A stretch of 64,000 bases of DNA from Moritella sp. (GTDB lineage: Bacteria > Pseudomonadota > Gammaproteobacteria > Enterobacterales > Moritellaceae), in contig NZ_JABSQR010000031.1 in NCBI RefSeq assembly GCF_013215705.1, positions 1-64,000 on the forward strand, given 5' to 3'. Each line of letters opens with the position of its first letter. The stretch's first letter is position 1. The notes below the pieces were generated by a model. The model saw only the letters and a list, made by a program, of their open reading frames with translations. It was not told where the DNA came from and ran no database searches. Shown here in pieces: positions 1 to 64,000 of the stretch. The position numbers were made by a program, and so were the translations under genes.

Positions 1-689
1 AACATAATAGAATCCTCTAAATCAAAAGCTCATCCATAAGTGTAGATGGGCGAAGGAGGTGTGGATTCCATACATCAGCTTAGAGTTTCTACTCATTTCA
101 TAATATACTCATATCGGCTTGCCATAGATTTTATCATGCAAAATTTACCAACTGAGTTGATCATATTTATGTATCAAGAAAACGGTTCGATAGAATGATT
201 TTATATAGTGTTATTGGTATTTTCGTCTGCCGCTAACACTTTGTTAACACTTAGATTACAGTAATTTTTGTGTTTTTATAACACATTGTAATTTAAGATA
301 TTACAGTGGTGACAACAGATAATTGGAACAGAGCAAAATTGCAAAACTAAAAAAATAATGTACAGAACGGTTCGATTCCCGAGAAATAGGAAATAAAATA
401 ATTTCGAATATAATCTTATTCTTCAACAGATTAATTGCCCTTTGTAATGGTGAATTAATTTGGAAAAAATTGAGACGTACTACTATTTATTGTTCATGAT
501 TATATCGCGACCGGTTTGCAGCAGATTACTGAAAAGCCGAATGATATTGATGGTTGCTGCCATGGAATATTAAGCGTAGCTAGGTGTCATTGCCCAAACG
601 CTTACTCTACACTGAGTGATGGATTGTAGGTGTACAGTTATACCTGTAAACTAGTTATGTAAGGAATCTATTTTCATTAGGCGGTTTTG
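1..689. other. Gene-free AT-rich stretch at the window edge
   Basis: No convincing gene was found in either strand. A 50-codon ATG frame at 46-198 exists, but it has no ribosome binding site and resembles nothing I recognise. A small hairpin (269-274 with 280-285) and a repeated ATTACAGT octamer lie in the middle. A sequence near 367-381 resembles a tRNA T-loop but does not form a proper T stem. The last ~12 bases form the ribosome binding site of the next gene. The stretch is probably decayed island DNA. Confidence 0.5.
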
Positions 690-1289
690 ATGGTATTTAA
701 TAAAAATTGGGAAGATTATTTTGACGAAAATGACTATGATGATCATAAGATTGCCTCTAGTGAACGGGAGTATCTTAGACAATTGAACTCTTCTATTAAC
801 TGGATTTATATTGGATTAATGACAAATGAAAAAGGCATAGCAAAGGTTGGGTTAACTACGGGGAAGTTAGGGACGAGAGCCAGTAGTAGTCAAAATCCAT
901 ATTATACTTTATTGTGCGCTTTCAAAGTTAAAGACGGAGTAACTTCTAACAAAATTCATGAAATCGAAAGTGCTACGATTAAAATGCTCGAGAATGAGTA
1001 CTCACGTATTGATCATAAGTCTTCTGATAGACCGTCAGAGTGGTTTAAGGCCGATCCTTCAGAAATGAGAGGATTGGTGGATGATTTTCTTGGCCGACAC
1101 TATTCACCTTATATGCATTGCTATCATGATTCTCATGAAGTAGTAATTAGCACCTGGGTGAATAATAAATATCTTCATGGTAACACTAAGCAATCTTATT
1201 ATACTCGTGATTTAAGTAATCTTTCGGTTAACTCTCAATGTCTGATGCCTGGTGGTTGTGGTAATTGTGATTGTGATTTTTGGGATTGA
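690..1289 (+). CDS. GIY-YIG / T5orf172 (Mug113-like) family protein
   Basis: The protein is 199 residues. The region around residues 40-120 carries the hallmarks of the T5orf172/Mug113 branch of GIY-YIG nucleases: a WIYIGLM strand, then a KVGLT...RASSSQNPYYTL block, then a HEIESATIKMLENEY helix, and SEWFK near the end. Such domains occur in phages and mobile islands, often near DNA-modifying or defence genes. The ATG at 690 is preferred to the upstream TTG (687) because AGGCGG at 679-684 sits at good spacing. The extreme C-terminus is rich in Cys and Gly (CGNCDCDFWD), which is unusual for the family and might bind metal. The gene stands alone between long non-coding stretches. Nuclease activity is inferred, not shown. 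Confidence 0.65.
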   Translation: MVFNKNWEDYFDENDYDDHKIASSEREYLRQLNSSINWIYIGLMTNEKGIAKVGLTTGKLGTRASSSQNPYYTLLCAFKVKDGVTSNKIHEIESATIKMLENEYSRIDHKSSDRPSEWFKADPSEMRGLVDDFLGRHYSPYMHCYHDSHEVVISTWVNNKYLHGNTKQSYYTRDLSNLSVNSQCLMPGGCGNCDCDFWD

Positions 1290-1489
1290 TTTTGAAAATA
1301 TAGGTTTATCAGTGTGTGAGCTATTTCTCTTATAATAGACACTGAGTTTAGCATATCTTCTGGCAGGTTTTTACCCAACGGTAAGCCCGCACAAAACGCT
1401 TTCTGCCCGCCTCCTTTTGTTCGCAAATATCATCAGACTTCACCGCTTAACCACGCACTTACGTAGCTAGCGGCAACTACACCTATAAC

Positions 1490-1546
1490 TGTCCTTAATA
1501 TCTATATAGCAGTACCATTAAAGGCAACTGGTGACTGCTAAGGACA
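1490..1546. repeat. Imperfect two-segment hairpin
   Basis: TGTCCTT (1490-1496) pairs with AAGGACA (1540-1546). Inside that, AGCAGT (1508-1513) pairs with ACTGCT (1534-1539), and ACC (1514-1516) with GGT (1530-1532). An asymmetric 10-nt bulge, ATATCTATAT, separates the two stem segments on the left arm. There is no U-tract, so it is not a classical terminator. It could be a structured RNA, a recombination site or chance. Confidence 0.4.
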
Positions 1547-1610
1547 AAGTTATTGTACCTCTCTGTACCACATACGTTGGACCTTATTTTCCACTGGCAA
1601 GTGGTAACTT

Positions 1611-1915
1611 ATGAACAAAACAAATCACACAAAGCAATCAGTATTATTAGCAAAATCTTTCAACAATGCGTGGACTACGCTTTATAAAAAAATTGAGAGT
1701 GACAACATACCTTTTGATTTTATAACTATGGTATGTAGTTGTATTTAATATTAATTTACAATGTTCCGCATGTAAAGCCAGGAGAGGGTACAGACTTTAT
1801 GGCTCATTGGTTTAACACTCAAAATGCAGCATTAAATGATATACCTTCAATAATTTAAAAATCAAAAGATGGATTGCTTAAAATAAAAAGCTACTTAGAG
1901 TCAACTTTAAAATAG
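1611..1915 (+). pseudogene. Decayed Xre/MbcA/ParS-type (DUF2384) antitoxin
   Basis: A 45-codon frame from ATG 1611 ends at TAA 1746. The likely continuation lies in another frame and contains an in-frame TAA at 1856 before ending at 1915. The continuation reads AHWFNTQNAALNDIPSII, stop, then KSKDGLLKIKSYLEST. This follows the C-terminal signature of DUF2384 antitoxins: tryptophan, Asn-x-x-Leu, a Pro, then a Gly-Leu and a YL-containing helix. Both a frameshift and a stop are therefore needed to explain it. These antitoxins normally pair with RES-type toxins, but no toxin remnant is visible nearby. The assignment rests on motif memory and is moderate. Confidence 0.45.
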
Positions 1916-2059
1916 CTCACATTGAAGTGATTCTAGATCTGTACTCTTTATTGGTACAGTGAATTTAGCCATTTTCGTCGAAGTTTCCAATACAAAACCT
2001 TATCTGAATAACTATAAATAGAATAAGTGTTCTAACAAGGTTTTGTCCAATTGTGAGTT

Positions 2060-2081
2060 ACAGTGTCCTGTTTTTACTTGT
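2060..2081. repeat. Left direct repeat flanking the insertion sequence
   Basis: This 22-bp sequence is identical to 3821-3842 on the other side of the element. If the element tips are TGT...ACA, the true target duplication is the central 16 bp (2063-2078 and 3824-3839), and the outer three bases on each side match the tips by coincidence. If the tips are G...C, the whole 22 bp is the duplication. Confidence 0.85.
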
Positions 2082-3823
2082 GGACACCAAGGGACTCTGT
2101 CGTACCATAACTACCAAGCGACTCTGTCGTTTTTATAATTACCAAGGGAAATTGACGGATCGAATTTTTAAGTAATCCTCTGAGTATCACCGTGTACTTT
2201 TCAGAGGTTACTAAGGATGATCGTGATGAATTCCCAATCCCAGCTCATTGTTGATGTGATTACTAAGGTTGCTGAAGGTAAAATTAGCATTCTTAATGCC
2301 TCAAAATTACTCAATAAGTCCAGTCGAACCATTGAACGTTATCTCCGTCGATATAAAAAAAATGGCATTCGTTTTGTTGTCCATGGCAATACTGGTAAAA
2401 CGCCAACCAACAAGATCCCCGACTCATTAAAAAGACAAGTTCAGTCACTTATTAAAGATAAATATTATGATTTCAACATGTTGCACCTCATTGATATCTT
2501 AATGGTGAGAGACGGAATTCAAGTGAAGCGTGAAACGCTTCGCTCTTGGGCTCATGCTATTCACCATGTGAAACGGGCTAAGCATCGTCGTTCAAAAGTG
2601 AGAAGAAGGCGTGAACGTATGGAATCATCGGGATTAATACTGCAAATGGATGGTAGTCCACACCTGTGGTTCGGTCAGAAGAAGTCTTGCTTGATCGCCA
2701 TTATCGACGATGCAACCAGTGATATCCATGCTGAGTTTTTTCCGTCCGAGACTACCGATGGCTGCATGAAAGTAATGAAGGCTTATATCGAGAAGCGAGG
2801 GCTGTTTAAGACGCTTTACGTTGATAGAGCAGGCATCTTTGGTGGGCCGAAGCGTTGTAACTTCTCACAAATGCAAAGGGCATGTGAAGAGCTCGGGATC
2901 GAGATCATCTTTGCCAACTCGCCTCAAGGTAAAGGTCCGGTTGAACGTGCATTCGATACCTTTCAAGATCGCTTGGTGCCAGAGCTCCGCCTGGCAGAAA
3001 TAACGGACATGGACAGCGCTAATCATTATCTGCAAAATACATTTATTCCAGATTATTGGTTGAAACAACTCACTGTCCATGCAAAGAATATCCATTCGGA
3101 ATTTAGACCAGTCCCAGCGTACATCAACCTTGATGCTGTCTGCGTTCAGAAGGAATACAGAAAAATCCGTCGTGATCATACCTTCAGTTACAACAACACC
3201 ATGTACATAATAGATTCCCCCTTAAGGCATTCAATCGTGAGCCATAAAGTAGAAATACGGAAACAGTTGGGTGGCGGCTTTGCCGCTTATTTTGCCGATC
3301 GTAAGCTCACCATCGCTGAAATAAAGGAACCATGCAAACTCACGGAATATGGAGAGGAAGTACATAGGAAGCTTGATACCCTCAAGCTTGCTGAAGAGCT
3401 TGGCAACCTATCTGAAGCAGCTCGGATCAGCGGTTGCTCAAGGGAAAGCATCTACAATAATCGACGCTTACTTGAAACTCAGGGGCCTCTGGCGCTCAAA
3501 AGGATGTATGGTATCCCTCGTAATACCAATCGTATCGACCAAGATGTTGAAGATAAAGTCATCGAGCTGACATTAGAAAAACCTCACCTGATCCAAATCC
3601 CTATCAGTAGTGAAATGATGAAAAGGCACGACATATCAATCAGTCACTCGACAATCAGAAACATCTGGGTAAGAGAAAAACTGAATACTAAGGTGTTACG
3701 GATCGAGCGTGCAGAAGCATTAGCGAAAACCCCATAGTGAAAATGAGGGGGTGGACTAAACTTAACAGTGTAAATGACAAAGTCCCACGGTAATTACTCC
3801 GTCACACTCCCTCGGTAATCACA
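2079..3823 (+). mobile_element. IS1202/ISNCY-like insertion sequence
   Basis: About 1.75 kb with one transposase gene. The left end starts TGTGGACACCAAGGGACT. The right end, read inward on the other strand, starts TGTGATTACCGAGGGAGT. These are imperfect terminal inverted repeats. Each end holds several copies of a ~19-bp motif resembling ACCAAGGGACTCTGTCGTA: 2086-2104, 2113-2131 and 2141-2159 on the left; 3775-3791 and 3798-3816 on the right in inverse orientation. They are spaced about 25-28 bp apart, as expected for transposase-binding iterons. Long target duplications are typical of IS1202-type elements, which fits the 16-22-bp flanking repeats. The element appears complete and possibly active. 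Confidence 0.85.
2217..3737 (+). CDS. IS1202/ISNCY-type DDE transposase
   Basis: The protein is 506 residues and full length. An N-terminal helix-turn-helix (residues ~10-50, ...SSRTIERYLRRYKKNG) is followed by an RNase H-like core. DGSPHLWFG contains D145, YVDRAGIF contains D203, and QGKGPVERAF contains E243; these are the likely DDE triad. IDDATSDIHAEFF around 163-175 is typical of the IS1202/ISNCY group. A ~130-residue C-terminal part contains a second HTH-like segment (LSEAARISGCSRESIYNNRR). The ATG at 2226 has a better placed AAGGA than the ATG at 2217 (nearest SD AGAGG), so the true start may be nine bases downstream. No frameshift is seen. Confidence 0.9.
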   Translation: MIVMNSQSQLIVDVITKVAEGKISILNASKLLNKSSRTIERYLRRYKKNGIRFVVHGNTGKTPTNKIPDSLKRQVQSLIKDKYYDFNMLHLIDILMVRDGIQVKRETLRSWAHAIHHVKRAKHRRSKVRRRRERMESSGLILQMDGSPHLWFGQKKSCLIAIIDDATSDIHAEFFPSETTDGCMKVMKAYIEKRGLFKTLYVDRAGIFGGPKRCNFSQMQRACEELGIEIIFANSPQGKGPVERAFDTFQDRLVPELRLAEITDMDSANHYLQNTFIPDYWLKQLTVHAKNIHSEFRPVPAYINLDAVCVQKEYRKIRRDHTFSYNNTMYIIDSPLRHSIVSHKVEIRKQLGGGFAAYFADRKLTIAEIKEPCKLTEYGEEVHRKLDTLKLAEELGNLSEAARISGCSRESIYNNRRLLETQGPLALKRMYGIPRNTNRIDQDVEDKVIELTLEKPHLIQIPISSEMMKRHDISISHSTIRNIWVREKLNTKVLRIERAEALAKTP

Positions 3824-3842
3824 GTGTCCTGTTTTTACTTGT
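3821..3842. repeat. Right direct repeat flanking the insertion sequence
   Basis: Identical to 2060-2081. The two copies prove that the element arrived by transposition and that the flanks have not recombined since. Removing one copy and the element rebuilds the interrupted target, which is non-coding here. Confidence 0.85.
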
Positions 3843-4027
3843 AGTCAAGTCGTCTCATCGACAGCGTCAGATCGTGTCTGAGCTAGTACAGGTTAGGCAA
3901 TAACATTAAAATTTATGGAATATAATCACTATTCCTAAATTGGTATCTCAAACTCATTAATTTGTAAGTAATTATAATACCCTTTTAGGGTGAATAATTT
4001 CATTCACTACAAGTTAAAGGTGACAAG

Positions 4028-4288
4028 ATGTCTTTTGATACGAGATTACGCGCTATTATTCAAGAAGAGCGATATAGTAACCAACAACTCGCTAATGCGT
4101 TAAGTTTTAATCTATCCGCAACAGCGAACTATGTTACTGGACAAAAGGAACCATGCTGCCAATTTTTAATGAAATTTAGCCGACATGACTATTTAAAAAA
4201 ATACACAATATGGCTATTAACCGGAAATATTGAGCCACGTTCAGGTCAAGTTTGTCCGGTTTTCTCAACTCAAGAGCCATGCGTTTAA
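4028..4288 (+). CDS. Small phage-type repressor / HTH regulator
   Basis: The protein is 86 residues. The N-terminal two-thirds resembles a Cro/CI-like helix-turn-helix (NQQLANALSFNLSATANYV). It is followed by a KKYTIWLLTG segment and a short tail, GQVCPVFSTQEPC, of a kind I associate with small regulators next to P2-like integrases in marine gammaproteobacteria. AAAGGTGACAAG precedes the ATG. In P2-like phages the immunity repressor is co-transcribed with int toward the attachment site, which is the arrangement here. The divergent early lytic genes expected upstream are missing; the insertion sequence and non-coding DNA occupy that place. Function is inferred from context and a weak motif match. 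Confidence 0.6.
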   Translation: MSFDTRLRAIIQEERYSNQQLANALSFNLSATANYVTGQKEPCCQFLMKFSRHDYLKKYTIWLLTGNIEPRSGQVCPVFSTQEPCV

Positions 4289-4359
4289 ATCAAAAGGAGG
4301 TGAACTCAACTACAATAAAAACGTTAGCAATACAATTTTACCCTAGGGAGGACAACTAG

Positions 4360-5328
4360 ATGTCTATTAAATCTATTCCTAACGGGTATGAGGTCGATTG
4401 TCGTCCGCAAGGACGAAGTGGTAAACGATACAGAAAGAAGTTTAAAACGAAAGGCGAAGCGCAACAGTATGAACGCTGGTTATTATCAACTCAGAACCAA
4501 AAAGGCTGGGTAGAGAAATCAGCAGACAAACGGCCGTTACGCGATTTAATTGATCTTTGGTATCACTACCATGGTCAACAGTTAAAACGCCCTGAAAAGG
4601 AGCTAAAACACCTGTTATCCATCGATAAAGATTTAGGGTACCCAAGAGCTGACCAAGTAACAAAACAACGCTTCATGCAATTCCGAGCCGACAAGATGGC
4701 TAAAGGAAATAAAGCAACTACGATTAACCGGAGCCAAGTTAGACTAAGTGGCGTTTTTACCGTACTGATAGATGCTGGTGAGTATCATAACGAACACCCA
4801 TTAAAAGGGATTAGCAAACTAAAGTTGCGAGCATCTGAAATGGGCTTTCTGAATAAGATAGAAATAACTCAATTATTGAATAACCTAAGTGGCGATGAAC
4901 TTCACGTAGCTAAGTTATGTTTATCTACCGGCGCGCGTTGGAGTAAAGCAGCAGAACTACGGGGAAATGATATTATTCATGGGCGAGTTACATTCAATGA
5001 TACCAAAAATGGTAAAAACAGAACTGTACCTATAACGCCAGAATTAATGAATGAGATCTACAATGGGAAAACAGGTCGGTTGTTTAATGGTTCATACATG
5101 GAGTTTTATGATGTGCTGAAAGCCCAGGGCTTTGATTTACCTAAAGGTCAGGCAACGCATGTTTTACGACATACTTTTGCGAGTCATTTTATGATGAACG
5201 GGGGCAATATTTTAACGTTGCAAAAAATCCTAGGTCATTCAACGATTATGCAAACAATGACTTATGCTCACCTTGCTCCGGATTATTTGAATGAAGCAAT
5301 TACGCTAAACCCAATGTCCACATTGTGA
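4360..5328 (+). CDS. int: P2-like phage tyrosine integrase
   Basis: A site-specific recombinase of 322 residues, complete. The catalytic set is visible: R193 in STGARWSKAAEL, a lysine in the following hairpin (TKNGK), H267 and R270 in THVLRHTFASH, H293 in LGHS, and the tyrosine nucleophile Y302 in MTYAHLAP. The N-terminal half (residues ~60-160) is the SAM-like core-binding domain. GGGAGG lies 8 nt before the ATG. A perfect but unused Shine-Dalgarno (4292-4303) lies upstream, after the repressor gene. The gene ends about 70 bp before the sucD terminator, so attachment probably happened just beyond the suc operon. Confidence 0.9.
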   Translation: MSIKSIPNGYEVDCRPQGRSGKRYRKKFKTKGEAQQYERWLLSTQNQKGWVEKSADKRPLRDLIDLWYHYHGQQLKRPEKELKHLLSIDKDLGYPRADQVTKQRFMQFRADKMAKGNKATTINRSQVRLSGVFTVLIDAGEYHNEHPLKGISKLKLRASEMGFLNKIEITQLLNNLSGDELHVAKLCLSTGARWSKAAELRGNDIIHGRVTFNDTKNGKNRTVPITPELMNEIYNGKTGRLFNGSYMEFYDVLKAQGFDLPKGQATHVLRHTFASHFMMNGGNILTLQKILGHSTIMQTMTYAHLAPDYLNEAITLNPMSTL

Positions 5329-5395
5329 CCAAACTCGTAGTATATGATACATATCGTAGTATCAATCTAAACAGTTAAAGCTATGTTTTAAATAG

Positions 5396-5446
5396 AAAAA
5401 CCACCTTAGAGCAGCTTACAAGAAGTCGCCAGAAGGTGGTTTATTA
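5396..5446. terminator. Terminator between int and sucD
   Basis: AAACCACCTT (5398-5407) pairs with AAGGTGGTTT (5433-5442) across a 25-nt loop. On the minus strand it is followed by a T-rich run, fitting the end of the sdh-suc operon. It may also serve the integrase from the other side. Confidence 0.75.
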
Positions 5447-5461
5447 TAATTAAAACAGATA

Positions 5462-6331
5462 TTAACCTAATTTAGCACGTAATGCCGAGCCAATATCAGC
5501 TAATGAACGTACAGTTGATACACCTGCATCTTCGAGTGCTGCAAATTTCTCATCCGCAGTACCTTTACCGCCAGCGATTATTGCGCCAGCATGGCCCATA
5601 CGCTTACCTGCTGGCGCTGTAACACCGGCAATGTAAGAGACAACAGGTTTAGTTACATTCGCTTTAATATAAGCTGCTGCTTCTTCTTCTGCGGTACCAC
5701 CAATTTCACCAATCATAACGATTGCTTCAGTTTGCGGATCATTTTCGAATAATTCAAGTATGTCAATAAAGTTTGTACCGGGGATCGGATCACCACCGAT
5801 ACCAACACATGTGGATTGACCGTAACCTTCATCCGTTGTTTGTTTTACTGCTTCGTACGTAAGCGTACCAGAGCGTGAAACAATACCAATTTTACCCGGT
5901 TTGTGAATGTGGCCAGGCATAATACCAATCTTACTTTCACCAGGAGTGATAACACCTGGACAGTTAGGGCCGATCATACGCACATTTTGTTGATCAAGTT
6001 TAACTTTAACTTCGATCATATCAACAGTCGGAATACCTTCTGTAATACAAACGATAAGTTCGATACCAGCATCAATCGCTTCTAAAATCGCATCTTTACA
6101 GAATGGAGCAGGTACATAAATAACAGAAGCTGTTGCGCCTGTTGTTTCTACTGCATCACGTACTGTGTTAAATACAGGTAAGCCTAAATGTGTAGTGCCA
6201 CCTTTACCAGGAGAAACACCACCAACCATTTGTGTTCCGTAATCAACAGCTTGCTCTGAGTGGAAAGTACCTTGACCACCCGTGAAACCTTGACAGATCA
6301 CCTTCGTATCTTTATTAATTAAAATGCTCAT
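5462..6331 (-). CDS. sucD: Succinyl-CoA synthetase alpha subunit
   Basis: Makes, with SucC, the heterotetramer that converts succinyl-CoA plus ADP and phosphate to succinate plus ATP. The protein is 289 residues, the usual length. A Rossmann CoA-binding domain starts with [14 protein letters not shown]. The ligase domain carries the phosphohistidine, H247, in [16 protein letters not shown] near 121-126 is also typical. The start codon touches the sucC stop codon, so translation is coupled. It is the last gene of the operon, followed by a hairpin terminator. Confidence 0.98.
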
Positions 6332-7498
6332 TTATTTGCCCTCCGCTGCTGCAACAACTTGCTGCGCGGCATCCGTTAGGCTAGATGCTGCAATAATATT
6401 TAAGTCAGATTTAGCTAAAACTTCACGGCCTAATTCTGCATTGTTACCTTCAAGACGGACAACAACTGGCACTTTTACACCCACTTCTTGTACTGCTCCG
6501 ATAATACCTTCGGCGATCATATCACAACGCACGATACCACCGAAAATGTTAACAAGTACGGCTTTAACATTGTCATCAGAAAGAATGATTTTGAATGCTT
6601 CAGCAACACGTTCTTTTGTTGCGCCGCCGCCTACGTCAAGGAAGTTAGCTGGTTTGCCGCCATGGATGTTAACAATATCCATCGTGCCCATCGCTAGACC
6701 AGCGCCGTTTACCATGCAACCGATACTACCGTCTAATGCAACATAGTTTAACTCAAATTTAGCAGCGTGAGCTTCACGTGCGTCTTCTTGAGTAATATCT
6801 TGCATTGCACGTAGTTTAGGTTGGCGATAAAGTGCGTTTGAATCGATAGTAATTTTACCATCTAAACAAACAAGATCACCGGCACCAGTAACGATAAGTG
6901 GGTTAATTTCAAGTAGCGCCATATCGCAATCAGTGAACATTTTAGCTAGACCCATAAAGATCTGTGTAAACTGTTTGATTTGAGCGCCTTGTAAACCAAG
7001 TTTGAATCCAAGTTCACGCGCTTGGAAAGGTTGTGCTCCAACAAGCGGATCAATCGTTGCTTTGTGAATTAACTCAGGAGTTTGTTCAGCAACCGTCTCA
7101 ATATCAACGCCACCTTCAGTTGATGCCATAAATACAACTTTACGAGAACCACGGTCGATAACAGCACCAAGGTAAAGTTCATTAGCGATATCACCTGCAG
7201 CTTCAACAAGAATTTGTGAAACCGGTTGGCCTTTCGCATCGGTTTGATAAGTAACTATGTTTTTACCTAACCAATGCTCAGCGAATGCGGTAATTTCTTC
7301 TTTGGAAGTTACAAGCTTAACACCACCTGCTTTACCACGCCCACCGGCGTGAACTTGACACTTAACAACCCATTTATCGCCGCCAATTTTATCAGCGAAA
7401 GCTGCAGCTTCATGAGGTACGTTTGTTGCGTAACCTTCAGGAACTGGCAAACCATATTCAGCAAAAAGTTGTTTTGCCTGATACTCATGCAGATTCAT
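6332..7498 (-). CDS. sucC: Succinyl-CoA synthetase beta subunit
   Basis: The nucleotide-binding subunit of succinyl-CoA synthetase, 388 residues, the same length as the enterobacterial protein. It has an N-terminal ATP-grasp domain ([33 protein letters not shown]) and a C-terminal flavodoxin-like domain with [10 protein letters not shown] and [12 protein letters not shown]. It follows sucB after 117 bp holding a hairpin and a short tandem repeat, the largest gap in the suc part of the operon. Confidence 0.98.
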
Positions 7499-7542
7499 GC
7501 TCGTATATCCATGTTAATAGCCACAAGGGCTTGTCCCGAGAA

Positions 7543-7609
7543 CTTACGCCTCAAGATAAGGCGTAAGCAATTAAATACTTAAACTAAACATTACTAAACA
7601 TTACTAAAC
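7543..7609 (-). repeat. Hairpin and short tandem repeat between sucB and sucC
   Basis: CTTACGCC (7543-7550) pairs with GGCGTAAG (7560-7567). Next to it lies a short tandem repeat of the unit AAACATTACTA (about 7584-7609). There is no clear U-tract. It could be an mRNA processing or stabilising structure that sets the sucAB to sucCD ratio; that role is inference. Confidence 0.5.
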
Positions 7610-7615
7610 TAAAAA

Positions 7616-8800
7616 TTACACATCTAAAAGAAGACGAGTTGGGTCTTCTAATAATTCTTTGATTGTTACTAAGAATCCTACAGACTCTTTACCATCAACG
7701 ATACGGTGATCGTAAGAAAGAGCCAGATACATCATTGGCAGAATGACAACTTGACCATCGACAGCCATTGGACGATCTTGGATTTTATGCATACCCAAGA
7801 TTGCGCTTTGTGGCGGATTGATGATTGGTGTTGACATTAATGAACCAAATACACCACCGTTAGTTACCGTGAAGTTACCACCAGTAAGGTCTTCAATTGA
7901 CAATTTACCATCACGACCTTTAAGCGCTAAATGACGAATGTTCTTCTCGATATCAGCAAGGCTCATCGTGTCACAATCACGTAGTACTGGCGTAACCAGA
8001 CCACGAGGTGTTGAAATAGCGATACTTACATCAAAGTAGTTATGATAAACAATATCAGTACCATCAAGTGACGCATTCACTTCTGGATAACGTTTTAACG
8101 CTTCAACAACCGCTTTCACGTAGAAAGACATGAACCCTAAACGAATACCATGACGCTCTTCAAATATATCTTTATACTGCTTACGAATATCCATGATAGG
8201 TTTCATGTTAACTTCGTTAAACGTGGTCAGCATTGCCGTTGAGTTTTTAGCTTCTAATAGACGTTCAGCAATACGCTTACGTAAACGCGTCATAGGAACA
8301 CGTTTTTCGCTACGACCAGGTTGAAGTTCAACTGGAGCAACAACAGGTGCAGCTGCTTTTGCAACTGGCGCGGCAACAGGAGCTGCTAATGCTTTTTCGA
8401 CATCTTCTTTTATGATCTGCCCATTTTTTCCAGTACCAGTAATCTTAGAAGCATCTAAACCTTTTTCTGCAATAAGACGACGTACAGCAGGGCTTGCATC
8501 GACACTTTCCTCATTCACTTCTGCTGGTTTATCTTTTGTTTCTTCGCCAGCGACAGCGCCGACTTTCAGCTTACCAATCACTTGCTGACCAAGAACGGTT
8601 GCACCGTCATCTTCAATAATTTCAACAAGCACACCCGCTTCAACAGCCGGCACTTCTAAAATAACTTTGTCAGTTTCAATCTCTACAATAATATCATCGC
8701 GCTCAACAGTATCGCCAGGGCGTTTATGCCATATTGCAATAGCTGCATCTGCTACAGATTCTGGCAGTACAGGTACCAAAATTTCAATTGTCATTTTCAT
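7616..8800 (-). CDS. sucB: 2-oxoglutarate dehydrogenase E2 (dihydrolipoyl succinyltransferase)
   Basis: Transfers the succinyl group from the E1 intermediate to CoA in the 2-oxoglutarate dehydrogenase complex. The protein is 394 residues. It has one lipoyl domain (residues ~4-78) with the lipoylated lysine in ETDKVILEV, a peripheral-subunit-binding domain ([17 protein letters not shown]), an Ala/Pro/Val-rich linker, and the catalytic core ending in SYDHRIVDG with the active-site His. It lies 15 bp downstream of sucA. The lpd gene for E3 is not in the window. Confidence 0.98.
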
Positions 8801-8815
8801 AATTCCTTTAATAAA

Positions 8816-11629
8816 CTATTTCTGTGCAACAGTTAAAGCATCTTCAATAAGTGCTAGCTGTTGTTTTGTATGTACAGACATGTAACCGACTGCAGGAGAT
8901 GCTGATGCAGCTCGCCCAGCATAACTTAACTTCGCGCCTTGCGGGATTGCGCCCCAGAAATTATGCTGACTTGAATACCAAGCACCCTGATTCTGAGGTT
9001 CTTCTTGACACCAAACAAACTGGTCTACGTGTTGATATTCTGCAAATACAGCTGCAATTTCCGCATGTGGGAAAGGATAAAGCTGTTCAATACGTACAAT
9101 AGCAACATCCGTCTGACCCGATTTACGACGCGTTTCCAATAAATCGAAATATACTTTACCACTACACATCACCACACGTTTAACTTGTGCTGAGTCGAGC
9201 GTATCAATTTCACCAATTATATTTTGGAACGTGCCATCTGCTAATTCAGATAAACTAGAAATAGCTAATGGGTGACGTAATAACGATTTAGGTGTCATCA
9301 CGATCAATGGACGACGCATTGGGCGTACTGTTTGACGACGCAGCATATGATAAACCTGCGCAGGAGTACTAGGTACACACACTTGCCAGTTGTGCTCAGC
9401 ACACATTTGCATATAACGTTCTAAACGTGCAGATGAATGCTCAGGACCTTGCCCTTCATAGCCATGTGGTAACAATACTGTTAAGCCACACATACGACCC
9501 CACTTCTGTTCACCAGAAGAAAGGAATTGATCAAATACAACTTGTGCGCCATTGGCGAAATCACCAAACTGTGCTTCCCAAATAGTTAAACCACTTGGTT
9601 CAGTCGTCGCATAACCATATTCAAACGCTAATACCGCGGCTTCAGACAATACTGAATCGTGAATAGTTAGCTCACCTTGTTCAGGTTTTAAGTTAGCTAA
9701 TGGTGTGTAGGTACTTGCGTCATCTTGATTGTGTACAACGGCATGGCGATGGAAGAAAGTACCACGACCAACATCTTGTCCAGTGAGACGAACTTTGTAG
9801 TTGTCGTCAAGTAATGTTGCATATGCAAGCGTTTCAGCAAAACCCCAATCACATGGTTTCTCGCCTTTTGCCATTAAAATACGGTCTGAATAGATCTTTT
9901 GAACACGAGATTGGATCTTGTGCCCTTCTGGTACAGCCGTCATTTTCAATGCAAGGTCAGATAATTTATCTTGAGGCACTTGTGACTGATAAGGCATATC
10001 CCATTCGTGTTTTAAGTATGGGTTCCAATCAACTGAGTGCTTTTGCATTGGGCGCCATTCTTTAACAACACATTCACCATGATCAAGTTGATCACGATAT
10101 TCGTTAATATAGCCTGTTGCTTCAGCAGCATCAATAACGCCTTCATTTACAAGTTGATCTGCATATATTTTACGTGGCGTTGGGTGTTTTTTAATTTTCT
10201 TATACATTAATGGCTGTGTTGCACTTGGTTCATCAGCTTCATTATGGCCGTGGCGACGATAACAAACTAAATCAATCACAACATCACGCTTAAATGTATT
10301 ACGGAAATCAAGTGCGATTTGTGTTACCAATACAACAGCTTCAGGGTCATCTGCATTAACATGGAAGATGGGAGCCTGAACCATTTTTGCGATATCCGTA
10401 CAGTATTCTGTAGAACGCATATCTTTCGGGTTTGATGTTGTAAAACCAACTTGGTTATTGACAACAATTCGAATTGTACCACCAATGCCATAAGCACGTG
10501 TTTGCGACATATTGAATGTCTCAGCAACAACACCTTGACCAGTAATTGCAGAATCACCATGAATTGTAATTGCCAGTACATCATCACCGTTAGTGCTACC
10601 ATAACGTTCTTGACGTGCACGAACAGAACCCATGACTACTGGGTTAACAATTTCTAAATGCGATGGATTAAAAGCAAGTGCTAAATGTACATTACCGCCT
10701 GGCGTACTAAAATCAGAACTGAAGCCCTGATGATATTTAACATCACCCGCACCCCATGCGTCACCGTGTTTACCAGCAAATTCATCAAACAGGTCATTCG
10801 GTTTTTTACCAAGCACATTCACCAGCATATTCAGTCTGCCGCGATGCGCCATACCAATAACGGTTTCTTTGATACCTTGTTCACCACTACGACGAATTAA
10901 TTCTTTCATCATTGGAATCAGTGCATCACCGCCCTCAAGCGAGAAACGTTTTGCACCAGGGAACTTAGCACCAAGGTATTTTTCCAGACCTTCAGCTGCG
11001 GTTAAGTTATCTAAAAATCGTAATTTATCTTCTTTTTCAAACTCAGGCGTGCTTTCAACTGATTCTAAACGGCTTTGGATCCAACGTTTTTCTTCAGTAG
11101 AAACAATATGCATATACTCAGCTGCAATTGAACCACAATAGGTTTTTTGTAACGAAGTATAAAGCGCACTAAGTTTCATGCTTTCTTGGCCAATTGCATA
11201 TGAACCAACATTAAAACTGGCATCAAAATCAGCATCAGAAAGGTTGTGATATGCAGGGTCTAGATCTTGTACACGATCACGTTTCCAAAGACCTAATGGA
11301 TCTAAGTTAGCATGTTGATGACCTCGAAAACGGAAAGCATTGATTAACTGTAATACTTTAACCTGTTTCGCATCATTATGTGGGTCGCTTACTTGAGCAG
11401 CATATCGAGAGGTATCTTTCGCTAGGCGAATGAAATAATCCTTTACAGGACCATGTGGAACTTCTTTAGTATTATCAACTTTAGGTAGCTCTAAAAATAC
11501 AGTTTGCCATTCTTCGCTAACTGTATCTGGATCTGCCAAAAATTGCTCATATAGATCTTCAATGTATGTCTGGTTCGCACCGGCTAGATGAGAGGATTCT
11601 AACCAGGCTTTCATGACGTTATTCTGCAT
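8816..11629 (-). CDS. sucA: 2-oxoglutarate dehydrogenase E1
   Basis: Thiamine-diphosphate-dependent decarboxylase that commits 2-oxoglutarate to succinyl-CoA. The protein is 937 residues, close to the 933 of E. coli. Typical blocks include GMAHRGRLNMLVNVLGK, FNPSHLEIVNPVVMGSVRA, GDSAITGQGVVAETFNMS and CYRRHGHNEADEPSATQP. The C-terminal transketolase-like region contains EAQFGDFANGAQVVFDQF. A stem-loop lies in the 117-bp gap after sdhB. Confidence 0.98.
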   Translation of the reverse strand: MQNNVMKAWLESSHLAGANQTYIEDLYEQFLADPDTVSEEWQTVFLELPKVDNTKEVPHGPVKDYFIRLAKDTSRYAAQVSDPHNDAKQVKVLQLINAFRFRGHQHANLDPLGLWKRDRVQDLDPAYHNLSDADFDASFNVGSYAIGQESMKLSALYTSLQKTYCGSIAAEYMHIVSTEEKRWIQSRLESVESTPEFEKEDKLRFLDNLTAAEGLEKYLGAKFPGAKRFSLEGGDALIPMMKELIRRSGEQGIKETVIGMAHRGRLNMLVNVLGKKPNDLFDEFAGKHGDAWGAGDVKYHQGFSSDFSTPGGNVHLALAFNPSHLEIVNPVVMGSVRARQERYGSTNGDDVLAITIHGDSAITGQGVVAETFNMSQTRAYGIGGTIRIVVNNQVGFTTSNPKDMRSTEYCTDIAKMVQAPIFHVNADDPEAVVLVTQIALDFRNTFKRDVVIDLVCYRRHGHNEADEPSATQPLMYKKIKKHPTPRKIYADQLVNEGVIDAAEATGYINEYRDQLDHGECVVKEWRPMQKHSVDWNPYLKHEWDMPYQSQVPQDKLSDLALKMTAVPEGHKIQSRVQKIYSDRILMAKGEKPCDWGFAETLAYATLLDDNYKVRLTGQDVGRGTFFHRHAVVHNQDDASTYTPLANLKPEQGELTIHDSVLSEAAVLAFEYGYATTEPSGLTIWEAQFGDFANGAQVVFDQFLSSGEQKWGRMCGLTVLLPHGYEGQGPEHSSARLERYMQMCAEHNWQVCVPSTPAQVYHMLRRQTVRPMRRPLIVMTPKSLLRHPLAISSLSELADGTFQNIIGEIDTLDSAQVKRVVMCSGKVYFDLLETRRKSGQTDVAIVRIEQLYPFPHAEIAAVFAEYQHVDQFVWCQEEPQNQGAWYSSQHNFWGAIPQGAKLSYAGRAASASPAVGYMSVHTKQQLALIEDALTVAQK

Positions 11630-11693
11630 TCTCTGCCCTTTTCACTTTAAATGTCCACCGCGCCAGAGATGGTAGCAAAGATTTTAAATTACT

Positions 11694-11717
11694 TGGCCAT
11701 TCCCAACGGAATGACCA
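11694..11717 (-). other. Stem-loop between sdhB and sucA
   Basis: TGGCCATTCC (11694-11703) pairs with GGAATGACCA (11708-11717), nine of ten bases, with a CAAC tetraloop. No U-tract follows on the minus strand. It is more likely an intercistronic processing or pausing structure than a terminator. Confidence 0.45.
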
Positions 11718-11746
11718 TTGTAACTAAAAACTAACAAAAAATATTG

Positions 11747-12463
11747 CTACACCGCACGTTGTAGTAACATAGATTTAATATTACCGATTGCTTTTGTAGG
11801 ATTTAGACCTTTAGGACACACGTTTACACAGTTCATAATACCATGACAACGGAATACACTAAACGCATCGTCTAATTCTGATAAACGTTGCTCCGTTGCT
11901 GTGTCACGACTATCGATTAAGAAACGATAAGCCGCTAATAAGCCTGCAGGACCAACGAACTTGTCAGGGTTCCACCAGAATGATGGGCATGACGTTGAAC
12001 AACATGCACATAAGATACACTCATACAGGCCATCTAACTTCTCACGTTCTTCAGGAGACTGAAGGTATTCGCGAGCTGGTGGGATAGCACTGTCGTCTGT
12101 AATTAAAAACGGTTTGATACGTGCATAGTTATCATAGAACTGCGTCATATCAATCACGAGATCTCGGACCACTGGCAAACCAGGTAACGGTCGAATTACA
12201 ATCGTTTTGTTCATGTTCAGATCAGATAGAGGTGTGATACACGCGAGGCCATTTTTGCCATTCATGTTAACACCATCAGATCCACATACACCTTCACGAC
12301 AAGAACGACGGAAAGCTAATGTCGCATCTTTTTCTTTTAACAAGATAAGTGCATCAAGCACCATCATGTCTGAACCTTCAGGAATTTCTAGGCTCATTTC
12401 TTGCATTTTTGGCTTGCTATCAACATCAGGGTTATAGCGGTAAATTGAAAATTTAACTTGCAT
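11747..12463 (-). CDS. sdhB: Succinate dehydrogenase iron-sulfur subunit
   Basis: Carries electrons from the SdhA flavin to ubiquinone. The protein is 238 residues. The [2Fe-2S] ligands are in SCREGVCGSDGVNMNG...LAC; the 4Fe-4S and 3Fe-4S ligands are in CILCACCSTSCPSFW and CHGIMNCVNVCPKGLNP. The Trp in SFWWNPDKFVGP is typical of quinone-site residues. It starts 15 bp after the sdhA stop with an AAGGGA ribosome site. Confidence 0.98.
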   Translation of the reverse strand: MQVKFSIYRYNPDVDSKPKMQEMSLEIPEGSDMMVLDALILLKEKDATLAFRRSCREGVCGSDGVNMNGKNGLACITPLSDLNMNKTIVIRPLPGLPVVRDLVIDMTQFYDNYARIKPFLITDDSAIPPAREYLQSPEEREKLDGLYECILCACCSTSCPSFWWNPDKFVGPAGLLAAYRFLIDSRDTATEQRLSELDDAFSVFRCHGIMNCVNVCPKGLNPTKAIGNIKSMLLQRAV

Positions 12464-12478
12464 CTTGATCCCTTATGT

Positions 12479-14260
12479 TTAGTAAACGCGTGGTTTCGGC
12501 ACAAAGTGCTTCAACTGTTCGTCAGTTAACAAATTCGGTGAAAGATTCACTTCACGCGTTGCCATTTCTTCATTTTCAGGCAAGTACAGTGAATGGCATA
12601 ACCAATTCTCATCATCACGATCTGGATAATCAAAACGACTGTGCGCACCACGGCTTTCTTTACGGAAATTAGCCGCATGAGCGGTTGCAAATGCAGTTTC
12701 CATCAGATTATCAAGCTCTAGACATTCGATACGCTGTGTATTGAACTCTGTTGAGTTGTCATCTAAACGTGCATTTTGTAAACGCTTACGTATGGCTCTT
12801 AGTTGCTCAAGGCCTTCGGCCATTGACTCACCTTCGCGGAATACGGAGAAGTTAAGTTGCATACATTGTTGTAGATCTTTACGGATTTGAACAGGATCTT
12901 CACCGTCTTTGTTGCTTTCCCAGCGATTTAAACGCTCAAGAGATGCATCGATGTTAGCGTCTGTCGCTTCTGTCGGCTCAGGAATTGTATCAAGTACTTT
13001 ACCTAAGTAGTTACCGGCAGCACGCCCAAATACAACCAGATCAAGCAGTGAGTTACCACCTAAGCGGTTGGCACCATGCACAGATACGCAAGCGATTTCA
13101 CCAACAGCAAATAGACCTGCAACAACTTCCATGCTGCCATCTTCTTTACGTGTTAATACTTCACCGTTAATATTTGCAGGTAAACCACCCATCATATAGT
13201 GACAAGTCGGAATAACAGGAATAGGTTCTTTAACTGGGTCTACGTGGGCAAATGTACGTGATAACTCACAGATACCCGGTAAACGAGATTCAAGTACGTC
13301 TTCACCTAAGTGATCAAGTTTAAGTTTTAGGTGCGGACCCCAAGGACCATCACACGCACGACCTTCACGGATTTCAGTCATCATTGAACGAGCAACAACG
13401 TCTCGACTGGCAAGATCTTTCGCGTTTGGCGCATAACGTTCCATGAAACGTTCGCCGTCTTTATTTAGAAGGTAACCACCTTCCCCACGACAACCTTCAG
13501 TTACAAGTACACCAGCGCCAGCAATACCCGTTGGATGGAACTGCCACATTTCCATGTCTTGTACTGGAATACCTGCACGAATAGCCATACCAATACCGTC
13601 ACCAGTATTAATGTGTGCATTCGTTGTTGAAGAATAGATACGACCAGCGCCACCCGTTGCAAATACCGTTGCTTTGGTTTTGAAGTAGCAGATTTCGCCC
13701 GTTTCAATATCAATTGCAGTACAACCAGTGATGATACCTTCGTCATTTTTAACGAGGTCTAACGCATACCACTCAGAAAACACTTTGGTTTCGTTTTTAA
13801 TATTTTGCTGATACAGCAAATGTAATAACGCATGACCAGTACGGTCAGCAGCAGCTGCTGTACGAGCCGCCTGTGCGCCGCCATATTCTAATGACTGGCC
13901 ACCAAATGGACGTTGGTAAATAGTACCATCTTCAAAACGAGAGAATGGCAGACCCATGTGCTCAAGTTCTAAAATTGCTTCTGGGCCTGTTTTACACATA
14001 AATTCGATAGCGTCTTGGTCACCGATATAATCAGAACCTTTAACAGTATCGTACATGTGCCATGTCCAATCATCTTCATGTGAATTACCTAAAGCAACGG
14101 TAATGCCACCTTGAGCAGATACGGTATGTGAACGAGTTGGAAAAACTTTAGATAAAAGTGCACAACTTTTACCTGACTTAGATATTGATAGCGCAGCACG
14201 CATACCAGCACCACCGGCACCAATTACTACTGCGTCAAATTCGCGAACTGGAATACTCAC
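12479..14260 (-). CDS. sdhA: Succinate dehydrogenase flavoprotein subunit
   Basis: Oxidises succinate to fumarate. The protein is 593 residues, slightly longer than E. coli SdhA. FAD-binding [11 protein letters not shown] lies near residue 14 and the covalent flavin histidine is H45 in [44 protein letters not shown] and an RGAHSR active-site arginine block are present. The start is GTG, placed directly after the sdhD stop codon, so initiation is probably coupled to termination of sdhD. Confidence 0.98.
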
Positions 14261-14605
14261 TTATAACCCCCAAAGAGTAACAAAACCAACAAGCGCATAA
14301 ATAAATGCGGTGGTCGTTAAAATAAACTGTAATGCACCACGTAAACCGGTTGGTTTAACATAGTCAGTTAATACCTGCCATACACCAATCCACGCATGGA
14401 TGACGATTGCGATAAGGGTAAGAAGAGTGAATACTTTATTGCCAGTACTTGCAAAGAAATCAGACCATACTTGATAAGTAAGATCATTAAATGCAACGAA
14501 ACCAACAAAATAAAATGTATAAAGTGCCATGATGATAGCAGTTGCACGGATCATGATAAAATCATGAGTACCACTACGGCCATAGCTTGCTGCGTTAGTT
14601 ACCAT
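14261..14605 (-). CDS. sdhD: Succinate dehydrogenase membrane anchor SdhD
   Basis: Small membrane subunit of complex II, 114 residues, with three hydrophobic helices (around 18-38, 55-78 and 92-112). It starts with a GRSGTHDFIMIRATA segment typical of SdhD, and IHAWIGVWQVLTDYVKP contains the conserved His and Asp-Tyr. It overlaps the end of sdhC by 7 bases. Confidence 0.95.
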   Translation of the reverse strand: MVTNAASYGRSGTHDFIMIRATAIIMALYTFYFVGFVAFNDLTYQVWSDFFASTGNKVFTLLTLIAIVIHAWIGVWQVLTDYVKPTGLRGALQFILTTTAFIYALVGFVTLWGL

Positions 14606-14985
14606 ACCATTATCCCCGCTAGGATTGATAAAACAACGGTTGCAACAAAAGATACTTTCGCACTTAATGCACCCGATTCAAGTTCTTCGAAATAACCCAT
14701 GTCCATCAATAAATGACGGATACCACCAGCAATATGATATGCAAGTGCGGTTAGGATTCCCCAAAGAATGAATGTACCAAAGAAACCAGACACTATTTCT
14801 TGTGCATTTTGGAAACCTTGTTCTGAAGATATTGATTCTGTCAGTAACCACAATAGAATACCCACTGCAAAGAACATTATTACACCTGATATTCGGTGTA
14901 GGATAGATGCGATTGCGGCGATTGGCATGCTAATAGTCTGCAGATCTAAATTTACAGGTCTTTGCTTTTTCACGATATTGCTCAC
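14599..14985 (-). CDS. sdhC: Succinate dehydrogenase cytochrome b556 subunit
   Basis: Membrane subunit binding heme b and quinone, 128 residues. KKQRPVNLDLQTISMPIAAIAS and LHRISGVIMFFAVG form the conserved N-terminal block. The heme-ligand region is YHIAGGIRHLLMDMGYFE. Three transmembrane helices are visible. First gene of the eight-gene sdh-suc operon; its upstream region faces gltA. Confidence 0.97.
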   Translation of the reverse strand: MSNIVKKQRPVNLDLQTISMPIAAIASILHRISGVIMFFAVGILLWLLTESISSEQGFQNAQEIVSGFFGTFILWGILTALAYHIAGGIRHLLMDMGYFEELESGALSAKVSFVATVVLSILAGIMVW

Positions 14986-15371
14986 TCAGCTCCATTGAGC
15001 ATAGTTATTATTATATTGACACAGATCACAGAATTGTATTATTTCCATAACAAATTCCTTTCAAATGAAAGCCCTTGTTTGTTTCTTGTTCAAATCGCAA
15101 ATAAAACAATAATTATAAGCACTTACATAAAAAGAACAAAATTAAAACAAGGACTCTTGATCCGGCAATAAGTATACCTATATCACAATTTATTTACAAT
15201 TATAAAAACCCTTGTAGCAACATTTACCTTAAAATTGAAACATAGCTTAACCTTTTAGTGCTTTTTCATTGATTATTTTGTAACAAAATTGACATTAGTA
15301 ATTATTAAAGGTAGCTTTAGCTTCGAATTTCATGAAGAAATCTAATTATAAATAAGCAAAGGAGACGTGCT
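14986..15371. promoter_or_regulatory. Divergent control region between sdhC and gltA
   Basis: This 386-bp AT-rich region must hold both promoters. On the sdh side a CRP-like sequence lies at 15015-15030. On the gltA side TTGACA (15289-15294) with TAGCTT 17 bp downstream (15312-15317) is a possible but weak sigma-70 promoter. The gltA ribosome site AAGGAG lies at 15359-15364. No gene is seen. Confidence 0.5.
15015..15030. promoter_or_regulatory. CRP-like site upstream of sdhC
   Basis: TCACA (15026-15030) matches one CRP half-site exactly, and ATTGA six bases to its left matches the other in three of five positions. CRP control of sdh genes is known in other gammaproteobacteria. This site is a motif guess only. 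Confidence 0.35.
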
Positions 15372-16661
15372 ATGGCTAATCTAAAGGCCACGTTAAACCT
15401 ACCCGGCCAAGAGCCAGTTGAACTTCCGATTTTATCTGGTACAGCTGGTCACGATGTTATCGACATTCGTACCCTAGGTAGTAAAGGATATTTCACCCAT
15501 GATCCCGGTTTTATGGCAACGTCATCGTGCGAGTCTAAAATCACTTATATTGACGGTGAAGAAGGTATCCTACTACATCGCGGTTACGCTATTGATGACT
15601 TAGCATTTAATGCAGATTATTTAGAAGTTTGTTATATTATTCTTTATGGTGATGCACCATCTAAAGAACAATATGAACAATTCAAAGCGACAGTACATAA
15701 ACACACCATGGTGCATGAGCAATTTGCATCTTTCTTCAAAGGTTTCCGCCGTGACTCTCATCCAATGGCGATCCTTTGTGGTGTTTCAGGCGCACTTGCA
15801 GCCTTTTATCATGATTCGCTAGATGTGACTAATCAACGTCACCGAGAAATTTCGGCATTCCGTTTATTGTCTAAAATGCCGACAATTGCTGCAATGTGTT
15901 ACAAATATTCAATTGGGCAACCTTTTGTATACCCTGACAACAGCCTTTCATACGCAGGTAACTTCCTTAAAATGATGTTTTCTGTACCGTGTGAAGAATA
16001 TGTCGTTAATCCGGTGATAGAAAAAGCCATGGACCGTATCTTTACGCTACATGCAGATCATGAACAAAATGCATCTACATCTACAGTTCGACTAGCTGGT
16101 TCGTCAGGTGCTAACCCATTTGCATGTATCGCAGCGGGTATTGCATCACTATGGGGTCCTGCTCACGGTGGTGCAAATGAAGCTTGTCTAGCAATGCTTG
16201 AAGAGATCGGTAGCGTTGAGCGTATTCCTGAGTTTATCGCTCGTGCGAAAGACAAAGAAGACCCGTTCCGTCTAATGGGCTTTGGTCATCGTGTTTACAA
16301 GAATAAAGATCCACGTGCGACAGTGATGCGTAAGAGCTGTCACGAAGTGCTAAAAGAGCTAAGCATTAGTGATCCGCTATTAGATGTAGCGATGGAACTT
16401 GAGCGTATTGCGCTTGAAGACCCTTACTTCATCGAGAAGAAACTCTATCCAAATGTAGATTTCTATTCAGGTATTACATTACGTGCTATTGGTATCCCTA
16501 TTTCTATGTTCACGGTTATTTTTGCATTGGGGCGTACTGTAGGTTGGATTGCGCACTGGAACGAAATGTTAAGTCAACCTGGACAGAAAATTGGTCGTCC
16601 TCGTCAGTTATATACTGGTGAAGCACACCGTCCATTTAAAAAGCTTGACGATAGAGATTAG
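15372..16661 (+). CDS. gltA: Citrate synthase (type II)
   Basis: Condenses acetyl-CoA with oxaloacetate, the entry to the TCA cycle. The protein is 429 residues, the hexameric NADH-sensitive type by length. Catalytic residues are H265 in [11 protein letters not shown]306 in [15 protein letters not shown] and D363 in NVDFYSG. AAGGAG lies 7 nt before the ATG. It is transcribed away from sdhCDAB-sucABCD, so one control region can serve most of the cycle. Confidence 0.99.
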
Positions 16662-16695
16662 CTACTAGACTTAGTTACAAACCTAAAGACGAGTT

Positions 16696-16733
16696 AAAAA
16701 AAGGCTTCTGATTTATATCAGAAGCCTTTTTTA
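16696..16733. terminator. Bidirectional terminator between gltA and crbS
   Basis: AAAAAAGGCTTCTGAT pairs with ATCAGAAGCCTTTTTT across a short loop. Both strands end in T runs, serving gltA on one side and the kinase gene on the other. Confidence 0.9.
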
Positions 16734-16804
16734 TCTCCACACAATAGTTTGAACAATAGCTGTTGGGCTCTAAGTCAGCACCATTAATCGGCTAATCAAC
16801 TGTA

Positions 16805-19800
16805 TTATTGACGGCTAAACTGTGTTTGCAGTGTTTCCGTTAATTGTGCGCTCATCATCGCTCTGAGTGATGCAGGTTTAACTAATTTACGTAATAAACC
16901 GACTTTAGCGGCACCAGCCTTATCAGCAATCCCCGCCTCTGTTGTCGCCGTAATAAGAATCGCCGGTATCGCAGGGTTTATTTCTCTTAACGCTGAGATT
17001 AATGCTAAACCATCCTCACCATTATCTAATTGATAGTCCACCAACAAGATATCGAAATCACACTGTTTAAATAATGCCTTCGCACTGGCGATTGAATGAG
17101 CGCCATAAACCTCACAGTCCCAACTGCTCATGAGTTCTAACATGCCCTCCAAAATAGCTGGGTTGTTGTCGATGCAAAGCACCGCGGTTCCAGTAAGGTC
17201 CGTTGGTACCATAATGGGCGTAGAATTATCTTGTTGTAGTGCCGTCGCTTCACAGAGTTGTAGACTAAATCGACAACCTCTGCCTTCAATTGAATCAAGA
17301 CTCAGTTGATGCTGTAATAATACCGCTAAGCTATTACAAATACTAAGACCGAGTCCTAATCCATCATTCGAGCCATTATTGTCTTTTAATTGGCTAAATT
17401 GCTCGAACACTCGGGTTTGGTCTTTTGCCGCAATACCTGGGCCATTATCTAATAATTGAATGCTTAACTGACCATTTTTACGGCGACAACCGAGCAATAC
17501 TCGTCCAGGACTGGCATAGCGAAATGCGTTACCAATTAAATTTTGTAAAATGCGACGTAGCAGGTGTTTATCGGTATTAACCCAATGCTTTGTCGGCATA
17601 ATAGTAAAGGTAACGCCATGTTGTTTAGCGGCGGCTGAAAACTCATTCGCGAGCTGAGTAAATAAATCATTTAACGCAAATGTCTCTATATGTGGCTTGA
17701 TGCTGCCACTCTCTATACGTGCAACCTCTGCTAGGTTAACAATCATTTCATTAGCGACTTTAAGTGATAGATCGATACTACTCACTTGTCGTTGTTGATT
17801 TTCATTTAAGGTCGACTGACTGGCAAGTGCCGATGTAAACAAACGTGCAGCTTCAAGTGGTTGTAACAAATCATGACTGCACACTTGTAAATAATGACTT
17901 TTCTTACTCAGCGCCTCATCGGCAATCACCCTCGCCTTCGCTAGCTCTTTATTGGCTTTCTCGAGTTTTTTAGTTCGCTCTGCGACACGGGTTTCTAGAT
18001 CTTGATTAGCTTCTTTTAATACTTGTTCCGCTTGCCTGAATGCAGTGATATCTGAAAAGACCATTAGAAACCCGCCGTCCGGTAATGGATTCCCTTCGAT
18101 GCGGATGACCTTGCCATCTTCGCGTAACCGTTCCGAGTTATGCGACTGTCTTAAACGCAGAAAATTGATGCGTTTTTTTACATGCGCTTCAATATCACCC
18201 GCACCACACAAACCGCGTTCAGCATTAAATCGAATTAATGATTCAATCGGGCAGCCGACACGGAGAATACTCTCAGGATAATTAAACAATACTGCGTACT
18301 GTTTATTCCAGGCAACAAGTTCGAGTTCGTCGTTAACAATTGAGATCCCATCTCTGGTGTTTTCAATCGCGCTTTTTAGCTGGTTCTGACTAAACTCTTG
18401 TCGATGACTAGATGCGTTACCGACTAAGGTTGCCAGTTCATCCAAAGCGAAATCATGACCATCTAAAGCAGAATTAAGCACCAAGCGAGCAGACGATGAG
18501 CCCATCACACTCGATAATACTTTTTCTGTATGCTCCAGGGCATATTCAGACTTTTCCTTGGCGGTATAGCTTAACGTAATAGCGACCTGCTCAAAAGCTT
18601 GGAAACTTTTGGATGCTTTATCTTCACCCACAAATTGCGCGGTCAATAACAACAATTCATCTACCGATATGGCCTGCCGTTTCGACTTAGCTTTGCGCTT
18701 GCTTTCCACTAATGGTTGCGGTAACTGCCGCTTTAAAAATAACGCCCCTTGTATTCGTTCTTGAATACTGGATCTCGTCACTAATGATATAAGGATCATC
18801 ACGACAACATTAACCGACAGGCAGAGCAAGTTGATCGCTGTTGAACTTGCAAATATAGTCGCTACTAGTGGTCCTTGATAGAAACCCAGTTGCGGTAAAA
18901 AATTAAGCAGTGTCCACAATGAAAAGCCGATAGTAATCCCGGTAAACACACCTTTCAATGTAGCTCGACGCCAATAAAAAGCGGCAACTAATGCCGGTGT
19001 AAGCTGTGCCAAGGCGCCTAATGCCGTAGCCCCTAAACTTGCTAATGCTGTAGGTGGAATAAATAGGAAGACCAGATAGCTGAGTAAACTAACAAACAAC
19101 ACTAATATTTTGCGAATGTTCAGCAATTTTAATCTAAACGCATCGTATTGTGTGGGGTGTTTATTCTTTTTAAATAGGAACGGAAATACGATTTCATTAC
19201 TCAACATGGTACTCAGTGCAATGGTTGATACGATCACCATCGAGCTTGCTGCAGAAATCGCCCCTAAAAATGCAAATAACGTCAGCCATGTTTGATCTTG
19301 ATACCAAGGCAGCACCAATACATACATATCCGCTGGAACGCTGTTACCCAATAGCAAATAACCCGCTAAGCCAAGTGGTGCGGAAAAAAACGCAAATACC
19401 AGCAGGTATAATGGAAAAATACGGCGACTCAACCAGGCATCTTGCTCATCACGTAGTTCTACAATCATGACGTGGAATTGCCGCGGTAACACAAAAAATG
19501 CGGCCATCACAATAATGATCATACCAAACATGGCACTTAGATCGGGAAATTGTAATGCACTGGCTAACTCAGTATTGGCACTCGCTTGTTGCCAAATATC
19601 CTGGGGTGAATCGAAGACAAAATAGCAAATGAAAATACCGACACTGGCAAAAGCGATAATTTTCACGAGGGCTTCAAACGCAATCGCCAGCATAATGCCG
19701 GGATGACGCTCTGTCACATCAATACTGCGTATACCAAACAACATACTAAAACCAGCCAGAACACAACTAGTGACTAAACCAAGCTGCCAAGACATAAAGA

Positions 19801-20248
19801 CTTGTTCGATTTGTAATTGTTGGAAGGAATAAACAATCGCTTTAATTTGTAAGGCGATATATGGCATAGTGCCAAATAGCGATACCATAGTCACCAGAAT
19901 AGCCAAGGCATGTGACTTACCAAAACGAGCCGCAAGTAAATCGGCGATAGAGGTTAAATTAAAATTAATACTGGTTTGAATGATGCGTTGTAGAAAAGGC
20001 CATGCGAAAAAAAGTAACAGTATTGGACCCAAATAAATAGGTAAATACGAATAAACACTGGTTGCAGCTTGTCCTGTGGTGCCTAGAAAACTCCACGAGG
20101 TACAATACACAGAAACAGCAAAGGCATAAATAAGCGCTTGCCGTTTCCCTTGGATCAGATGACGATATTTATCGCCTAAAAAAGCAATTAAAAATAATAA
20201 CGCGATATAAAAAAAACTTAATAGCATCAACTGCCAATTTGCGAACAT
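16805..20248 (-). CDS. crbS: CrbS-like hybrid sensor kinase with symporter-type sensor domain
   Basis: The protein is 1147 residues. Residues ~1-500 form a 12-13 helix sodium/solute symporter (SLC5-like) domain. Around 525-610 is a linker matching the position of the STAC domain, then PAS (~622-740) and a coiled coil (~742-780). The HisKA phosphoacceptor is H792 (CSHDLLQPLEAARLF). The ATPase has N-box NLIGNAFRYASP and G boxes DNGPGIA and GLGLGLSI. A C-terminal receiver has D1071 (LLVDYQLD). This is the layout of CrbS, the acetate-switch kinase of Vibrio cholerae and Pseudomonas, which with CrbR controls acetyl-CoA synthetase. The nearby crbR-like and actP-like genes support this. CbrA has a similar layout and is the alternative. 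Confidence 0.85.
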   Translation of the reverse strand: MFANWQLMLLSFFYIALLFLIAFLGDKYRHLIQGKRQALIYAFAVSVYCTSWSFLGTTGQAATSVYSYLPIYLGPILLLFFAWPFLQRIIQTSINFNLTSIADLLAARFGKSHALAILVTMVSLFGTMPYIALQIKAIVYSFQQLQIEQVFMSWQLGLVTSCVLAGFSMLFGIRSIDVTERHPGIMLAIAFEALVKIIAFASVGIFICYFVFDSPQDIWQQASANTELASALQFPDLSAMFGMIIIVMAAFFVLPRQFHVMIVELRDEQDAWLSRRIFPLYLLVFAFFSAPLGLAGYLLLGNSVPADMYVLVLPWYQDQTWLTLFAFLGAISAASSMVIVSTIALSTMLSNEIVFPFLFKKNKHPTQYDAFRLKLLNIRKILVLFVSLLSYLVFLFIPPTALASLGATALGALAQLTPALVAAFYWRRATLKGVFTGITIGFSLWTLLNFLPQLGFYQGPLVATIFASSTAINLLCLSVNVVVMILISLVTRSSIQERIQGALFLKRQLPQPLVESKRKAKSKRQAISVDELLLLTAQFVGEDKASKSFQAFEQVAITLSYTAKEKSEYALEHTEKVLSSVMGSSSARLVLNSALDGHDFALDELATLVGNASSHRQEFSQNQLKSAIENTRDGISIVNDELELVAWNKQYAVLFNYPESILRVGCPIESLIRFNAERGLCGAGDIEAHVKKRINFLRLRQSHNSERLREDGKVIRIEGNPLPDGGFLMVFSDITAFRQAEQVLKEANQDLETRVAERTKKLEKANKELAKARVIADEALSKKSHYLQVCSHDLLQPLEAARLFTSALASQSTLNENQQRQVSSIDLSLKVANEMIVNLAEVARIESGSIKPHIETFALNDLFTQLANEFSAAAKQHGVTFTIMPTKHWVNTDKHLLRRILQNLIGNAFRYASPGRVLLGCRRKNGQLSIQLLDNGPGIAAKDQTRVFEQFSQLKDNNGSNDGLGLGLSICNSLAVLLQHQLSLDSIEGRGCRFSLQLCEATALQQDNSTPIMVPTDLTGTAVLCIDNNPAILEGMLELMSSWDCEVYGAHSIASAKALFKQCDFDILLVDYQLDNGEDGLALISALREINPAIPAILITATTEAGIADKAGAAKVGLLRKLVKPASLRAMMSAQLTETLQTQFSRQ

Positions 20249-20303
20249 ACTGTGACCTATCGAACTACAACTGAATTAATTTGTTCAAGAACAGAGAAAG
20301 CGC

Positions 20304-20382
20304 TATACCCTAGCCACTGCAAGTGGACAAATAGAAAACCAAAAGAGAGGATATTCAAAGCATAAAGCACCTTGGGTATATA
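20304..20382. repeat. Degenerate copy of the TATACCCAAG inverted repeat
   Basis: TATACCCTAGC on the left and GCACCTTGGGTATATA on the right form the ends of a ~79-bp element related to the larger repeat at 24248-24512. The middle also shares the word GAGGATATTC with the larger copy in inverse orientation. Confidence 0.45.
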
Positions 20383-20390
20383 CAGAACAA

Positions 20391-20822
20391 CTAGAGCAAA
20401 GTTTCAAACTCGCTAATGTAATCACCGCCTTTAATAGAGGCAATCAACCTTAACTTATAACTTGCCGAAGTATTCGCTAATTCACGCAGTGGCGTTTGTG
20501 TTTGCCAATAATAATTACTCTGTACCTGCGTCAAAGGATATGCTGTCGAGGTATTGTCTTCATTAACCAAAAATAGCACAGCTTCATCAAGCGGGAACGT
20601 CGAATTGACGACCGTTGAACCATTTTTATCAAACACATTAACTTTAAAATCACCACTTGTCAGCACACAGCCACCCGCCAGAACCTCACAAGAAGATTCA
20701 GGTATTAATGTGATGAGTTTGTTTTTATCGGCATCGTTTTCAATAAAATAATCAGACGCAATATAACCAAAGACGGCTAATAACGGGGCAACAAGTACTG
20801 CCACTTTTGTATGTTTATTCAT
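20391..20822 (-). CDS. Membrane-anchored small protein of unknown function
   Basis: The protein is 143 residues. A hydrophobic segment at residues ~7-26 (VAVLVAPLLAVFGYIAS) is a signal anchor or uncleaved signal peptide. The rest, probably periplasmic, is beta-rich, with two cysteines close together (SSCEVLAGGCVL) that could form a disulfide. I do not recognise a domain. The gene starts 4 bp after the crbR stop and lies upstream of crbS, so all three are probably co-transcribed. An accessory role in the acetate-sensing system is a context-based inference. Confidence 0.75.
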   Translation of the reverse strand: MNKHTKVAVLVAPLLAVFGYIASDYFIENDADKNKLITLIPESSCEVLAGGCVLTSGDFKVNVFDKNGSTVVNSTFPLDEAVLFLVNEDNTSTAYPLTQVQSNYYWQTQTPLRELANTSASYKLRLIASIKGGDYISEFETLL

Positions 20823-20826
20823 ATCC

Positions 20827-21495
20827 CTATTCCTTTAAGCTATCACTGTATTCCGGTACATCGAGCTGCCCTAACATCATTGCAGCTTGTGTTCTATTAC
20901 GCACATTTAATTTTCGAAAAATGGCGCTAGCATGAGCTTTAACGGTTGCTTCAGCCACACACAATTTATCGCCGATTTGCTTGTTAAGCAGTCCTTCAGA
21001 AAACATCATTAATATGCGGTATTCTTGTGCAGTCAACTTAGCTATCGCCACGTCTGCAGTTGCGCTAACGTCTTGTTTAGGCTTTTCAAATGTGCCAGGC
21101 ACCCATAATTTTCCTGCAAGTACACTGCTAATAGCCGAAATGATGACCGGTACAGATTCTGATTTAGGTACAAAACCAGACGCACCGTGTTGCATCGCTT
21201 TAGCAATGATAGTTTCATCACTGTAAGCAGAAATAACCACTACGGGAACATCAGGATTTTGTTTTCTGATACGAATTAAATGATCAAATCCATGTGCACC
21301 GGGAATATTAAGATCCAGTAATAATAAATCAGCATCCGCATTGGCAAGAAGACAATCACTAATGCTTTCGACTGTTTCGGCTTCAAACCATTGTGTGGTT
21401 TTAAATTGTTCTTTTAAGGCAATTAATAATGCTTGTCTAAAAAGTGGGTGATCATCGGCAATGATGATTTTTTCTGGCATTACGTGCATATTCAT
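20827..21495 (-). CDS. crbR: CrbR-like LuxR-family response regulator
   Basis: The protein is 222 residues. The receiver domain (~8-125) has DDHPLF, phosphoacceptor D61 (LLLDLNIPG) and K111 (FVPKS). The C-terminal LuxR/NarL HTH (~155-215) contains LTAQEYRILMMFSEGLLNKQIG and VAEATVKAHASAIFRKLNVRNRTQA. Paired with the CrbS-like kinase it fits the regulator that activates acs and acetate uptake in Vibrio and Pseudomonas. Several in-frame ATGs (21495, 21489, 21480) are possible starts. acs is not in this window. Confidence 0.85.
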   Translation of the reverse strand: MNMHVMPEKIIIADDHPLFRQALLIALKEQFKTTQWFEAETVESISDCLLANADADLLLLDLNIPGAHGFDHLIRIRKQNPDVPVVVISAYSDETIIAKAMQHGASGFVPKSESVPVIISAISSVLAGKLWVPGTFEKPKQDVSATADVAIAKLTAQEYRILMMFSEGLLNKQIGDKLCVAEATVKAHASAIFRKLNVRNRTQAAMMLGQLDVPEYSDSLKE

Positions 21496-21593
21496 CCATG
21501 TATGACTACAAATAATTAACCCCTACTATACATGACAGAGTGTTACCGAACTGTGACGAACTTAACTTGCTCAGATCGAGCTATGCGGCTTAA

Positions 21594-22298
21594 CTAACTG
21601 AAAGCGGTTGTAATTAATGACTTTAGTTTGGTATGACCTTTTAGTTCAGAATGTTGCACTTTTGCCATAAACAGTTCAGCGGTGGCGATTGCATCGTTTA
21701 ACGCATTATGGGCTGAATAACGTGGTAGCCCATATTCTGCACGTAAATTAGTCAGGTGTAACCTAGATGGCGCATAAGCTTGACTACATCTATCATGCCT
21801 TTTTTTGGCCAATGCCAAGGTATCAATAACGGGAAATATCGGCGCCATACCATACAATTTGATGCAGGCTTGCTCAAAAAAGGTTGTTTCGATCTGAGCA
21901 TAATGCACCAGCATAGTTTTTCCAGCCAATGCCACTAATAAATCCTCGACGACACTTGCCAACGGTCGCCCGCTGGCTTTTTCTTTATCTGTTATATTAT
22001 GTATAGTGACATTGTCACCTTCAAGTTCGCAATGTGCCGCCACAATTTGATGATAACAACTGTCTAAATGAATTTCATTTCCCGCCAGTTCAACATAACC
22101 GATACTCAAAATATTATTCTGCTTAGCATTGAGCCCCGTCGTTTCAAAATCAACGGCTAAAATATCACTGTTCATTACAGGCTGTTCAAGATTGATAATC
22201 GGCACACTTAAGTATTGCTTTAATGGCCCTTCAGGCGCTTTCGTTAATAGTCGTTTGCGCTGTGCTTCGAGACTAAAAAAATATTGTATAAGATTCAT
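21594..22298 (-). CDS. DnaQ-like 3'-5' exonuclease
   Basis: A DEDDh-type exonuclease of 234 residues. Exo I is DILAVDFETTGL with D50 and E52; Exo III is SAHNALNDAIATAEL with H197 and D202. At Exo II the usual Asp appears as Glu (VHYAQIETTFF, E137), a variant I also associate with relatives in this neighbourhood type. An N-terminal ~40-residue extension precedes the nuclease fold. It sits 44 bp after the DUF294 gene, as in other acetate loci. The substrate is unknown; DnaQ homology alone does not make it a proofreading subunit. Confidence 0.85.
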   Translation of the reverse strand: MNLIQYFFSLEAQRKRLLTKAPEGPLKQYLSVPIINLEQPVMNSDILAVDFETTGLNAKQNNILSIGYVELAGNEIHLDSCYHQIVAAHCELEGDNVTIHNITDKEKASGRPLASVVEDLLVALAGKTMLVHYAQIETTFFEQACIKLYGMAPIFPVIDTLALAKKRHDRCSQAYAPSRLHLTNLRAEYGLPRYSAHNALNDAIATAELFMAKVQHSELKGHTKLKSLITTAFS

Positions 22299-22342
22299 AA
22301 CACGCCCTTATTACTTGATTTATCCTGTTACGCTATGTCCAA

Positions 22343-24187
22343 CTAAACCATCTGTCGATAACTCTGCATCGCTTTAATCACCTTAAAGGCATCTTTCAAA
22401 TGTTCTCGTTCTAGCCGAGATATTTCTTTGGGTAACAAGTAACTATCCGCTGCGTCACCATTAGCTAGTTGCTTGGCCTGATGCTCAGCGCGTAGCATGC
22501 CTAACAATTCAAATGCATCAATTAAATTCGCCGATTCAGTGCGACTCAATGAGGGTGTTCCCGCCGCTAACCTTAAGCGCATGATGGTATTTACGTCTTC
22601 AATACCTTCAGCTAGTGCATAAATTCGCGCTAGATTAATAATGGGTGCTAAGCCATTATGCTTAAGATCGAGTCCTTTTATATTTTTACCATCTTGGATC
22701 AGCACAAAGTCACGGAAAAAACCTAGTGGGGGTTTCTGCAATAACGCATTCCGAGATAAGTGTGCTTGAAATAAGGTGTTTTCTTGTGTTTTCTGCAACA
22801 TACTTCGGCGTACATCCTGCAGCAATGCACTATCCCCATAGACAGTAGCGAGATCAAAAAACACACTACTATTTAATAGCGCCTGCGGATCTGGTTGTGT
22901 AACCCAATCAGTAAAGTAGCCTTGCCATATCCGTTTTTTCTGTCGCCATTCTGGGTTAGTCGCCATAATGTTACCCGGGCAATAAATATAACCACAGGCA
23001 GCTAACCCGTCACACACAAAATGGGCAAACGATTCAAACCAAGCTTCTTGCTCTGGTGTGGCGCAGTCAGCAATGATTAACGCATTATCTTGATCTGAAG
23101 AAACCAACTGCTCTTGCCGCGCTTGTGAGCCTGCACATAACCAAGCATATCCAACAGGTGCTTTACCTAATTGTTGTTCCGCTAGTTCAATCAAACGTAT
23201 GGTAAATGCCATTGTTAATGCACTTATATTTTTACCTAAATAATCGGCGCTGGCCCCCAGTTTGGCCATACTCACTTGCAGTTTCGGTAACATCAAACTC
23301 AGTTCAACTAAGGCGTCAACAGAGCTGGCTTTATGGATCACTGAACTTAAATTAACCGCATGATGACCTTCTTGGTTCATTAAATCCGTCGCGGTCAACA
23401 TGCCAACCAATGCCCCATGTTTAGTCACAGGCAGATGGTGTATGCGCTGACTTATCATTAAAGCCAACGCGTCATGACCACAAAGCTTAATATCGATTGT
23501 CGTCATATTAGCAGTCATAATCTCTGTCACCGAGCATTGGCTACTGAGCCCGTCAGCTACACACCGCCGCCGAATGTCTTTATCTGTGACTATTCCTGTC
23601 GGTTCTGTCTCCCCCATGATGATAAGGCAAGACACCGCTTTTTTTGTCATATACTTTGCAGCATCTTGAATACTTGCTTGCATTGATATCGTGATCGCAG
23701 GGCTATTGTAATAATCAGTTATCGGCGCATTGGTTAAACTTGAGGCGATGAGTGCAGACTCGTTTATCGCCACCATCTTATGCTGTAATCGCTGTGGTGC
23801 GGTTTGCAATAAAAACTGCACCACATTTGGTTGCTCAACAAGTAACGCCTCCAATTCATTAAAATCAATCGCATAGAGCAAGCAATCTTCTTCAACACGT
23901 AAACTTATTTGTAACGATTCGGCATCAATCTGACATAACACACTACATAAATCACCTTCAGAAAACTTACCTTGCAACTCATCACTGTCATTGTAATAAG
24001 CAAGTACCCCTTTTTTAACGATATACAGCATGACTTGATCGTTATCATGCGAACCTAAAATAGTGTCATTACGGTAATAACCAATGGAAGCGCGTTTGGC
24101 AATAAGGTGGCAATCCCGATCATTTAGTAAATTAAAAGGCGGTATGGCTTTAATAAAATCAACAACATCATTTAACGCGGCATTCAT
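22343..24187 (-). CDS. CNMP-CBS-DUF294 putative nucleotidyltransferase
   Basis: The protein is 614 residues. Domain order: a cyclic-nucleotide-binding fold (~10-130), two CBS motifs (~150-275, with GIVTDKDIRRRCVADG and GMLTATDLMNQEG), then a GlnD-like nucleotidyltransferase (DUF294) with GSQARQEQLVSSDQDNALI near 350-370, and a DUF294 C-terminal helical domain. This combination suggests a signalling protein that senses an adenosine ligand and modifies a partner. It often neighbours DnaQ-like exonucleases and acetate symporters. The modified target is not known. Confidence 0.88.
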   Translation of the reverse strand: MNAALNDVVDFIKAIPPFNLLNDRDCHLIAKRASIGYYRNDTILGSHDNDQVMLYIVKKGVLAYYNDSDELQGKFSEGDLCSVLCQIDAESLQISLRVEEDCLLYAIDFNELEALLVEQPNVVQFLLQTAPQRLQHKMVAINESALIASSLTNAPITDYYNSPAITISMQASIQDAAKYMTKKAVSCLIIMGETEPTGIVTDKDIRRRCVADGLSSQCSVTEIMTANMTTIDIKLCGHDALALMISQRIHHLPVTKHGALVGMLTATDLMNQEGHHAVNLSSVIHKASSVDALVELSLMLPKLQVSMAKLGASADYLGKNISALTMAFTIRLIELAEQQLGKAPVGYAWLCAGSQARQEQLVSSDQDNALIIADCATPEQEAWFESFAHFVCDGLAACGYIYCPGNIMATNPEWRQKKRIWQGYFTDWVTQPDPQALLNSSVFFDLATVYGDSALLQDVRRSMLQKTQENTLFQAHLSRNALLQKPPLGFFRDFVLIQDGKNIKGLDLKHNGLAPIINLARIYALAEGIEDVNTIMRLRLAAGTPSLSRTESANLIDAFELLGMLRAEHQAKQLANGDAADSYLLPKEISRLEREHLKDAFKVIKAMQSYRQMV

Positions 24188-24732
24188 ATGTTCACCCTGG
24201 CCTGCTAATCACCGGTATTGGTTCGTTACTTACTTAATATTCGAATATATACCCAAGTTACTTCAAGATGCTATATCAGAGGCGAGCAGGGATATCAGAA
24301 CAAGGCGCAATATGCAGATAATGGTTATTCCATTTTCAAATATTTTAACGCAGTGCGCGTTATTCCTGCTCGCCTCCCGTAGGGCAAGCCGAAAGAATGA
24401 ATCTTCGGCGTTATGAAGTCTTGATTTAGAATAACTAAATTCTCGACTTCATGCCTTGAATATCCTCTTCTTTCGGTTTGCTGATTGTGCATCTTGAAGT
24501 AGCTTGGGTATAAGTGTTCAGTTTTAACTCATCTACCTCTAAAACGTCAACGCCGAAAATAATATATAGACGAAAGTTGTATAGGGTTATTTTTTAAAGA
24601 TTGCTAGATTTACAACATGCTAGTGCGAGCACCAACAATTTGTCATTCAAGTTAAGGACAACTTATTAAGGTGATCAATCACTATCTAATATTACTTATT
24701 AAGATTTAATCGTTTTTTTTGGGAGAAAGGAT
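24188..24732. other. Intergenic region between DUF294 and DUF4212 genes
   Basis: These 545 bp separate the two divergent halves of the acetate locus. Half is filled by the inverted-repeat element 24248-24512. The remaining ~220 bp before the DUF4212 gene are AT-rich and should hold its promoter. I see no strong consensus. The ribosome site GGGAGAAAGG lies at about 24721-24730. Confidence 0.6.
24248..24512. repeat. 265-bp nested inverted-repeat (MITE-like) element
   Basis: The ends are 24-bp inverted repeats (24248-24271 and 24489-24512) with one mismatch; the tip reads TATACCCAAG. Inside, GGCGAGCAGG (24281-24290) pairs with CCTGCTCGCC (24365-24374). A further stem forms around ATGAAGTC and GACTTCAT (about 24412-24452). 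No coding capacity. Related end fragments occur at 20304-20382, 61971-61993 and 63852-63874, so it is a dispersed family. Confidence 0.8.
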
Positions 24733-24984
24733 ATGGAACAAGAAAACGCCTATTGGCAATCCAATATACGGCTCATATTAACCTGTTTAGTAATTTGGTT
24801 TGTGGTGTCGTTTGGTTGTGGCATTTTATTCGTCGAGCAATTGAATGAATTTAGACTCGGTGGATACAAGCTTGGTTTCTGGTTCGCACAACAAGGTTCT
24901 ATTTATACCTTCGTTGGTTTGGTTTTTTGGTATGCCGTACAGATGAATAAGCTGGACAAAAAACATAATGTTGAGGAAGAATAA
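24733..24984 (+). CDS. DUF4212 small membrane protein (symporter partner)
   Basis: The protein is 83 residues with two transmembrane helices (~13-35 and ~50-70); WFVVSFGCGILFVEQLN and GFWFAQQGSIYTFVGLVFWY are typical of DUF4212. Its stop codon directly touches the ATG of the ActP-like symporter. Proteins of this family nearly always precede such symporters and are thought to be partner subunits. Confidence 0.9.
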   Translation: MEQENAYWQSNIRLILTCLVIWFVVSFGCGILFVEQLNEFRLGGYKLGFWFAQQGSIYTFVGLVFWYAVQMNKLDKKHNVEEE

Positions 24985-26721
24985 ATGAGCGAATTAAAAC
25001 TCTATACCTATATCGCCGTATTTGGTTCATTTGCCATTTATTTTGCTATCGCCTGGTTTGCTCGCGCTAAAACAACCAGTGATTTCTATGCTGCCGGTGG
25101 TGGTATTACGCCATTACAAAATGGCATGGCGATCGGCGCCGATTGGATGAGTGCTGCGTCATTCTTATCAATGGCAGGTCTTATCGCCTTCATGGGTTAC
25201 GGCGGTTCCGTCTTCTTAATGGGTTGGACAGGTGGTTTTGTACTGCTTGCGACCCTACTTGCTCCCTACATGCGTAAACATGGTAAATTTACCGTTCCCG
25301 AGTTCATTGCCGACCGTTATGACTCCAAAACGGCTCGTGTCGTGGCGATTGTCTGTTTAATTGTAGCGTCAGTCACTTATATCATTGGCCAAATGAAGGG
25401 TGTTGGTGTTGCTTTCTCTCGCTTCTTAGAAGTTGATTACGACCTAGGTTTAGGCATAGGAATGATAGTGGTATGGGTTTATGCCGTACTTGGTGGTATG
25501 AAAGGGATCACATATACGCAAATCGCGCAATATTGTGTCCTTATCTTTGCTTATACCATTCCAGCGGTATTTATTTCATTACAACTCACCGGTAATCCCA
25601 TTCCTCAACTTGGTTTAGGCAGTACCCTTGCTGATGGTAGTGGTGTGTATCTACTCGATAAAATCGACATGGTTGTTACCGACCTTGGGTTTAAAGAATA
25701 TACCACTGATAACATGGGCGGCACATTAAATATGTTCGCTTACACCATGTCACTGATGATCGGTACAGCCGGTTTACCCCATGTTATTATGCGCTTCTTT
25801 ACCGTACCAACAGTGAAAGATGCACGTGCTTCAGCAGGTTATGCATTAGTATTCATCGCGTTACTTTATACTGTAGCACCTGCGGTAGGTGCAATGGCAC
25901 GTTTCAATCTAATGAATACGATTGAGCCAAGCGCTGGACAACCGCTCGAATATGAGAAACGTCCACAATGGTTTAAAGACTGGGAAAAAACTGGTTTATT
26001 GAAATTTGAAGATAAAAATGGCGATGGTAAAATCCAATATGTTGCAGACCCAGTCAAAAATGAAATGGTTAAAATTGACCGCGACATTATGGTTCTGGCA
26101 AATCCTGCTATTGCAAATTTACCCAACTGGGTGATAGCACTGGTTGCTGCGGGTGGCTTAGCGGCTGCACTATCGACAGCTGCGGGTCTATTATTGGCTA
26201 TTTCATCGGCCATATCACACGATTTGATGAAAGGCATATTAATCCCGAATTTATCCGAAAAAAGTGAGCTAAAAGCCAGTCGTATTGTCATGACAATTGC
26301 CGTCATTATCGCCGGTTACCTCGGGCTTAATCCGCCTGGATTTGCCGCGGGAACCGTTGCCCTCGCCTTTGGTCTAGCGGGTTCATCTCTGTTTCCAGCG
26401 CTCATGATGGGTATCTTCTCGAAGAAAATTAATGGCCAAGCCGCTGTTGCTGGTATGTGTTCAGGTCTAGGTGTCACTATGCTGTATGTATTCCAGCATA
26501 AAGGCATTATGTTCATCCCCGGTACCTCATTCCTCGGCGGTATGGAACAAAACTGGTTCCTTGGCATTTCACCAAATGCATTTGGTGTGGTTGGTGCAAT
26601 AGTTAACTTCTCAGTTGCTTTCATTGTCACCAAAGTAACTGGTGATGCACCATTACATATTCAACAACTGGTTGATAATCTGCGCTACCCTCGTGGTGCT
26701 GGTGCAGCGTCTGATCATTAA
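24985..26721 (+). CDS. actP: ActP-like sodium/acetate symporter
   Basis: The protein is 578 residues with 13 or so helices of the SSSF fold. The N-terminal block (FYAAGGGITPLQNGMAIGAD, SAASFLSMAGL) and PHVIMRFFTVP are typical of the cation/acetate symporter family. A ~70-residue soluble insertion around 320-375 is characteristic of the VC_2705-type subfamily paired with DUF4212. It probably imports acetate or another short monocarboxylate; specificity cannot be read from sequence. It ends at a strong terminator. Confidence 0.88.
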   Translation: MSELKLYTYIAVFGSFAIYFAIAWFARAKTTSDFYAAGGGITPLQNGMAIGADWMSAASFLSMAGLIAFMGYGGSVFLMGWTGGFVLLATLLAPYMRKHGKFTVPEFIADRYDSKTARVVAIVCLIVASVTYIIGQMKGVGVAFSRFLEVDYDLGLGIGMIVVWVYAVLGGMKGITYTQIAQYCVLIFAYTIPAVFISLQLTGNPIPQLGLGSTLADGSGVYLLDKIDMVVTDLGFKEYTTDNMGGTLNMFAYTMSLMIGTAGLPHVIMRFFTVPTVKDARASAGYALVFIALLYTVAPAVGAMARFNLMNTIEPSAGQPLEYEKRPQWFKDWEKTGLLKFEDKNGDGKIQYVADPVKNEMVKIDRDIMVLANPAIANLPNWVIALVAAGGLAAALSTAAGLLLAISSAISHDLMKGILIPNLSEKSELKASRIVMTIAVIIAGYLGLNPPGFAAGTVALAFGLAGSSLFPALMMGIFSKKINGQAAVAGMCSGLGVTMLYVFQHKGIMFIPGTSFLGGMEQNWFLGISPNAFGVVGAIVNFSVAFIVTKVTGDAPLHIQQLVDNLRYPRGAGAASDH

Positions 26722-26748
26722 ACTCTAACATAATAAAATTAACGTAAT

Positions 26749-26780
26749 AAAAATGCCGTTCACATGTGAACGGCATTTTT
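26749..26780. terminator. Bidirectional terminator after actP
   Basis: AAAAATGCCGTTCACA pairs with TGTGAACGGCATTTTT as a perfect stem with almost no loop. T runs on both strands make it usable by actP and, from the other side, by the kdsB operon. Confidence 0.9.
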
Positions 26781-26809
26781 GTATTTACACTGTTTAATTC
26801 CAGCTATAG

Positions 26810-26838
26810 TTATCTACAAACCGATAGAGTTATCCACA
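26810..26838 (+). promoter_or_regulatory. Two tandem DnaA-box-like sequences
   Basis: TTATCCACA (26830-26838) is a perfect DnaA box. TTATCTACA (26810-26818) differs at one position. They face the same way, exactly 20 bp apart, in the short gap between actP and kdsB. Whether DnaA binds here is not known. Confidence 0.4.
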
Positions 26839-26885
26839 AATAACAATAAAACCAGTTAGCTACAAGACGATTATACGATTATAAC

Positions 26886-27644
26886 TTACTGTGCACTCAC
26901 AATATTACGTACAACATCAAGGTCTTCTGGTGTATCAACACCTGCAGCGGGTGCTTCAAGCGCTTCTTCAACATGGATTTTCTCACCATGCCAAAGTACA
27001 CGTAACTGTTCTAATGATTCAATCTGTTCAAGTTCAGTTTCTGCCCATTGAACGTAATCACGAATAAAACCAGCACGGTAAGCGTAGATACCAATATGAC
27101 GTTGATAAACTGGCTTAATCTCTGTCACTGGCGCATGCAAAAAGTTATCTCGATGATAGGGAATCGGCGCACGACTGAAATACAGAGCATAACCTTGCTT
27201 ATCCGTCACTACTTTAACCGCATTCGGATTAAAAACTTCTTCGACATCGGTAATAGCAACAGACAAGGTCGCCATACGCGCTTCGCTTTGTTTTCCTAGG
27301 TTAGTCGCTACTTGCTCAATAATACGTGGCGGTATAAGTGGCTCATCACCTTGAACATTGACAATAATATCATCATCATTAAAGCCTAACTTACTGCATA
27401 CTTCAGCTAAACGTTCGGTACCAGAGTTATGCGCAGGTGACGTCATACACACTTCATAACCCAATGCTGTTACCGCTTGTTCAATACGCACATCATCAGT
27501 AGCAACAACAACACGTGAAGCACCACTTTGCAAAGCTTGCTCTGCAACGCGTTGGATCATTGTTTTACCACATATATCAACTAGCGGCTTACCCGGTAAG
27601 CGACTTGATTGATAACGTGATGGGATGATGACGATAAAACTCAT
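26886..27644 (-). CDS. kdsB: CMP-KDO synthetase
   Basis: 3-deoxy-manno-octulosonate cytidylyltransferase, activating KDO for lipopolysaccharide inner core. The protein is 252 residues. [14 protein letters not shown] is the nucleotide-binding signature and [12 protein letters not shown] holds the metal-binding Asp. The gene overlaps ycaR by 4 bases and closes the msbA-lpxK-ycaR-kdsB operon. Confidence 0.98.
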
Positions 27645-27829
27645 TTAGCTAACTCTTCTGAGGTTAACTGACGTGCTTTAACTTCAATTAATACTGGAAT
27701 ACCTTCCGTGATTGGGTAAGCAAGACGATCGGCATTACAGATAAGTTCGTTATTGCTTTTGTCAAAATGTAATTTACCTTTACATACAGGACAAGCAATA
27801 ATTTCAAGTAAGTTATGATCCAGAGTCAT
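27641..27829 (-). CDS. ycaR: YcaR / Trm112-like small protein
   Basis: The protein is 62 residues. One CPVC pair ([11 protein letters not shown]) and a later [19 protein letters not shown] segment are the standard Trm112/UPF0434 pattern. It sits between lpxK and kdsB, overlapping lpxK by 17 bases, as in many gammaproteobacteria. The biochemical role here is unknown. Confidence 0.95.
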
Positions 27830-28805
27830 GGGTTAATTCCTTTAATTTTAATAATAACTGCGGTAAAAAATCGCTATCTAAACTTGCGTTTACCGGTAAA
27901 TAATACCAATTATCCTGAGCAAAAACTTGACACTTTACAGCATCTTTTTCGGTCATAATAACGGTTCGCCCTGCTGCAAACTGTTCAATTTCAGCGGCAG
28001 TAAAAGCATGATGATCAGGAAATGAAAGATGTTCTTCAATCACATAATCGTGCTGTGCTAATGTAGTATAAAACCGCTGCGGATTACCGATACCGGCAAT
28101 TGCAACCATCGATATAGATTTATCCGCTACCGCCACTGCATTATTGGTTACTCTACGTAATGGCGCAGCCACTAATAACATATTGAGCTCACCAGCCAAA
28201 CCGTTACCACCATTACAGATCACAAAATCAGCCGTAGCTAAACGCCAAGGACCTTCGCGTAACGGCCCCATCGGTAATAGATGTCCATTACCAAGCCGGC
28301 GTTTTCCATCGATGACAATTAATTCGATGTCTCGTTGCATGGCATAATGTTGTAAACCGTCATCAGTAATAATAATGTCCACATCAAAATGTGCTAATAA
28401 ATGTGCAGCAGCATCGGTACGTACAGGACTAATAACTAATGGACATTGTGTACGTTGCTGCAACATGAATGGTTCATCACCACTATGCGTAACAGGTGAA
28501 TCCGAATTAACAATATAGGGATATTGTGGCGCTTTCGAGCCATAACCCCGACTAATAATACCTGGTTTATATCCAGCAGCCGTCAATTGCTCACTCAAAT
28601 ATACAACCAGCGGCGTCTTCCCCGTACCACCAACCGTAATATTACCAACCACAATCGTCGGTACACTTGGTTTTATACTGGCTTTAATGCCCGATTTAAA
28701 TAGCGCACGACGACAGCCAGTTATCGCTGCAAAAGTAATACTAAGCGGTGCCAGTAACCATTTTGACCAATGGTTACCATACCAAATATCCTCTTCTATT
28801 TTCAC
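27813..28805 (-). CDS. lpxK: Tetraacyldisaccharide 4'-kinase
   Basis: Phosphorylates the lipid A disaccharide precursor at the 4' position. The protein is 330 residues. An N-terminal hydrophobic helix (~15-32) tethers it to the membrane. The P-loop is [14 protein letters not shown], and [19 protein letters not shown] carries the conserved Asp-Asp-Gly-Leu-Gln-His. It starts 8 bp after msbA. Confidence 0.97.
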
Positions 28806-28813
28806 GTATAGAC

Positions 28814-30559
28814 CTATTTGCCGCCAAGTTGTAAGCGATGAAGTTGAGCATAATGCTCACCTTTAGCAAGTAACTCGGTATGTGTACCACTTTCAACAAT
28901 CTCGCCTGCTTCAATAACCAAAATACGATCTGCCGCTTCAATTGTTGATAGACGATGTGCAATCACTAATGATGTTCTATCTTTCTGCAATGTTTCAAGT
29001 GCTTGCTGTACTTTATGTTCTGATTCAGCGTCCAATGCGGAAGTCGCTTCATCAAGAATTAAAATAGGTGCATCTTGTAATAACGCACGAGCAATAGCAA
29101 TACGCTGACGTTGCCCACCCGATAGCATTGAACCATTTTCACCGACAACCGTATCAAAGCCATTATCAAACGCTTCAATAAACTCTAACGCATTGGCTTT
29201 GGTGGCCGCGGCAATAATTTCTTCACGCGTCACTTCATTCATACGACCATAGGCAATATTCGCCGCAATGGTATCATTAAATAAATGCACGTGTTGTGAA
29301 ACCAGTGCAATCTGACTACGTAACGATTTCAATTCATAATCGTGAATGGCGATATCATCAATACTGATCTGGCCTTTTTCAATTTCGTAAAAACGCGTGA
29401 TCAAGCTGGCCAATGTAGATTTACCGCTACCAGAACGGCCGACTAATGCAATCATCTCACCAGGCTGCGCGGTAAAATTCATATTTTCAATTAATCGCTT
29501 GGCTGCTGTCGGATAAGTAAAATCAACATTGGTGAATGAGATCTTACCTTTAACACGTTCCGGTTTATGCGTACCCTTATTCTTCTCGATATCAAGGTCA
29601 AGAATATCAAATAAACTATTACACGCAGCAATGGCTTTTTGTATTTCTGAGTTCACATTGGTAATATCACGTAATGGACGTAATAACGCCATCATTGAAC
29701 CAACGATTGCTACAAATTTACCCGGCGTCAATTCTGCACGAATAGAATCAAACGAGGCAAGATATAACACCACCCCCAACGCAAATGACGCCACGATCTG
29801 TACCAGTGCATTACTGGCAGCCCTTGTCGTCGCCATCTTCATTTGCTGTTGGCGAATATGATTAGTCACAGTACCAAAACGTACACGCTCGGTTTCATGA
29901 CCAGCAAACATCAATACATCTTTCTGGCCATGTAACATTTGTTGTGCCGTTGAAGATACATTACCCATCGCTTGTTGCAAGCGACGACTGATAACCCGGA
30001 AACGACGGCTTACCACATTAACAATGATGCCAACCACAGGTGCAATAAAGAGTAATACTATTGATAACTGCCAGCTTTGGTAGAACATCCAAATTAACAA
30101 ACCAAGAATAAATGCACCACTACGAAATATATTAACCATTGATTTAGATGCCGCACCCGATACTTGGGTCGAATCATAAATAATCTTTGATACTAATTCA
30201 CCCGATGGCGTTTTATCAAAGAAGCTCACCGGTAAATGCATCAAATGATCAAATAACTCACGTTGCAGGCGCATAACAACAGTATTACCCACCTTTGCCA
30301 TGCAATAGCTTGAAGCAAATGAAGCTAAACCACGTAAACAAACCATACCCACAACAAAGAGTGGCATCCATTTTAAAAATTCTGATGTTTCGGCATTAAA
30401 GCCTTCATCGACAAGGGGTTGTAAAATATTTAATAACGTCGCATCGACCATACCATAACCAAGCATGGCTATCACACCAAGAAATAAGGTTGTTTTTAAA
30501 TCGAGAACATAAGTTAAAAATCGCTTAACCGTTTGCCAAGCTGTACGCTGTTGATCCAT
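28814..30559 (-). CDS. msbA: Lipid A flippase MsbA
   Basis: ABC exporter that flips lipid A core across the inner membrane. The protein is 581 residues from the ATG at 30559, which matches the ~582 of E. coli MsbA. Upstream in-frame ATGs (30592, 30640) would add residues absent from relatives, though 30592 has a fair ribosome site. Six helices occupy ~20-310; Walker A is GRSGSGKST, the signature is LSGGQRQR, and Walker B is ILILDEATSALD. First gene of the lipid A operon. Confidence 0.96.
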   Translation of the reverse strand: MDQQRTAWQTVKRFLTYVLDLKTTLFLGVIAMLGYGMVDATLLNILQPLVDEGFNAETSEFLKWMPLFVVGMVCLRGLASFASSYCMAKVGNTVVMRLQRELFDHLMHLPVSFFDKTPSGELVSKIIYDSTQVSGAASKSMVNIFRSGAFILGLLIWMFYQSWQLSIVLLFIAPVVGIIVNVVSRRFRVISRRLQQAMGNVSSTAQQMLHGQKDVLMFAGHETERVRFGTVTNHIRQQQMKMATTRAASNALVQIVASFALGVVLYLASFDSIRAELTPGKFVAIVGSMMALLRPLRDITNVNSEIQKAIAACNSLFDILDLDIEKNKGTHKPERVKGKISFTNVDFTYPTAAKRLIENMNFTAQPGEMIALVGRSGSGKSTLASLITRFYEIEKGQISIDDIAIHDYELKSLRSQIALVSQHVHLFNDTIAANIAYGRMNEVTREEIIAAATKANALEFIEAFDNGFDTVVGENGSMLSGGQRQRIAIARALLQDAPILILDEATSALDAESEHKVQQALETLQKDRTSLVIAHRLSTIEAADRILVIEAGEIVESGTHTELLAKGEHYAQLHRLQLGGK

Positions 30560-30669
30560 GAAAACCGTCTTGTTATTGAGATAGACGGACATTTTAAACC
30601 TAGGTGAGCTAAAACGCCAAACTTTAAAGCATAGATCCAACGAATAACTGTTTTTTTAACCAGTTTAAT

Positions 30670-30704
30670 GAAAAAGGGCTAACCCAAATGGATTAACCCT
30701 TTTA
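30670..30704 (-). terminator. Terminator after the RND transporter gene
   Basis: AAAAGGGCTAA pairs with TTAACCCTTTT with one G-T type mismatch, and T-rich sequence follows on the minus strand. It separates the RND gene from msbA. Confidence 0.7.
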
Positions 30705-30735
30705 ATGACAGCAATTTAGTTAATAATGCATCATG

Positions 30736-33102
30736 TTATGCTGCGTTACTTTTTTCTTCTTCCAATTTAGCCAGTTCCGGTGACGCGACAACTTGTGCAT
30801 TGCCACCAATTTTTAACAACCAGGCTAGTGCAGGCAAGAAACACAATGCCCCAAGCATATTCCAAATAAACATGAAAGTGAGCATCAAGCCCATATCCGC
30901 TTGAAATTTAATTGGTGATAATACCCAAGTACATACACCAATTGCTAAAGTAACACCGGTAAACGCAACCGCTTTACCTGTACTTGATAATGCATATTTA
31001 TAAGCATCTTGTAAGTTATCACCCATTTTCAAACGGGCAGATAATTGGCTGTAAATATAGATACCATAATCCACACCAATACCCACGCCAAGCGCAATCA
31101 CAGGTAAGGTAGCCACTTTAACACCTATGCCTAATGTCGCCATTAATGCTTGCCCTAAAATGGAGGTCAGTGCTAATGGTAAAATTATACATATCAAAGT
31201 TTTAACCGAGCGGAAGGTAAGGAAACATAATAATGCCACAACACCATAAACCCACATCAACATTTGGTATTGGGCTTTTTCAATCACACTATTGGTTGCC
31301 GCTTCAATACCCGCATTACCAGCCGCAAGCGCAAAATTAACACCTTCAGTTTTATTCGCTGCTGTATAAGCGGTGATATCCGAAATCACAGTTTCGAGTG
31401 TATTCGCTTTATGGTCATCAAGATAAATAATCAGTGGTAACATACTGCAGGTATTATTCATAAACGCAGCAGGCGCACGCCCTACAGCAGCATTTAGCAC
31501 CAATTGATTTGGGCTTAAACCTTGCCATTTAGGATTACCTTCATTCATACCGACAATGGCTTTTTTAGCAATTGTCGCCACTGATAATGTTGATTGTACC
31601 CCAGGAATACCTTCAATATGTGCTTGCAACTGATTCACCGCATTTAATGTATGGTAACTACTACATTGCTCCGCAGGTGTTTCAACCATCAATACCATAA
31701 TATCGGTACTCGCTTGGTAATTATTTACCACATAAGCATTATCTAGATTATAGCGACTGTCAGCACGTAACTCTGGTGCACCCGCATCCAAATCGCCAAT
31801 TTTTAACGATTGGCCTTGGTATAAACCGACAGCAAGACAAACCACACCAAATATCAGCACCGACTTAGCCCATTTCGCATCTGCAAAACGACTAAATACA
31901 GTCACGATTAACGGCGTTTTAGATTGTTCGGCTACCAGGTATTTAATGCCAGCGGGAGATACCCCCGTCCAAGACATCAAAATAGGCAGTAGTATCAAGT
32001 TAGTTAACAAGATCACCGCGACACCAACACTAGCCGCCGTGGCTAAGTCCTGAATCACTTGAATTTCGATCACGTTTAAAGTAATAAAACCAAGTCCATC
32101 ACTTAATAGTGCAATCAAACCAGGAATTGCTAACGCTCTAAAGCCAAGACGCGTAGCCTGTTCCGATTTATTGCCTGCCGCCATATGCTGGCCAATCGCA
32201 CTAATTAACTGCACACCATGGCTTACGGCAATCGCAAACACTAGAAATGGCACTAACATAGAGTAAGGATCAAGTCCCTGCCCCATTAAATTAAGCAGAC
32301 CTAATTGCCAAATAACCGCGACTAGCGCACAAGTCACAGTAACAATCGTACTTCTTAAACAACGACTATATAAATACAGTAATGCAAAAGTAATGACGAT
32401 GGCAGTTAAGAAAAAGATAACCACTTCAGCGGCGCCAGCAATTAAATCGCCCACCACTTTAGCAAAACCAGTTATGTGAACCTTCACGCCATTCACTTCA
32501 TACTTACTGCGAATTTCTTCTAGTGTGATAGACAGCTGATTGTAATCTAATGGTTTACCTGTATCGGGGTTTATGCTCATTAACGGCAATATGAATACTG
32601 CTGATTTAAAGTTATCACCGACTAAATAACCCACTTGACCAGATAACATCACATTGCGACGTAATCGGTCTAGGGTACGCTGACTACCGTCATAATCACT
32701 CGGGATCACTGTGCCACCGACAAACCCGTCTTCAGTAACTTCAGCCCACGTTACATTTGCCGTCCAAATTGATTTCATCCCCGAACGGTCCACACCAGAG
32801 ATAAAAAATAATTCATCATTCAATGTTCGCATCTGTTCTTGAAATTCGGCATTAAAAATATCACCATTCTGGTTTTCAATAACCACACGCACGCTATTGC
32901 CTAAACTGGCTAACTCTTGCTTATAATTTAAGTAGTTTTGAACATATTCATGCTGCACTGGGATCATTTTTTCAAATGACGCACTGGGTCTCACTAAACT
33001 CGCGTTATACGCCAAAAAAGCGGTAAGCAATACGATCACTGCAAACACAATATATTTAAAACCAAATAACTGTTTCTCGATCCAAATAGTAAGCTTTTCC
33101 AT
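30736..33102 (-). CDS. MMPL/RND-family transporter
   Basis: The protein is 788 residues with two MMPL-type repeats: a helix at ~17-33, a large periplasmic loop, helices ~220-400, a second loop, and helices ~625-765. GVGIGVDYGIYIYSQL in the second half and AIAVSHGVQLISAIG in the first are the paired signatures of this class. It is shorter than AcrB-type pumps and resembles lipid or hydrophobic-compound exporters. It starts one base after the stop of the YCF48-like gene, so the two form a unit. The cargo is unknown. Confidence 0.85.
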   Translation of the reverse strand: MEKLTIWIEKQLFGFKYIVFAVIVLLTAFLAYNASLVRPSASFEKMIPVQHEYVQNYLNYKQELASLGNSVRVVIENQNGDIFNAEFQEQMRTLNDELFFISGVDRSGMKSIWTANVTWAEVTEDGFVGGTVIPSDYDGSQRTLDRLRRNVMLSGQVGYLVGDNFKSAVFILPLMSINPDTGKPLDYNQLSITLEEIRSKYEVNGVKVHITGFAKVVGDLIAGAAEVVIFFLTAIVITFALLYLYSRCLRSTIVTVTCALVAVIWQLGLLNLMGQGLDPYSMLVPFLVFAIAVSHGVQLISAIGQHMAAGNKSEQATRLGFRALAIPGLIALLSDGLGFITLNVIEIQVIQDLATAASVGVAVILLTNLILLPILMSWTGVSPAGIKYLVAEQSKTPLIVTVFSRFADAKWAKSVLIFGVVCLAVGLYQGQSLKIGDLDAGAPELRADSRYNLDNAYVVNNYQASTDIMVLMVETPAEQCSSYHTLNAVNQLQAHIEGIPGVQSTLSVATIAKKAIVGMNEGNPKWQGLSPNQLVLNAAVGRAPAAFMNNTCSMLPLIIYLDDHKANTLETVISDITAYTAANKTEGVNFALAAGNAGIEAATNSVIEKAQYQMLMWVYGVVALLCFLTFRSVKTLICIILPLALTSILGQALMATLGIGVKVATLPVIALGVGIGVDYGIYIYSQLSARLKMGDNLQDAYKYALSSTGKAVAFTGVTLAIGVCTWVLSPIKFQADMGLMLTFMFIWNMLGALCFLPALAWLLKIGGNAQVVASPELAKLEEEKSNAA

Positions 33103-33103
33103 A

Positions 33104-34291
33104 TTACTTCAGACCTCCCTGACCTAATTTACTTTTGCTACTGGTTTGCCAACCACGTAATCCTGTCGTGATCACATTATCATCGACAATTTTAACTGAC
33201 GTGATATCAATACGTTGATTACTTTTTGAAATGTTTTCGAAGGTATTGCCGTTATAGACTAGCTTTAATCCACCAGCACCAACTAATAACAGTTCTTTGT
33301 TATTGAGCCAATCTGCAGAAAAAATATGATTAGTCACCCCGGTATCGAGGTGCTGCCAAGTCTCGCCTTGGTCTTGTGAAGCAAACATATTGCCTCGTAA
33401 TCCATAACTATAAAGCGACGGACCGTTAACTTCGATACCAAATAAAGAACCAAGATAATCGATGTTTAATGAACGCCAGCTCTGGCCTTGATCTGAGGTT
33501 GCCATGCCCAAACCAGATTCACCGACGATATAAATATTATTGTTATCATCTATGGTTAACGAATTAAGGTGAAACCCTTCTGGATTAGGTACTTGAAAAC
33601 CTATATATTGCCAATTATCACCACCATCTTTAGTCTCCAACATCGCGCCATAAGCACCAATAACAAGACCATAGTCTGCCGCGTTGAAGAGCACATCAAA
33701 AAACGCAATTTCAATACCCGAAGTAGCCGTTAAATCTTCTAATTTATACGACGCATCATCGAGTTGCATTTCAAGTTCATCAAGACTATCTTCATCGAAC
33801 CCGGCACTCTGAGCCTGTTCAAACTCAGCCGTTAATAAAGTAACTTGAACCGCTAAACTGGTTTTAAGCAAACTGGTTAATTGGATACCATCAAACACCT
33901 TACTCCAATTATAGCCACCATCTATTGTTTTTAATATGACGCCTTGATGACCGACTGCCCAAGCCACTTTATCATCAATAAACTCCACTGCCGTAATTGT
34001 TGTTTGCACGGGTACGTTCGCCTGAATCCAAGCTGAATCAGCATTCTCGCGCACTAAAATACGACCATATTCACCGACCATAACCTGACGCTGCTGGAAA
34101 TGGTCAATCTCTAAGAACAAACTTTTCTCTACAAGGTTATTCATTTCTGCAGCAACCTGTAACACATTGTTGTTGACATAGCTGGTTGCTTTATTTGTCG
34201 CTTGTTCTTCACTGGCACTATGCACTAGTAATGGTACTGGTAAACTTAATGCACATAACAGCGCAAGCAATTTTTTATCCATACTTGGCAT
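33104..34291 (-). CDS. YCF48-like beta-propeller protein, exported
   Basis: From the ATG at 34291 the protein is 395 residues (a GTG at 34300 is also possible). It begins with a signal peptide (KKLLALLCALSLPVPLLVHSAS). The body shows BNR/YCF48-type repeats such as VAWAVGHQGVILKTIDGGYNWS, GAYGAMLETKDGGDNWQYIG and NMFASQDQGETWQHL. A helical insertion at ~165-195 interrupts the propeller. Such proteins are repeatedly found beside MMPL-type RND transporters; here the genes are separated by one base. It probably acts as a periplasmic partner. Confidence 0.8.
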   Translation of the reverse strand: MPSMDKKLLALLCALSLPVPLLVHSASEEQATNKATSYVNNNVLQVAAEMNNLVEKSLFLEIDHFQQRQVMVGEYGRILVRENADSAWIQANVPVQTTITAVEFIDDKVAWAVGHQGVILKTIDGGYNWSKVFDGIQLTSLLKTSLAVQVTLLTAEFEQAQSAGFDEDSLDELEMQLDDASYKLEDLTATSGIEIAFFDVLFNAADYGLVIGAYGAMLETKDGGDNWQYIGFQVPNPEGFHLNSLTIDDNNNIYIVGESGLGMATSDQGQSWRSLNIDYLGSLFGIEVNGPSLYSYGLRGNMFASQDQGETWQHLDTGVTNHIFSADWLNNKELLLVGAGGLKLVYNGNTFENISKSNQRIDITSVKIVDDNVITTGLRGWQTSSKSKLGQGGLK

Positions 34292-34413
34292 TTTTATCAC
34301 CCTAATCCCTTAAGTTTACGAAGGTCTTCTCACTAAGACCTAAATTTTGTCATCAAATGGCAATCCATTTACCACTTGGTATAAGTAATTCTATCGTGCG
34401 CAATAACGGCTAT

Positions 34414-35433
34414 TTATGAATGACAATGTTCTCCTCGATACACGCCGGGAGTCACGCCTTTCCAACGTTTAAAAGCACGAGAAAAATTAGCCACATTAGA
34501 AAAACCTAACAGGTAGCTTATTTCCCCCAGTGATAAACGATTTTGATTTAAGTGCTGTTCAGCCGTTGTTTGGCGAATATTTTCAACTAAATCTTTATAA
34601 CTTGTACCGGAATCATTCAGCTTACGCTGTAAACTACGTTGACTAAAGTTCAATTTTTCTGCCACAAAATCAATATTGGGTACGCCCGTCGCCATCAAGG
34701 ATACAACTTCTGAACGCACTTGGCTGACCACATTATTACAATCAAGGCTGGCAAGATAATCATCCGCCGCTTTATCATTAAGCAAAATAAGATCAGGTGC
34801 AAAATTTGGTAGTCGTTTTAATAACAGTTTACGATCCATCACTAACATAGGTTGACTTGAGTTAAATTCAACCGTACAGCCGGTATGGGCTTCAAATTGT
34901 TCAACACAACATGCATCAGCGGTAGTATACATTTTGACTGGAGCAAAGCCCGGATTAGAAAGATCACGGCATATTTTGATGATAGATAGCAACATCGTTA
35001 GTTCGAGTTGCGAGCCAATACGATTGATATTATCGGCAGACACATTGAGGTTTAGCCCAAGGTAACAGTACTGTTCATCTTCTGTTAAATTAATCCGACA
35101 GGTACTACTGAGCACCCGATCATAATGCACTAAACGGATAAATGCGTCTTGTAATGATGATGATGCTTGCAGTGCATAGCCTAACGCATGAAATGTGGTA
35201 GCGACGATGCATTGACTCACTTTTATCGGTAAAAGTGGATCATCCGTCAGTGTGACAGATTGTTCGAAGAGTTTATTACATAGGCTAACAGGGACACGAC
35301 TGCCTACGTTGGTTATTTCATCAATGCAAACATCTGATTTTGATAGCAGTTCGAAAGGTTCTATGCCTTTCCACAATAGCGCCTTATATAAGGCAACTAA
35401 CCAGCCACCAATAACATCTCCTTGACCATCCAT
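34414..35433 (-). CDS. AraC-family transcriptional regulator
   Basis: The protein is 339 residues. The N-terminal ~200 residues match the arabinose-binding-like sensor domain of OruR/ArgR-type regulators (VATTFHALGYALQASSSLQDA). The C-terminal double HTH contains VAEKLNFSQRSLQRKLNDSG and ISYLLGFSNVANFSRAFKRWKGVTPGVYR. It lies 122 bp upstream of the YCF48-RND pair on the same strand, suggesting it controls that pair. The ligand is unknown. Confidence 0.9.
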   Translation of the reverse strand: MDGQGDVIGGWLVALYKALLWKGIEPFELLSKSDVCIDEITNVGSRVPVSLCNKLFEQSVTLTDDPLLPIKVSQCIVATTFHALGYALQASSSLQDAFIRLVHYDRVLSSTCRINLTEDEQYCYLGLNLNVSADNINRIGSQLELTMLLSIIKICRDLSNPGFAPVKMYTTADACCVEQFEAHTGCTVEFNSSQPMLVMDRKLLLKRLPNFAPDLILLNDKAADDYLASLDCNNVVSQVRSEVVSLMATGVPNIDFVAEKLNFSQRSLQRKLNDSGTSYKDLVENIRQTTAEQHLNQNRLSLGEISYLLGFSNVANFSRAFKRWKGVTPGVYRGEHCHS

Positions 35434-35668
35434 TGCCTACACTCCTTTGCTTATATTCCTGTCACTTAATTAATAATGGCTTAAAAATAGGACATACATC
35501 TTGATTAAACCAGAAGGCATAGAACAAATATTTCACATGAGTAACACATTGGCAACATATTTGATACAAAAGTAGGAGCTTCGCATCATAATAATTCAAA
35601 CGTTTAATTGAATGATCATAAAGTATTAAAATATAATTAGATTTAATACCGTTATTTACATTAAATAA

Positions 35669-37045
35669 CTAAAGGATTTCGCTAAATACATCTGCCGCTT
35701 CAATGTCAAGAATACCAGAACGGTTCACTGTTATTTTATGACGTTGATAAACAACTTTAGCGCTGTCATCGTGCAAACCAACAACGACATTAACTTGATA
35801 ACGTCTTTCAATCTGCTCTTTGCTTATTTTACCGTCATTTTCTGCATATACAGCGCCTGTACCGCGTTCTAGAAAACGGATCAAAGGTCTAACACTAAAA
35901 TAAATCTGTTCTTGAATACGATCATAACCCGCTTGGAAACCTTTATGACTTACCTTCGTATCTAATCGATAGTGTAACAAAATTGATTCTTGCTTATTCT
36001 GTGGTCGACGACGATACAAAACGTCACGCACAACCGCAGGTAATTTACTCTGGTTAATATAATCAAGCCATACGCGTTGCTTTGAGATAACTTGCTTATT
36101 TGATGTATCAATAAGCAACCGTGACCACTTTGGTCGACCTTTACGGATCCAACGCCATAACGTATTGTTGAATTCATCTTTAAAGATCTCCCTGAAGCCA
36201 TAAATAACCGACAACACGGCAATCAACGCATAGGTCAGTCCTTTTAACTCACCTTGAGCAAAAAGTATGAGCGTTAATACGATCACCATCACCAAAGACG
36301 TGGCGGCACCTTTAACAATTTTTTTCTGATGTTTGCCCAACTGTTGCGTTTCTTCTTTAAAAATCACGCCATGCTCGATCAATCGACGTAACAAACGCAT
36401 TTTATTGGCGATTCGATTTGGGTCTAATACGGTATTTGCAGAATTATAACCATGTTCTAAGCGATACTTAGCTTCACCTCGACAAAAACCAATGACTTCC
36501 GCACGTTCATCAAGAAAATCATTGCTCTTTTTACGCTTGGACAAGGCCTTATAACAGCACTGCTCGCTAAACCACGAAAGATAGTTGTCAACGTTATTAA
36601 AGTAGGCTCTTAGTTTTTCATCGGCAGGTGCATTACGGCGAAATTTTTTGATAATTGATTTAGCGACATCAATTAATTCGATCAAGGCTAAATAAAATAA
36701 TTGCGGCTCAATTTGCTGCTGAATATTGCGGATGTCTTTTTCAAAGGCTTTAGCAAATTGATACGCAAACAAATTCAAATTAACACGATACTCATCAGGA
36801 GAACGTTTCATTCGACTGGCAAAACGACTTTGCACTAATGGCAGGTGTAAACCCTCTGAATAATACGCCCGCTTACCTTGAATTCCACGGTAAAAATAAT
36901 CTTCTTCCGTTAACGTTTGCGGATTAATGCCCATCTCGTTAGGTAACAAAATATACACGTCTACACGACGATAGCCACCTTGTGGTATAAGGTGGTTAAG
37001 TTTAAATGATAATTTATCTTCTTGTTTTAAAACAATCTTAGCCAC
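35669..37045 (-). CDS. Conserved hypothetical protein with two central TM helices
   Basis: The protein is 458 residues. No recognised domain. An N-terminal charged region of ~240 residues is followed by two hydrophobic helices (~248-265 and ~270-288), then a basic ~170-residue tail. The predicted topology is a membrane hairpin with both large parts in the cytoplasm. It has its own gap on each side and is not in an obvious operon. Function unknown. Confidence 0.8.
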   Translation of the reverse strand: MAKIVLKQEDKLSFKLNHLIPQGGYRRVDVYILLPNEMGINPQTLTEEDYFYRGIQGKRAYYSEGLHLPLVQSRFASRMKRSPDEYRVNLNLFAYQFAKAFEKDIRNIQQQIEPQLFYLALIELIDVAKSIIKKFRRNAPADEKLRAYFNNVDNYLSWFSEQCCYKALSKRKKSNDFLDERAEVIGFCRGEAKYRLEHGYNSANTVLDPNRIANKMRLLRRLIEHGVIFKEETQQLGKHQKKIVKGAATSLVMVIVLTLILFAQGELKGLTYALIAVLSVIYGFREIFKDEFNNTLWRWIRKGRPKWSRLLIDTSNKQVISKQRVWLDYINQSKLPAVVRDVLYRRRPQNKQESILLHYRLDTKVSHKGFQAGYDRIQEQIYFSVRPLIRFLERGTGAVYAENDGKISKEQIERRYQVNVVVGLHDDSAKVVYQRHKITVNRSGILDIEAADVFSEIL

Positions 37046-37157
37046 GCCTTATCTGTCCTTTAATTATTACACGTACTCCCTGCATCACATCATAAATACC
37101 CACGAGTAAATATAGTCTGAGTACCTCGGTATTATTTGTGACTAAGTATATTATCCT

Positions 37158-37856
37158 TTACAACGACAAATAAGAAGTTAAATCCAGATAGTTAGCTGAA
37201 TTTTCATTTTTATCTTCTATTGATGAAAAATAAGGCATTTCACCCATTAATGGGGCTGATAATGCCACCGTTAATGTATCGATCATTTCATCATAATTAG
37301 CAATATCCGCGGTGAGACTGTTGGCAATCCAACCAACAAAATTTGCGTCTGAATGCAAGATCGCTTGTGCTGATAATATCGCATGGTTCAGACAACCTAA
37401 TTTAACCCCTACTACAAGAATAACATCTAACTTATTTTCAGCTACCCAGGATGAAAATAAGTTCCGGTTATCAATAGGAAGGTGCCAGCCACCAGCGCCC
37501 TCGATCACCGTAACGTCGATGTCATCTGGCACTTGATTAACTGACGCGTCCACTAACGCCAAATCAATAGACTCACCCCGTTTAAATGCAGCGATATGTG
37601 GTGCAATCGGTTCTTGATAAGCAATAGGATTAACAATTTGATAAGCTAATTGATGCGAGGCATGCTGTTGTAATAACAGTGCATCTCCATTCCGCAATCC
37701 CGTCGATGTTAATTCACACCCCGCAGCAATTGGCTTCAAACCAACCGTTTTTAAACCTAAATTATTCGCGTAGTCCAGCACGGCACAACTAATCACGGTT
37801 TTACCGACATCAGTATCAGTACCGGTAATAAATATTTTTTTTGTCTTATTTGTCAT
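37158..37856 (-). CDS. bioD: Dethiobiotin synthetase
   Basis: Closes the ureido ring of dethiobiotin using CO2 and ATP. The protein is 232 residues from the ATG at 37856, which has an AAGG at the right distance and matches the family start (KKIFITGTDTDVGKT). The P-loop is in GTDTDVGKTV, and GLKPIAAGCE and EGAGGWHLP are family blocks. Last gene of bioBFCD. A short repeated word (TGTCTTAAGTTCAA) fills the gap after bioC. Confidence 0.96.
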   Translation of the reverse strand: MTNKTKKIFITGTDTDVGKTVISCAVLDYANNLGLKTVGLKPIAAGCELTSTGLRNGDALLLQQHASHQLAYQIVNPIAYQEPIAPHIAAFKRGESIDLALVDASVNQVPDDIDVTVIEGAGGWHLPIDNRNLFSSWVAENKLDVILVVGVKLGCLNHAILSAQAILHSDANFVGWIANSLTADIANYDEMIDTLTVALSAPLMGEMPYFSSIEDKNENSANYLDLTSYLSL

Positions 37857-37913
37857 CAATAACCTTATTCTTTGTCTTAAGTTCAAATATTACGTGTCTT
37901 AAGTTCAACTGTC

Positions 37914-38699
37914 TTAACGTTTACGCAGTAAGCAATAAGCGAGTTTATAGCTAAGTGGTAACAACCCTTGATGGCCACGTAATGTTTCGTAGTTGGCTTT
38001 AAATGCTCTTAGCTCACCTTGAGTCGTCGGTTTTGAATTTTTATCATGTACATGATTAGCACCAATGCCTTTAAGGCTGTGCATGACCTCTTTGACACTG
38101 GAGTAATACATAGTTTGTATTTCAACGTGGAAGGTTTCGACACTTAAACCTGATTTTAATAACGCCGCTTTAATTTTTCCTTCAGACAGAAAACGATTTA
38201 CATGGCGATGTGCGTTAACCGTTGACCATGATAGTGTTAATTCATTAAGGCTACCCGCGACTAAGGTGCTAAATAGCATTAAGCCCCCTGGTTTTAAGCA
38301 ACGCGATACTTCAATTAACGGCACCGTTAAGTCGTCACACCACTGCAATGCCAGATTAGAAACACACAAATCAATACTATTCGACGGTAATGGTAACGCT
38401 TCCGCATCACCATTCAACCAATAAGTCGGTGTCGTTAATTGATAATGTGCTTGAGCGTGATCAAGCATGCCTAAGGACAAATCAACAGCAATTAACTGCT
38501 GACTACACTTTGCTAATACGGGTAATAATGCGCCGCTGCCACAACCAAGATCGACAGTCGTTTTATAAGCGTTTTCATTAACACTATGGGGTAAATATTG
38601 TAATAAATTATCACTGGACAAGCGCTGTAATATTGCGTGTTGATCATAACTTGCCGCAGCTTTACTAAAACAACGAGCGACCGCATTTTTGTCAATCAT
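37914..38699 (-). CDS. bioC: Malonyl-ACP O-methyltransferase
   Basis: Methylates malonyl-ACP so that fatty acid synthesis enzymes can build the pimeloyl chain of biotin. The protein is 261 residues with an SAM-binding Rossmann fold (TVDLGCGSGALLPVLAK) and FSKAAASYDQHAILQ near the start, typical of BioC. It overlaps bioF by 4 bases. bioH is not visible in this window. Confidence 0.93.
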   Translation of the reverse strand: MIDKNAVARCFSKAAASYDQHAILQRLSSDNLLQYLPHSVNENAYKTTVDLGCGSGALLPVLAKCSQQLIAVDLSLGMLDHAQAHYQLTTPTYWLNGDAEALPLPSNSIDLCVSNLALQWCDDLTVPLIEVSRCLKPGGLMLFSTLVAGSLNELTLSWSTVNAHRHVNRFLSEGKIKAALLKSGLSVETFHVEIQTMYYSSVKEVMHSLKGIGANHVHDKNSKPTTQGELRAFKANYETLRGHQGLLPLSYKLAYCLLRKR

Positions 38700-39841
38700 G
38701 AAGCACCGCCACTATTTATATCTAACGCTTCCTGCAACCGAGTCAGTAATAAATCAATATCGTCAACACAATGATTAGCAGATAACGTAATACGTAAACG
38801 TGATGTACCTTGCGGTACCGTCGGCGGGCGAATCGCTTTAACCAATAAACCTTTACCCGCAAGGTACTGACTTATTTTTAGCGTCTTAATCGCGTCGCCA
38901 ATAATAAGTGGTTGAATAGCGCTATCAGATGGCATTAAGGTAATGTTACGTAATAAACATTGTTGCTTAAAATAACAAATTAGTTGATTTAAATGCACAA
39001 CTCGCCATGTTTCTGTCATCATGATCGTTAACGCTTTATCTATACATAGCGCCATTGCAGCCGGCATTGCAGTCGAATAAATATAAGGTTTCGAAAAGTT
39101 AACTAAATATTCGATAACGTCTTTAGAAGCAGCTACAAATGCCCCTGATACCCCCACAGCTTTACCAAATGTCGCCATATATAAATCAACATCACTGGCT
39201 AATAAGTCGTGCTGTTTAAGGCTATGCTGTCCCTGCGGTAAGATCCCAAAACCATGTGCATCATCGACCAACAACCAGCTGTCATGGGCTTTGCATTGCT
39301 GACTAATCGCATGTAGATCTGACATATCACCGTCCATGCTAAACACACTTTCTGTAACGACCAGTGAGTTGGCATGCTTAGGGCGATAATGGGTTAGGAT
39401 TTGAGCCAGGTGTCCACTGTCATTATGCTTAAACCGTTTCATGGTTGCTGGTGAATAAACCCCCGCTTCAATTAATGAAGCATGGTTGAGCTTATCCTGG
39501 ATCAGCAAATCATTTTTATTTAACAAGGCTTTGATTAACGCTTGGTTGGCACTGTAGCCAGAGTTAAATAATAAACTTGATTCATAACCCGTTATGTCCG
39601 CTAACTTTTCTTCTAGTGCAGCATGAGCATGGGTATAACCCGTTACTAGCGCGGATCCACCGCTACCAACGCCATGTTCGCTTGCGCCACGCTGCCATGC
39701 AGCAATAACATCGGGGTGTTTAGAAAGCCCTAAATAATCATTAGCGGAGAAATTAATCGCCTCATTACTTACCGCCCGCGTGCGTAACAGAGATTGTGTT
39801 TGCTGCTGGCGTAATGCTTGTGTAATGAATTCAAAAGCCAT
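38696..39841 (-). CDS. bioF: 8-amino-7-oxononanoate synthase
   Basis: PLP enzyme joining pimeloyl thioester and alanine. The protein is 381 residues. Visible blocks: NDYLGLSKHPDVI, DDAHGFGILPQGQH and the PLP-lysine region MATFGKAVGVSGAFVA. It shares one base with bioB and overlaps bioC, so the operon is translationally coupled. Confidence 0.97.
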   Translation of the reverse strand: MAFEFITQALRQQQTQSLLRTRAVSNEAINFSANDYLGLSKHPDVIAAWQRGASEHGVGSGGSALVTGYTHAHAALEEKLADITGYESSLLFNSGYSANQALIKALLNKNDLLIQDKLNHASLIEAGVYSPATMKRFKHNDSGHLAQILTHYRPKHANSLVVTESVFSMDGDMSDLHAISQQCKAHDSWLLVDDAHGFGILPQGQHSLKQHDLLASDVDLYMATFGKAVGVSGAFVAASKDVIEYLVNFSKPYIYSTAMPAAMALCIDKALTIMMTETWRVVHLNQLICYFKQQCLLRNITLMPSDSAIQPLIIGDAIKTLKISQYLAGKGLLVKAIRPPTVPQGTSRLRITLSANHCVDDIDLLLTRLQEALDINSGGAS

Positions 39842-40923
39842 TAATGTGCAACACTCGTCGTATCAGCATGCTTTGTATCAACCGTTGTCGCGTCATAAAA
39901 CAGTGACGGTGACGCCTGCTCTGCTATTTCATCGAGTAACTGCGCTGATTGTGCTTCATCACTGGCTTCACGGATACGTGCAGGATGCAATCCAAGTTTC
40001 TTAAATAAACGCTTATCACTGTCTTCATCCGGATTGTCCGTCGTTAACAATTTACAACCATAAAAGATTGAATTAGCACCAGCCATAAAGCAAAGTGTTT
40101 GCGTTTGTTCGCTCATTGTCTCACGACCAGCAGATAAACGGACATACGATTTAGGCATTAATATACGAGCCGTAGCAATGGTACGTACAAACTCTAATTC
40201 GTCTAAATCGGGTGTATCTTCAAGCGGTGTTCCTGCCACTTTAACTAACATGTTAATTGGCACACTTTCAGGGTGATGCGCTAAGTTAGCCAGTGATTTA
40301 AGTAGCCCAATTCGATCAAGTTGTTGCTCACCCATGCCAACAATACCGCCCGAGCATACTTTCATGCCAGCTTCACGCACATGATCTAAGGTATCTAAAC
40401 GGTCTTGATAAGTACGCGTGGTAATAATCTGTTCGTAGTATTCTTCTGACGTATCTAAGTTATGGTTGTAATAGTCTAAGCCCGCAGCAGAAAGAGATTG
40501 CGCTTGTTCGGGCGCTAACATGCCTAACGTCATGCAAGTTTCCAGTCCCATGGCTTTAACGCCTTTAACCATATCAATTAAATACGGCATATCACGCTTA
40601 TGTGGATTTTTCCAAGCCGCTCCCATACAAAAACGACTGGCACCATTCTCTTTCGCTTCGACAGCACGTTTAAGCACTGTTTCTACTTGCATCAAGCGTT
40701 CTTTCTCAATACCCGTTGTATAGCGTGCGCTTTGTGGGCAGTACTTACAATCCTCAGGACAAGCACCTGTCTTGATTGATAACAGCGTACTGATTTGCAC
40801 ACTGTTTGGATCAAAATTCTGACGATGCACCGTTTGAGCCTGAAACATCAAATCATTAAACGGTTGGTTAAATAGTGCTTCAATCTCATCAATTTTCCAG
40901 TCATGGCGAACGCTGTTAGTCAT
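39841..40923 (-). CDS. bioB: Biotin synthase
   Basis: Radical SAM enzyme inserting sulfur into dethiobiotin. The protein is 360 residues. The 4Fe-4S cysteines are C55, C59 and C62 (CPEDCKYC). GGIVGMGE and the YCGCKL-like FYGCKLLTT tail are typical. A -35 like TTGACC (complement of 40984-40989) lies within the candidate BirA operator, so repressor binding could block this promoter directly. Confidence 0.98.
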
Positions 40924-40982
40924 CTAAAATCCTTTATTTGAATTTGTGCTTAAACTCGATTAGTCTATCCAGCATAGCCGCA

Positions 40983-41015
40983 AGGTCAACCAAATGCTAA
41001 AATAAAGGTTTACAA
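40983..41015. promoter_or_regulatory. Candidate BirA (biotin) operator
   Basis: GGTTTACAA (41007-41015) exactly matches one half of the known gammaproteobacterial BirA box. AGGTCAACC (40983-40991) matches the other half in six of nine positions, 15 bp away. The right half overlaps the bioA ATG; the left half overlaps a -35 of bioB. Biotin control of divergent bioA/bioB by BirA is established in E. coli. The site here is inferred from motif and position. Confidence 0.7.
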
Positions 41016-42313
41016 TGACTCAAAAAACACACAGTGAATCAATGAAGTTCGACCAGCAACACATCTGGCACCCTTACACATCAATGACAAAACCATTACC
41101 TTGCTATCACGTTGATAGTGCTGAAGGTGTTTATCTAACATTGAATGACGGTACCCGACTAATCGATGGCATGTCTTCTTGGTGGGCATCCATTCACGGC
41201 TACAACGTCCCTGCGCTCAATCAAGCAATGCAGCGACAAGCCAGTAAAATGTCCCATGTCATGTTTGGTGGTATCACCCATCAGCCAGCTATCAATCTGT
41301 GCCAAAAATTAGTTGATATCACGCCCGACGGTCTAGAGTGTGTGTTCCTCGCAGATTCAGGCTCAGTCAGTGTCGAAGTGGCAATGAAAATGGCGATTCA
41401 ATATTGGCACCATCAACAACCTACCAAGAAGAAGTTTGTCACCATACGTAATGGTTATCACGGTGATACTTTTGGGGCGATGTCGGTATGCGATCCTGAT
41501 AATGGCATGCACGAATTATTCACAGGGTTTTTAGCACCACAATTTTTTATTGATGCACCGCGCATCAAATTTAACCAGCAATGGCAGCAAAGTGCCATGC
41601 AAGGTTTAGAGCAAACCTTAATTAAAAATCACCAGCACATAGCGGCATTTATATTAGAACCGATTGTGCAAGGCGCCGGTGGTATGAAGTTTTATCACCC
41701 AGAGTTTTTACGCCAAGCAAAATTACTGTGTGAACGTTTTGAAGTGTTATTGATCGCAGATGAGATAGCGACTGGTTTTGGTCGAACCGGAAAATTATTT
41801 GCTTGTGAGCATGCAGGTATCACACCTGACATCATGTGTTTGGGTAAAGGCATCACAGGCGGTTACATGACACTGGCTGCGACATTAACAACCCGACACG
41901 TGGCAGAGACTATCAGCAACGGGCCAAGCGGTGTTTTAATGCACGGGCCTACATTTATGGGTAACCCCCTAGCCTGTGCAGTCGCCAATGCTAGTATTGA
42001 TTTATTAATGACAAGTGACTGGCAACAACAAGTCGCGCGCATTGAAAAACAACTGCAACAGGCAATACTGCCTTTGGTTGATCATGACAATGTCAGCGAT
42101 GCGCGTGTACTTGGCAGTATTGGTGTCATTGAAACCAAGCAATCTATCGATCTCACTAAAGCCCAAGTATTGTTTGTTGAATTGGGCGTATGGATCCGGC
42201 CTTTTGGAAAACTGCTGTATATCATGCCTCCTTATATTATTACAGAGACAGAATTGGACACATTATGCAATGTGATCAAACAAGTACTTGATGCCGACAT
42301 TTGGGCTAAATAA
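41015..42313 (+). CDS. bioA: DAPA aminotransferase
   Basis: Adenosylmethionine-8-amino-7-oxononanoate aminotransferase, using SAM as amino donor. The protein is 432 residues. HIWHPYTSM and DGMSSWWASIHGYN are BioA hallmarks; PLP lysine K278 is in CLGKGITGGYM. The short AAAGG ribosome site is part of the candidate operator, so BirA might also hinder translation start sequences at DNA level. Confidence 0.97.
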   Translation: MTQKTHSESMKFDQQHIWHPYTSMTKPLPCYHVDSAEGVYLTLNDGTRLIDGMSSWWASIHGYNVPALNQAMQRQASKMSHVMFGGITHQPAINLCQKLVDITPDGLECVFLADSGSVSVEVAMKMAIQYWHHQQPTKKKFVTIRNGYHGDTFGAMSVCDPDNGMHELFTGFLAPQFFIDAPRIKFNQQWQQSAMQGLEQTLIKNHQHIAAFILEPIVQGAGGMKFYHPEFLRQAKLLCERFEVLLIADEIATGFGRTGKLFACEHAGITPDIMCLGKGITGGYMTLAATLTTRHVAETISNGPSGVLMHGPTFMGNPLACAVANASIDLLMTSDWQQQVARIEKQLQQAILPLVDHDNVSDARVLGSIGVIETKQSIDLTKAQVLFVELGVWIRPFGKLLYIMPPYIITETELDTLCNVIKQVLDADIWAK

Positions 42314-42423
42314 CACTATTTTGGGTTCATAACCAAAGTCAATTTAGCTGTATCTTAGTTTACTTGCGGTGACATCAACATAGCCTTTGCGAAACTCTTT
42401 GCTAAACTTTTTGCTAAGTTAAG

Positions 42424-42454
42424 GTTTCCACGTCTACAATTGTGACATGGAAAC
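42424..42454. repeat. 31-bp near-perfect palindrome
   Basis: GTTTCCACGTC (42424-42434) pairs with GACATGGAAAC (42444-42454) with one mismatch, and the centre (ACAATTGT) is itself palindromic. No U-tract follows, so it looks more like a protein-binding site or structured leader than a terminator. It lies 72 bp before the next gene. Confidence 0.55.
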
Positions 42455-42526
42455 TTAATAACAATTAATGTAACAAGCTTAATGCCTAGTTTGTTACACT
42501 AATTACCTTAGTTAATGGAGTCATCT

Positions 42527-42889
42527 ATGCTCAACAATTTATTGATTTTCGGTTTAACTGTCATTAGCTTGTCGGCGCTCTCATATATTATATATATTAA
42601 AATAATTGCACCGCTTACAAGTATCACGGGTTATATTCAGGAAGCCAAATTTGAGCATGACATCATCAATAAACTTGAACATGCAACAGATACGCATGGC
42701 TTATCCGAACGCTATAATTTAATGCTCGATAACAACATCAGTGAATCGAGTTATTTCGATAAATTAGAACAGAGCTTAAAACAGCGTAACGCGAGTCAAA
42801 CAAATAGCCCCTCAATCAAACCGAGCCGTAGCATGCTAAATCAACTAAGTTTGCTGCAACAAAAGAAAAAGCAAATAAATTACCATTAG
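42527..42889 (+). CDS. Small single-pass membrane protein, unknown
   Basis: The protein is 120 residues from the ATG at 42527, which has GGAG six bases upstream; the ATG at 42515 overlaps that site. One transmembrane helix at ~3-26 is followed by a charged, partly helical cytoplasmic tail rich in Asn, Ser and Lys. I do not recognise a family. It stands alone between bioA and asnS. Confidence 0.65.
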   Translation: MLNNLLIFGLTVISLSALSYIIYIKIIAPLTSITGYIQEAKFEHDIINKLEHATDTHGLSERYNLMLDNNISESSYFDKLEQSLKQRNASQTNSPSIKPSRSMLNQLSLLQQKKKQINYH

Positions 42890-43058
42890 AATCCTTAATT
42901 ATTTGCCAATATTGGTGTTAATTTACTAAATAATAAGCAAACAAAATGATTTTTCATTGTTTTTACTTGTATCCTACAACTGCAAAGGTAATATAACCTT
43001 ACTTAAATAATCATCATTCGCTCAGCAAGAGCTTTTTATGCTGGAGAGCAATAATCCT

Positions 43059-44459
43059 ATGACGCATACGTCAGTTAAAGATATTTTTGCCGGTAAATTC
43101 CCGGTAGGCAGCACAGTTACAACGAAAGGCTGGATCCGCACACGCCGTGATTCTAAAGCTGGTATCTCTTTTCTAGCTGTTTACGATGGTTCGTGTTTCG
43201 ATCCTATCCAAGCAGTTGTAAGCAAAGATTTACCGAACTACTCAGACGACGTATTAAGTCTTACTGCAGGTTGTTCAGTTGAAATTACAGGTACAGTAGT
43301 TGAATCACCTGGTAAAGGTCAAGCATTCGAAATCCAAGCAACAGAAGTTATTGTGCTTGGTTTAGTAGAAGACCCAGATACTTACCCTATGTCAGCAAAA
43401 CGCCACAGCATCGAATACCTTCGTGAACACGCTCACCTTCGTGGCCGTACTAACGTAATGGGTGCGGTTATGCGTGTTCGTAACTGTTTATCACAAGCTA
43501 TTCACCGCTTTTACCATGAAAATGGTTATAACTGGTTAAGCACGCCAATTATCACAGCAAGTGACTGTGAAGGTGCGGGCGAAATGTTCCGTGTAAGCAC
43601 ACTGGATATGAATAACCTGCCTTTAACGGATAAAGGCGAAGTTGATTACAACCAAGATTTCTTCGGTAAAGAAGCATTCTTAACTGTATCGGGTCAATTA
43701 AATGCTGAAACTTATGCTTGTGCAATAGGTAAAGTATATACATTCGGCCCAACTTTCCGTGCAGAAAACTCAAACACAACGCGTCACCTTGCAGAATTCT
43801 GGATGGTTGAACCTGAGATTGCATTTGCTGATTTAGACGATGCTGCAAAATTAGCTGAAGATATGCTTAAGTATTGCTTTAAAGCTGTACTAGAAGAGCG
43901 CATGGATGATATGCAATTCTTTGCACAACGTATCGATAAAGACGCTATTACTCGCTTAGAAAGTTTTGTAGATTCTGACTTTGCTCAAATTGATTATACT
44001 GACGCAATTAAGATCTTAGAAGAATGTGGTGAAGAATTCGAATTCCCAGTTTCTTGGGGCATCGATATGTCTTCTGAGCACGAACGTTACCTTGCTGAAG
44101 TACACTTCAAAGCACCTGTTGTTGTTAAAAACTACCCGAAAGATATCAAATCATTCTACATGCGTATGAATGATGACGGTAAAACAGTTGCAGCAATGGA
44201 CGTACTTGCACCAGGCATCGGTGAAATCATCGGTGGTAGCCAACGTGAAGAACGTTTAGATATGCTTGATAAGCGTATGGAAGAAATGGGCCTAAACAAA
44301 GAAGATTACTGGTGGTACCGTGATCTACGCCGTTTTGGTACAGTGCCACATTCTGGTTTCGGTCTAGGTTTCGAACGTTTAGTGTCTTATGTAACTGGTA
44401 TGCAAAATATCCGTGACGTAATTCCTTACCCACGTGCGCCACGTACAGCGGAATTCTAA
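43059..44459 (+). CDS. asnS: Asparaginyl-tRNA synthetase
   Basis: Class IIb synthetase, 466 residues from the ATG at 43059, the same length as E. coli AsnS; GGAGAG lies 10 nt upstream. An ATG at 43038 would add seven residues. An OB-fold anticodon domain ([12 protein letters not shown]) precedes the catalytic core with motif 2 ([21 protein letters not shown]) and motif 3 ([15 protein letters not shown]). A strong terminator follows. Confidence 0.98.
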
Positions 44460-44507
44460 TTTAAGTGTATTGTTAGTTTTTAAAATAGAAAGCTAACCAC
44501 TTAAAAC

Positions 44508-44552
44508 AAAAAGGCTGGTGAGATAATTTTTTATCTTACCAGCCTTTTTTTT
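44508..44552 (+). terminator. asnS terminator
   Basis: AAAGGCTGGTGAGATAA pairs with TTATCTTACCAGCCTTT (one mismatch), followed by a T run. Confidence 0.92.
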
Positions 44553-44609
44553 GACTGTTATTTATGGTCAGGCATAAATAAGTCATCGATTAGTTAACCG
44601 TCATGGCGA

Positions 44610-44759
44610 TTAACCTTCGATATTAATCAAGTTCATCACCATCAATTTACGGATCACGCTTACGTACATAACATTGATTTTAGCAATCTTAGTTACATCC
44701 GTTAAAGAGTGGCCTTCTTTTAATAATTCAATTGTTTGTAATACTTGTTCTTTGTTCAT
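44610..44759 (-). CDS. 49-residue HTH-like microprotein
   Basis: Reading from ATG 44759 to TAA 44610 gives a 49-residue protein beginning MNKEQVLQTIELLKEGHSLT. GAGG lies five bases before the ATG, a good ribosome site. The middle, LTDVTKIAKINVMYVSVIRKL, looks like a helix-turn-helix of the resolvase/Trp-repressor sort. No partner or family is recognised. It lies between the asnS terminator and the hydrolase gene. Confidence 0.6.
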   Translation of the reverse strand: MNKEQVLQTIELLKEGHSLTDVTKIAKINVMYVSVIRKLMVMNLINIEG

Positions 44760-44918
44760 AATAGCCTCTATATGCTGCTTCACTTGGTTTATACAGCAAT
44801 AATAAAGGTTTTTATGAGATGCAATATATCATATTCGAAAAATATGCCGAATATGATATATTTCATTGAATTATTTATATGTTTTTATAGAAACCATTGT
44901 GAAATATTTGTAACCAGT

Positions 44919-45839
44919 CTATTTAAGATGTTTTTTTATGAAGTCGATAATTTGAATCAACGCAGCCTTACTTTCAGGAAGTTGTTCAAACAAGGGGAAA
45001 ACATGCGGCATTTGTCGCCATATTTGTAAATGGGCATCAACACCCTTAGCCTGCATAAATTCAGCCAATCGGGTAGAGTCATCACGCATTAGTTCGGTAC
45101 TACCGACATGGAACATAAAAGGAGGGAAACCGGTGAAATCACCAAATAACGGTGAAATCTCGTCATTGTGTAGATCGGTATTATCTCCACCTAAATACCA
45201 ATTTCGGCAATGTAACATAACTTCTAGGCTAAACAGTGCATCACTATAACGGTTTTCCACCGAAGACATGCCACTTTGCGTCATGTCTGCTACGGGTGAT
45301 AATAACACGCAGCAACTCGGCATTGGTAAGCCATTACGTTTAGCGCGTAACAATAGCGATAAAGCAATATTACCACCAGCAGAGTCCCCCGCTACGATGA
45401 TATCTTCAGGTAAAGTACCTGCATCTAATAATGATAGGTAAATGTCATAACAGCAATCCAGCGCTGCAGGAAAAGGCTGTTCAGGTGCCAGTGGATAATC
45501 GGGAATAATGGCGTGTAGATCGAGTGGCTCAGCTAAACGCGCTATAAAATTGTTATGTATTGCTGGGGTTTTAAAAACGAAGGCACCGCCATGTACATAT
45601 AATAATTTTTTCTTCGTATTTGAAAATTTAAGCTGTATTTCATCACACAAAGTACCAGCACGCACTGATTGCGAGTGTTGAATATTAGCGCTAGTGCCAA
45701 ATACAAATTTATCTAGCGCGAGCATCTGAAAACGCAATTTATTCACGTCTTTGGTATTTTCAATCGAGCGTTTCACTGTTTGCTTCAAAAATAAATTCAG
45801 CGCTTTGGCTTGCCAACTAATCAAAATAACCTCGAACAA
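44919..45839 (-). CDS. HSL-family alpha/beta hydrolase
   Basis: The protein is 306 residues. The oxyanion HGG (residues 83-85, YVHGGAFVF), nucleophile S153 in GDSAGG, acid near D253/D254 (LMRDD) and H279 (QMPHVFPLF) make a complete esterase/lipase triad. No signal peptide, so it is cytoplasmic. It lies 68 bp downstream of the WS/DGAT gene on the same strand, suggesting turnover of acyl esters. Substrate unknown. Confidence 0.9.
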   Translation of the reverse strand: MFEVILISWQAKALNLFLKQTVKRSIENTKDVNKLRFQMLALDKFVFGTSANIQHSQSVRAGTLCDEIQLKFSNTKKKLLYVHGGAFVFKTPAIHNNFIARLAEPLDLHAIIPDYPLAPEQPFPAALDCCYDIYLSLLDAGTLPEDIIVAGDSAGGNIALSLLLRAKRNGLPMPSCCVLLSPVADMTQSGMSSVENRYSDALFSLEVMLHCRNWYLGGDNTDLHNDEISPLFGDFTGFPPFMFHVGSTELMRDDSTRLAEFMQAKGVDAHLQIWRQMPHVFPLFEQLPESKAALIQIIDFIKKHLK

Positions 45840-45907
45840 TATTTATACGTATAACAAAAAACTAACCATACCAGTTAGACGTTCCCTTCTAAGCCACCAC
45901 TTTTATT

Positions 45908-47302
45908 TTAGCGTGAAGAGATTAGTACTGAATGCTGCTTGGCATTATCAAGAATTTCATTTGATAGGATCTCACAAGCCGTTTCTACATGACGTGAGAG
46001 TATATCTAAATCAGGCAGTTCATTTTTACAACCCACCAAGCCGAAAAATACGTCGTTGTGATAACTATACAAGGTAATGTTGAGTGCCGTGCCTGCAGAG
46101 AGTACTGATACAGGATACACTTCGGTTAACTTCGCACCAGCAAGGTAAGCAAATTCTTGCTGACCACGCACATTCGAAACAATCACAGAACCCAATGGCG
46201 GCAAAAACTTAGAAATACCTAACCATTCAGAGATCGACGCGCTTGCTTGGATCAATAATGAAAAATTAACCACCGACTCTGCCGGTAGACTAAACAAATC
46301 TTTTTTAACGCTGCTGGTACGCTTAAAAATTGTTTCTAAATGGTCTAATGCATCGGCATCAACATTGCCGAGTTCAACCCCTGTTAACGCATTTCTACGT
46401 CCATTTCCGATTCTAACGGGCACCTGAGCAACTAATGGTTTACGTAATAAAATACCTTTTTCTTTCAAATAACGATTTAGGCCAATATCAACACAACATA
46501 AAATCACGTCATTTAATGTTACGCCCGTTATCTTGCTGATCGAGCGCATTTTTTCGAACGGTAAACGGCCAAAAGAAACAATACGCGAGCGTGTTGCAGG
46601 TACCGAAAATGGTGTTCGAGGGGCGCAAAATGGTAACGCAGGCCCTTGATTTCGTAGGTTGAGGAATTTTAATCCCATCCGCATACTTAACCGAACAATA
46701 CCTGGAATCGATTTAAGCTGTTTGAGTCCACTCATATAAGTCGATAACGCGCTTTCAATAACCCCCGCAGACTCTTTATAACCAGGACGGAATGATGGGA
46801 TCTGCCAAAATGGGCGATAATCATTTACCGATTGATCACTTTGTAAATATCCTGACAACCAACTATTTGCCATCTTACCATCTGCCATCGCATAATGAAT
46901 TTTAGTAAAGATAGCGAAGCGACCGTCAGATAAACCCTCAATCAAATACACTTCCCATAACGGACGCGTTCTATCGATTAAGTGTGAATGTAAACGTTCA
47001 ACTAAATCACGTAGTTGTTCATCAGTACCATCACCGGGTAACATTGACATACGAATATGATAATTAAAATTAAACTTACTATCGTGTACCCAGTAGTATA
47101 GGCCACCCATACTTTTTTTAAGTTTAAAGTTAAAAGGGGTAGCTACAGCGGGATCCATGATTAACTTTTGAAATAGATCGCGGGCAAAGTTGCCTTCATA
47201 GTCCTTTGGCGGTTCAAAAATTTGCAACCCCGAAAAATGCTTGGGACTTGCTGTACTCTCACTTAATAAAAATGAGGTTTCAACCAATGATAATTGTTCC
47301 AT
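45908..47302 (-). CDS. Wax ester synthase / diacylglycerol acyltransferase-like protein
   Basis: The protein is 464 residues from the ATG at 47302, which begins with the family start MEQLSLVETSFLL. It has the N-terminal acyltransferase domain with a PLW block (RTRPLWEVYLIEGL), and a C-terminal WES domain with NDVILCCVDIGL and SNVRGQQEF. The active-site motif, normally HHxxxDG, here reads HYAMADG (136-142): the second, catalytic His is Tyr. The rest is well preserved, so it is probably a functioning but divergent enzyme or one with changed chemistry. It lies 22 bp after a PHA-system gene. Confidence 0.9.
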   Translation of the reverse strand: MEQLSLVETSFLLSESTASPKHFSGLQIFEPPKDYEGNFARDLFQKLIMDPAVATPFNFKLKKSMGGLYYWVHDSKFNFNYHIRMSMLPGDGTDEQLRDLVERLHSHLIDRTRPLWEVYLIEGLSDGRFAIFTKIHYAMADGKMANSWLSGYLQSDQSVNDYRPFWQIPSFRPGYKESAGVIESALSTYMSGLKQLKSIPGIVRLSMRMGLKFLNLRNQGPALPFCAPRTPFSVPATRSRIVSFGRLPFEKMRSISKITGVTLNDVILCCVDIGLNRYLKEKGILLRKPLVAQVPVRIGNGRRNALTGVELGNVDADALDHLETIFKRTSSVKKDLFSLPAESVVNFSLLIQASASISEWLGISKFLPPLGSVIVSNVRGQQEFAYLAGAKLTEVYPVSVLSAGTALNITLYSYHNDVFFGLVGCKNELPDLDILSRHVETACEILSNEILDNAKQHSVLISSR

Positions 47303-47324
47303 AATATCGAGCCTTAATCGTACT

Positions 47325-47621
47325 TTATCTATACGAACATGCTGCCTTTGGCAACAGTTCATCCAGTGTTTCTTCAATGCTTTGCTTTAATACAAAGCTC
47401 ACTGGAAACAGCAGGATCCCTAATTTTAATTTGATTCTGATACTTTCCGCATCCGCATGTAAGTACCCTCTGGTATGTGCATGCTGAATATGAAGTTTAT
47501 CACCTCGCCATTCTAATTTAAGGTTATACTCTTCAGCTATATCAAGCATTAATTCGTCTGCCAAACGAATTATTTGATGATGCGGTAAGCTATGATCGCG
47601 AATGATTTCAATACTGCCCAT
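47325..47621 (-). CDS. Polyhydroxyalkanoate-system family protein
   Basis: The protein is 98 residues from the ATG at 47621, which has GGAG six bases upstream. It matches the small family annotated as polyhydroxyalkanoic acid system protein (IRDHSLPHHQIIRLADELM, then a GDKLHIQHAHTRGYLHAD segment). Members occur near lipid- or PHA-storage genes; the exact role is not settled. Immediately upstream of the WS/DGAT gene and likely co-transcribed. Confidence 0.8.
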   Translation of the reverse strand: MGSIEIIRDHSLPHHQIIRLADELMLDIAEEYNLKLEWRGDKLHIQHAHTRGYLHADAESIRIKLKLGILLFPVSFVLKQSIEETLDELLPKAACSYR

Positions 47622-47697
47622 AATTAACTCCACTCGATAGTGACAACTTGACGAGTTTTAAATCTAATGGACGATATTATAGGGAAAATAACTAGAA

Positions 47698-47722
47698 AGC
47701 GCTTACTAAACCACTAAGCGCT
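47698..47722 (-). terminator. Hairpin after the LRAT gene
   Basis: AGCGCTTA (47698-47705) pairs perfectly with TAAGCGCT (47715-47722). On the minus strand a T-rich run follows. It separates the LRAT and PHA-system genes. Confidence 0.65.
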
Positions 47723-47757
47723 ATGCAGGAAGAAAACTAAACATAAAGAGGTATGGA

Positions 47758-48291
47758 TTACGTGTTTTCATCATCAACATCTTGATTACTATTAATTAAT
47801 AGCACTAACCAAAATCCTGTTGAAGTAAAAATAGCATGCTTCCACCAAGACAGTGACGCTTCATTTAAATGTGATAATTGCGAGGCGATACTCCAAAACA
47901 ATGCCGAGCGTAAACGGCCACTGGTGTACTTGTTAACTAACAATGTGGCAATCAACACTAAAGCGCGGCGTAATTGTGGACTCGACACTTTCACACCACA
48001 CACTTCATGCACGAAATGTTCACAATTGTTCTTCAACAAATGATAACGCTTTTTATCTGCGATCAGTTGTTCCGCATTTTCAACGATATTTTCGGCTGGT
48101 AAACTACCAGGCAAGAAACCATGATCGATAATGTCTTTATCATCAGAAAAATCTTGTAGACTAACTAAACCACGACCAGAACGCGCTCTGGAATTTTCAA
48201 AAACCTGACCACACCCATCCGAGATGCCCACATGATAGTAAAGTGGGAATTGTACACTGAGTAAATGTCCTTTTGGATATGGTGTCGTCAT
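47758..48291 (-). CDS. LRAT/NC-domain thiol acyltransferase-like protein
   Basis: The protein is 177 residues. H20 in YYHVGI and C90 in NNCEHFVHEVCG give the circularly permuted papain-like core. NCEHFV is exactly the motif of vertebrate LRAT and HRASLS/PLAAT enzymes. A hydrophobic C-terminal segment (~152-168) would anchor it in the membrane. LRAT-type enzymes move acyl groups between lipids or cleave phospholipids, which suits this neighbourhood. The second active-site His of vertebrate forms is not evident. Confidence 0.82.
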   Translation of the reverse strand: MTTPYPKGHLLSVQFPLYYHVGISDGCGQVFENSRARSGRGLVSLQDFSDDKDIIDHGFLPGSLPAENIVENAEQLIADKKRYHLLKNNCEHFVHEVCGVKVSSPQLRRALVLIATLLVNKYTSGRLRSALFWSIASQLSHLNEASLSWWKHAIFTSTGFWLVLLINSNQDVDDENT

Positions 48292-48338
48292 CTTATGTCC
48301 TCAGTTCTTATTGAATGCTAATTCCAAATTCAGTCGTG

Positions 48339-48893
48339 TTAATTATCTATACGGGTAACAAAGCTGTCGATATTAAGTTGGCGTATTTTTTTACACGCTA
48401 CATCGGGTGTGCCTAAATATAAAAAACCCACAATTTCATCTTTTTCTTCAAGTTCAAGCTTTTGTTTTATATGACTATCATAAGCAAACCAACCGGTTCG
48501 CCAAATACCATTAAAACCTTGTGCTTGCGCCGCCATTTGCATGGCCATTACCACACAACCTGCCGACATTAATTGCTCAGACTCAGGGATCTTGGGGTGA
48601 TCTTCAATTCTAGCAATAACAGTAATAATTTGCGGTGCGCGAAACGGCGCATTTGCCGCCTTTAATACATCTTTTTCTGACTTGCCAAGATTAAATGCCG
48701 CATCTTGAAAATAGTGCGACAAAGTGTTTAAACCTTCACCTTCGGTGATAATAAAACGCCAAGGGCTTAATCCACCGTGATCAGGTGCACGTAATCCAGC
48801 ATGAATAATATTATCTAATGCTTCACCACTTGGGGCTGGTGCGATAAGCTGATTACAAGAATGGCGATTTATTAATAAGTCAATTGCGTCCAT
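48339..48893 (-). CDS. Nitroreductase family flavoprotein (YdjA-like)
   Basis: The protein is 184 residues. INRHSCNQLIAPAP, DHGGLSPWRFI and GFNGIWRTGWFA match the small YdjA-type NAD(P)H nitroreductases, which bind FMN as dimers. It lies 47 bp before the LRAT gene on the same strand. Physiological substrate unknown. Confidence 0.9.
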   Translation of the reverse strand: MDAIDLLINRHSCNQLIAPAPSGEALDNIIHAGLRAPDHGGLSPWRFIITEGEGLNTLSHYFQDAAFNLGKSEKDVLKAANAPFRAPQIITVIARIEDHPKIPESEQLMSAGCVVMAMQMAAQAQGFNGIWRTGWFAYDSHIKQKLELEEKDEIVGFLYLGTPDVACKKIRQLNIDSFVTRIDN

Positions 48894-48975
48894 TATTTAC
48901 TACTTTGAACAATGAGTGATAATTAAAGTATTCAATGTAGGTGATAAAATATCAAGTGATTAATTTATTAAGATC

Positions 48976-49007
48976 AAAAAAGCCCATACATGGTATGGGC
49001 TACTTTT
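48976..49007 (-). terminator. Terminator after fadH
   Basis: AGCCCATAC (48981-48989) pairs perfectly with GTATGGGCT (48993-49001) across ATG, followed on the minus strand by a T run. Confidence 0.88.
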
Positions 49008-49100
49008 CATAATAACAGTCATCATTATTGTCGCAATAATAGTAACTTTTATTGTCTTATATTTGTATTAAACGAGTATTAAATTAGTATTAGCGTCGCG

Positions 49101-51496
<2,396 letters not shown>

Positions 51497-53359
51497 ATGA
51501 GAAAATTATTCTCACTACTCGGATTCATTCTTTCTAAAATAGGTCGTTCGATTACATTCACTCGTAATTTAATCTTGAACCTGTTTTTCATTTCTTTTAT
51601 AGCAATTATTATTATTGCTTTGCAGCAGCAAACAGAAACGCCTGTCGCATTCGCAGACAACACCGCGTTGGTTCTCAACTTAAACGGTGTCTTGGTTGAT
51701 CAGCCTAAATTCGTTGATCCATTCGATCAAGTTATTGGTGAGCTAGTTGACGCTAACAATGTCGTCAATGAGATTGCAATTTCAGACGTCGTTAACGTCA
51801 TTAACAGTGCTAAATCTGATGATGCAATTAGCGCACTTATCTTAGATCTCGCCCAGCTAAAACCGGCAAATTTGACTAAATTAACGGATATTGCTGATGC
51901 ATTAGTTGAATTCAAAAAAAGTAACAAACCAATTTATGCTTACGGTGATTACTTTAGCCAAGGGCAATACTTACTGGCTTCATTTGCTGATGAGATTCTA
52001 TTAAACCCTGCAGGCGGCGTTTTACTGCAAGGTTACGGTAGCTACAGTCTTTATTTCAAAGATGCCATTGATAAACTAAATCTGTCTTCGCATGTATTCC
52101 GGGTTGGTACTTATAAGTCATTTGTTGAACCCTTTACCCGTAGTGATATGTCAGCGGAAAGCAAAGAAGCCAAATTAAACTGGTTAAATCAACTTTGGGA
52201 TACCTACACCAGTATTGTTGCTAACAATCGGTTAATTAACGCTGACGACGTCGCGCCTAAAGCGGATGTCTTTATTAAGCAACTGCAATCAGTCAATGGC
52301 AATATTGCGCAATATGCTTTAAAAAAAAAACTGGTAGACAAGTTATTAACGCGTGAACAAATCACTGAATACCTAGCTAAAAAGCTCAACAGCGAATCAG
52401 ATTCATTTGCAAAAATTGAATTCTTAGATTACCTTGCCCAACAGCCCACCCAGTTTGAACAGCAAGGCTTTGCGAGCAAACCTGGTGTCGGCATCATTTT
52501 TGCCAATGGTCAGATCCTGGATGGTAATCAACCTCCCGGTGCGATTGGCGGTAAATCTCTGACTAAGCTGTTACAGCAAGCGAAAGACGATGAACAAATC
52601 AAAGCCTTAGTTTTACGCATCGATAGTCCAGGTGGAAGCGCGTTTGCCTCAGAGCAAATTCGAACGGCATTATTAGAACTCAAAAAATCGGGTAAACCCG
52701 TTATTGTGTCGATGGGCAGCGTGGCCGCATCTGGTGGTTATTGGATTGCCTCTGCTGCAGATGAAATTTGGGCGAAACCAACCACGATCACAGGTTCAAT
52801 AGGTATCTTTGGTCTATTTGCTACCACAGAAAAACTACTCGCTAAAATGGGTATTTACAGTGATGGTGTCGGTACCACGGATTACACTGGACTGTCTGTT
52901 AATCGAGAACTGCCTGAGCACATGGCAACAATCATTCAAATGACGGTTGAAAATGGTTACAGCAACTTCTTAACTGTCGTTTCCGAAGGTCGAGACATGA
53001 CAATAGAAGAAGTGGATAAGATTGCGCAAGGCCGTGTTTGGACTGGTCGCGATGCGCTTAACCTGGGCCTTATTGATAACCTTGGCAACCTTGATGACGC
53101 AATTGCTTCTGCAGCAGCAAAAGTAGATGTTTCAAGTGATTCATTAATTTTGATTCAAACACCCCGTAGTGAGCGCGATAGATTACTGTCAATGTTCACT
53201 CAATCGGTTGCAATGCAAGTACTAACCGAGCTCAACATCAGCCCGAATGGTAATGTGGCGACTTGGTTAGCAACAATAAGCCAGCAAGCTGCACAACTAA
53301 ATAACTACTCAGATCCCCAAGGCCTGTATGTAGAATGTTTGGTCTGTGACATTAGATAA
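51497..53359 (+). CDS. sppA: Signal peptide peptidase SppA, 67 kDa type
   Basis: Membrane-bound serine/lysine protease that degrades leftover signal peptides. The protein is 620 residues from the ATG at 51497, matching the ~618-residue E. coli form. An N-terminal anchor (~23-44) is followed by two peptidase S49 repeats. The general-base Lys is in the N-terminal repeat (VGTYKSFVEPF) and the nucleophile Ser is in the C-terminal repeat (GSVAASGGYW). Confidence 0.96.
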   Translation: MRKLFSLLGFILSKIGRSITFTRNLILNLFFISFIAIIIIALQQQTETPVAFADNTALVLNLNGVLVDQPKFVDPFDQVIGELVDANNVVNEIAISDVVNVINSAKSDDAISALILDLAQLKPANLTKLTDIADALVEFKKSNKPIYAYGDYFSQGQYLLASFADEILLNPAGGVLLQGYGSYSLYFKDAIDKLNLSSHVFRVGTYKSFVEPFTRSDMSAESKEAKLNWLNQLWDTYTSIVANNRLINADDVAPKADVFIKQLQSVNGNIAQYALKKKLVDKLLTREQITEYLAKKLNSESDSFAKIEFLDYLAQQPTQFEQQGFASKPGVGIIFANGQILDGNQPPGAIGGKSLTKLLQQAKDDEQIKALVLRIDSPGGSAFASEQIRTALLELKKSGKPVIVSMGSVAASGGYWIASAADEIWAKPTTITGSIGIFGLFATTEKLLAKMGIYSDGVGTTDYTGLSVNRELPEHMATIIQMTVENGYSNFLTVVSEGRDMTIEEVDKIAQGRVWTGRDALNLGLIDNLGNLDDAIASAAAKVDVSSDSLILIQTPRSERDRLLSMFTQSVAMQVLTELNISPNGNVATWLATISQQAAQLNNYSDPQGLYVECLVCDIR

Positions 53360-53391
53360 CTAGATAACCAGCCTTAATCAGTCTTCTAGTC

Positions 53392-53419
53392 GAGCGGTAA
53401 ACACGTCAATTTACCGCTC
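53392..53419 (+). terminator. Hairpin after sppA
   Basis: GAGCGGTAAA (53392-53401) pairs perfectly with TTTACCGCTC (53410-53419). The following sequence is only moderately T-rich, so termination may be weak. Confidence 0.55.
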
Positions 53420-53544
53420 AATTCAAATTTCTGTCTTAATAACCCTATTTTATTGCAGTTTTATTAAGCAATCTAGTATCAAGCTATTCCATTAATCGAT
53501 TTCAGCACTATAATCCTCCTTAAAAACGCACAGGGAATTTATTA

Positions 53545-54555
53545 ATGGCTAAGAAATCAATCTACATCGCATATACTGGTGGCACGATCGGTATGCAACA
53601 TTCAGAGCACGGTTATGTACCGATGGAAGGATTCATGACGGATTGCTTAGCGCGTCTACCAGAATTCCACCGCGAAGAAATGCCTGATTTCACTCTCCAC
53701 GAATACTCGCCGTTAATCGACTCTTCTAACATGTCACCTTCTGATTGGCAGCAGATCGCAGAAGATATCCAAAGCAATTATGACGACTACGATGGCTTTG
53801 TGATCTTACATGGTACTGATACCATGGCGTACACAGCATCAGCATTATCATTTATATTAGAAGACCTTGGTAAACCCGTTATTGTTACCGGTTCACAGAT
53901 CCCACTTGCTGAGATCCGCTCAGATGGTCAAAGCAACTTACTGAACTCGCTTTACCTTGCTGCTAACTATCCTGTACACGAAGTCTGCTTATTCTTTAAT
54001 AACCAGCTATTACGTGGCAACAGGACCACCAAAGTGCATGCCGATGGTTTTAGCGCATTTGCGACACCAAACTGCGAAACACTATTAAAAGTGGGTATTA
54101 ACATTGAAGTCATGTTAGGTGATGTAAAACCTATTACTGAAAAAACACTGACCGTGAGTAACATTACACCACAGCCCATTGCGATCGTGACACTTTACCC
54201 TGGTATTTCAACAGAAGTTATCTTCAACATTCTATTACAACCCGTTAAAGCGTTAATCTTGCTAAGTTATGGCGTAGGTAATGCCCCACAAAGTGAAGAG
54301 CTATTGAATGCGCTTGAAGCCGCTAACCAGCGTGGTATCGTGGTGGTGAATCTTACCCAGTGCATTAAAGGTAAAGTTAACATGGGCGGTTATGCGACAG
54401 GCGATGCCCTCGCGCAAGTTGGTGTTATCTCGGGTTATGATATGACGACAGAAGCCGCATTAACTAAGTTGCACTATCTCATCAGTAAAGAGCTACCAAG
54501 CGAAGAAATCAAGGTACTGATGCAACAAAATATTCGTGGTGAGTTAAGCTATTAA
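53545..54555 (+). CDS. ansA: Cytoplasmic L-asparaginase I
   Basis: Hydrolyses asparagine to aspartate and ammonia. The protein is 336 residues with no signal peptide. The catalytic threonines are in YTGGTIGM near the start and LHGTDTMAYTASAL. The sppA-ansA order is also found in enterobacteria, where ansA follows sppA. Confidence 0.97.
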   Translation: MAKKSIYIAYTGGTIGMQHSEHGYVPMEGFMTDCLARLPEFHREEMPDFTLHEYSPLIDSSNMSPSDWQQIAEDIQSNYDDYDGFVILHGTDTMAYTASALSFILEDLGKPVIVTGSQIPLAEIRSDGQSNLLNSLYLAANYPVHEVCLFFNNQLLRGNRTTKVHADGFSAFATPNCETLLKVGINIEVMLGDVKPITEKTLTVSNITPQPIAIVTLYPGISTEVIFNILLQPVKALILLSYGVGNAPQSEELLNALEAANQRGIVVVNLTQCIKGKVNMGGYATGDALAQVGVISGYDMTTEAALTKLHYLISKELPSEEIKVLMQQNIRGELSY

Positions 54556-54593
54556 GCTAGCTAGCATACGTTTTAGATAAATATCACCGATAC

Positions 54594-54633
54594 AAAAACG
54601 GGAAAGACAGCGATTGTCTTTCCCGTTTTTTTT
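54594..54633. terminator. Bidirectional terminator between ansA and punC
   Basis: AAAAACGGGAAAGACA pairs with TGTCTTTCCCGTTTTT, with T runs on both strands, between two converging genes. Confidence 0.93.
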
Positions 54634-54648
54634 ATCGTTAAATTATCA

Positions 54649-55881
54649 CTAAGCTACAACAGCATCACTTGCAGTTGCATGCGATGTTTTATGCTTCGTT
54701 AATACATAGCCAACCATAATCACCAAACCTTGGAACAACATCACTGCAGTCACGGTATAAAGGCCATGTTCAGAGAATGCCGAGACGATACTACTTGCTA
54801 AGAAACAAAACATCGTCTGTAAGAAGTTAAGTAGACCAGCCGCAGTTGCACTGCAATTTTTAAAATCAGCAAGTGCAGCATTAATCACCAATGGATAAAT
54901 CGCACCATTAGCCACAGCTAAGAAACAGAATGGGATCAGAATAGGCCAAATAGTGGTTGGTGATGTCGCAAACGCAATCACGAACATAGTTACCACAGTG
55001 GTGATAAACAAGGTAATTAACCAAGGCAATAATTGCTTCGCACTAAAGCGGGTTAACAAGCTACGACAACCATAACCACCAACAAGAAAAGCCACTGTCT
55101 GCGGTAAATAACTCAGACCTATATCCGCGCCGGAATAGCCCATAGCAGTCATAATGAATGGTGAACCAGTTAAATAGGCGAAGAATGCAGCGGAACACGC
55201 CGCAAATATCAACATGTTACCCATGAATATTTTTGATTTAATGATCTGCTTATAATCACGTACCAATTGCGTCGATATTTTTTCTTGTTTTTTATCGAGT
55301 GGTGCACTTTCTTGTTGGCGACTTGTTGCAAAAACCAACGCTAAGCCAATCACCACCAATACGACAAAAATACTGCGCCAGCCGAAGTACTCTTCAAGGC
55401 CAGCACCCAATAATGGTGCTAACGCTGGAGACAAAGCCACTAATGGCATAATAGTCGCAAAAATACGCTCAGACGCTTTACCTTGATAACGGTCGATAAC
55501 CACAGCCTGCCAAATAACGGTACCGCAACACGCGCCTAACGCTTGACCGAATCGGGCGAATAAAAACAACTCAATACTGTTCGACACTGAGATCACAACC
55601 GTTGATAGCACAAAGATAGTCATGCCCACGAACAGCATCTTTTTACGGCCAACACGGTCCGACAATGGGCCATAAACCAACTGACCTAACGCCATACCCA
55701 ATAAAAAGATACTCAATGACAAGCCAATTAATGTTTGCGAAGTACCAAACTCAGCGCGGATTGTTTCGAATGCAGGTAAATACATATCTGTTGCGAGAAA
55801 ACCCAACATACTTAATCCAGAAAACCAGATCATAGTGCTCATTGGGATTTTATTTTTCGTATTATTTTCAATATTGTTCAT
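54649..55881 (-). CDS. punC: Bcr/CflA-type MFS transporter, PunC-like
   Basis: The protein is 410 residues with 12 helices. Alignment from memory with E. coli PunC (YdhC) is strong along the whole length: GLSMLGFLATDMYLPAFE, IMPLVALSPALAPLLGA, ACSAAFFAYLTGSPFI and FLVGGYGCRSLL. PunC is a purine nucleoside importer controlled by the adjacent PunR. The divergent LysR gene here is a clear PunR relative, which supports the call. Confidence 0.85.
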   Translation of the reverse strand: MNNIENNTKNKIPMSTMIWFSGLSMLGFLATDMYLPAFETIRAEFGTSQTLIGLSLSIFLLGMALGQLVYGPLSDRVGRKKMLFVGMTIFVLSTVVISVSNSIELFLFARFGQALGACCGTVIWQAVVIDRYQGKASERIFATIMPLVALSPALAPLLGAGLEEYFGWRSIFVVLVVIGLALVFATSRQQESAPLDKKQEKISTQLVRDYKQIIKSKIFMGNMLIFAACSAAFFAYLTGSPFIMTAMGYSGADIGLSYLPQTVAFLVGGYGCRSLLTRFSAKQLLPWLITLFITTVVTMFVIAFATSPTTIWPILIPFCFLAVANGAIYPLVINAALADFKNCSATAAGLLNFLQTMFCFLASSIVSAFSEHGLYTVTAVMLFQGLVIMVGYVLTKHKTSHATASDAVVA

Positions 55882-55884
55882 TGC

Positions 55885-55923
55885 TTAAACTACATAATAT
55901 TAATGATGATGTTGTTAGTTTAA
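55885..55923. promoter_or_regulatory. Inverted repeat in the punC-punR gap
   Basis: TTAAACTA (55885-55892) and TAGTTTAA (55916-55923) form a perfect 8-bp inverted repeat with a 23-bp spacer, between divergent genes. The position suits a LysR-type operator, with the two half-sites about three helical turns apart. Confidence 0.45.
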
Positions 55924-55986
55924 TACTGGCGATCTAGTTTGAGAAACGCTAATATTTCACTATTGCTTTCAAAAAATTTGATGTGT

Positions 55987-56889
55987 ATGTTTTCCCAACA
56001 AGATCTGCAAGTTATCGACGCTGTTGCACGACGCGGAAGTTTCACCGCAGCGGCAGATGAGTTATGTAAAGTACCCAGCGCAATTAGCTATACGGTACGC
56101 AATATTGAAGAACGGTTAGCCGTTAATTTATTTATTCGTCTACATCGCAAAGTAAAGCTAACGCCTGCAGGCGAATACTTTGTCACTGAATCACGTAAAT
56201 TACTCAAGCAAATGGCGCACATGAAGTTTCAAACCCAACGCGTGGCGAACGGCTGGAACCAAAGTGTGTCGCTTGCCCTCGATAATGTGGTGTATGAAGG
56301 TCGAATAAATACCATGGTTGGTGACTTTTACAATGCATTTCCTGATGTCGAACTTTTGCTTACCATGGAAGTATATAATGGTGTCTGGGATGCATTGGTT
56401 GATTCACGTGCCGATATTGCTATTGGTGCAACCGCGTCCATCCCAGTGAGTGGTGGCTTTGATTATCGTGCTATGGGCGAGTTAAAATGGACATTTGTGA
56501 TCAGTCCTAATCACCCACTCGCAAATGCAGAGCACGCCATAAGTAACGAAGAACTAGCCAAATATCCAGTTATTTGTTTAGAAGATACCGCACGTAAACT
56601 GCCTAAACGCACAACTTGGTTACTGAAAAATCAACGTCGCTTGGTGGTGCCAAACTGGCACAGTGCAACCCAACTACTCAAAGGGGGTTTAGGCATTGCT
56701 ATCATGCCCGCCCACATGGCGAATAAACTATTAATGACAGGTGAACTAATCGAAAAAGAACTTATCACGACCTTACCCGTAAGTGATTGTTGTTTAGCCT
56801 GGAATACCAAGCGCATGAGCCCCGCAGTTCAATGGTTGCTAGATTATTTAGGTGATAGTGACCAATTACATCAGCAATGGTTGGAATAA
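55987..56889 (+). CDS. punR: LysR-family regulator, PunR-like
   Basis: The protein is 300 residues from the ATG at 55987, chosen because it aligns with the start of E. coli PunR (VIDAVARRGSFTAAADEL); upstream frames would add 16 residues with no support. The winged HTH spans ~1-60. The effector domain keeps PunR blocks such as YNGVWDALVDSRADIAIGAT and LPKRTTWLLKNQRRLVVP. In E. coli PunR activates punC in response to purines. Confidence 0.85.
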   Translation: MFSQQDLQVIDAVARRGSFTAAADELCKVPSAISYTVRNIEERLAVNLFIRLHRKVKLTPAGEYFVTESRKLLKQMAHMKFQTQRVANGWNQSVSLALDNVVYEGRINTMVGDFYNAFPDVELLLTMEVYNGVWDALVDSRADIAIGATASIPVSGGFDYRAMGELKWTFVISPNHPLANAEHAISNEELAKYPVICLEDTARKLPKRTTWLLKNQRRLVVPNWHSATQLLKGGLGIAIMPAHMANKLLMTGELIEKELITTLPVSDCCLAWNTKRMSPAVQWLLDYLGDSDQLHQQWLE

Positions 56890-56961
56890 TAGCTGTTATG
56901 CTCGCCACTGATATCCTATAATCAATTCTATTGATTGTATTTAAAAGGGTTTATCTTGCTA

Positions 56962-59900
56962 ATGGCTGCTACATTTTCAAATTTTAAACAAAAGTTCTCC
57001 AGTGCTCCACGTTACCAACGTTTTTTAAGTTATGCGCTGGTTGCCTATTTAATGTATGCCTTATTGCTCGGGTTACTGGTTCCTTACCTAGCGAAAAGCA
57101 TGGCACCTGAGAAAATCAGTGCATTACTTGGTCGCCCAGTACAAATACAAGATGTTGCCATTAATCCTTTTACCCTCAAGTTTGAAATTAAAGGCTTTGA
57201 AATTCAAACACAGGAACAACAAGATTTTGTTGGCATTGGACGCTTAACCCTGCAAATAAATCTATGGAAGAGTTTATTTAATGGCAGTATTAATCTTGAA
57301 ACCATAGAAGTTGATCAAGCCTTTGCAAACATTGAAAGATTAGACGCAACTCAGTTTAACTTCTCTGATATTCCAGCGTATATAGCAGCACAAGCGGTAC
57401 CATCAGCAACACCCGAACCGATTATCGAAGACACAAATGAAAGCAGTGAATTACCGCATATTCAAATTGCCAACATGAGTATCACGAATACCAAATTCAA
57501 CTTTAAAGACCAGCCAACGGGTGCAGTATTAAATTATCCAGCAATCAATATTCGCTTAACTAAATTCAATAGCCTCGCAAAGCTGGTTAATCCAAAGCAA
57601 CCTAATACACCGAGACCTTCTTACAACAGTTTTAATCTGAGTATTGAAGGTGCCGACGATAGCGCAGTGACGACCGAAGGTCGCTTCCAACTATCGCCAT
57701 TAGAAGCACAAGGTAAGCTTGCACTTAAGCACATTAAATTAACGACGTTTTGGCCATTTATTGCTGATCAATTAACTGCAAAACTAGAATCCGGCGTTAT
57801 CGACTTTGCGACAGACTATCAATTCATAAGTACTGATGACGCGCCACAGTTACTCACTAATTCAGGTCAATTTTCGTTACGGACCTTAACCTTTACAACC
57901 AAAGACAAAGCGATTATTAATTTGCCCTTGTTAACTGTTGCAGGGATCAAAGTTGATCTACTCCAGCAGAAAATTGGCTTAGATAATATCAGTACCGATG
58001 GGCTGCAAGTCAATGCACAAATAAATAAAGACGGAGCTGTTGATTTAGCGGCGGCTTTTAGCCCTAAACAAGCGATTACTGATAACAACCAGTCCGACAC
58101 CACTGAAGCAAAAAACAGTGACGTCCAAGTAACCGAAAATGCAGAACAACCAGCATGGTTAGTGACGCTTGGTGAATTCAATTTAACGAACTACGATATC
58201 AATGTTACGGAATCGATGTTGACCAATGCAACAAAATGGCGTGTATTCCCAATCAATGTACATACTAAATCATTAACAAGCCGTCTAGAAACCCCAATTG
58301 AATATGACTTAGCGCTGACGATTAATGATAAAGGCACCTTCTCTTCGCAAGGTAGCGTAGACGTTAAAGAGCAAGCACTTGATGCAACCATCAATTTGAG
58401 TAAATTAAATTTAGCGCAGTTTCAACCTTATCTTAATCCTTACGTGAACATCACTATAAAAGGTGGCGAGTTCAGCACTCAAGGTAAAATCTATGCGAAT
58501 GCCAAGGGTGCAATGCGTTTTAACGGTGGCATAACACTGGAAGCATTGGCAATTAATGATAAAAAATTAAATAAAACCCTCATTAAATGGCAAGACTTCA
58601 GTATCAATAATCTCAAATTCGACCAAGAAAAAAATAGCTTACTCATCGACCACATATCATTAACTCAGCCTTATGCTCAGGTGATTATGGCGGCTGATAA
58701 AAGCTCAAATGTCTCTGGTTTAATTGTTGAAACAAAAACAACCAATAAAGCCACCGCAGCAGCGCCGAAGAAAACACCACAGGTAACCACAGCAGCAAAA
58801 GACGCGATGCTTATTGAAATAAATAAGATCACGCTAGCACAAGGACAAGTGGATTATACCGACAACCTACTTAAACCTACTTTTGAAGCAACCATTGAAA
58901 AACTCCAAGGCCAAGTAGGTAAAGTTTCATCTACCGCAACCAAAAACGCCGAATTAAATATCAAAGGTATTGTGAACAAATACGCGCCTATCACATTACG
59001 CGGTGAGATAAACCCACTCATCCAACAACCTTATGTGGATATTGAATTTATCTTTGATAACTTCGAGTTGCCATCAATGACCCCCTACTCCGGCACTTAT
59101 GCTGGTTTAGATATTGATGAAGGTCAGTTATCACTTGCGCTTAAATACAAATTAGAAAAAGGTCATTTAGAGGGCAGTAACCATATCTTTATTGACCAAC
59201 TGGATATGAATGATACCAAAGACAGTGACGTAGGAAGCATAATACCTATCACACTCGCTATTCCGTTACTCAAAGACAGCAGTGGTGCTATTGATTTAGG
59301 CATTAACGTATCTGGTGATGTTAATGATCCAAGTTTTAATGTTGGTGAAATTGTACTGAAATCATTAAGCAACATTATTCTTAAAGCAGTAACATCGCCA
59401 TTTACATTATTAGCAAGCCTTGTTGATACTACCGAAGATTTAGATAAAGTCAGTTTTGCTAATGGCTCGACTACACTCGCGCAAACAGAGCAGAGTAAAC
59501 TAGATTCATTAGCCAAAGCATTAGCACAACGTCCCCAAATCAAGTTGAACATCAAAGGCAGTTATGATGCGAATACGGACAAAATAGCGCTACAAAATAG
59601 CGCGTTAAATAGCAAACTGAGTCAATCAACTGGCCGTCTCATTGAGCCAAATATCAACGCAGCAGACCTACCTGTATCGGCAGGTATGACAAATGCGCTG
59701 ATTGCCTTATACGAATTAGAAACCAAAGGTAAAGCAGATGCATTACGTGATGCAATTGCGACCCAACAACCCGCACTCGCAGCACCTGAATTGGAACAAG
59801 TTTGGCTTCGCAGTTTATATACAGAAGCTAGAAAGCTTCAAGTCGTTACTGAACAGCAATTAAGAGGGCTGGCAAAATCTCGGGCAAATACCATTAAGTC

Positions 59901-60012
59901 ACATTTACGTGATGTCAGTAAAGTGGATGCGGGCCGTATTTTTATACTAAGTCATCAAAGCAATGTACCATCAACGAGTACCGAAACAACCCTGACTCTG
60001 GTTGTCAAGTAA
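56962..60012 (+). CDS. Large DUF748 (AsmA-like) envelope protein
   Basis: The protein is 1016 residues from the ATG at 56962 (a TTG at 56935 is also open). A single N-terminal TM helix (~25-45) is followed by a long beta-rich periplasmic region with two DUF748 segments (LGRPVQIQDVAINPFTLKFE near the start). Near the end, DKVSFANGSTTLAQTEQSKL resembles an OmpA-like peptidoglycan-binding start. DUF748 proteins belong to the AsmA/TamB-like bridge-protein group, proposed to handle lipids between membranes. Confidence 0.85.
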   Translation: MAATFSNFKQKFSSAPRYQRFLSYALVAYLMYALLLGLLVPYLAKSMAPEKISALLGRPVQIQDVAINPFTLKFEIKGFEIQTQEQQDFVGIGRLTLQINLWKSLFNGSINLETIEVDQAFANIERLDATQFNFSDIPAYIAAQAVPSATPEPIIEDTNESSELPHIQIANMSITNTKFNFKDQPTGAVLNYPAINIRLTKFNSLAKLVNPKQPNTPRPSYNSFNLSIEGADDSAVTTEGRFQLSPLEAQGKLALKHIKLTTFWPFIADQLTAKLESGVIDFATDYQFISTDDAPQLLTNSGQFSLRTLTFTTKDKAIINLPLLTVAGIKVDLLQQKIGLDNISTDGLQVNAQINKDGAVDLAAAFSPKQAITDNNQSDTTEAKNSDVQVTENAEQPAWLVTLGEFNLTNYDINVTESMLTNATKWRVFPINVHTKSLTSRLETPIEYDLALTINDKGTFSSQGSVDVKEQALDATINLSKLNLAQFQPYLNPYVNITIKGGEFSTQGKIYANAKGAMRFNGGITLEALAINDKKLNKTLIKWQDFSINNLKFDQEKNSLLIDHISLTQPYAQVIMAADKSSNVSGLIVETKTTNKATAAAPKKTPQVTTAAKDAMLIEINKITLAQGQVDYTDNLLKPTFEATIEKLQGQVGKVSSTATKNAELNIKGIVNKYAPITLRGEINPLIQQPYVDIEFIFDNFELPSMTPYSGTYAGLDIDEGQLSLALKYKLEKGHLEGSNHIFIDQLDMNDTKDSDVGSIIPITLAIPLLKDSSGAIDLGINVSGDVNDPSFNVGEIVLKSLSNIILKAVTSPFTLLASLVDTTEDLDKVSFANGSTTLAQTEQSKLDSLAKALAQRPQIKLNIKGSYDANTDKIALQNSALNSKLSQSTGRLIEPNINAADLPVSAGMTNALIALYELETKGKADALRDAIATQQPALAAPELEQVWLRSLYTEARKLQVVTEQQLRGLAKSRANTIKSHLRDVSKVDAGRIFILSHQSNVPSTSTETTLTLVVK

Positions 60013-60024
60013 GCCATAGAAATA

Positions 60025-60057
60025 GCCTCATTGAATTATATACCCAGTCAATGAGGC
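60025..60057 (+). terminator. Hairpin after the DUF748 gene
   Basis: GCCTCATTGA (60025-60034) pairs perfectly with TCAATGAGGC (60048-60057). No T run follows, so it may be a weak terminator or an RNA-stabilising hairpin. Confidence 0.5.
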
Positions 60058-60229
60058 CGATTAGCGCCCCCGCCCCCACGATTGAGTGTTTACCTGGCAA
60101 ATATACAAATCACAGATCATGACTTATGCTTAAAACAAGTTTGAATTAAATATAGCTAATTTGAATGCCAAGCTGTTTACAGTTTACGGATGAATCAGTC
60201 TTCAGTGAGAGGTAATTGGAGGTCGATTT

Positions 60230-60556
60230 ATGCTGGAAGGTAATTTCATTGCGGTAAAATCAGAACTGTTAATCAGACATATTCATCAATTTATGAACCA
60301 CAAGGTCAACTACAGCATACTAACCGATTATATTTGGGAAATATTACAAGATTGGCAGCGATTAAACATTGTCGACAACAACATCGCAAGCCCAAAAGAA
60401 CAAGTATTCTGGTACTTACTCTTTGAGCTACAAATTCAAGATGAAGTATCGTTATTGCATGATAAAGAGCTCAATGCCAAACTCAATCATTGCATACTAT
60501 TTTTACAAGGGCGACTTGATATGCCTGACGACTGTATTGGCATCAGGCCAAATTAG
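60230..60556 (+). CDS. Small cytoplasmic protein of unknown function
   Basis: The protein is 108 residues. TTGGAGG lies 7 nt before the ATG, a strong ribosome site. It is helical and acidic, with no TM or signal peptide, and I recognise no motif. It stands between the DUF748 and pepT genes, converging with pepT. Confidence 0.65.
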   Translation: MLEGNFIAVKSELLIRHIHQFMNHKVNYSILTDYIWEILQDWQRLNIVDNNIASPKEQVFWYLLFELQIQDEVSLLHDKELNAKLNHCILFLQGRLDMPDDCIGIRPN

Positions 60557-60587
60557 CTATTACTGTTAGTTGTTTATTGGTAGTTGT

Positions 60588-61814
60588 TTACTGGTATTTC
60601 TTTACCGTTAACTCCGCGAGTCTGACAATAACTCGCACCGATTTTTCCATGCCTTCTACAGTGATAAACTCATGGATACCATGGAAGTTATAACCCCCAG
60701 TGAAAATATTTGGGCAAGGTAATCCCATGAAGGATAACCGCGCCCCATCAGTACCTCCACGAATAGGTTTAATGTCAGGTTGTATATCGCACTCAATCAT
60801 CGCCTGCTTCGCGAGCTCAATGATATGTGTGTGAGGCTCTACCATTTCACGCATGTTATTATAACTATCGCTTAGTATAAGCTGTATACGTTCACAACCC
60901 AGTACCTCATTTAACTCTGTGACCTTTTGCTGCATAAATGCTTTACGCTGTGCTAATCCGGCGGTATCAAAGTCACGAATAATATAACTTAAGGTGGTTT
61001 TGGCGACACTGCTTTGCATTGAATTTAAGTGATAGAAACCTTCGTAGCCTGCTGTGCATTCTGGCGTTTCATCCGCAGGCATCATCGCTTGGAACTTGGC
61101 AGCAATGCCCATACTATTAACCATCTTATCTTTTGCAGATCCTGGGTGTACGTTAACACCATGACAAATTACAGTTGCAGAACTGGCATTGAAATTTTCA
61201 AACTCTAACTCACCAACAGGGCCTCCATCGATAGTATAAGCCCACTGTGCATTAAAGCCTTCGACGTCAAACAGATCCGCACCGCGACCAATCTCTTCAT
61301 CTGGGGTAAAGCCAATACAAATGTCGCCATGTTTGATATCAGGATTCGCTTGTAAATACGCAATAGCAGTCATGATTTCAGCAATCCCGGCTTTATTATC
61401 CCCACCAAGTAATGTTGAACCATCCGTCGTAATAAGCGTATCGCCATGTAACTGGTTAAGTTCTGGATACATCACTGGTGATAACACCTCACCATGGCCT
61501 AAACTAATATCACCACCTTGATAATTGTTGATAATTTGTGGATTAACATCTTTACCCGATGCATCAGGCGCGGTGTCCATATGGGCAATAAAACCGATAG
61601 CAGGGACCGTAGTGCTAATATTGCTCGGTAGGCGTGCCGTTAAATAACCATTGCTATCGAGTTTTACGTCACCTAAATTTAAAGACATTAGCTCTTGCTG
61701 TAGTTGTTTCGCGAAAACAGTTTGACCTGACGTACTTGGACAAGTAGCAAGGGTATGATCGGACTGGGTATCAAAACTCACATAACGTAAAAATCGTGCT
61801 ATCAATGTAGTCAT
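60588..61814 (-). CDS. pepT: Peptidase T (tripeptidase)
   Basis: Zinc aminopeptidase of the M20B family that cleaves tripeptides. The protein is 408 residues. Metal and catalytic residues are in [36 protein letters not shown] and YTIDGG, and the C-terminal His is in [12 protein letters not shown]. Complete. Confidence 0.97.
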
Positions 61815-61970
61815 AATAAAGCCTTAATGAGTAAATAAATTACAGAAGTAAATCGGTAGTTATGATGTATGGCTATTATGCATAATAAAAAGTGATGAGA
61901 CGTTGCACCTAATCACAAATAGGTATTTAATTTTACTTTACGGATGTTAACAAGCACAAAACCCTGTATA

Positions 61971-61993
61971 CATTCAAGCTATTTGGGTATATA
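61971..61993. repeat. End fragment of the TATACCCAAG repeat family
   Basis: CATTCAAGCTATTTGGGTAT matches the right end of the 24248-24512 element at most positions. It lies 26 bp before the next gene, so it could overlap its promoter. Confidence 0.4.
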
Positions 61994-62019
61994 TCTCAGT
62001 CATAGTGAAGAGGTTTAGA

Positions 62020-62439
62020 ATGCGACATACCACTGTACAATGGCCTATATTATTCCGTTACTGTCTGCTGTTTATTTTTATCTCGGTATTTTCCACCGCT
62101 ATAATCTTACTAACTTTCACTCAAGATTGGCGGGTTATGTTTGACCTAAGAATACAAATTATCGCACTTAAACTGGCATTTATTGCGGTTATTTATATTG
62201 TTTTTCCCTTTTTAGTGGTGCGTTTTTGCTATTACTTCTACCAATTAATTACTCACGGCAGAAAGGAAGGTATCGCACTGTTTTGCTATCAAACCTTATT
62301 TAATCCTATCAACTTTATATTTCGGCCTAGCTTGCTTACCCAAGGGGGACTTGTTCACCGCCGTCGCTGTATCATTTCGATCATTCTCTTGGGTTGTTTA
62401 TACAGTTCAATTTTTGCCATGGGTGAAACAAGAACGTAA
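62020..62439 (+). CDS. Small membrane protein, unknown
   Basis: The protein is 139 residues from the ATG at 62020 with AGAGG six bases upstream; a GTG at 62005 is inside the ribosome site region. Hydrophobic helices at ~12-35 and ~45-75 and a third near ~115-132 are visible. The loops are basic. No recognised family. Confidence 0.65.
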   Translation: MRHTTVQWPILFRYCLLFIFISVFSTAIILLTFTQDWRVMFDLRIQIIALKLAFIAVIYIVFPFLVVRFCYYFYQLITHGRKEGIALFCYQTLFNPINFIFRPSLLTQGGLVHRRRCIISIILLGCLYSSIFAMGETRT

Positions 62440-62626
62440 ATGTTCAAATCCAACCTTTTGGATGTGATAGCCAACCTATCACTTAAAACTTCCATTTCCA
62501 CCACAATCGCTATATCATGCTGCACAATAGCGTAGTTAAATTAACTATAGTACTTAAAAGACAACAAGTTAGTGAATTATCATTTGTTTGACCACCAAAT
62601 TTATAATCAATTAATAGGGAACTGTT

Positions 62627-63808
62627 ATGTTAGGTACTGCCAACAGCAAAAGTGCAACACGTGTATTATTATTAGGCTCAGGTGAACTGGGCAAAGAAGT
62701 CACTATTGAGTTTCAGCGCTTAGGTGTCGAAGTGATTGCAGTGGATCGTTATGATAACGCGCCAGCGATGCAAGTCGCGCATCGCAGCCACACAATTAAC
62801 ATGCTTGATGGTGATGCGCTTAGACGCGTTATTGAACTTGAAAAACCAGATTATGTTATTCCAGAAATCGAAGCTATTGCCACTGATACCCTGCTTGAAT
62901 TAGAGCAAGAAGGGGTCAATATTGTGCCCACAGCACGCGCAACTAAACTAACGATGGATCGAGAAGGTATTCGCCTTCTCGCCGCAGAAAGCCTGAAACT
63001 ACCTACCTCACCGTATATCTTTACCGATAATAAAACCGAATATCTTGCCGCTGTCGCAGAAATTGGTATTCCGTGCGTGATCAAACCGGTGATGAGCTCA
63101 TCAGGTAAAGGTCAAAGCATTATTCGTGAGGAAGATGATATTGACCAAGCTTGGGACTATGCTCAAGAAGGTGGTCGTGCAGGTGCAGGCCGTATCATTA
63201 TTGAAGGTTTTGTTAAGTTCGATTTCGAGATCACCATGCTGACTATCAGTGCTGTTGATGGCATCCATTTCTGCGACCCAATTGGTCATCGTCAGCAAGA
63301 TGGTGATTACCGTGAGTCTTGGCAGCCACAAATAATGTGTGATGAAGTCCTTGCTAAAGCACAAGAAATATCTGCTAAAGTAGTTAAAGAATTAGGCGGT
63401 TATGGCCTATTTGGCGTCGAACTCTTCATTCGTGGTAAAGACGTGTTCTTTAGTGAAGTGTCACCGCGTCCACACGACACTGGTATGGTGACCTTAATCT
63501 CGCAAGACTTGTCTGAATTTGCCTTGCATGTGCGTGCTATTTTAGGTCTCCCTATCACCCAAATCCAACAGTTTGGTCCGTCTGCCTCTGCGGTTATTTT
63601 AGCTGAAGGTCATTCGACTAACATCGGTTTTAATCACTTAGCACCCGCATTAGCTTGTGTACCAGGCAGTCAAATTCGTCTATTCGGCAAGCCTGAAATA
63701 GCCGGTCAACGCCGTTTAGGTGTGGCACTAGCTCGTGGTATTAATACCATTGATGCAATTGATAAAGCCAAAGAAGTAGCGCAAACAGTTGAAGTTACTT
63801 TTAACTAA
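62627..63808 (+). CDS. purT: Formate-dependent GAR transformylase
   Basis: Phosphoribosylglycinamide formyltransferase 2, an ATP-grasp enzyme using formate, ATP and GAR in purine synthesis. The protein is 393 residues. [20 protein letters not shown] starts the N-terminal fold; [15 protein letters not shown] binds [27 protein letters not shown] is the metal-site block. A terminator follows at 63887-63925. Confidence 0.97.
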
Positions 63809-63851
63809 GACTTTTGACTAAGACAACGTGATTTTAGTTAACAGCTAACTA

Positions 63852-63874
63852 CCTTGAAGTAGTTTGGATATATA
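63852..63874. repeat. End fragment of the TATACCCAAG repeat family
   Basis: CCTTGAAGTAGTTTGGATAT closely matches the right end of the 24248-24512 element (two substitutions across the shared part). It is a lone half, just before the purT terminator. Confidence 0.5.
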
Positions 63875-63886
63875 AAGCTTAACGAT

Positions 63887-63925
63887 CAAAAAAGGCTAAC
63901 AAGTTATTACTCGTTAGCCTTTTTT
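63887..63925. terminator. Bidirectional terminator after purT
   Basis: AAAAGGCTAAC (63890-63900) pairs with GTTAGCCTTTT (63913-63923), with A and T runs outside, between converging purT and the partial nucleoside transporter gene. Confidence 0.9.
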
Positions 63926-63932
63926 ACATCAA

Positions 63933-64000
63933 CTACAAGCTTAAAATCACACCGGCAATCGCGGCGCTCATCAAGTTAGCCAGTACACCAGCGAAAATAG
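63933..64000 (-). CDS. NupC-type nucleoside transporter, 3' end only
   Basis: The last 22 codons of a minus-strand gene: IFAGVLANLMSAAIAGVILS and a final Leu before the stop at 63933-63935. The ANLMSAxIAG pattern is the usual C-terminus of CNT/NupC nucleoside transporters. The rest lies outside the window. Confidence 0.7.
   Translation of the reverse strand, partial: IFAGVLANLMSAAIAGVILSL

Follow-up and report, generated by a model that had tools for sequence, protein, structure and literature searches.

Does a compact run of genes whose families act on acyl lipids encode a lipid pathway, and does its WS/DGAT-fold protein still make esters? The question is raised by a locus in the window, a 64,000-nucleotide stretch of Moritella sp. 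DNA. An original prediction drew four steps for it: acyl transfer from phospholipid by an LRAT-type protein, ester synthesis by a WS/DGAT, granule association by a PHA-system protein, and ester release by a hydrolase.

Inspection of the open reading frames verified a single minus-strand run of nitroreductase, LRAT-like protein, PHA_gran_rgn protein, WS/DGAT and HSL-type hydrolase (Table 1), and the synthesis of family matches agrees with the predicted grouping of four acyl-lipid-family genes with a nitroreductase. The predicted family assignments are supported by profile matches. The nitroreductase scores 243 bits against NF008088 (cut-off 183), and the PHA_gran_rgn protein exceeds the cut-offs of both PF09650 (64.2 versus 26.6 bits) and TIGR02610 (62.1 versus 40.25). 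The hydrolase matches Abhydrolase_3 at 178.7 bits (cut-off 25) and falls below the NCBIfam HSL subfamily cut-offs, the best being GESAG_HSLs at about 200.4 bits versus 430. The gaps between hydrolase, WS/DGAT and PHA-system genes are small, as had been claimed (68 bp and 22 bp, respectively); 47 bp separate the nitroreductase from the LRAT-like gene and 136 bp the latter from PHA_gran_rgn.

Table 1. Features of the Moritella locus, in window coordinates.
Feature	Position	Strand	Remarks
HSL-type alpha/beta hydrolase	44919-45839	-	Motifs HGGAF, GDSAG, DDST, PHV; start codon uncertain
Spacer between WS/DGAT and hydrolase	45840-45907	-	Short; hairpin of relatives absent in the window strain
WS/DGAT-fold protein (WSD-HY)	45908-47302	-	ATG at 47302, stop ending 45908; 464 aa; altered active site
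HYAMADG motif	46877-46897	-	Residues 136-142; Tyr137 codon TAT at 46894-46892; aligns to HH of 6chj
PHA_gran_rgn family protein	47325-47621	-	ATG at 47621, stop ending 47325; 98 aa; core partner gene
Inverted repeat AGCGCTTA..TAAGCGCT (47722-47698) and block to a perfect TATAAT (47681-47676)	47676-47722	-	Promoter-like
LRAT/PLAAT-like permuted NlpC/P60 protein	47758-48291	-	177 aa; Cys90 and His20 kept; Glu/Asn at the place of the second His
Nitroreductase	48339-48893	-	NF008088; YdjA-type name taken from the model; opens the run
Terminator-like hairpin	48981-49001	-	Lies behind FadH and delimits the run upstream

Gene order from BioA to SppA is retained in all 10 other Moritella genomes, so that the locus is syntenic in 11/11 examined. 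A search of 295 genomes of the order placed PHA_gran_rgn at most 5.2 kb from a WS/DGAT in each of the 16 genomes having both. Together, the conserved order and this proximity argue that the arrangement is more than chance.

An origin for the core is suggested by related families, in which seven distinct loci carry a full cassette of PHA_gran_rgn, two phasins, WS/DGAT and hydrolase that face a TetR regulator, DUF2505 and an acyl reductase. The hydrolase follows the WS/DGAT in all seven. The reductase is a two-domain protein of about 670 aa (NAD_binding_4 plus a short-chain dehydrogenase domain) and is likened by domain layout to the Marinobacter fatty acyl-CoA reductase Maqu_2507, which has a two-domain layout. 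Homologues of Maqu_2507 are reported near WS/DGAT genes in PMC10351704. At the Moritella locus, PHA_gran_rgn, WS/DGAT and hydrolase lie together, and queries with the two phasins, TetR, DUF2505 and reductase of the cassette found no match in L047, the Moritella locus included in that search; the Moritella reductase homologue and phasins are located at other sites. Further WS/DGATs also occur elsewhere, three in 10 of the 11 Moritella genomes and two in the eleventh, with HH in every motif read (the third copy was read in G000 and G009, the two genomes with a fetched locus). In the neighbourhood comparison across genera suggested with the original prediction, the core co-occurs and the LRAT-like gene does not. 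The four steps as drawn are not supported; a neutral-lipid (wax-ester) origin of the core is, on the strength of the full cassettes in other families. The direction of change would be reduction from such a cassette. One cassette, that of G019, is collinear with the Moritella locus through BioB-BioA; of the seven loci, a single one has these genes beside its cassette, and the cassette and the compact Moritella locus could be independent gatherings.

The WS/DGAT of the core carries HYAMADG in place of HHxxxDG, a replacement that the first reading of the sequence had overlooked. PMC11948995 gives the second histidine of this motif as the catalytic one. Among 137 distinct sequences compared, the second position is Tyr in 11/11 Moritella proteins of this locus (WSD-HY) versus His in all 126 other homologues read. 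The Tyr137 codon alternates between TAT and TAC among the genomes while the residue is constant. WSD-HY has changed at eight of 42 conserved positions, the second His and seven more, versus none of 42 in the Moritella HH copies; the other 34 are kept, and the first His, DG, PLW (P114 L115 W116) and ND (N264 D265) are retained. The protein scores 179.7 bits with WS_DGAT_cat PF03007 (cut-off 23.6) and 77 bits with WS_DGAT_C (cut-off 20.7). With TIGR02946 it reaches 306.7 bits, about 3 bits short of the cut-off of 309.95; the Paraferrimonas cassette WS/DGAT scores 378.4 bits. Across the class, 369 genomes were searched; six of them, the window's own genome among these, had a match with E no greater than 1e-60, and no match outside Moritella exceeded 35%. 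The 40 records obtained from a plasmid search all lay under 60%.

The fold model of WSD-HY is intact and two-domain, with 6chj of Marinobacter and 7nxg of Acinetobacter (AtfA/AbWSD1) as its best structural matches (TM 0.78 by query and 0.87 by target against 6chj_B). It shares with these enzymes the full-length fold, 27-29% identity, PLW and ND, but differs by the Tyr, by SNVRGQ in place of SNVPGP and by the seven further altered positions. X-domains of non-ribosomal peptide synthetases (NRPS) are non-catalytic condensation-like domains that recruit partner enzymes. Two of them (4tx2, 4tx3) share the superfamily fold with WSD-HY; they are, however, parts of NRPS megaenzymes, and the likeness is at fold level only (TM about 0.5). 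WS/DGAT homologues without the second His are known beside canonical paralogues in Rhodococcus jostii RHA1, where atf4, atf10 and atf14 have Lys, Ser and Pro, respectively (PMC2667194). That source places them outside lipid operons; in Moritella, by contrast, a single Tyr form has become fixed throughout the genus, and its locus is a conserved lipid one. Archaeal NHxxxDG proteins also represent a conserved group with an altered active-site motif; unlike WSD-HY, they have lost the first, structural His and kept the catalytic one, as described in PMC11948995.

Loss of the catalytic His together with a long stem branch in the WS/DGAT trees would suit a dead relic on its way to being lost. This is hardly credible, as the reading frame is open in 11/11 genomes and the Ka/Ks of WSD-HY, 0.023 with Ks close to saturation, is the lowest among the 11 gene sets measured, the locus included. 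The Moritella copies HH-A and HH-B have values of 0.049 and 0.042 (10 of the 11 genomes each, the third HH copy left out); pairs with saturated Ks were dropped for BioA (5/55) and hydrolase (10/55). Sequencing error or decay as the source of the HY motif is ruled out by the concordance of 11 genomes and the same Ka/Ks. The trees are chosen subsets of the 137 sequences (65 rows, 24 of which belong to no group, and 26 rows), and the 26-row tree does not separate a position of WSD-HY nearer the Moritella HH copies from one nearer the cassette copies (87/69; p-AU 0.222). As the branching order is not settled by tree, orthology of WSD-HY with the cassette WS/DGAT rests on synteny.

An alternative reading keeps WSD-HY as an ester synthase. 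Tyr137, the first His or water could substitute for the lost residue, perhaps with another acceptor or at low temperature, leaving the predicted scheme without its LRAT step. The strong constraint, the 34 retained positions with PLW, ND, first His and DG, and the intact hydrolase motifs are all compatible with this reading. A 2009 study by Stoveken is said, from its title, to have found both histidines needed in the Acinetobacter enzyme, and the Moritella genomes hold canonical HH copies, so that an ester-synthase role is not needed from WSD-HY. The need for both is likewise reported in PMC11948995. Two Thraustochytrium enzymes function with the first His replaced, but they retain the second (PMC5513132). 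Continued synthase activity is therefore unlikely, and the ester synthesis originally predicted for this WS/DGAT is not supported, given the replacement of its catalytic His in 11/11 genomes; a Tyr at this position might still allow some transfer.

The replacement of His by Tyr with seven further changes, the intact fold model and the lowest Ka/Ks indicate that WSD-HY is probably a repurposed WS/DGAT, either a pseudoenzyme or a protein of altered chemistry. The explanation favoured here, with somewhat better than even confidence, is that the core is a reduced wax-ester cassette whose HY copy was repurposed under strong constraint, ester synthesis presumably being performed by paralogues elsewhere. 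An ancestral cassette of PHA_gran_rgn, two phasins, WS/DGAT and hydrolase, with opposed TetR, DUF2505 and fatty acyl reductase, would have been cut down in the Moritella lineage to PHA_gran_rgn, WS/DGAT and hydrolase. Synthesis would presumably have passed to the HH WS/DGATs at other loci and the dispersed reductase homologue, and the copy at the old site would have lost its catalytic His and some other conserved residues, to be held afterwards by strong purifying selection without the usual ester-making. WSD-HY would then most likely serve beside PHA_gran_rgn, at the granule or the membrane, as a regulator or as a partner that binds lipid or acyl-CoA; alternatively, it may carry out a changed reaction that relies on the tyrosine. 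The broader proposal, that a wax-ester synthase fold became genus-wide a constrained non-synthase (sensor, scaffold or Tyr enzyme) at its old locus with a granule-region partner, while paralogues took over synthesis, is plausible and somewhat short of an even chance.

Profile-based annotation labels WS/DGATs as ester synthases. A strongly conserved member of the family that is very probably not an ester synthase cautions against equating PF03007 matches with storage-lipid capacity. Were the new role demonstrated, WSD-HY would provide a pseudoenzyme of the WS/DGAT family whose ancestral gene cluster is known and whose canonical paralogues share its cell, and a clean system for studying the function of the fold without the histidine. 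Among the titles and abstract beginnings returned by open-literature searches, no Moritella wax-ester study and no named WS/DGAT pseudoenzyme was found. The conserved eight-gene cassette is itself a testable wax-ester storage unit of marine Gammaproteobacteria.

The LRAT-like protein stands apart from the core. It scores 37.2 bits with PF04970 (cut-off 24.3) over residues 63-97 only, carries the exact NCEHFV motif that had been predicted, and its Cys90 is invariant across 18 aligned rows. Like the PLAAT3/LRAT family, its model fits 4fa0 (E 3.9e-05, TM 0.77 by target) with a permuted NlpC/P60 fold; unlike that family, it has Glu/Asn aligned with the second His of the PLAAT triad and extra C-terminal helices in a low-confidence part of the model. 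Close homologues are restricted to Moritella (11 of the 295 order genomes), where the gene adjoins the core in 11/11 and nowhere else. Twelve other matches, one of them in Moritella G003 and the remaining 11 spread over 10 further genomes, have 31-39% identity, and none adjoins a cassette among the 295 genomes. With the window protein among the queries, no LRAT was found at any of the seven full cassettes. General membership in the cassette is excluded by this absence and by the Moritella-only close homologues. A Moritella invention for membrane-lipid remodelling rather than storage, in which the LRAT-like protein takes phospholipid acyl groups and WSD-HY and hydrolase use the product, would be in keeping with the constant adjacency and the PLAAT-fold model, in which Cys and His are conserved; a variable, polar third residue, Glu included, is normal for the superfamily (PMC3142127). 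Such a unit is quite improbable given the seven cassettes without LRAT and a promoter-like block, TTTAGTNAGCGCTTTCTAGTTAT...TATAAT, that separates the gene from PHA_gran_rgn in 11/11 Moritella genomes. That block and the restriction of close homologues also tell against LRAT as a pathway step. The nitroreductase is a Moritella-conserved neighbour, syntenic in 10/10 other genomes, and with the LRAT-like gene constitutes a Moritella-specific unit upstream of the core.

Transcript borders would divide LRAT unit, core and hydrolase. The inverted repeat at 47722-47698, whose upstream arm is not conserved in every genome, perhaps marks the end of the LRAT unit. Scan calls were used only jointly with conservation, their numbers being close to shuffle expectation for promoters (window 19 versus 17.7, L049 16 versus 13.1, L053 11 versus 11.5) and, except in L053, for terminators (5 versus 4.0, 2 versus 2.5 and 9 versus 3.8, respectively). 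A shared transcript reaching the hydrolase is opposed by a hairpin after the WS/DGAT in 10/11 Moritella genomes; it shows two-sided change in 5/14 pairs, has a short T tail and drew no scan call in L049. The window genome lacks this hairpin, in keeping with its short gap. The HGG motif, GDSAG nucleophile elbow, Asp and His of the hydrolase are present in 11/11 Moritella genomes, and the protein is probably still an active esterase, made mostly from its own transcript.

The run reads, on the minus strand and in the order of transcription, nitroreductase, LRAT-like protein, PHA_gran_rgn protein, WS/DGAT and HSL-type hydrolase. The order BioA, AsnS, run, FadH and SppA is identical in 10 out of 10 other Moritella genomes, and the same locus is found in Moritella sp. 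JT01 and M. dasanensis (94-95% WS/DGAT identity). The cluster named in the original prediction is real and meaningful, but its central WS/DGAT is not an ordinary synthase. A 124-residue ORF between BioA and AsnS, which matches no Pfam or NCBIfam family, shows 72-94% identity in Moritella relatives and is split into two short pieces in one fetched locus (L048).

The WS/DGAT of the run carries HYAMADG in 11/11 Moritella genomes. HH is present in all 126 distinct sequences read from other Moritella WS/DGAT copies and from homologues in other organisms, a sample that leans to near relatives because its sequences were retrieved using either the HY protein as query or patterns taken from a WS/DGAT alignment (A1). 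The second histidine is described as the catalytic residue of HHxxxDG (PMC11948995; PMC5513132). Losses of this histidine are on record among Rhodococcus WS/DGATs (PMC2667194). Across 49 HH rows, 42 positions are conserved at ≥90%; six HY rows keep 34 of these and change eight (D8E, H137Y, R299G, N302R, P318A, R321H, N372S and P379R). As controls, five Moritella HH rows compared with non-Moritella rows change 0/42 positions, and the cassette rows (from the wax-ester gene set of related families) change 2/41. Judged from its sequence, the WS/DGAT of the run is not canonical.

Decay of the HY gene is ruled out by its Ka/Ks of 0.023 across 11 genomes (mean Ka 0.031, mean Ks 1.306). The ratios are 0.047 for the hydrolase, 0.082 for PHA_gran_rgn, 0.068 for LRAT and 0.058 for the nitroreductase, 0.045, 0.056, 0.033 and 0.053 for the flanking BioA, AsnS, FadH and SppA, and 0.049 and 0.042 for two HH paralogue sets (10 genomes each); with Ks near saturation, these values provide a ranking rather than precise estimates. 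The tyrosine codon of the motif is TAT in nine genomes and TAC in two. The AlphaFold model of the HY protein (55 rows; mean pLDDT 86.9) best matches 6chj and 7nxg, followed by condensation-type domains, including X-domains. The HY, Moritella HH and cassette copies each form one fully supported clade, with a long HY stem (1.24 in a 65-row tree, 1.51 in a 26-row tree). Sister relations among the three are not settled, as HY groups with Moritella HH at a support of 87/69 and the alternative grouping with the cassette copies is not rejected (p-AU 0.222).

Fifteen non-Moritella genomes of the order have a WS/DGAT match, and in all five that also have PHA_gran_rgn the full set is clustered: on one side PHA_gran_rgn, two phasins, WS/DGAT and a hydrolase, and facing these genes TetR, DUF2505 and a reductase of two domains. 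In one of the genomes (G029), PHA_gran_rgn lies 5.2 kb away. Paraferrimonas sedimenticola and Ferrimonas marina carry the same full cassette, bringing the total to seven distinct loci, with the Vibrio sp. PID17_43 and G167 loci, which agree in sequence, counted as one. Corallincola has phasin, WS/DGAT and hydrolase on a cut contig, and in Ferrimonas sediminum WS/DGAT and hydrolase are the only genes of the set present. No description of the eight-gene cassette was found in the literature searched.

Features and loci discussed, with coordinates where available
Feature	Location	Strand	Distribution
124-residue ORF	window, 42515-42889	+	
Eight-gene wax-ester cassette	L155-L158, L160, L071, L077		several families of the order
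Moritella HH WS/DGAT with a TetR directly behind it	L148, 5515-7740		
Second LRAT-like protein	G003:C65:9330-9653 (L203)		one Moritella genome
AsnS, nitroreductase and distant WS/DGAT	L162 (G022), 5706-10997		

PHA_gran_rgn and WS/DGAT occur together in 16/295 genomes (hypergeometric p 4.5e-13 by genome; p 2.5e-4 by genus, with six shared genera of 99; kinship ignored in both). In one genome (G019), BioB and BioA flank the cassette at the reductase side, oriented as in the window, and the Moritella locus can thus be read as a cassette minus reductase, DUF2505, TetR and phasins. Counted against this are 10 other genomes with WS/DGAT but without PHA_gran_rgn, and 11 with the reverse. A reduced wax-ester cassette with a repurposed synthase is the best reading of the Moritella run; we infer that the locus was reduced from a cassette, that ester synthesis was lost and that the HY protein took on a new role.

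A reductase homologue (53%) is present in 11/11 Moritella genomes, with no other cassette gene beside it at the two loci inspected, and phasins occur away from the run. Ten of the 11 genomes harbor three more WS/DGATs and G010 two more; G004 has a fifth, short and weak match. The surroundings of the three other copies in the window's genome contain no cassette phasin, hydrolase or reductase, and a TetR adjoining one copy is the sole cassette-type neighbour found. The TetR directly behind one Moritella HH copy is related to that of the cassette (32%).

A terminator-like hairpin lies 3' of FadH, followed by a conserved leader ahead of the nitroreductase. A block with a perfect TATAAT between LRAT and PHA_gran_rgn is kept in 11/11 genomes, and a hairpin behind WS/DGAT in 10/11, with two-sided changes in 5/14 pairs in the alignment of those 10; it is absent from the window strain. 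These putative borders of transcription units are sequence patterns, not transcripts.

The Pfam match of the LRAT-like protein covers residues 63-97 only, and its model superposes on the fold of PLAAT3 (TM 0.77 by target length). Cys90 and His20 are retained, and the second histidine place is Glu or Asn in Moritella rows. The third residue of permuted NlpC/P60 enzymes is polar (Glu in BcPPNE) and possibly dispensable in LRAT (PMC3142127); hence the protein may well be active as a phospholipase or acyltransferase. No tie of LRAT to the core of PHA_gran_rgn, WS/DGAT and hydrolase was found outside Moritella. A second, distant LRAT-like protein (32%) is nearly the same as one in another family (G175, L202), possibly a mobile gene.

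At five loci in other genomes of the order (L161, L165-L168), a different WS/DGAT (∼25-30% to that of the window) lies several kb from a FadH-type reductase that shares 58-62% identity with the FadH adjoining the run; a putative crotonase-like gene and a putative GMC-type oxidoreductase are conserved between the two. At L162, AsnS, a nitroreductase (36% to that of the window) and a distant WS/DGAT are close together with a CysB-like regulator, which is also found beside the Moritella C2 WS/DGAT copy (L149).
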